A DNA stretch of 20,521 bases, from positions 1-20,521 of IMG/VR virus record IMGVR_UViG_3300032182_000712; one strand, given 5' to 3'. A model generated the notes under the pieces. It did no database searches. It had not been told where the DNA came from and saw nothing but the letters and a program-made list of their open reading frames with translations. The DNA is from a virus. The position numbers were made by a program, and so were the translations under genes. This document shows, in pieces, positions 1-20,521 of the stretch (positions are counted from its first letter, which is position 1; each line of letters begins with the position of its first letter).

Positions 1-1
1 C

Positions 2-868
2 GCAGATGATCGTCTGTGGAAACCAGTCATGGGTAAAGATGGTGTTGGATCCGCAATTATTCGATTCCTTCCCGCACCCGGAGATGAAGAACTCCCTTGG
101 GCAAAAATGTGGCATCATGGGTTCAAAGGTCCTGGTGGATGGTATATTGAAAACTCCCTTACCACCATTGGGCAAGCAGATCCTCTTGCAGAATACAATC
201 GAGAGCGTTGGCAAGAAGGAGAAGGTTCTGAAGGACAGAAGTTTGTCCGTAACCAGAGCAAGCGTAAACTCTCTTATTATAGCAACATTTACGTCATCAA
301 AGACCCCGCCAATCCTGACAACGAGGGTAAAGTATTTCTCTTCAAGTATGGTAAGAAGATCTTTGATAAGATTCTTAATGCTATGCAACCAGAGTTTGAT
401 GATGAGAAACCCATCAACCCATTTGATCTCTGGGAGGGTGCTAACTTCCGCCTGAAGATCCGTAAGGTCGAAGGTTACTGGAACTATGATAAGTCCGAGT
501 TTGACTCCCCAGAACCTCTTCTGGACGACGATGACGCACTCGAAGCAGTCTGGAAGAAAGAGTATTCTCTTGCTGCAATCACTGCACCAGATCAGTTCAA
601 GTCCTATGAAGATCTGAAGAAGCGTCTTGATTATGTTCTTGGACTTAGCAAACCTGCTCAACGTTCTTCTGCCGAGGAAGAAGAAGAGTATGATTCTTAT
701 GCTTCTAAGTCCTCTAAGGCAAAGTCTGAGGAAGATGTTCTAAAGGAACTTGAGTCTTCTTATAAAAAGAGCAAACCAGTATCTAAGTCTCCCTTTATCA
801 AAAAAGAAGAAGAGGAAGAAGATGATAATGACTACATGAAGAAGTTTGAAGATCTTCTTGATGAATGA
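2..868 (+). CDS. 32: gp32 single-stranded DNA-binding protein, 5'-truncated by window
   Basis: T4 gp32 homologue that coats single-stranded DNA in phage replication, recombination and repair. The frame is open to the window edge: residues before the first internal ATG (position 29) read ADDRLWKPV and belong to the protein, so the true start lies upstream and the basic N-terminal cooperativity segment is missing. The OB-fold core is clear: IIRFLPAP, HHGFK..WYIEN, SYYSNIYVIKDPANP, EGKVFLFKYGKKIFDKI, WEGANFRLKIRKVEGYWNYD. The last 65 or so residues are a charged tail ending in an acidic patch plus DYMKKFEDLLDE, like the T4 acidic domain that recruits replication proteins. The region matching the T4 zinc site (His64, Cys77, Cys87, Cys90) has no cysteine, and none occurs in the 288 visible residues. 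Codons are richer in G/C at third positions than in the tail genes. Identity is near certain. Confidence 0.95.
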   Translation, partial: ADDRLWKPVMGKDGVGSAIIRFLPAPGDEELPWAKMWHHGFKGPGGWYIENSLTTIGQADPLAEYNRERWQEGEGSEGQKFVRNQSKRKLSYYSNIYVIKDPANPDNEGKVFLFKYGKKIFDKILNAMQPEFDDEKPINPFDLWEGANFRLKIRKVEGYWNYDKSEFDSPEPLLDDDDALEAVWKKEYSLAAITAPDQFKSYEDLKKRLDYVLGLSKPAQRSSAEEEEEYDSYASKSSKAKSEEDVLKELESSYKKSKPVSKSPFIKKEEEEEDDNDYMKKFEDLLDE

Positions 869-869
869 T

Positions 870-1655
870 TTAAATTTCTAAATCAAATACTTTTTTCAAG
901 GTTTCGGACACATATTGTTCGGAACCTTGTTTATATTTTAAATCTATATCTATTTCAGTTTGTATAATTGAAAGATATTGTTTTTTTAATACAAATATTT
1001 GTCTCTTTTTCTCATTCAAATCCAATTCATAGTCATAATTTGAGACTGGTGTTATTAGATCGGTGTACAATATATCTGCTTGTAGTGCATAATCATAATA
1101 TTGAAGATATGTTGGTTTTAATTTTAAATAATTTGGATTTTCAATTTCGACTTCTACAGTAGTAGTTAATTCAGTATCTGGATCAAATACTTCTTGCTCT
1201 TCAATAATAGTTCTATCAAAATCTATATACTGATTTGAAATTTGCAAACCTTCTGGTATTAAAATGACTCCTTGTGAGTTTTTTATTTCTTTAGTTACAT
1301 AATATCGAGTTTCATATATTTTTTCATATGATCCATATTTTTCTAAAAGATAGTTATCAAAATTTATTTTAGAAAGAGGCCATTCAGAATACACGTCTAG
1401 TATATTATTTGAAAGAAGTATAACCCAATCAAAATTTGAATCTCCATATAATTTAAACGCTACAGTATCAGGTCTTTCATCATCTTCAACAATATAACGA
1501 TCAAATACTGTGATATTTCCATACAGTTTTTCAGTTAGAATAGGTCTAACAAAAAAGTTTTTGACTGTTTTTAAATCAGAAGATCCATTTTTATCTTTAC
1601 CTCTGGTTATATATTGAAAGTCTGGTATGAATCTGAAGTAATTGTTATCTGCCAT
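870..1655 (-). CDS. 53: gp53 baseplate wedge subunit
   Basis: A 261-residue homologue of T4 gp53, the wedge protein that helps clamp neighbouring wedges around the hub. The diagnostic stretch lies at about residues 67-97: AFKLYGDSNFDWVILLSNN followed by DVYSEWPLS, matching the T4 pattern of a gene product that reads AIYGNP..YWVLLMCN..DPYYGW. The rest is acidic and tyrosine-rich, with a C-terminal charged helix region. The protein is longer than T4 gp53 (roughly 200 residues from memory), with additional sequence in the middle (about residues 115-175). It is the last gene of the - strand group, starting two bases after the gp48 stop codon, so it is probably co-transcribed and translationally coupled. 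No clear Shine-Dalgarno sequence precedes the ATG. Its 3' end carries the + strand hairpin that may terminate gp32 messages. Confidence 0.85.
   Translation of the reverse strand: MADNNYFRFIPDFQYITRGKDKNGSSDLKTVKNFFVRPILTEKLYGNITVFDRYIVEDDERPDTVAFKLYGDSNFDWVILLSNNILDVYSEWPLSKINFDNYLLEKYGSYEKIYETRYYVTKEIKNSQGVILIPEGLQISNQYIDFDRTIIEEQEVFDPDTELTTTVEVEIENPNYLKLKPTYLQYYDYALQADILYTDLITPVSNYDYELDLNEKKRQIFVLKKQYLSIIQTEIDIDLKYKQGSEQYVSETLKKVFDLEI
897..929 (+). terminator. Candidate terminator hairpin for gp32 transcripts
   Basis: A 13-bp stem (897-909 with 917-929, 7-base loop) starts CAAGGTT and ends AACCTTG. It is followed by TTTATATTTTA. Two of the pairs (904-922 and 907-919) are G.U in + strand RNA and would be A.C mismatches in - strand RNA, so the structure favours the + strand. 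It lies 28 bases after the gp32 stop codon, inside the 3' end of the opposing gp53 gene. A weaker A/T-only hairpin (TGATTTA at 866-872 with TAAATCA at 879-885) overlaps the gp32 stop codon and precedes a T run at 891-896. Termination is inferred from structure only. Confidence 0.55.
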
Positions 1656-1657
1656 TT

Positions 1658-2899
1658 CTAGAAACCGATAGGATGATTGTCATCATAATCTTCTGCATAG
1701 ATTGGTTCAATTTCTTGGAATGATAAGTTTATTGTATAAGAAACCATGGTTGCATCTGAATCATTATATGTCATGTAAGAACCCAGAGGGGTATAATCCA
1801 CGTTGCATGACAATAAAGCACATGCTTTTGTTTTTCCCGATTGTTTTGGACTTATTTTTCCAATAGATTTATGTAGTTGATTGTCACCTTTTAGATATTG
1901 AATTGTAAAGACATGAGGTGCTTTTAAAAATAAATCTGTAGTATCTTTTCTCACTGCCATATGACGTTTAAAATATTTTATAATTGCCTTTACTGCTTTT
2001 GCTTCTGTATTATCTCTGGCACTCATTTTAAAACTAAATTGCATAGTTCTTAATGCCGGACTTTGAAATAATAATTCTAAATTTGGGTTTAAAATTTTCT
2101 TGGCAGTTCTAGAAATAACATCTGGTTTTCCAATAGCAGCCCCAGCTAGATATTCTTTAATAGTTGCTTTAGCAGATGGATCTGTAACTTTTTCCATTAA
2201 GGCTTTACCCGCATCTGCTGTTGCGCTTCCTGGATCACTACCACTTGATATTAGAGATTGTGCAAGAGATAATGCTTCTTTTTCAATTGGATTTAATGTT
2301 CCTTCTCCCCACTTTACTGTATTTGTATCTTGTATAGGTGCTTGTGCCGCGATGTAAATTGGTTTATCTTTTTCTTCATATGTGCTTTTTTTACCTGGAA
2401 CTATTTCAACAGCAGTAAATTTAATTCTATCTTGAGATGGATGCATTTTTATTGGATATTGAATTCTCCCTCCAATAGACTCTCTTACTTTGTCTGTTCC
2501 TGAAAATTCTTTCTTTAATGCATCTTGTTGTAGAGTCGTAAAGTCTAATCCTTTATTTGCTTCCGCTTTATATGCTTTAGAATCTTTTGCTTTTGATTTT
2601 TGATCATTAGATCCCTCTGCGTTTATTAATTCATAAGACTCTTTTGTTGCGGTAATTTGTAAATTATCTCTAACTTTTTTATCACCATTAGTAATTTTTT
2701 TATCTAAATTTTTATCTTTAGTGTTCCAGTTTTTATCATCTGAGTTTCTCTCATAAACAACTTTACCACTTTCTCTATCAACGATTTGCTGTTTCCCATC
2801 CAAGGTGGTTATTAAATCGAGCTTTACACCACCTTTACTAGGCAAATCCCTTTTAAACTTATTATTTGATTCTTTTTTCCAACCGGGTGGGAGTGCCAT
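1658..2899 (-). CDS. 48: gp48 baseplate tail-tube cap protein
   Basis: A 413-residue protein resembling T4 gp48, which sits on the hub and is the first layer on which the tail tube is built. Its C-terminal half (about residues 270-405) has the tube-like pattern: a hydrophobic strand LRTMQFSFKMSARDNTEA, an amphipathic segment AIIKYFKRHMAV, then CNVDYTPLGSYMTYND and VSYTINLSFQEIEPIYAEDY. T4 gp48 has corresponding stretches (TPRSTEDLMAIINIYQYF, a DKTPNG segment and a strand TFTLEITMREI). The N-terminal 130 residues are lysine/asparagine-rich, hydrophilic and probably extended. The gene lies between gp4 and gp53 and has its own TATAAATA box (2929-2936) upstream. No good Shine-Dalgarno is visible. 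gp54 shares this fold, so exchange of the two names is the main alternative. Confidence 0.72.
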   Translation of the reverse strand: MALPPGWKKESNNKFKRDLPSKGGVKLDLITTLDGKQQIVDRESGKVVYERNSDDKNWNTKDKNLDKKITNGDKKVRDNLQITATKESYELINAEGSNDQKSKAKDSKAYKAEANKGLDFTTLQQDALKKEFSGTDKVRESIGGRIQYPIKMHPSQDRIKFTAVEIVPGKKSTYEEKDKPIYIAAQAPIQDTNTVKWGEGTLNPIEKEALSLAQSLISSGSDPGSATADAGKALMEKVTDPSAKATIKEYLAGAAIGKPDVISRTAKKILNPNLELLFQSPALRTMQFSFKMSARDNTEAKAVKAIIKYFKRHMAVRKDTTDLFLKAPHVFTIQYLKGDNQLHKSIGKISPKQSGKTKACALLSCNVDYTPLGSYMTYNDSDATMVSYTINLSFQEIEPIYAEDYDDNHPIGF

Positions 2900-2928
2900 C
2901 TATTTATTAGACTAGGTTCGCATAGAGA

Positions 2929-2936
2929 TATTTATA
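2929..2936 (-). promoter_or_regulatory. T4-type late promoter box upstream of gp48
   Basis: On the - strand this is an exact TATAAATA (TATTTATA on +). It overlaps the last codons of gp4, and 29 bases separate it from the gp48 ATG. The box matches the T4 late promoter -10 element used by gp55/gp33 with the sliding clamp. It would allow gp48-gp53 to be transcribed separately from gp4. The spacing is slightly longer than at the other three boxes (24-25 bases). Confidence 0.5.
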
Positions 2937-3390
2937 TTCCTAACTGATCTTCTGTTATGATTGAGAATTTAAACATCCTATCATCACAAAATTCTTTTGC
3001 CGCTTTCCATTTTGCTTGATTTTTTTCCCAAGTTAACACCTCACTAAGAAAAGTTTTTTCTCTTTTTCTTGGTGTTTTCTGTGGTTTTAATACTTGTTTC
3101 TTTGGTTTTATTTCCACAACATACCTAACAATTTTTCCATCTTTATCTTCAACTTTCATATAAAAATCTGGAAAATATCTTCTGACTTTTCTTGTTGTCG
3201 GATCATAGTAAGGTATAAAAAACTCTTCACTCCCCCACTCTAAAATACTTTCTCTTCTATCACACCATTGCATAAACTTCAACTCCCATGAAGATCTGTA
3301 TATGATGTTTTTTATGTCTTTTCCTTTATATTTTTCTGGGTTCTTAGGATTAAATTTTCCTTGATGATATTTTCCATCTTTTCGACGCAT
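2932..3390 (-). CDS. 4: gp4 head-completion protein, endonuclease-like fold
   Basis: A 152-residue homologue of T4 gp4, needed to finish DNA-filled heads before tails attach. The N-terminus (GKFNPKNPEKYKG then IIYRSSWELKFMQWCD) is the family signature. A PD-(D/E)XK/TnsA-like nuclease arrangement is visible: Glu36 in SSWELKF, Asp75 in YFPDFYM, Glu93-x-Lys95 in VVEIKPKKQ and Gln99. This would place an active nuclease at the packaging neck, perhaps trimming DNA ends; the activity is inferred from the motif. The gene is first in the - strand group and divergent from the gp54-like gene across 33 bases holding its late promoter. No Shine-Dalgarno is seen. Length agrees with the family (about 150 residues). 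Confidence 0.9.
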   Translation of the reverse strand: MRRKDGKYHQGKFNPKNPEKYKGKDIKNIIYRSSWELKFMQWCDRRESILEWGSEEFFIPYYDPTTRKVRRYFPDFYMKVEDKDGKIVRYVVEIKPKKQVLKPQKTPRKREKTFLSEVLTWEKNQAKWKAAKEFCDDRMFKFSIITEDQLGI

Positions 3391-3414
3391 ACATATTATA
3401 GGATACTCTTCACA

Positions 3415-3422
3415 TATTTATA
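3415..3422 (-). promoter_or_regulatory. T4-type late promoter box upstream of gp4
   Basis: Exact TATAAATA on the - strand, with 24 bases between the box and the gp4 ATG, in the 33-base divergent gap. The same bases read TATTTATA on the + strand immediately before the ATG at 3424, too close to serve that gene as a -10 box. I found no matching + strand box for the gp54-like gene. Confidence 0.65.
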
Positions 3423-3423
3423 A

Positions 3424-4164
3424 ATGGCTTCTCCCAAACCAAGAGTTGATAGGTCAGACATAGGTAGGTTAAAATCTTTATTTCAAAAACCGGCATTAAC
3501 TTCTTTCTTTCAGTGTTGGTTTTTACCTAATGGTCAAACACAGAATTGGATAAATGCGAGAGGTTTGCAAGTTTCTGATAGATTAGAAGAAATATCACTA
3601 CTTTGCCATGAGGCATCTTTGCCTGGGAATAGTCTAGCGACCAATGAAATAGTAAATGATTTTCATGGTGTAACTGAAAGACATGCTTATAGAAAACAAT
3701 TTGATGATAGAGCTGATTTTACTTTCTATGTAGATCATTATGGAACAGATAACGATGGGGATAGTCACAACATAATTTGGTTTTTTGAGAATTGGATTGA
3801 TTATGTTGTCCACGAGTCTTTAGATTTTGAAGTTGGTGATAGACCAACAACAGATAAAACTAATTATTTTTATAGATCTTCTTTTCCTGAAGATTATCAA
3901 GCAACAATATACATTAATAAATTTGAAAGGGATTATAGAGGAACATTTTTAGAATATGAATTTTTACAGGCATATCCGTTTGCAATAACATCAATGCCTG
4001 TTTCTTATGATACTTCTCAACTTTTAAAATGCACAGTATCGTTTCAATTTACTCGTTATGTAAAAAGGAGAAGATCTTACAGTATTGGGAAAGAAGGTAT
4101 TACAAATCCTAGTAAAAAATTCTTTAATTATATTCCTAACCTTGTTGAGTTTCCAGATAGTTAA
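3424..4164 (+). CDS. 54: gp54-like baseplate tail-tube initiator
   Basis: A 246-residue tube-fold-type protein that I assign to T4 gp54, which forms the layer next to gp48 and starts tube polymerisation. Visible features are an early DRLEEISLLCHEASLPGNSLAT segment (the loop typical of tube proteins, where a hydrophobic helix is followed by PG), RADFTFYVDHYGTD, an aromatic helix IIWFFENWIDYVV, and paired strands YQATIYINKFERD and YEFLQAYPFAITSMPVSYDTS ending LLKCTVSFQFTRYVKRR. T4 gp54 shows the same order: a helix with a tryptophan, a DIQVNLH-like strand, then CIPISVSAPELSYDGD. The gene is shorter than T4 gp54 (about 320 residues from memory). It diverges from gp4 and precedes gp26. The start is the first ATG; no Shine-Dalgarno is visible. 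It could instead be another tube-like baseplate protein. Confidence 0.6.
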   Translation: MASPKPRVDRSDIGRLKSLFQKPALTSFFQCWFLPNGQTQNWINARGLQVSDRLEEISLLCHEASLPGNSLATNEIVNDFHGVTERHAYRKQFDDRADFTFYVDHYGTDNDGDSHNIIWFFENWIDYVVHESLDFEVGDRPTTDKTNYFYRSSFPEDYQATIYINKFERDYRGTFLEYEFLQAYPFAITSMPVSYDTSQLLKCTVSFQFTRYVKRRRSYSIGKEGITNPSKKFFNYIPNLVEFPDS

Positions 4165-4180
4165 AAACTTTAATATATAC

Positions 4181-4188
4181 TATAAATA
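4181..4188 (+). promoter_or_regulatory. T4-type late promoter box upstream of gp26
   Basis: Exact TATAAATA in the 49-base gap between the gp54-like stop codon and gp26, with 25 bases to the gp26 ATG. It is probably the start of the transcript covering gp26, gp51 and the giant tail proteins. Confidence 0.7.
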
Positions 4189-4213
4189 TATCGTCTGAAT
4201 TGTAAAAGAGATT

Positions 4214-4936
4214 ATGCCTTTACCTAAGATTACTACTCCAACTTATGAGTTGGTTCTTCCTTCTACTGAACAAAAGATTAAATATAGACCATTTCTTGTT
4301 AGAGAAGAAAAACTTTTAGTTCTTGCAATGGAAACTGAGGATGTTAAAGAAATTACCACTGCAGTAAAACAAGTAATTAAAAATTGCATTGAGTCTCCTA
4401 AGAATATTAAAGTTGAACATCTTCCAACGTTTGATATTGAGTATTTGTTTTTAAATATTAGAGGAAAGTCTGTCGGAGAAGAGGTTGAAGTTAATGTTTA
4501 TTGTCCAGATGATGGTGAGACACAGGTTCCTGTAAAAATTCCAATTAGTGACATTGAAGTAGAAAAAAATTCAGAACATAATAAGCATATTAAAGTAGAT
4601 GATTCCATTACAATGGAAATGAAATACCCATCACTTGATCAGTTTATCAAGACTAATTTTGATATTGAGAAAGAAAATAATGTAGAGCAGTCTTTTGATT
4701 TGATTGCAGCATGTATTGATAAAGTGTATACTGAAGAAGAAGTCTGGGATTCTGCAGATTTAACTAAAAAAGATTTGGTTGACTTTTTAGACCAGATGAA
4801 TTCTGTTCAGTTTAAAGAAATTGAAAAGTTTTTCGAGACCATGCCAAAATTAAGGCATGAAGTAAAAATTACCAACCCCAAAACAAAAGTTAAAAGCACA
4901 GTATACTTGGAGGGACTGAATTCTTTTTTCGCATAG
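4214..4936 (+). CDS. 26: gp26 baseplate hub protein / tape-measure chaperone-like
   Basis: A 240-residue homologue of T4 gp26 (T4 baseplate family). The signature is the N-terminal block PTYELVLPSTEQKIKYRPFLVREEKLLVLAMETED followed by a helix ITTAVKQVIKNCI and LPTFDIEYLFLNIRGKSVG, which recurs across T4-like phages. The C-terminal third is helical and acidic (LVDFLDQMNSVQFKEIEKFFETMP). In T4 it is listed as a hub subunit, although position and family logic suggest an assembly chaperone. The final codons TCT TTT TTC GCA TAG contain an in-frame slippery heptamer, so a fraction of ribosomes may continue into the gp51 frame (see 4924-4930). The gene is preceded by a late promoter box; the Shine-Dalgarno is weak (AAGAG). 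gp51 starts two bases after its stop codon. Confidence 0.85.
   Translation: MPLPKITTPTYELVLPSTEQKIKYRPFLVREEKLLVLAMETEDVKEITTAVKQVIKNCIESPKNIKVEHLPTFDIEYLFLNIRGKSVGEEVEVNVYCPDDGETQVPVKIPISDIEVEKNSEHNKHIKVDDSITMEMKYPSLDQFIKTNFDIEKENNVEQSFDLIAACIDKVYTEEEVWDSADLTKKDLVDFLDQMNSVQFKEIEKFFETMPKLRHEVKITNPKTKVKSTVYLEGLNSFFA
4909..4914 (+). promoter_or_regulatory. Internal Shine-Dalgarno-like GGAGGG before slippery site
   Basis: GGAGGG lies inside the gp26 coding sequence. It ends nine bases before the slippery heptamer and 24 bases before the gp51 ATG. That is too far for ordinary gp51 initiation but close to the roughly 10-base spacing at which an internal Shine-Dalgarno sequence stimulates -1 frameshifting in E. 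coli dnaX. Function is inferred. Confidence 0.5.
4924..4930 (+). promoter_or_regulatory. Candidate -1 ribosomal frameshift site (T-TTT-TTC)
   Basis: The heptamer has the X-XXY-YYZ form and is in register: TTT (4925-4927) and TTC (4928-4930) are the zero-frame gp26 codons two and three before TAG. After a -1 slip the reading continues TTT TTT CGC ATA GCG ATG, with no stop, directly into the gp51 frame. The product would have 239 gp26 residues plus 65 more, about 304 in total. No obvious downstream stem-loop was found. Confidence 0.55.
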
Positions 4937-4938
4937 CG

Positions 4939-5127
4939 ATGTCTCATATGGATCTGGAAAATTATTATAGATTAAATTTTGCTTTAGTCCAGTTCCATAA
5001 ATATTCTTTAACGGAGATAGAAAATTTAATCCCGTGGGAAAGAGACATCTATGTTATGATGCTTGAAGAGCACCTTGAGGAGGAAGAGTTAAAGCGTAAG
5101 ACCGCAAACAAAAATGCCGGATTCTAG
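4939..5127 (+). CDS. 51: gp51-like baseplate hub assembly protein (possible frameshift extension of gp26)
   Basis: A 62-residue acidic, helical protein: DLENYYRLNFALVQFHKYSLTEIENLIPWERDIYVMMLEEHLEEEELKRK. The pattern (hydrophobic N-terminal helix, S-L-T-E-I, P-W-E-R-x-x-Y, charged end) matches short proteins annotated as gp51 in cyanomyoviruses and resembles the T part of tape-measure chaperones in other tailed phages. T4 gp51 is much longer as I recall, so the name rests on position and on marine-phage usage. The frame is -1 relative to gp26. The ATG lies two bases after the gp26 stop codon and has no Shine-Dalgarno at normal spacing, so expression may depend on coupling or on frameshifting. 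Its last 14 bases overlap the giant gene downstream. Confidence 0.6.
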   Translation: MSHMDLENYYRLNFALVQFHKYSLTEIENLIPWERDIYVMMLEEHLEEEELKRKTANKNAGF

Positions 5128-8100
5128 AGACCCAACAGTTCAATTAATAGATAAAGAGATTGTTGACTTGTTGGGTCTTCAAGATGAATATGAATTGTCT
5201 TGGGAAGATTATTATCGAGCATTGAGAGAAGCAGCAGTTGCTGCTAGAATGACAGACTCAAAATATTCTTCTGGAGAAACAGAAGTAATAACAGAAGAAT
5301 TAAAGAGAGTAAAATCGTTAGATACAAATACAAAATTTACTACTGTACAAGAGAAGAATGAAGAAATAAAAAAAATTGTAAATCCGGATAAAATAACTTC
5401 TATATCTAAATTTGTAAAAACTCAATCCAATAAGTCAAAAAATTATTCAAATTTCACACGTTCTTTAGCATTATCACAGTTAAAAAAATCTAAAGTATCG
5501 AGTTCTTCTCAAGAAAATTCTACTGAAGAATTTGTAGAGAAGAAAAATAGTGATGATAGTCCTTTATTGAGACCACTTTTAAGCATTGAAAAAACATTAG
5601 ATTCTATACTCGAAACATTACAAAATCAATTATCTTTTGATAAAGAAATTGCTAATGATGAAAGAAAATTAAGAGATCAGGAGAAAAAAAGAAGAAGAGA
5701 AAATAAATTAGAGAAAACTAAAAATGGATTTAAGGGAATATTATCTACTGCAGAGAAAGCAGTAAAACCGTTTGTTAGTATATTTGATAAAATAAAAAAC
5801 TTTTTATTATTTGTATTACTCGGAAAAGCATTTAAAATGTTTACGAATTGGTTTTCCGATCCAAATAATCAAAAAACATTTTATACTATTTTAGAATTTC
5901 TTGGTGATCATTGGATTGCTATATCTGGTGCATTACTTCTTTTCGGAACTGGATTGGGTGGTTTTGTTAGAGGTCTAATTGGAACTCTAGTGAAAATGTC
6001 TATTACAATGGGAAAGGTCATTGTAACAAGACTACTTCCATTATTGGGCAAACTTGGGTGGAAGGGGGGTGCCGCTCTTGCTGGTGCTGCATTGTTTACT
6101 GCTGGTGCGGTAGTTCCGGCAATGTTCCCAGGAACTACTGAGGATGATGCAGATAAGCAAGCAAATCAAGCAGCAAAAGAAAAGGGCAATAAGCAAGCAG
6201 CAGCAGACATTAGAGCACAAAATGAAAATAGAAATGTATTCCAGAAAGGTGCAGATTTTGTAACGGGTGCTGGGGCAGAGAGAGAAGAGCAAGCAACTAA
6301 ATTAGAAACTGGAGAAGAAAAAAGATATGGATTTAATCAAGGTGGTTTAGTTCCTGGAAGTGGTAATCAAGATACAGTTCCAGCAATGCTGACTCCTGGT
6401 GAGTTTGTTGTTAAAAAGGATAAAGTCAATGAAATAGGTGCTGATAATCTAGCAAAATTTAATAATGGTGGATATATTGAGGAAATTGAAAGACTTGTAG
6501 GAAATGATGAAAGGAATGCTCAAAGTGGTGGTAGATATGGAACTTCAGGATCTCCGGTAAGATATAAAGATGTAGATGGAAATGAGTTATTCACTGTTTC
6601 TGGTGATCCATCTGAAGAGCAAAGAAAATACATAGATGAAAAATTCAAAGGATTTAATGGACTTGGTGGAGGAATAACTAAAAAATCAAGACCTTCGAGA
6701 TCAATACCTAATACTTCTAAGCAAGAAAACTTTGATAAGTTATTAGATGGTGTTGATTTTATTAAAAAAGCAGCTGATTTTTCAAACAGCGATAGTTTCT
6801 TAGAAATTGAAAAAATATTAAAGTCAAAAGATAAAGAAAAGAAACAACTACAAGAATTTAATCTTGGTGATTTTTTAAGTTCTGGTATTGGTGGTATTGG
6901 TGCTGGACTAAAAAGTTTAATAACTCCAGAATTACTTGGTTCTGGTGTTGGTGTTGGTATTGGTGGTGCTTTAGGTGGACCCCTTGGTGCTCTTGCTGGT
7001 GGATTTTTAGGAGGTAAGGTTCCTGGATTGATTGAAATGATCCAATCGGGTATTTCCGGAGAAACAAAGGGAATTCCCGTTGCCGGAGATTTACAATCCG
7101 AAAGTAGTTCAAATTATTTGGTTGGCAATCTTCCATGGAATCCTAATACTAAATCTATAGATGAACTTCATCCAAATCAACAAGGTGCAGTTAAACTTAC
7201 GTCACAAATACAAGCAAAGACTGTTGATGAAGTAATTAAATATCATAATGAAAAAGCAAAGGCACTACAAAATACTTCTACAGCAGAAACGACAAGAACA
7301 CAACAAAAGCAAAGTGTCCCTACAACACCCATAACAAGTTCTGGTGTTGGTATTGGTGGTATTGGTGCTGGACTAAAAAGTTTAATAACTCCAGAATTAC
7401 TTGGTTCTGGTGTTGGTGTTGGTATTGGTGGTGCTTTAGGTGGACCCCTTGGTGCTCTTGCTGGTGGATTTTTAGGAGGTAAGGTTCCTGGATTGATTGA
7501 AATGATCCAATCGGGTATTTCCGGAGAAACAAAAGCAATTCCAGTTGCTGAAGACTTACAACCAGAAAGAAAATCATTATCCGAAAGCAGTTCAAATTAT
7601 TTGGTTGGTAATCTTCCATGGAATCCTAATACTAAATCTATAGATGAACTTCACCCAAATCAACAAGGTGCAGTTAAACTTACGGCACAGATGCAGGGAA
7701 AAACTGTTGATGAAGTAATTAAATATCATAATGAAAAAGCAAAGGCACTACAAAATACTTCCCCAGCAGGTAAGACAAGAACACAACAAAAACAAAGTGT
7801 CCCTACAACACCCATAACATATAGTCCAATTGTAACAAAAGATAATTTTGAGGATGTTGTGTATAGAAATAGACCACAAACTCTTTCTACAACACCACAA
7901 AAAATACAATCAGAATCAAAGGCAGTAGAAGTTTCTCCTACGAGTGTATCCCAACAGGAAAAACAAAAAAGTTCTGGGGGTAGTTTTCTTAAATCTGGTA
8001 TTGATCTTCTGACTGGCAAAACAGGTTTAAAAGACTACATAACACCAGAATTACTTGGTTCTGGTGTTGGTGTTGGTATTGGTGGTGCTTTAGGTGGACC

Positions 8101-10972
8101 CCTTGGTGCTCTTGCTGGTGGATTTTTAGGAGGTAAGATTCCTGGATTGATTGAAATGATTAATTCAATGGGATTAATTGATATGATTAAAGGATTATTT
8201 GGGAAGAAAAATAAAGTTCAAACAAAACCAATACAATCTAAAGAACCAGATTATTTGAAAGAAAGTGAAGAGGGATGGTCTGCTAAGAAAGAAAAGGTTC
8301 CAGCGGATTTTGAAGAACTAGCAAAACATGTTCCGGTTACACCAAGTAGATACGGATCTACAGAATCTCCAGTAAGATATAGAGACATAGATGGAAATGA
8401 GTTTACTCTTACTGGAGATCCAACAGAAGAACAAAGAAAAATTTTAGATGATTCTGCAAGACGTTTTTCAGAAACATTAGGTCAAAAACAGAAATTTAAT
8501 ATTGGTGGATTTGTTAGTAAGGTTGAGTCGGGCGAAGGACTCCCTATTACTGGCGCAGGAAAGGACGATACACTAGTAAATGCAAGAGTTGGGGATGCTG
8601 TTCTCACAAAAGAGGACCAAAATGTTTTATTAAAATTAATGTCAGGTGCTGGCATTGGTGGTCTTTTAGGTGGACCCCTTGGTGCTTTTGCCGGTGCGGG
8701 AATTGGTGCAGGAATAGGAAAACTTACTGGTGCTGGAGACACTACAACAATTGCTGTTCAAAAAGGTGAGGCAATTGTATCACCAGAACAACAACAAACA
8801 ATTTTTGATCAATTCGGTATTGATATTCCTGCTTGGTTATCCAGTAGAAAACCTCAAACGGTTGATTCCGATAAGATAAAAACAAAATCCGGTGTCGATG
8901 TTTTCAATCAAGGTGGAGTAGTTAAAGGATACTTCCTTGGTGGTATTGTTAAGGGTATTGGTAAAGCAGTAAGTGGAGTTACTAAAGCAATATCAAATCC
9001 AATAGGAACTGTAAGTAATCTTGTTGGTGGTGCTATTGGTGGTCCGTTTGGAAATGTTCTTAGCACTGTTGGAAATATTGCTGGTAACTTTATTAATCCA
9101 TTAGGTCCTGCAGCAGGTCTTCTTGGTGGAGTTGGTAATATTGCAGGAGGTATTGGAAATACCATTGGTAATATTGCAGGAGGTATTGGAAATACCATTG
9201 GTAATATTGCAGGTGGAATTGGAGATACCATTGGTAATATTACGGGCGGTATTAGTAATATTGCTGGTGGTGCATTAAGTTCTGTTGGAGGTGCAGCACT
9301 GAATACAGTTCTCCCTGGCATTGCTCCGATTACACAAATGCTCGGGTCCGGTTTAGTTGACAATATACCCGTAATATCACAAATAAAAGACACTGTTGGT
9401 AAATTAACTAAGAATCTTTTCATGCAAGGAAAAGATATACAAGAACAAAAGATTTTAAATTCCACTCAGGGGACACAGATAACACAGCAATCATTGAAGA
9501 ATACAATGCAAGATGGTGCTATCTCTGATTTGAGTCAGAAGATATCACAGATTGCTGGTTCTATTGGTGCTGCTGGTGGTGGTGGCGGTTCTCCAGGTGG
9601 TGGTGGCGGTTCTCCAGGTGGTGGTGGTGAAGGACAAGACAGTTCTGGTTTATTCGGTAAGATTGGCGATGGTGTTGATGGATTCTTAAGTGGTGCGAAA
9701 GAAACTATTGGTGGTATTCTTGGTGGTATTGGAGAAGGTTTAAAACTTGGTGGACAGGGAGTTCTTAAAGCACTTGAGTATAGTCCTATGGGACTAGCCG
9801 TAAAAGCGGGAAATGAAGGTCTTGGTCTTATTAAAAATATTATGAGTCAAGGTCAGGAAAAGAAAGTTTCTGATTCAACACAGACATCTAAACCTTCAGC
9901 ACAAGCAACAACAAGACATGCAGAGTTGATGCAGTCTACTAATCCCCAAAGGATTGCTGATTATGATGCTAAGCATGGTGCTGGATCATACTCTAAAAAA
10001 CTTCAGGAAAAACTGAATAAAACTTATTCATCGGAAGCACCACAACAACAATCACAACCACAGTCGGACATAGTTCCAACAGGTAAGGTAGTTGGTAGAA
10101 AAGATTTATCACCCAAAGCACAGGAAGCATTAGCACGATTAGATGCACAAAAAGCAGGTAAACTTCAACCAGATGTAAAAACTACTAAGAAAGGTGGATC
10201 ACCATTTGGTGGAATGTTATCTGGCATGATGGGTGGTCTTCTTGGATCAGGTCAAAAATCTATGACAGTAGTTGATGGTAACGTAGGTAAACCAACTGCA
10301 CAAGAACAAAAAGATATTGATAATCTTGCTGCGAAGAAGGCAAAACTGCAACAAAGTCAGCAAAAACTTATGAGTCTTAAAAGTAGAGATAAAAAATCTC
10401 TAGCAAAAATGGGATTCTCTCAAAAAGAAATTTCTCGTTATATTAATGAGGAAAAACAAATAGGAAAAACAGGAAATCTTCCTAAGGCTACATTCGAGAT
10501 GTTTGGGGGTGGAGGAAAAATAGATTTAAATAAACCTATGGGATCTGAGTTAAATTCAGGGATTGTTAAAGAAAATACTGGAGTGAATATTCCTGGAGGA
10601 ACTGCGGATAGGCAGTTGACCGCACTACAACCAGGAGAGATGGTAATTCCTCAAAACACTGTGCAAGCGGTTGGAGAAAATACATTCAATAAGATAATCG
10701 CTCGCTCTGATTCAAATTCCAATGCGTTTAAAATGGGTGAAAAGACAAAGATACTTGGAGAGAATATAAAACCATATCAAAATTCTTCTTCTGAAGGAAT
10801 GGGTGGTATGATAAAATTACCCCCAATAGAAGAAGGATCTAAACCAAAACCGGGTGAAAGTGGTGGAGATGGAAATGTTCCTTTAAATATTCCTGCTATT
10901 TGTGGTCATGGTGATGCATCGGTGGAGAGGAAAAGAATCCTCGATACTTTAGGATTTATTGTAAGTGTCTGA
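5114..10972 (+). CDS. Giant tape-measure-like tail protein (1952 aa)
   Basis: Probably the tape measure or a central tail-lumen protein; it directly follows gp26/gp51, where tape-measure genes sit after their chaperones. Residues 1-150 are charged and helical. Residues 154-243 form a module shared with the next giant protein: LLSIEKTLDSI, a long charged helix (RKLRDQEKKRRRENKLEK), then a hydrophobic FLLFVLLGKAF. Hydrophobic segments at about 266-334 could insert in a membrane. From 400 on, the protein is Gly-rich and repetitive: a GG..VPGSGN.DTVPAMLTPGEFV element (407-458), near-identical glycine-zipper blocks (602-643, 757-798, 976-1015, weaker near 1181), paired RYG..SPVRY elements (474 and 1079), an 11-residue GNIAGGIGNTI repeat, and a GGGGGSP linker. 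GE-V elements recur at about 1159, 1217 and 1839. The ATG overlaps gp51 and lacks a clear Shine-Dalgarno. Exact role is inferred. Confidence 0.65.
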   Translation: MPDSRDPTVQLIDKEIVDLLGLQDEYELSWEDYYRALREAAVAARMTDSKYSSGETEVITEELKRVKSLDTNTKFTTVQEKNEEIKKIVNPDKITSISKFVKTQSNKSKNYSNFTRSLALSQLKKSKVSSSSQENSTEEFVEKKNSDDSPLLRPLLSIEKTLDSILETLQNQLSFDKEIANDERKLRDQEKKRRRENKLEKTKNGFKGILSTAEKAVKPFVSIFDKIKNFLLFVLLGKAFKMFTNWFSDPNNQKTFYTILEFLGDHWIAISGALLLFGTGLGGFVRGLIGTLVKMSITMGKVIVTRLLPLLGKLGWKGGAALAGAALFTAGAVVPAMFPGTTEDDADKQANQAAKEKGNKQAAADIRAQNENRNVFQKGADFVTGAGAEREEQATKLETGEEKRYGFNQGGLVPGSGNQDTVPAMLTPGEFVVKKDKVNEIGADNLAKFNNGGYIEEIERLVGNDERNAQSGGRYGTSGSPVRYKDVDGNELFTVSGDPSEEQRKYIDEKFKGFNGLGGGITKKSRPSRSIPNTSKQENFDKLLDGVDFIKKAADFSNSDSFLEIEKILKSKDKEKKQLQEFNLGDFLSSGIGGIGAGLKSLITPELLGSGVGVGIGGALGGPLGALAGGFLGGKVPGLIEMIQSGISGETKGIPVAGDLQSESSSNYLVGNLPWNPNTKSIDELHPNQQGAVKLTSQIQAKTVDEVIKYHNEKAKALQNTSTAETTRTQQKQSVPTTPITSSGVGIGGIGAGLKSLITPELLGSGVGVGIGGALGGPLGALAGGFLGGKVPGLIEMIQSGISGETKAIPVAEDLQPERKSLSESSSNYLVGNLPWNPNTKSIDELHPNQQGAVKLTAQMQGKTVDEVIKYHNEKAKALQNTSPAGKTRTQQKQSVPTTPITYSPIVTKDNFEDVVYRNRPQTLSTTPQKIQSESKAVEVSPTSVSQQEKQKSSGGSFLKSGIDLLTGKTGLKDYITPELLGSGVGVGIGGALGGPLGALAGGFLGGKIPGLIEMINSMGLIDMIKGLFGKKNKVQTKPIQSKEPDYLKESEEGWSAKKEKVPADFEELAKHVPVTPSRYGSTESPVRYRDIDGNEFTLTGDPTEEQRKILDDSARRFSETLGQKQKFNIGGFVSKVESGEGLPITGAGKDDTLVNARVGDAVLTKEDQNVLLKLMSGAGIGGLLGGPLGAFAGAGIGAGIGKLTGAGDTTTIAVQKGEAIVSPEQQQTIFDQFGIDIPAWLSSRKPQTVDSDKIKTKSGVDVFNQGGVVKGYFLGGIVKGIGKAVSGVTKAISNPIGTVSNLVGGAIGGPFGNVLSTVGNIAGNFINPLGPAAGLLGGVGNIAGGIGNTIGNIAGGIGNTIGNIAGGIGDTIGNITGGISNIAGGALSSVGGAALNTVLPGIAPITQMLGSGLVDNIPVISQIKDTVGKLTKNLFMQGKDIQEQKILNSTQGTQITQQSLKNTMQDGAISDLSQKISQIAGSIGAAGGGGGSPGGGGGSPGGGGEGQDSSGLFGKIGDGVDGFLSGAKETIGGILGGIGEGLKLGGQGVLKALEYSPMGLAVKAGNEGLGLIKNIMSQGQEKKVSDSTQTSKPSAQATTRHAELMQSTNPQRIADYDAKHGAGSYSKKLQEKLNKTYSSEAPQQQSQPQSDIVPTGKVVGRKDLSPKAQEALARLDAQKAGKLQPDVKTTKKGGSPFGGMLSGMMGGLLGSGQKSMTVVDGNVGKPTAQEQKDIDNLAAKKAKLQQSQQKLMSLKSRDKKSLAKMGFSQKEISRYINEEKQIGKTGNLPKATFEMFGGGGKIDLNKPMGSELNSGIVKENTGVNIPGGTADRQLTALQPGEMVIPQNTVQAVGENTFNKIIARSDSNSNAFKMGEKTKILGENIKPYQNSSSEGMGGMIKLPPIEEGSKPKPGESGGDGNVPLNIPAICGHGDASVERKRILDTLGFIVSV
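6884..7336 (+). repeat. Long internal repeat, copy 1
   Basis: First of two nearly adjacent direct repeats within the giant tail gene. It encodes GIGAGLKSLITPELLGSG, a glycine-zipper block, then GLIEMIQSGISGETK, a variable stretch, and SSNYLVGNLPWNPNTKSIDELHPNQQGAVKL and a linker ending PTTPIT. The first ~185 bases are almost identical to copy 2. Confidence 0.9.
7349..7819 (+). repeat. Long internal repeat, copy 2
   Basis: Second copy, offset by 465 bases (155 codons) at its start and 483 bases at its end because of an 18-base in-frame insertion coding six residues (around PERKSL). The near-identity at DNA level, including synonymous positions, points to a recent duplication or ongoing gene conversion. 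Confidence 0.9.
8041..8160 (+). repeat. Long internal repeat, partial copy 3
   Basis: About 120 bases matching the start of copies 1 and 2 (TPELLGSGVGVGIGG through GLIEM) at an in-frame offset of 1119 bases from copy 1. Only the glycine-zipper block is retained; flanking sequence differs. A shorter related piece (GGLLGGPLGAF) occurs near 8655-8690. Confidence 0.85.
9134..9262 (+). repeat. 33-base tandem repeat in giant tail gene
   Basis: Three 33-base units (9134-9166, 9167-9199, 9200-9232) and a degenerate partial fourth encode GNIAGGIGNTI repeated. Units 1 and 2 are identical in DNA. The result is a regular small-residue/isoleucine stretch. Confidence 0.9.
9574..9630 (+). repeat. Gly-rich linker repeat (21-base unit)
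   Basis: Two 21-base units coding GGGGGSP, followed by GGGGEG. This looks like a flexible linker between the repetitive body and the next Gly-rich segment of the tape-measure-like protein. Confidence 0.8.
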
Positions 10973-10979
10973 GGGAGGT
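10973..10979 (+). promoter_or_regulatory. Strong Shine-Dalgarno deciding the start of the second giant gene
   Basis: GGGAGG lies just after the upstream stop codon, with about seven bases before the ATG at 10986. This favours ATG 10986 over the upstream in-frame GTG at 10965, which would overlap the preceding gene and has no ribosome site. Confidence 0.8.
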
Positions 10980-10985
10980 AGAAAA

Positions 10986-13900
10986 ATGGCAGCAGCAGGA
11001 TTAGTAAGAGTATTAGGTTCTGGTTTGGCAAGGGGGGCAGCAAGGGGTGCTGGTTCGGTTTCTAAAGATAAATTTTTTAAACGAAAGGGTGATAAAAATA
11101 AGAAACAAAATGCAATTCAAAAAACTGAAGATAAAAAACAGTATATACCAAGAAATAAACTTGTTGTCTCGCCAAAGGTTTTAAATTATTCTAGTGGAAA
11201 AAATTACGGAGAAGGTGCTGCTCCCTCTGAGGTCAGATCGAATAATTCAGAACTAAATGTTCTGTTATCTATAGAAAAGAAAGTAATAAGAATTGATTCT
11301 ATATTAAAAGATTCATATACTTTTAAGAAAAAAGTTGCAGAAACAAGAAGAAAAAATGAAGAAAAACAAGATTACTCTGAAAGAGAAGAGAAATTAGAAA
11401 ACCCAACTAGATCTAATACTAAAAAACTTGCCAAAAAACCCCCCGGACCAAAACTTGGAATCTTTGATTGGTTAAAGAGATTTTTAACCTTCACTCTTTT
11501 AGGATTCTTTTTTGATAAATTAGCTCCATTATTACCTGCTTTGGGTAAAATAGTTGATGCATTATTGAAAGCGTCTTTCTTTATAATGGAAGTTATAGGT
11601 GGATTATTGAGTATCTTATCACCTTTTCTTGCTGCTGGTATTAGATTAGTAGATGGTTTAACTAAGTCACTTGGGTGGCTTTCTGGTGCAAGAACTGAAG
11701 AAGAGATGGAGGCATTTACGAATACCTTCAATCGAATGATTGATCTTACCATTTTGGCCGCAATGTTGGCGGGTGATGCATTTGGGGGTCCACTAGATTT
11801 CCTCAAGAGACCGAAGGTGGGTGGAGGTAAAGGTTCTGGAACTACTGGAATTAGTGGAAGAGGAACAGGAAGAGTTAGAACAACTTCGCCATCTGCAGCA
11901 AGAAGATATGCAAACCGATATGGTAGAGATGCCGCAGAAAAAAGATTTGGGAGTGATGCCGTTAGTGGTCTTGGCGGAAAGTATGGTAGATCTAGATTTA
12001 CAAATGCTGTAAGAAGTGGTGCTACTGGAATTGCCAAAAAGGTTGGGGGAAGAGGAGGTGTAAAAGCACTTGCACAAATAGGTAAGATTGGCAAGTTCCT
12101 TAAGGTCCCAGTTATTGGTTCAATTATTTCTGTTGTTCTTTCTTTAATGGCAGGTGATCCAATTCAAAAAGCTTTATTTAAAGGTGTAGGAACTGCAGTT
12201 GGAACTGTTCTTGGGGGTCTTTTATCTACTGCTATTGGTGTTCCGCCATTGGGAATGTTCCTTGGTGGTATTATTGGTGATTATATTGGTGATTTATTCT
12301 ATACATTATTTTTTGGTGGAGGTCTTGAAGCCGCTGGCGCTAAGATTGTCAATGACATTAAAGGTTTATTTACTGGAATTGGTGATGGGGCAAAGGCAAT
12401 ATTTGAATGGGTATTTGGTGGAGGATTGCTTGATTTATTAAAGAATGTTGGTGGTGGTATACTAAAATTTGTAACCTACTTGTTAAATCCCGGTGGTCTT
12501 CTTTGGGATTTAATAAAGGCAGGTGCTGGAGCAACTAAAGCAATTTTTGATTGGGTATTTGGAGGAGGTCTTTTTAATTTAGTAAAAGGAATTGGGGGAG
12601 GAATATTAAAACTCCTTAAATGGGCATTATTTGATATGGTTCCAGCAGCAGTTGCCATGGTAGGAAATGCTGCCCAAGTTCTTATGGATTGGATAGGTGG
12701 GATATTCGATAGGTTTGTAGAAAACTTCCCAACTATTGCAATTCCGGAAGGATTTGGAGTTCAAACAACTCTTGGAACATTATTAGGATGGATACCTTTC
12801 CTGCAACCATATATGGAAAGTGGGAGATTAACGGCATTTCCAGACCTTTCGATGTTTATTCCGGGTATTGGACTTCCTTGGTTTATAGCACACTTAGGTA
12901 AATCAGTATTCCCTGGTTCTTTCTTTGAAGGTATGCCAAGTGGAGCAAGTGATGTATGGGAGGGTGCAAAAAATGCAGTAGACAAAGTTAAAGATTTTGC
13001 TAGTGATACGGTAGGAAAAGCTAAGAGAGTAACAGCAGGATTTTGGGATGCTGTTACTTTTAATGCATTTGATTTTGACGGACAAAATGAGGTTGAAGGA
13101 AAATCTGGTGGTGGATTGATAGGTTTAACACCATCGTTTGAAGAAGGAGGTATTGTTGGATCTGATAAACCCAAAAAATTAATACCACAACAGTCTCAAC
13201 CAGGAAAGGATATCGGTGGAATTGGGGAAATAGTAAAAATATTCCCAAACCCTGATAGAGACGTTAGTAGTGGTGGTGGATCTTCAGACACAAATCGTGA
13301 TTTTTGGAGTGACTTTTTTGGTGGCGATAAAGAAGGTGAAAAATCTTCTCCATCTTCATCTTCATCTAAACAACCAAACTCTTTAAAAGCACTTTCGGAC
13401 ATTTCCGAAACACTTAAAAAGATTCCATTTGTAGGTGGATTGATGGGATCTGCTATAGATCTTGCTATGGGAGAAAAACCTCAGAAAAAAATAATTGATA
13501 ACTTTGCAAAGAATATGAGTTACTTGTCTAGTAAGACTCAAAATGCGACTAATGTTCGTGATGTTTCTGATGCTGCAAATGAGATCTCTCAATTTGCTGT
13601 GGGAGGACTAGCAAATATTTTAGATAATAATAGATCAATAGAATTTGATCAAGCAGATGAAACGGTGAAATCTACATCTAAAATGATTCACGGTATAGTA
13701 GATAGGGGTGCAAACGATTCTTTGAATAAGTTGAGAAGTCACATACAAAAAGAGATGTTCCGTGGAAGTCATTGGGGTGGTAGAAATAGAGATGACAATA
13801 GTGGGGGATCAGGAACTAAATCTAGACCGGATGTAAGAGATAGAGATCCAAATGCAAGAGGTGGATATGATCCTCGATATGATGGACCAAAACCAAAATC

Positions 13901-16133
13901 TGGACCGGATCAACAACCAGTAGATCAACCAATAGATGGTCCTTCTGGTCCAATATCTCCTGGTGGAAGTTTAAGTTTTATTGGACATGGTGATGGTGCT
14001 ACTGGAAAGTTACATATGATGGACGCTTCTGGAAAATCGGTTGGAAGTTGGGAGGCAATTAGTGGCACTTATGGCACTGCGGGAACATCACAAGAAGATA
14101 GGACAAATGTTTCTGGTAGATATTATCCACTTCCAGACGGAACGTATCCTTTAACCGGATATGCAAGACATGGAATGACCAAGGTTGGTGTTTGGTCAAC
14201 ATTTATTAACAATATGTCCGGAAGTATTGGTAATAGATCTCTATTAATGGTTCATAATGACATCAATAGCGATGGAACTGCAGGGTGTGTTGGTGTTGAG
14301 TTGGGCGGAAGATCTGGGACACCAGCAGAGAAAAAGTTTTTAGAGATTTATGAAGCAGTTCAACCAACCTCTATTGAAGTTGCTATCGGAAAGGGTAATA
14401 AAAAAACAGGTAAAAAACCAGGAGGGGGACCAGATCAAAAACCAGTAACGGGGCAGCAAAGTCAACAGCAAAGTCAACAGCAAAGTCAACAACAAGGTCA
14501 ACCTGTATCTCCTATAGTGTCTTCACCTGGAAGTTCTCCAAGCACAACGAGTGCAGGATCATCTTCTTCCAGTGGGGGATCTTCTACGCCATCAACACCT
14601 AAAACAGGACCAGCAGCGACAACTACAACTAGACCAGTAACTTCTTCTGGTTCAGTTTCTGGCGGTCCTTCTGGTCAAGAACTTAGAAACATGTCTAAGG
14701 ACCAGCAGTGGAAGTCTGTAATGCTAATGGCAGAAAAGGCAGGAGCAAAATATCCTGAATTGGTAGCAGCACAATTTGCACTTGAAAGTGGGTGGGGATC
14801 TGCATTGTCCGCTAAGAATAATTATTTTGGAATTAAAGCAACTGATTCTGAAGATGCTACAGTTTCTAATACCAGAGAAGTTGTTAATGGTCAAGATGAA
14901 TATCAAGATGCCAGGTTTAAAAACTTTGATACTCCACAAGATGCAGTTAATCATCTTGTAAAACAGTGGTATAAAGATTACAAGGGATATAAAGGAATGA
15001 ATAATGCTAAGAGTGCTGAAGAAGCTGCAGCAGAATTGCAAAGACAAGGATATGCTACAGATCCCTCATATAGACAGCATTTGCAGAGATTGTTGGGTGA
15101 ATATTCTGATGTTCGTCCTAGTCAAGAAGAAAGAGTTGCATCTTTAGAAGAAAAAGAAAAAGAAAAAGATGAATCTATTGCTATGGGAAAACCAGGACAA
15201 GCTCCAAAAAATAAACCTCAATTTGGAAAACCAGGAGAACCATTAGGTTCTATTCATCAACATTTGCATGGAGATCCGCATAGGGAAGGTTATGATCCTC
15301 ATGGTCATGGAACAGTGGCGAATGCTCACGATCACTTTTCATTCTCTAACAGAGAAACTGCAATAGCAGCATTTAAAGCATTAAAAGATGCTGGATATAA
15401 TGTGACCGAGTTTGAAGGTTTCACTTCTGTTGGCGGACATAGTGCAACTGGAGGTCACTTTGGTGCTGCTGGTCAAGACCCAACTTATGATGATGCTTCT
15501 GATGGTGTCGCATTTGATGTTCCATGGGGTCAGTTTGGAAGTGGTCCTATAGGTGAAAGTGATTTTAAAAAATCAAGAAAGGTTGCAGAGATTGTTAAGC
15601 AAGCAATTTCTGGACAACTTACAGATGCCGATGGAAATTCTAAAAAGTGGGATGCAGAAAAACAACAATGGGTTGCTTCAGATTCTGAACCATCGGAAAT
15701 GGAAATAGCAGAAGCAGATAAACAAAGAAAGATAGGACAAGAAGCAACTCTTAATGGAAGTCCTGTTGTTTGGGATGGAGAAGCATGGAAACCCAAAGAA
15801 GTTGCTTCCGGTCAATCAGAAGGTTCTGGTGGTTTCTTAGGCGGAATACAAAAAGCATTTGGTAATATATTTGGTGGAGGTAATGTTGAAAAAGCACAAG
15901 GTGGTGGCATAATTGGAGATAGAAATATACAAAATAAAGAAATAAATAATTTTGCTTCTTATGAAGATCCGGTAAATCAAGGTGTTCAGATTTATCTACA
16001 AGAAAGAAAAATCTATATTCCTAAAGAATCCGGAGGAAATTCTTCCAGCAAAGCAGGTCCGAGTGGAGGGACTCCCGTTATGTCTAATTCTTCTTCCGGT
16101 CATAGCAATTCATATTCAAACAGAAGGTCTTAA
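10986..16133 (+). CDS. Giant multidomain tail protein with three predicted cell-wall-active modules
   Basis: About 1715 residues from ATG 10986. The N-terminal module (residues 92-180: LLSIEKKV, charged helix, FLTFTLLGFFFDKL) is paralogous to that of the previous giant protein. Hydrophobic and Gly-rich segments follow, including a 48-residue-offset duplication (471 and 519: KAIF-E/D-WVFGGGL). Residues ~995-1137 look like an L,D-transpeptidase (YkuD/DUF2778-like) fold: PDGTYPLTG, LLMVHND with His1090, and GTAGCVGVE with Cys1101. Residues ~1230-1375 match the glucosaminidase family (GH73/FlgJ/LYZ2): AAQFALESGWG with putative catalytic Glu1267, then NNYFGIKA and YRQHLQRLLGEY. Residues ~1422-1545 are His-rich: HDHFSF (1448-1451), GGHSATGGHFG (1485, 1491) and DGVAFDVPW (Asp1511), suggesting an M15-like metallo-peptidase or binding domain. 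The likely role is local peptidoglycan opening at infection. A Gln/Ser/Pro-rich linker separates the first two modules. Confidence 0.7.
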   Translation: MAAAGLVRVLGSGLARGAARGAGSVSKDKFFKRKGDKNKKQNAIQKTEDKKQYIPRNKLVVSPKVLNYSSGKNYGEGAAPSEVRSNNSELNVLLSIEKKVIRIDSILKDSYTFKKKVAETRRKNEEKQDYSEREEKLENPTRSNTKKLAKKPPGPKLGIFDWLKRFLTFTLLGFFFDKLAPLLPALGKIVDALLKASFFIMEVIGGLLSILSPFLAAGIRLVDGLTKSLGWLSGARTEEEMEAFTNTFNRMIDLTILAAMLAGDAFGGPLDFLKRPKVGGGKGSGTTGISGRGTGRVRTTSPSAARRYANRYGRDAAEKRFGSDAVSGLGGKYGRSRFTNAVRSGATGIAKKVGGRGGVKALAQIGKIGKFLKVPVIGSIISVVLSLMAGDPIQKALFKGVGTAVGTVLGGLLSTAIGVPPLGMFLGGIIGDYIGDLFYTLFFGGGLEAAGAKIVNDIKGLFTGIGDGAKAIFEWVFGGGLLDLLKNVGGGILKFVTYLLNPGGLLWDLIKAGAGATKAIFDWVFGGGLFNLVKGIGGGILKLLKWALFDMVPAAVAMVGNAAQVLMDWIGGIFDRFVENFPTIAIPEGFGVQTTLGTLLGWIPFLQPYMESGRLTAFPDLSMFIPGIGLPWFIAHLGKSVFPGSFFEGMPSGASDVWEGAKNAVDKVKDFASDTVGKAKRVTAGFWDAVTFNAFDFDGQNEVEGKSGGGLIGLTPSFEEGGIVGSDKPKKLIPQQSQPGKDIGGIGEIVKIFPNPDRDVSSGGGSSDTNRDFWSDFFGGDKEGEKSSPSSSSSKQPNSLKALSDISETLKKIPFVGGLMGSAIDLAMGEKPQKKIIDNFAKNMSYLSSKTQNATNVRDVSDAANEISQFAVGGLANILDNNRSIEFDQADETVKSTSKMIHGIVDRGANDSLNKLRSHIQKEMFRGSHWGGRNRDDNSGGSGTKSRPDVRDRDPNARGGYDPRYDGPKPKSGPDQQPVDQPIDGPSGPISPGGSLSFIGHGDGATGKLHMMDASGKSVGSWEAISGTYGTAGTSQEDRTNVSGRYYPLPDGTYPLTGYARHGMTKVGVWSTFINNMSGSIGNRSLLMVHNDINSDGTAGCVGVELGGRSGTPAEKKFLEIYEAVQPTSIEVAIGKGNKKTGKKPGGGPDQKPVTGQQSQQQSQQQSQQQGQPVSPIVSSPGSSPSTTSAGSSSSSGGSSTPSTPKTGPAATTTTRPVTSSGSVSGGPSGQELRNMSKDQQWKSVMLMAEKAGAKYPELVAAQFALESGWGSALSAKNNYFGIKATDSEDATVSNTREVVNGQDEYQDARFKNFDTPQDAVNHLVKQWYKDYKGYKGMNNAKSAEEAAAELQRQGYATDPSYRQHLQRLLGEYSDVRPSQEERVASLEEKEKEKDESIAMGKPGQAPKNKPQFGKPGEPLGSIHQHLHGDPHREGYDPHGHGTVANAHDHFSFSNRETAIAAFKALKDAGYNVTEFEGFTSVGGHSATGGHFGAAGQDPTYDDASDGVAFDVPWGQFGSGPIGESDFKKSRKVAEIVKQAISGQLTDADGNSKKWDAEKQQWVASDSEPSEMEIAEADKQRKIGQEATLNGSPVVWDGEAWKPKEVASGQSEGSGGFLGGIQKAFGNIFGGGNVEKAQGGGIIGDRNIQNKEINNFASYEDPVNQGVQIYLQERKIYIPKESGGNSSSKAGPSGGTPVMSNSSSGHSNSYSNRRS
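14454..14503 (+). repeat. 12-base tandem repeat coding Gln/Ser linker
   Basis: Roughly four units of a CAACAGCAAAGT-type 12-mer encode QQSQ repeats. They join the transpeptidase-like and glucosaminidase modules, followed by a Ser/Thr/Pro-rich stretch, consistent with a flexible linker. Confidence 0.8.
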
Positions 16134-16136
16134 AAA

Positions 16137-17471
16137 ATGGGAGTAAATACAAAAGCACAAGCAGGGCAGGGTCAAATAGAATTATTTGAAATAACTTCAA
16201 ACTACTCGGGAGAAACTGTTGACATTCGTGAAGGTGTTACTTCTCTTTATCTTTTTGAAAGTATATTTGATAGCACTGTTAGGGCTTGTGTAACATACCT
16301 CGATACTGGATATGGTGAGGGGTTAGCGTTAAGTGAAGATAAATTTAATAATAGTGCCGGAGAAAAAACTGAGTTGATTGTAAGGGATGGGGATAAGAGA
16401 AAATTAAAATTTGTTGGGAATTTTGAATTAAGAACCTCAAATAATGCCAGAGAATCAATGACATCAGAGGATACTACAATGACCTCTATTACTACTTGGT
16501 TTTATTCAAAAGAGTCTTTGATGAATCATGTTATGTCCTCTAGAGTAACTAAAAAATATGAAAGGAAGATATCTGACAATGTGTATGCTATACTAAAAGA
16601 GGATTGTTTAAAAACGCCAAAACCAGTTTTTGTGGATCCGTCAAAAAATGATTTTAATTTTTTAGGTGGAAATGAAAAACCATTTCATAAAGTAACATGG
16701 TTGTGTAAAAGAACAGTTCCACAGGGAGTAGGTGGAAATGGAATAACTTCAGGATATTTTTTTTATGAAGTAGCAGATGGTGCAGGAACACCTGGAGGAT
16801 ATTACTTTAAATCTGTAGATAAATTGTTGGGACAGAGTCCAATTAGAAGATTCATATTGACAAACACTAATGATGTTCCTGTTGGATATGATGCAAAAAT
16901 TATAAGTCAGTTTGAAAGGACAAGCATTGATGCAGAAAAGCATATTATATCCGGATCTTTAATGAAAAGAGATCTTGAAACATTTGATCCTTTTACAAAT
17001 AAATATGTAAAAGATGATTTCTCTTATAAAGATCAGAATCTTAAGACAAATAATGCGGCAACATCTTTCTGGAAAGTAGCATCTGACATTAATTTTCAAG
17101 ACTCTATTACTAGAAATAGTCAAGCAATGCTTGATACAGGAACACTCCCTACAGGAAGATCTTGGAAAGAGCAAAAAAAGGAATCTAAACAGATAAATTT
17201 CCAACCAACAGAGATTATTAGGCAGTCAGAAAATAGATATAATCAATTAGGGTCTGTGAATATTGAAATAGTAATAGCCATGGATCTTGGAATTCATGTT
17301 GGTGATATTGTGTTTATTGATATTCCAGAGATAAGTAGTAAAAAATCAAAAAAACCTAGCAAAAATAAAGGAGGTAACTACTTAGTTGTAGATATTTCTC
17401 ATAAGCTTGGACAAGAGGGTTGTTGGACATCACTACATTTGCTTAGGGACACTATAAATAGTAAAAACTAA
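16137..17471 (+). CDS. 27: gp27-like baseplate hub protein
   Basis: A 444-residue protein placed just before the spike gene and resembling the hub ring protein family (T4 gp27) that joins the tail tube to the spike. Hub-like features: N-terminal GQIELFEITSNYSGETVDIREGVTSLYLFESIFDSTVRACVTYLD (start of the tube-like domain 1), KLKFVGNFELRTSNN, a helical region SKESLMNHVMSSRVTKKYERKISDNVYAIL, PFHKVTWLCKR, and a C-terminal barrel NIEIVIAMDLGIHVGDIVFIDIPE ending in YLVVDISHKLGQEGCWTSLHLLRDT, a common ending of hub proteins. The gene starts three bases after the previous stop codon with only a weak AGAAGG ribosome site. Its last codons carry a perfect late promoter box for the next gene. The T4 homologue is about 50 residues shorter. 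Confidence 0.75.
   Translation: MGVNTKAQAGQGQIELFEITSNYSGETVDIREGVTSLYLFESIFDSTVRACVTYLDTGYGEGLALSEDKFNNSAGEKTELIVRDGDKRKLKFVGNFELRTSNNARESMTSEDTTMTSITTWFYSKESLMNHVMSSRVTKKYERKISDNVYAILKEDCLKTPKPVFVDPSKNDFNFLGGNEKPFHKVTWLCKRTVPQGVGGNGITSGYFFYEVADGAGTPGGYYFKSVDKLLGQSPIRRFILTNTNDVPVGYDAKIISQFERTSIDAEKHIISGSLMKRDLETFDPFTNKYVKDDFSYKDQNLKTNNAATSFWKVASDINFQDSITRNSQAMLDTGTLPTGRSWKEQKKESKQINFQPTEIIRQSENRYNQLGSVNIEIVIAMDLGIHVGDIVFIDIPEISSKKSKKPSKNKGGNYLVVDISHKLGQEGCWTSLHLLRDTINSKN
17453..17460 (+). promoter_or_regulatory. T4-type late promoter box for the CP12-like gene
   Basis: Exact TATAAATA inside the last codons of the gp27-like gene, with 24 bases between the box and the CP12-like ATG. This is the same spacing as the boxes of gp4 (24) and gp26 (25). 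It suggests separate late transcription of the CP12-like gene and perhaps of the spike gene after it. Confidence 0.65.
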
Positions 17472-17474
17472 ATC

Positions 17475-17480
17475 GGAGGA
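17475..17480 (+). promoter_or_regulatory. Strong Shine-Dalgarno for the CP12-like gene
   Basis: GGAGGA four bases before ATG 17485. Apart from the site at 10973, no other gene here has so strong a ribosome site, suggesting efficient translation of this small protein. Confidence 0.8.
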
Positions 17481-17484
17481 ATAA

Positions 17485-17712
17485 ATGGACAGCATCGAAC
17501 AACATATTCAAAAAGATAAAGAAATCCTTCAAGATCCTACAACATCTCCACAACAACGTCGTCACGTTGAAGGAGAACTGCAAGAATTAGAAGTTTACGT
17601 TGAAAATCATAAAAAAGAAATAGAGGCGGGAGATCATCACGATCCTACTCCACTTGAACTTTATTGTGATTCAAATCCTGATGCTGACGAGTGTAGAATT
17701 TACGAAGATTAA
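17485..17712 (+). CDS. cp12: CP12-like Calvin-cycle inhibitor (C-terminal cysteine pair only)
   Basis: A 75-residue protein whose end, YCDSNPDADECRIYED (residues 60-75), is the CP12 C-terminal signature, with Cys61 and Cys70 separated by eight residues. In cyanobacteria and plants CP12 is a redox switch: the C-terminal loop binds glyceraldehyde-3-phosphate dehydrogenase, and the complex also captures phosphoribulokinase. This shuts down carbon fixation. Cyanophage cp12 genes are known host-derived metabolic genes thought to push carbon toward the pentose phosphate pathway. The N-terminal half here (SIEQHIQKDKEILQ, then VEGELQELEVYVENHKKE) is helical and keeps some similarity to the CP12 VEEL region. 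It lacks the N-terminal cysteine pair and the AWD motif, so phosphoribulokinase binding is uncertain. It has its own late promoter box and strong ribosome site within structural genes. A virion role is less likely but not excluded. Confidence 0.8.
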   Translation: MDSIEQHIQKDKEILQDPTTSPQQRRHVEGELQELEVYVENHKKEIEAGDHHDPTPLELYCDSNPDADECRIYED

Positions 17713-17719
17713 TTAAAAA

Positions 17720-20521
17720 ATGTCAGAAAGTTTTTACAACAATCAAACGAAAGGCATACAAGTTCAATACATGTGGTTTGGTCAAGTTGTTGACGAATCA
17801 ACATGGGTAGAAAATAATGCCAGGGAAGATGGAACACATAGTTTGAGAGACCGTGACGACTTTCAAGGATATGGTTATAGAGCGAAAGTAAGAATATTTG
17901 GTAGGGAATTAGAAGATAAAACAAGTGAAAACACAACAAAGGATGAAGAGTTATATATGGCAGAGGTTGCTCTACCAGTAACTGCGGGAAGTGGTCACGG
18001 TGGTTTAACACAAACTCCATCATTAACTCAGGGTAATTATGTTTTTGGATTTTATAAAGATGGAATAGAAGGAACTGAACCAATTGTTTTTGGAATCTTA
18101 CCAAACCACGCTCAAACCAGATTGTTTGGAAATGATCCGGAAAAAGGATTTTTTTCCAGAACAGGATACCAAGGAAAAAGAGGTAATGAAACTGCTTGGA
18201 ATAAAAATGTTTTGGGGCAAGGACCTGATAGTGGAGTCCCCACAAATGAATCTGCAGGATTAAATTACGTTTTAGATGTAAGAGATATAGATGTATTAAA
18301 AGAGCAAAGAACTCATTATCTACCAAAGACGTATGATTGTGATATTAAATCTGGAGGTGCATTAACTTCAATACAAAAAATAATAAAGGATGTTCAGGCA
18401 ACAATTAATAAAATAAAAGCTGCCGCAAATTCATTTGCTGGTGTTGTTTCTGATGTTTTAGATGGTGTAAATTCTTTAATAGAGGATGCTGCTTTACTCA
18501 TAGCAGATCTCATGAAAGGTATAATTGATAAAATGAGAGGATTTGCCGAAAATTTACTTAACAAAGGATTAAATTTAATTATTGGACTTCTTCCTCCTGA
18601 TATTACTGGAGCAAATAATGAGATAGCTCAACTTGTTTTGGATGTTTTAGCATGTCTTTTTAATAAAATAATCTCTCAGTTATTTCAAAGTGTATTGGGT
18701 CAATTAAAAAGCGCACTTAGTAATAGCTTATCAACTCCCTTGTGTGCTGTAGAAAATTTTATGGGAGGTCTTTTAGGTGGTATATTGGGTCCTTTAGCGG
18801 ATACGTTGTCTTCAATTGGTGATTTACTTGGATCCGTTGTCGATGGAATTTCTGGAATTATGAGTGGCATATTTAGTGCTCTCGACACTATATTGGGTGT
18901 TATTTCTTTTTTAACTTGCGACGAAGATGCAGATTGTTCCGCTGGAGATGGGTGGAGTTTTTGGTATGGAGACGCAGCAGATTCAGTAGAAATTCCTGAG
19001 TTATCTAATATTATACAAACAAACGCATTTTCCGGAGGAGAAGGAGGAGGTGGTGGTTTCTGCGACTCTGGTCCAACATTAGCAAAACCACCAAGAGTTA
19101 AATTTAAAGGTGGTGGTGGAACTGGAGCAATTGCTAATCCGATTATTACGCCAGATGGTAGGATTATTGCAATTGATGTGATAGATGGGGGAACTGGATA
19201 TACATCAAATCCTCAAGTAGTTTTAAATCCAGACGATGGTCCAGGAAGTGGAGTTGTTCTTTATCCTGTTTTGGAAAGTGATAATTCATTTTTAGGTGGT
19301 ACTGGAGGAGAAGCAAGTGGAAATCCTTCAAACAAAGACGACATTTCTACTGTAACACAGGGTATTCCAGGAGCACTTAACTTTACTGTAACTAATGTTC
19401 CATTAACAATTAATTCTGAATCAACTCTCCCTACTTTTGAAGTCAATCCAGTAACTGCTCCAGGACAATCTGTTCCACCTGGAAATGGTGAAACCTTAAT
19501 CGTTTCAAGTGAACCAATAAAAGTGGGAGCAACTGGAGGTATACCTATTCGAGTAGATTTTACAGGAAATCCGGTAACAGTTACAGGAAATACAATTAAA
19601 ATAAAAGATGGAAGATCATTAGTTGTTGGAAATAATGGAAATGTTAATGCCCCACAAGTAATTACAAATGCGGGTCCAATGACTCTTGGTGGCGATGGAG
19701 GTAAGGAGGTTAAAATTGGTGGAAAAAATGGAACTAATTTATTCATCCCATCAGGTAACATAATTACAGGAAGTATTCTTACCTTTACAGATAATGGGGT
19801 AGCAGATTCTTCTAGAATTCCAAATGCGACTGGATATACTGTCACCAATCCTGCATCATCCATTAATGGAAGTGGATCTGAATTTCTAGTGGTTGTTGAA
19901 AATGATGGAACTCCTAAAATAAGTTTAGTCTCTGGAGGTTTTAACTACATAGGGGGTGGAGTTGAAACTGTTAGAATTAGTGATGTTTTCTTGGGTAACG
20001 GTGGTGCTTCTGACATTATTGTTACAGTTCAAACTGTCGGAACACCAAATATTAATACTAAAATTCCGATAGAAGCTCAAGTTGACTCAGCAATTTTTCA
20101 AAGTGACGCTCGGTTCTTAAAAGGTCCATTTCCTGGGACCTTTGAAGGAAAAGGAACATATGAAAATAATAAATTTAAAGGAGAGGGACTTTTAACAGGT
20201 AAAGATGATAAAGACGAAGAGTTTACCTTAGGTGGTAATTTTAGTGGATTTAATTCTTCATTAAATGGAAGTGGATCCGGAACTTTTAAAGGAGAGGGTA
20301 TTGTAAAAAATAATAGATTTATTGGTCAGGGTAAATTTACACCCGACAAACCCACAAATTTAAGTTTTTCAGAAACTGATGGAACCGAAACTGGAACTGA
20401 CGGATCTGGAACTGTCGGAACTGGAACTGACGGATCTGGAACTGTCGGGACTGGAACTATCGGGACTGGAACCGAAACTGGAACTGACGGATCTGGAACT
20501 GTCGGAACTGGAACTGTCGGA
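17720..20521 (+). CDS. 5: gp5-like central spike protein without visible lysozyme, 3'-truncated by window
   Basis: The frame is open from ATG 17720 to the window end (934 residues, no stop). Residues ~8-135 resemble the gp5 OB-fold that docks to the hub: IQVQYMWFGQVVDESTW, YRAKVRIFGRE, MAEVALPVTAGSGHGG and GNYVFGFYKDGIEGTEPIVFGILPNH. In T4 a lysozyme domain follows; here residues ~215-400 are hydrophobic, amphipathic helices (SLIEDAALLIADLMKGII, LLGGILGPLADTLSSIGDLLG) with no lysozyme E..D..T pattern. Next come Gly-rich beta repeats (GGGGTGAIANPIITPDGRI, GGTGYTSNPQVVL; 441-520), a long Ser/Thr/Asn-rich beta-type region, MORN-like elements (GTFEGKGTYENNKFKGEG, ~807-873), and a GTDGSGTVGT tandem repeat reaching the edge. 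It starts seven bases after the CP12-like gene without a Shine-Dalgarno. The tip and C-terminus lie outside the window. Confidence 0.75.
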   Translation, partial: MSESFYNNQTKGIQVQYMWFGQVVDESTWVENNAREDGTHSLRDRDDFQGYGYRAKVRIFGRELEDKTSENTTKDEELYMAEVALPVTAGSGHGGLTQTPSLTQGNYVFGFYKDGIEGTEPIVFGILPNHAQTRLFGNDPEKGFFSRTGYQGKRGNETAWNKNVLGQGPDSGVPTNESAGLNYVLDVRDIDVLKEQRTHYLPKTYDCDIKSGGALTSIQKIIKDVQATINKIKAAANSFAGVVSDVLDGVNSLIEDAALLIADLMKGIIDKMRGFAENLLNKGLNLIIGLLPPDITGANNEIAQLVLDVLACLFNKIISQLFQSVLGQLKSALSNSLSTPLCAVENFMGGLLGGILGPLADTLSSIGDLLGSVVDGISGIMSGIFSALDTILGVISFLTCDEDADCSAGDGWSFWYGDAADSVEIPELSNIIQTNAFSGGEGGGGGFCDSGPTLAKPPRVKFKGGGGTGAIANPIITPDGRIIAIDVIDGGTGYTSNPQVVLNPDDGPGSGVVLYPVLESDNSFLGGTGGEASGNPSNKDDISTVTQGIPGALNFTVTNVPLTINSESTLPTFEVNPVTAPGQSVPPGNGETLIVSSEPIKVGATGGIPIRVDFTGNPVTVTGNTIKIKDGRSLVVGNNGNVNAPQVITNAGPMTLGGDGGKEVKIGGKNGTNLFIPSGNIITGSILTFTDNGVADSSRIPNATGYTVTNPASSINGSGSEFLVVVENDGTPKISLVSGGFNYIGGGVETVRISDVFLGNGGASDIIVTVQTVGTPNINTKIPIEAQVDSAIFQSDARFLKGPFPGTFEGKGTYENNKFKGEGLLTGKDDKDEEFTLGGNFSGFNSSLNGSGSGTFKGEGIVKNNRFIGQGKFTPDKPTNLSFSETDGTETGTDGSGTVGTGTDGSGTVGTGTIGTGTETGTDGSGTVGTGTVG
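20373..20521 (+). repeat. Tandem Gly-Thr repeat running off the window end
   Basis: Irregular repetition of a 30-base unit (GGAACTGACGGATCTGGAAC plus TGTCGGAACT, coding GTDGSGTVGT) mixed with a 12-base GGAACTGTCGGA-type unit. The reading frame is kept throughout. The full length cannot be known from this window. Confidence 0.85.

Follow-up and report, generated by a model that had tools for sequence, protein, structure and literature searches.

Comparative evidence makes it very probable that, in a 20,521-base IMG/VR virus fragment from a T4-like marine phage (the whole stretch of DNA analyzed here, hereafter the window), a -1 programmed ribosomal frameshift in gp26 yields short and long tail assembly chaperones of the lambda G/GT type, and the "gp51" that follows appears to be the tail end of gp26, not a separate gene, in the window and in nearly all relatives examined. 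Reading the frames directly from the sequence, gp26, the short form of the putative chaperone, occupies 4214-4936 (+ strand) and encodes 240 aa that match PF12322 (Pfam T4_baseplate, E=1.4e-75) and phrog_150. Its final codons are TTG GAG GGA CTG AAT TCT TTT TTC GCA TAG, in which the slippery heptamer T_TTT_TTC (4924-4930, +) lies in the exact X_XXY_YYZ register of gp26, as a preliminary description of this DNA had stated, and three bases (GCA) separate it from the zero-frame TAG that ends the short form (4934-4936, +). From the heptamer the -1 frame reads TTT TTT CGC ATA GCG ATG... and is open until a stop at 5125-5127. That this frame is the one of gp51, open through CGC ATA GCG to its ATG, had also been described, and the reading holds: the extension (4930-5127, +; 65 codons plus stop), which is matched by the C-terminus of T4 gp51, corresponds to "gp51" as usually annotated (4939-5127, +; 62 aa; phrog_634, E=1.1e-26) with the conserved leader RIAMSH, giving FF-R-I-A-M-S-H-M-D... 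across the junction. The Shine-Dalgarno-like GGAGGG (4909-4914, +), a likely stimulator, is located 9 nt before the heptamer (10 nt counted from GGAGG) and 24 nt before the gp51 ATG (4939), at the distances first reported, and the virtual gp26-gp51 fusion, initially estimated at about 304 residues, comprises exactly 304 aa.

As we infer its occurrence and efficiency, slippage would involve a minority of ribosomes. Most would end at TAG 4934, releasing the 240-aa gp26, and the remainder, aided by the Shine-Dalgarno-like GGAGGG, would move back by one base on T_TTT_TTC, with tRNA-Phe occupying both the P and the A site, and translate the -1 frame to produce the 304-aa gp26-gp51 protein with the junction ...EGLNSFF-RIAMSHMD.... 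The short and long forms may then act like lambda G and GT, loading the tape measure protein and bringing in tail tube subunits. T4 and its closest relatives encode the same long protein directly in a second gene (gp51), with the frameshift unneeded. The gp51 ATG of the window probably codes for a Met within the extension. The predicted fusion would contain the junction peptide STVYLEGLNSFFR (tryptic; also IAMSHMDLENYYR), and free gp51 would begin MSHMDLENYYR.

The conservation of the slip site was analyzed in 225 non-redundant loci, obtained from IMG/VR relatives, named phages and further scans, and in 89 representatives below 80% identity. In the window and its 80 closest IMG/VR relatives TTTTTTC followed by one codon and TAG was found in 81/81 cases, and T_TTT_TTN is kept in register in 223 of the 225 loci (TTTTTTC in 159, TTTTTTA in 42, TTTTTTT in 21 and TTTTTTG in 1). 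In all of these 223 the zero-frame stop lies 0, 3 or 6 nt past the heptamer and the -1 frame runs beyond it, with an extension of 58-69 residues from the heptamer in those loci where its end is inside the contig. The heptamer is present in P-SSM2, P-SSM4, S-SM2 and other Kyanoviridae, in the Vibrio phages ValKK3 (Straboviridae), K571 and V05, and in Melnitz (Methylophilales), Sinorhizobium phiM12, Agrobacterium OLIVR5, Stenotrophomonas Moby and Aeromonas G2, including phages in which gp26 is only 23-35% identical to that of the window (ValKK3, phiM12, OLIVR5, Moby and G2). The alignment proposed in the preliminary description as a check on the site bears out the proposal, as nearby synonymous sites vary while conservation extends to the heptamer and its register, to the purine block before it and to the open -1 frame.

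The capacity of gp51 to start on its own bears on the possibility that it is a separate gene, translated after termination at TAG 4934 by reinitiation at ATG 4939. This is an improbable reading of the region overall, even if the ATG stands 2 nt past the gp26 stop in the window and in many relatives. In 65 of the 223 loci, some with frames that end early at the contig edge, ATG, GTG and TTG are absent from the first 16 codons of the -1 frame, as they are in 29 of the 89 representatives, and an upstream start codon in the -1 frame was found in 0/223 loci. With no start codon in these 16 codons or upstream, independent expression of gp51 is hardly possible in those 65 loci, and these start-less frames rule out independent initiation as a general rule. 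In addition, the stretch from the heptamer to the usual ATG is conserved at the amino acid level (R/I/A/L/S/H), and the Shine-Dalgarno pairing before the gp51 ATG is poor, with a mean of -1.6 kcal/mol in the loci that have an ATG (gp26 starts average -3.9). The gp51 frame of the window does hold an ATG, and no Shine-Dalgarno was found before it (duplex energy +1.9). Reinitiation would also leave unexplained the invariant heptamer and the fused form of T4 gp51. Nevertheless, some reinitiation at the ATG of the window could produce free gp51 alongside the fusion.

The reinitiation reading finds further support in Vibrio phages. T_TTT_TTN was not found in VAP7, K469 and K351, and in the first two a gp51-like ORF begins at a TAATG overlap, after GTT TTT CGC TAA TG in VAP7 (L091, gp26 end at 3744 of the locus) and CTT TTT GCG TAA TG in K469 (L090, gp26 end at 3723); K351 shows CTT TTC AAG TAA TGGTGG (L280, gp26 end at 2717). 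A GTTTTT motif has been proposed as a slip signal in other phage families (PMC12846349), and these three phages may use reinitiation or a different slip. Regarding annotation, public records give late gp51 starts in S-RSM4, Melnitz, OLIVR5 and P-HM2, and gp51 is left out in those of S-MbCM6 and Aeromonas G2. At the loci concerned (L094 3697-3881, L085 3694-3893, L096 and L088) gp51 of P-HM2 and Melnitz begins well past the conserved region and S-MbCM6 and Aeromonas G2 omit it. A record joining the gp26 and gp51 ORFs was not found among the phage records examined.

Two types of potential stimulatory elements flank the heptamer. An AGG-containing Shine-Dalgarno-like core (GGAGG, GAGG or AAGG) is located 9-10 nt upstream in 86/89 representatives, and the pairing of this block with the anti-Shine-Dalgarno is stronger than in synonymous shuffles (-6.61 vs -5.34 kcal/mol, z=-8.5), evidencing an apparent selection on the block beyond the protein code. 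Similarly, RNA structure in the 45 nt after the heptamer exceeds that of shuffles synonymous in the -1 frame (mean z -1.98), and seven control windows gave z values of -0.03 to -0.49 in the same test, suggesting that downstream RNA structure is under selection across the family. A single covarying hairpin common to the family was considered and held in part only, as the hairpins are clade-specific and covariation is modest in the TTTTTTA clade. Part of this clade carries GGGCTCTC-ACAT-GAGAGCCT, with 8 double-change cells vs a shuffle mean of 2.3, and the P-HM2 clade carries GCCCTC-6 nt-GAGGGC, a near-constant 6-bp stem in which no covariation was detected. The downstream RNA of the window itself is barely more stable than its shuffles (z=-0.18), and therefore the Shine-Dalgarno-like element is the main candidate stimulator there. 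In Escherichia coli dnaX a Shine-Dalgarno-like element also precedes the heptamer by about 10 nt; dnaX differs in its A_AAA_AAG site and in its strong 3' stem-loop, the 3' structure of the window being weak.

Slippage of the RNA polymerase on the T run, yielding mixed transcripts instead of a ribosomal slip, is very unlikely. The run of six or seven T's at the site would be compatible with it; however, six T's are short for polymerase slippage, which needs no fixed codon phase, yet the X_XXY_YYZ phase is observed in 223/223 loci, and both the seemingly optimized Shine-Dalgarno-like block and the downstream structure would be left unexplained.

Codon usage within gp26 points to the slip site itself. 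Among 104 comparable gp26 columns of the 89 representatives only the two slippery codons have T at the third position in 100% of the sequences (89/89), the runner-up column reaching 92% and the median 53%. An independence estimate for the heptamer in these representatives is ~1e-32, a value that is overstated since the sequences share ancestry. Conservation of the heptamer is far beyond chance, and these columns and estimates rule out chance or codon bias as its origin. TTTTTTC encodes Phe-Phe and TTTTTTA, found in one marine clade, encodes Phe-Leu, as does TTTTTTG; the Phe-Leu forms keep the T run, and therefore conservation concerns the slip site and not the Phe-Phe peptide. The idea that the heptamer merely results from a Phe-Phe end conserved in gp26 together with AT-rich codon choice, gp51 being irrelevant, can be dismissed almost entirely: T4 gp26 likewise ends near GLKEFF and TTT makes up 70% of the Phe codons in these T-rich genes, but TTTTTTA or TTTTTTG changes the residue and keeps the slip site in 43 loci, which refutes the peptide as the cause, and the invariant third positions argue against codon choice.

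Independent support for the fusion as a protein comes from T4, in which genes 26 and 51 are on opposite strands, an arrangement that precludes frameshifting from one to the other. Over its full length T4 gp51 aligns with the entire virtual fusion of the window (hhalign, 4e-18) and the extension alone with T4 gp51 residues 200-246 (7e-7), reversed or column-shuffled controls giving 0.14-0.55; gp26 of the window aligns with T4 gp26 at 1.9e-21. T4 gp51 holds a full T4_baseplate domain (PF12322, E=1.8e-53), and PF12322 genes number two in the T4 genome and one in each of six frameshift-type genomes; the window, a fragment, shows one gp26. By these alignments T4 gp51 is a gp26-like domain with the same extension, the fusion being encoded there as a second gene. 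As T4 gp51 is homologous to the fusion, the latter is a real protein form in nature, and we infer that the same long form is made in the window by a slip instead of a second gene. T4-type gp51 occurs in phages of Escherichia, Klebsiella, Acinetobacter and Aeromonas, among others. The match of phrog_150 columns 240-281 to gp51 was considered as a trace of naturally fused cyanophage entries, and T4 gp51-type members are the simpler explanation. It can be speculated, with rather less confidence than doubt, that the -1 slip is ancestral in T4-like phages and was retained in almost all cyanophages as well as in many further lineages, that the T4 lineage duplicated gp26 and hard-wired the fusion as gene 51, and that the cyanophage "gp51" annotations are artefacts of an arrangement unreported for these phages.

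The preliminary description had suggested that gp26/gp51 is a G/GT-like device, a proposal that gains support from the comparative tests, from gp51 frames that lack a start and from the fact that the fusion and T4 gp51 are homologous. As in lambda G/GT (Xu, Hendrix & Duda 2004; Atkins et al. 2016, PMC5009743), a -1 slip close to where a small chaperone gene ends would generate short and extended forms, the small -1 frame needs no start of its own and, as in lambda and its counterparts in other long-tailed phages, the region appears to adjoin the upstream side of a tape-measure-like gene. The systems differ in the heptamer (GGGAAAG in lambda, U_UUU_UUN here) and in that no sequence similarity was seen between gp26 and the lambda protein. 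The T4 pair shares with the window a gp26 that corresponds to the short form and a gp51 that aligns with the fusion, and differs in having two full genes where the window has one gene and a predicted frameshift. The chaperone gene of phage Adele (Vandenendeviridae/Andersonviridae; PMC12846349) likewise has a -1 slip at a T-rich 3' end, and the ORF that follows is wrongly annotated as a gene in its own right; it differs in its GTTTTT motif and belongs to other phage families.

The statement that such a device was not known to be reported for gp26/gp51 was probably too strong. According to the papers that cite them, Vladimirov, Gautam & Davidson (2022; Virology 566:9-15) identified chaperone genes of T4-like phages; PMC10885494 credits them with the observation that some T4-like phages have a short chaperone gene and a longer fused gene with no frameshift, and PMC12846349, citing the same study, describes poly-T sites in the chaperone genes of T4-like phages as known signals for a -1 shift. 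To the extent conveyed by these citations, frameshifting in T4-like phages is probably not entirely new: systems of this kind are known, and part of the T4-like case may already be in print. The present analysis contributes the deep comparison of loci, the gp51 frames that lack a start, the TTTTTTA clade and the tests on stimulators. The annotation of a core tail gene would be corrected in hundreds of marine phage genomes, and T4, which relies on two genes, and its marine relatives, which apparently use a slip of the ribosome, offer a clean pair for the question of the short:long chaperone ratio. T4 is named in a review as an exception to the G/GT-type frameshift rule (PMC5009743), a statement on which cyanophages that seemingly obey the rule have a bearing.

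Homology and gene arrangement suggest a chaperone role for gp26 and the fusion. An AF2 model of gp26 has a mean pLDDT of 86, and in a Foldseek search of the PDB the HK97 chaperone 2ob9 was among the best matches by probability (0.41-0.60) with E above 1; the matches are not significant, and proof of a chaperone fold through PDB structures was discarded. The start of a large tape-measure-like ORF (5114-10972, +) overlaps the end of gp51, and its profile matches, labeled as tail length tape measure, are weak (phrog_58, E=3e-9; phrog_37649, E=2e-7); the next ORF also matches phrog_58. The ORF directly upstream of gp26 (3424-4164) matches tail tube families (PF23849, E=3e-10; phrog_45, E=4e-28), and several related records give the corresponding gene no annotation beyond hypothetical. 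The translation of ORF 5114-10972 contains three near-identical copies of a module, LGSGVGVGIGGALGGPLGALAGGFLGGK..., and two similar antisense ORFs are located within this ORF (6858-7136 and 7320-7619). Finally, repeats of the GTGTDGSGTVGTG type were observed at 20326-20521, in an ORF that begins at 17720 and runs off the end of the window.
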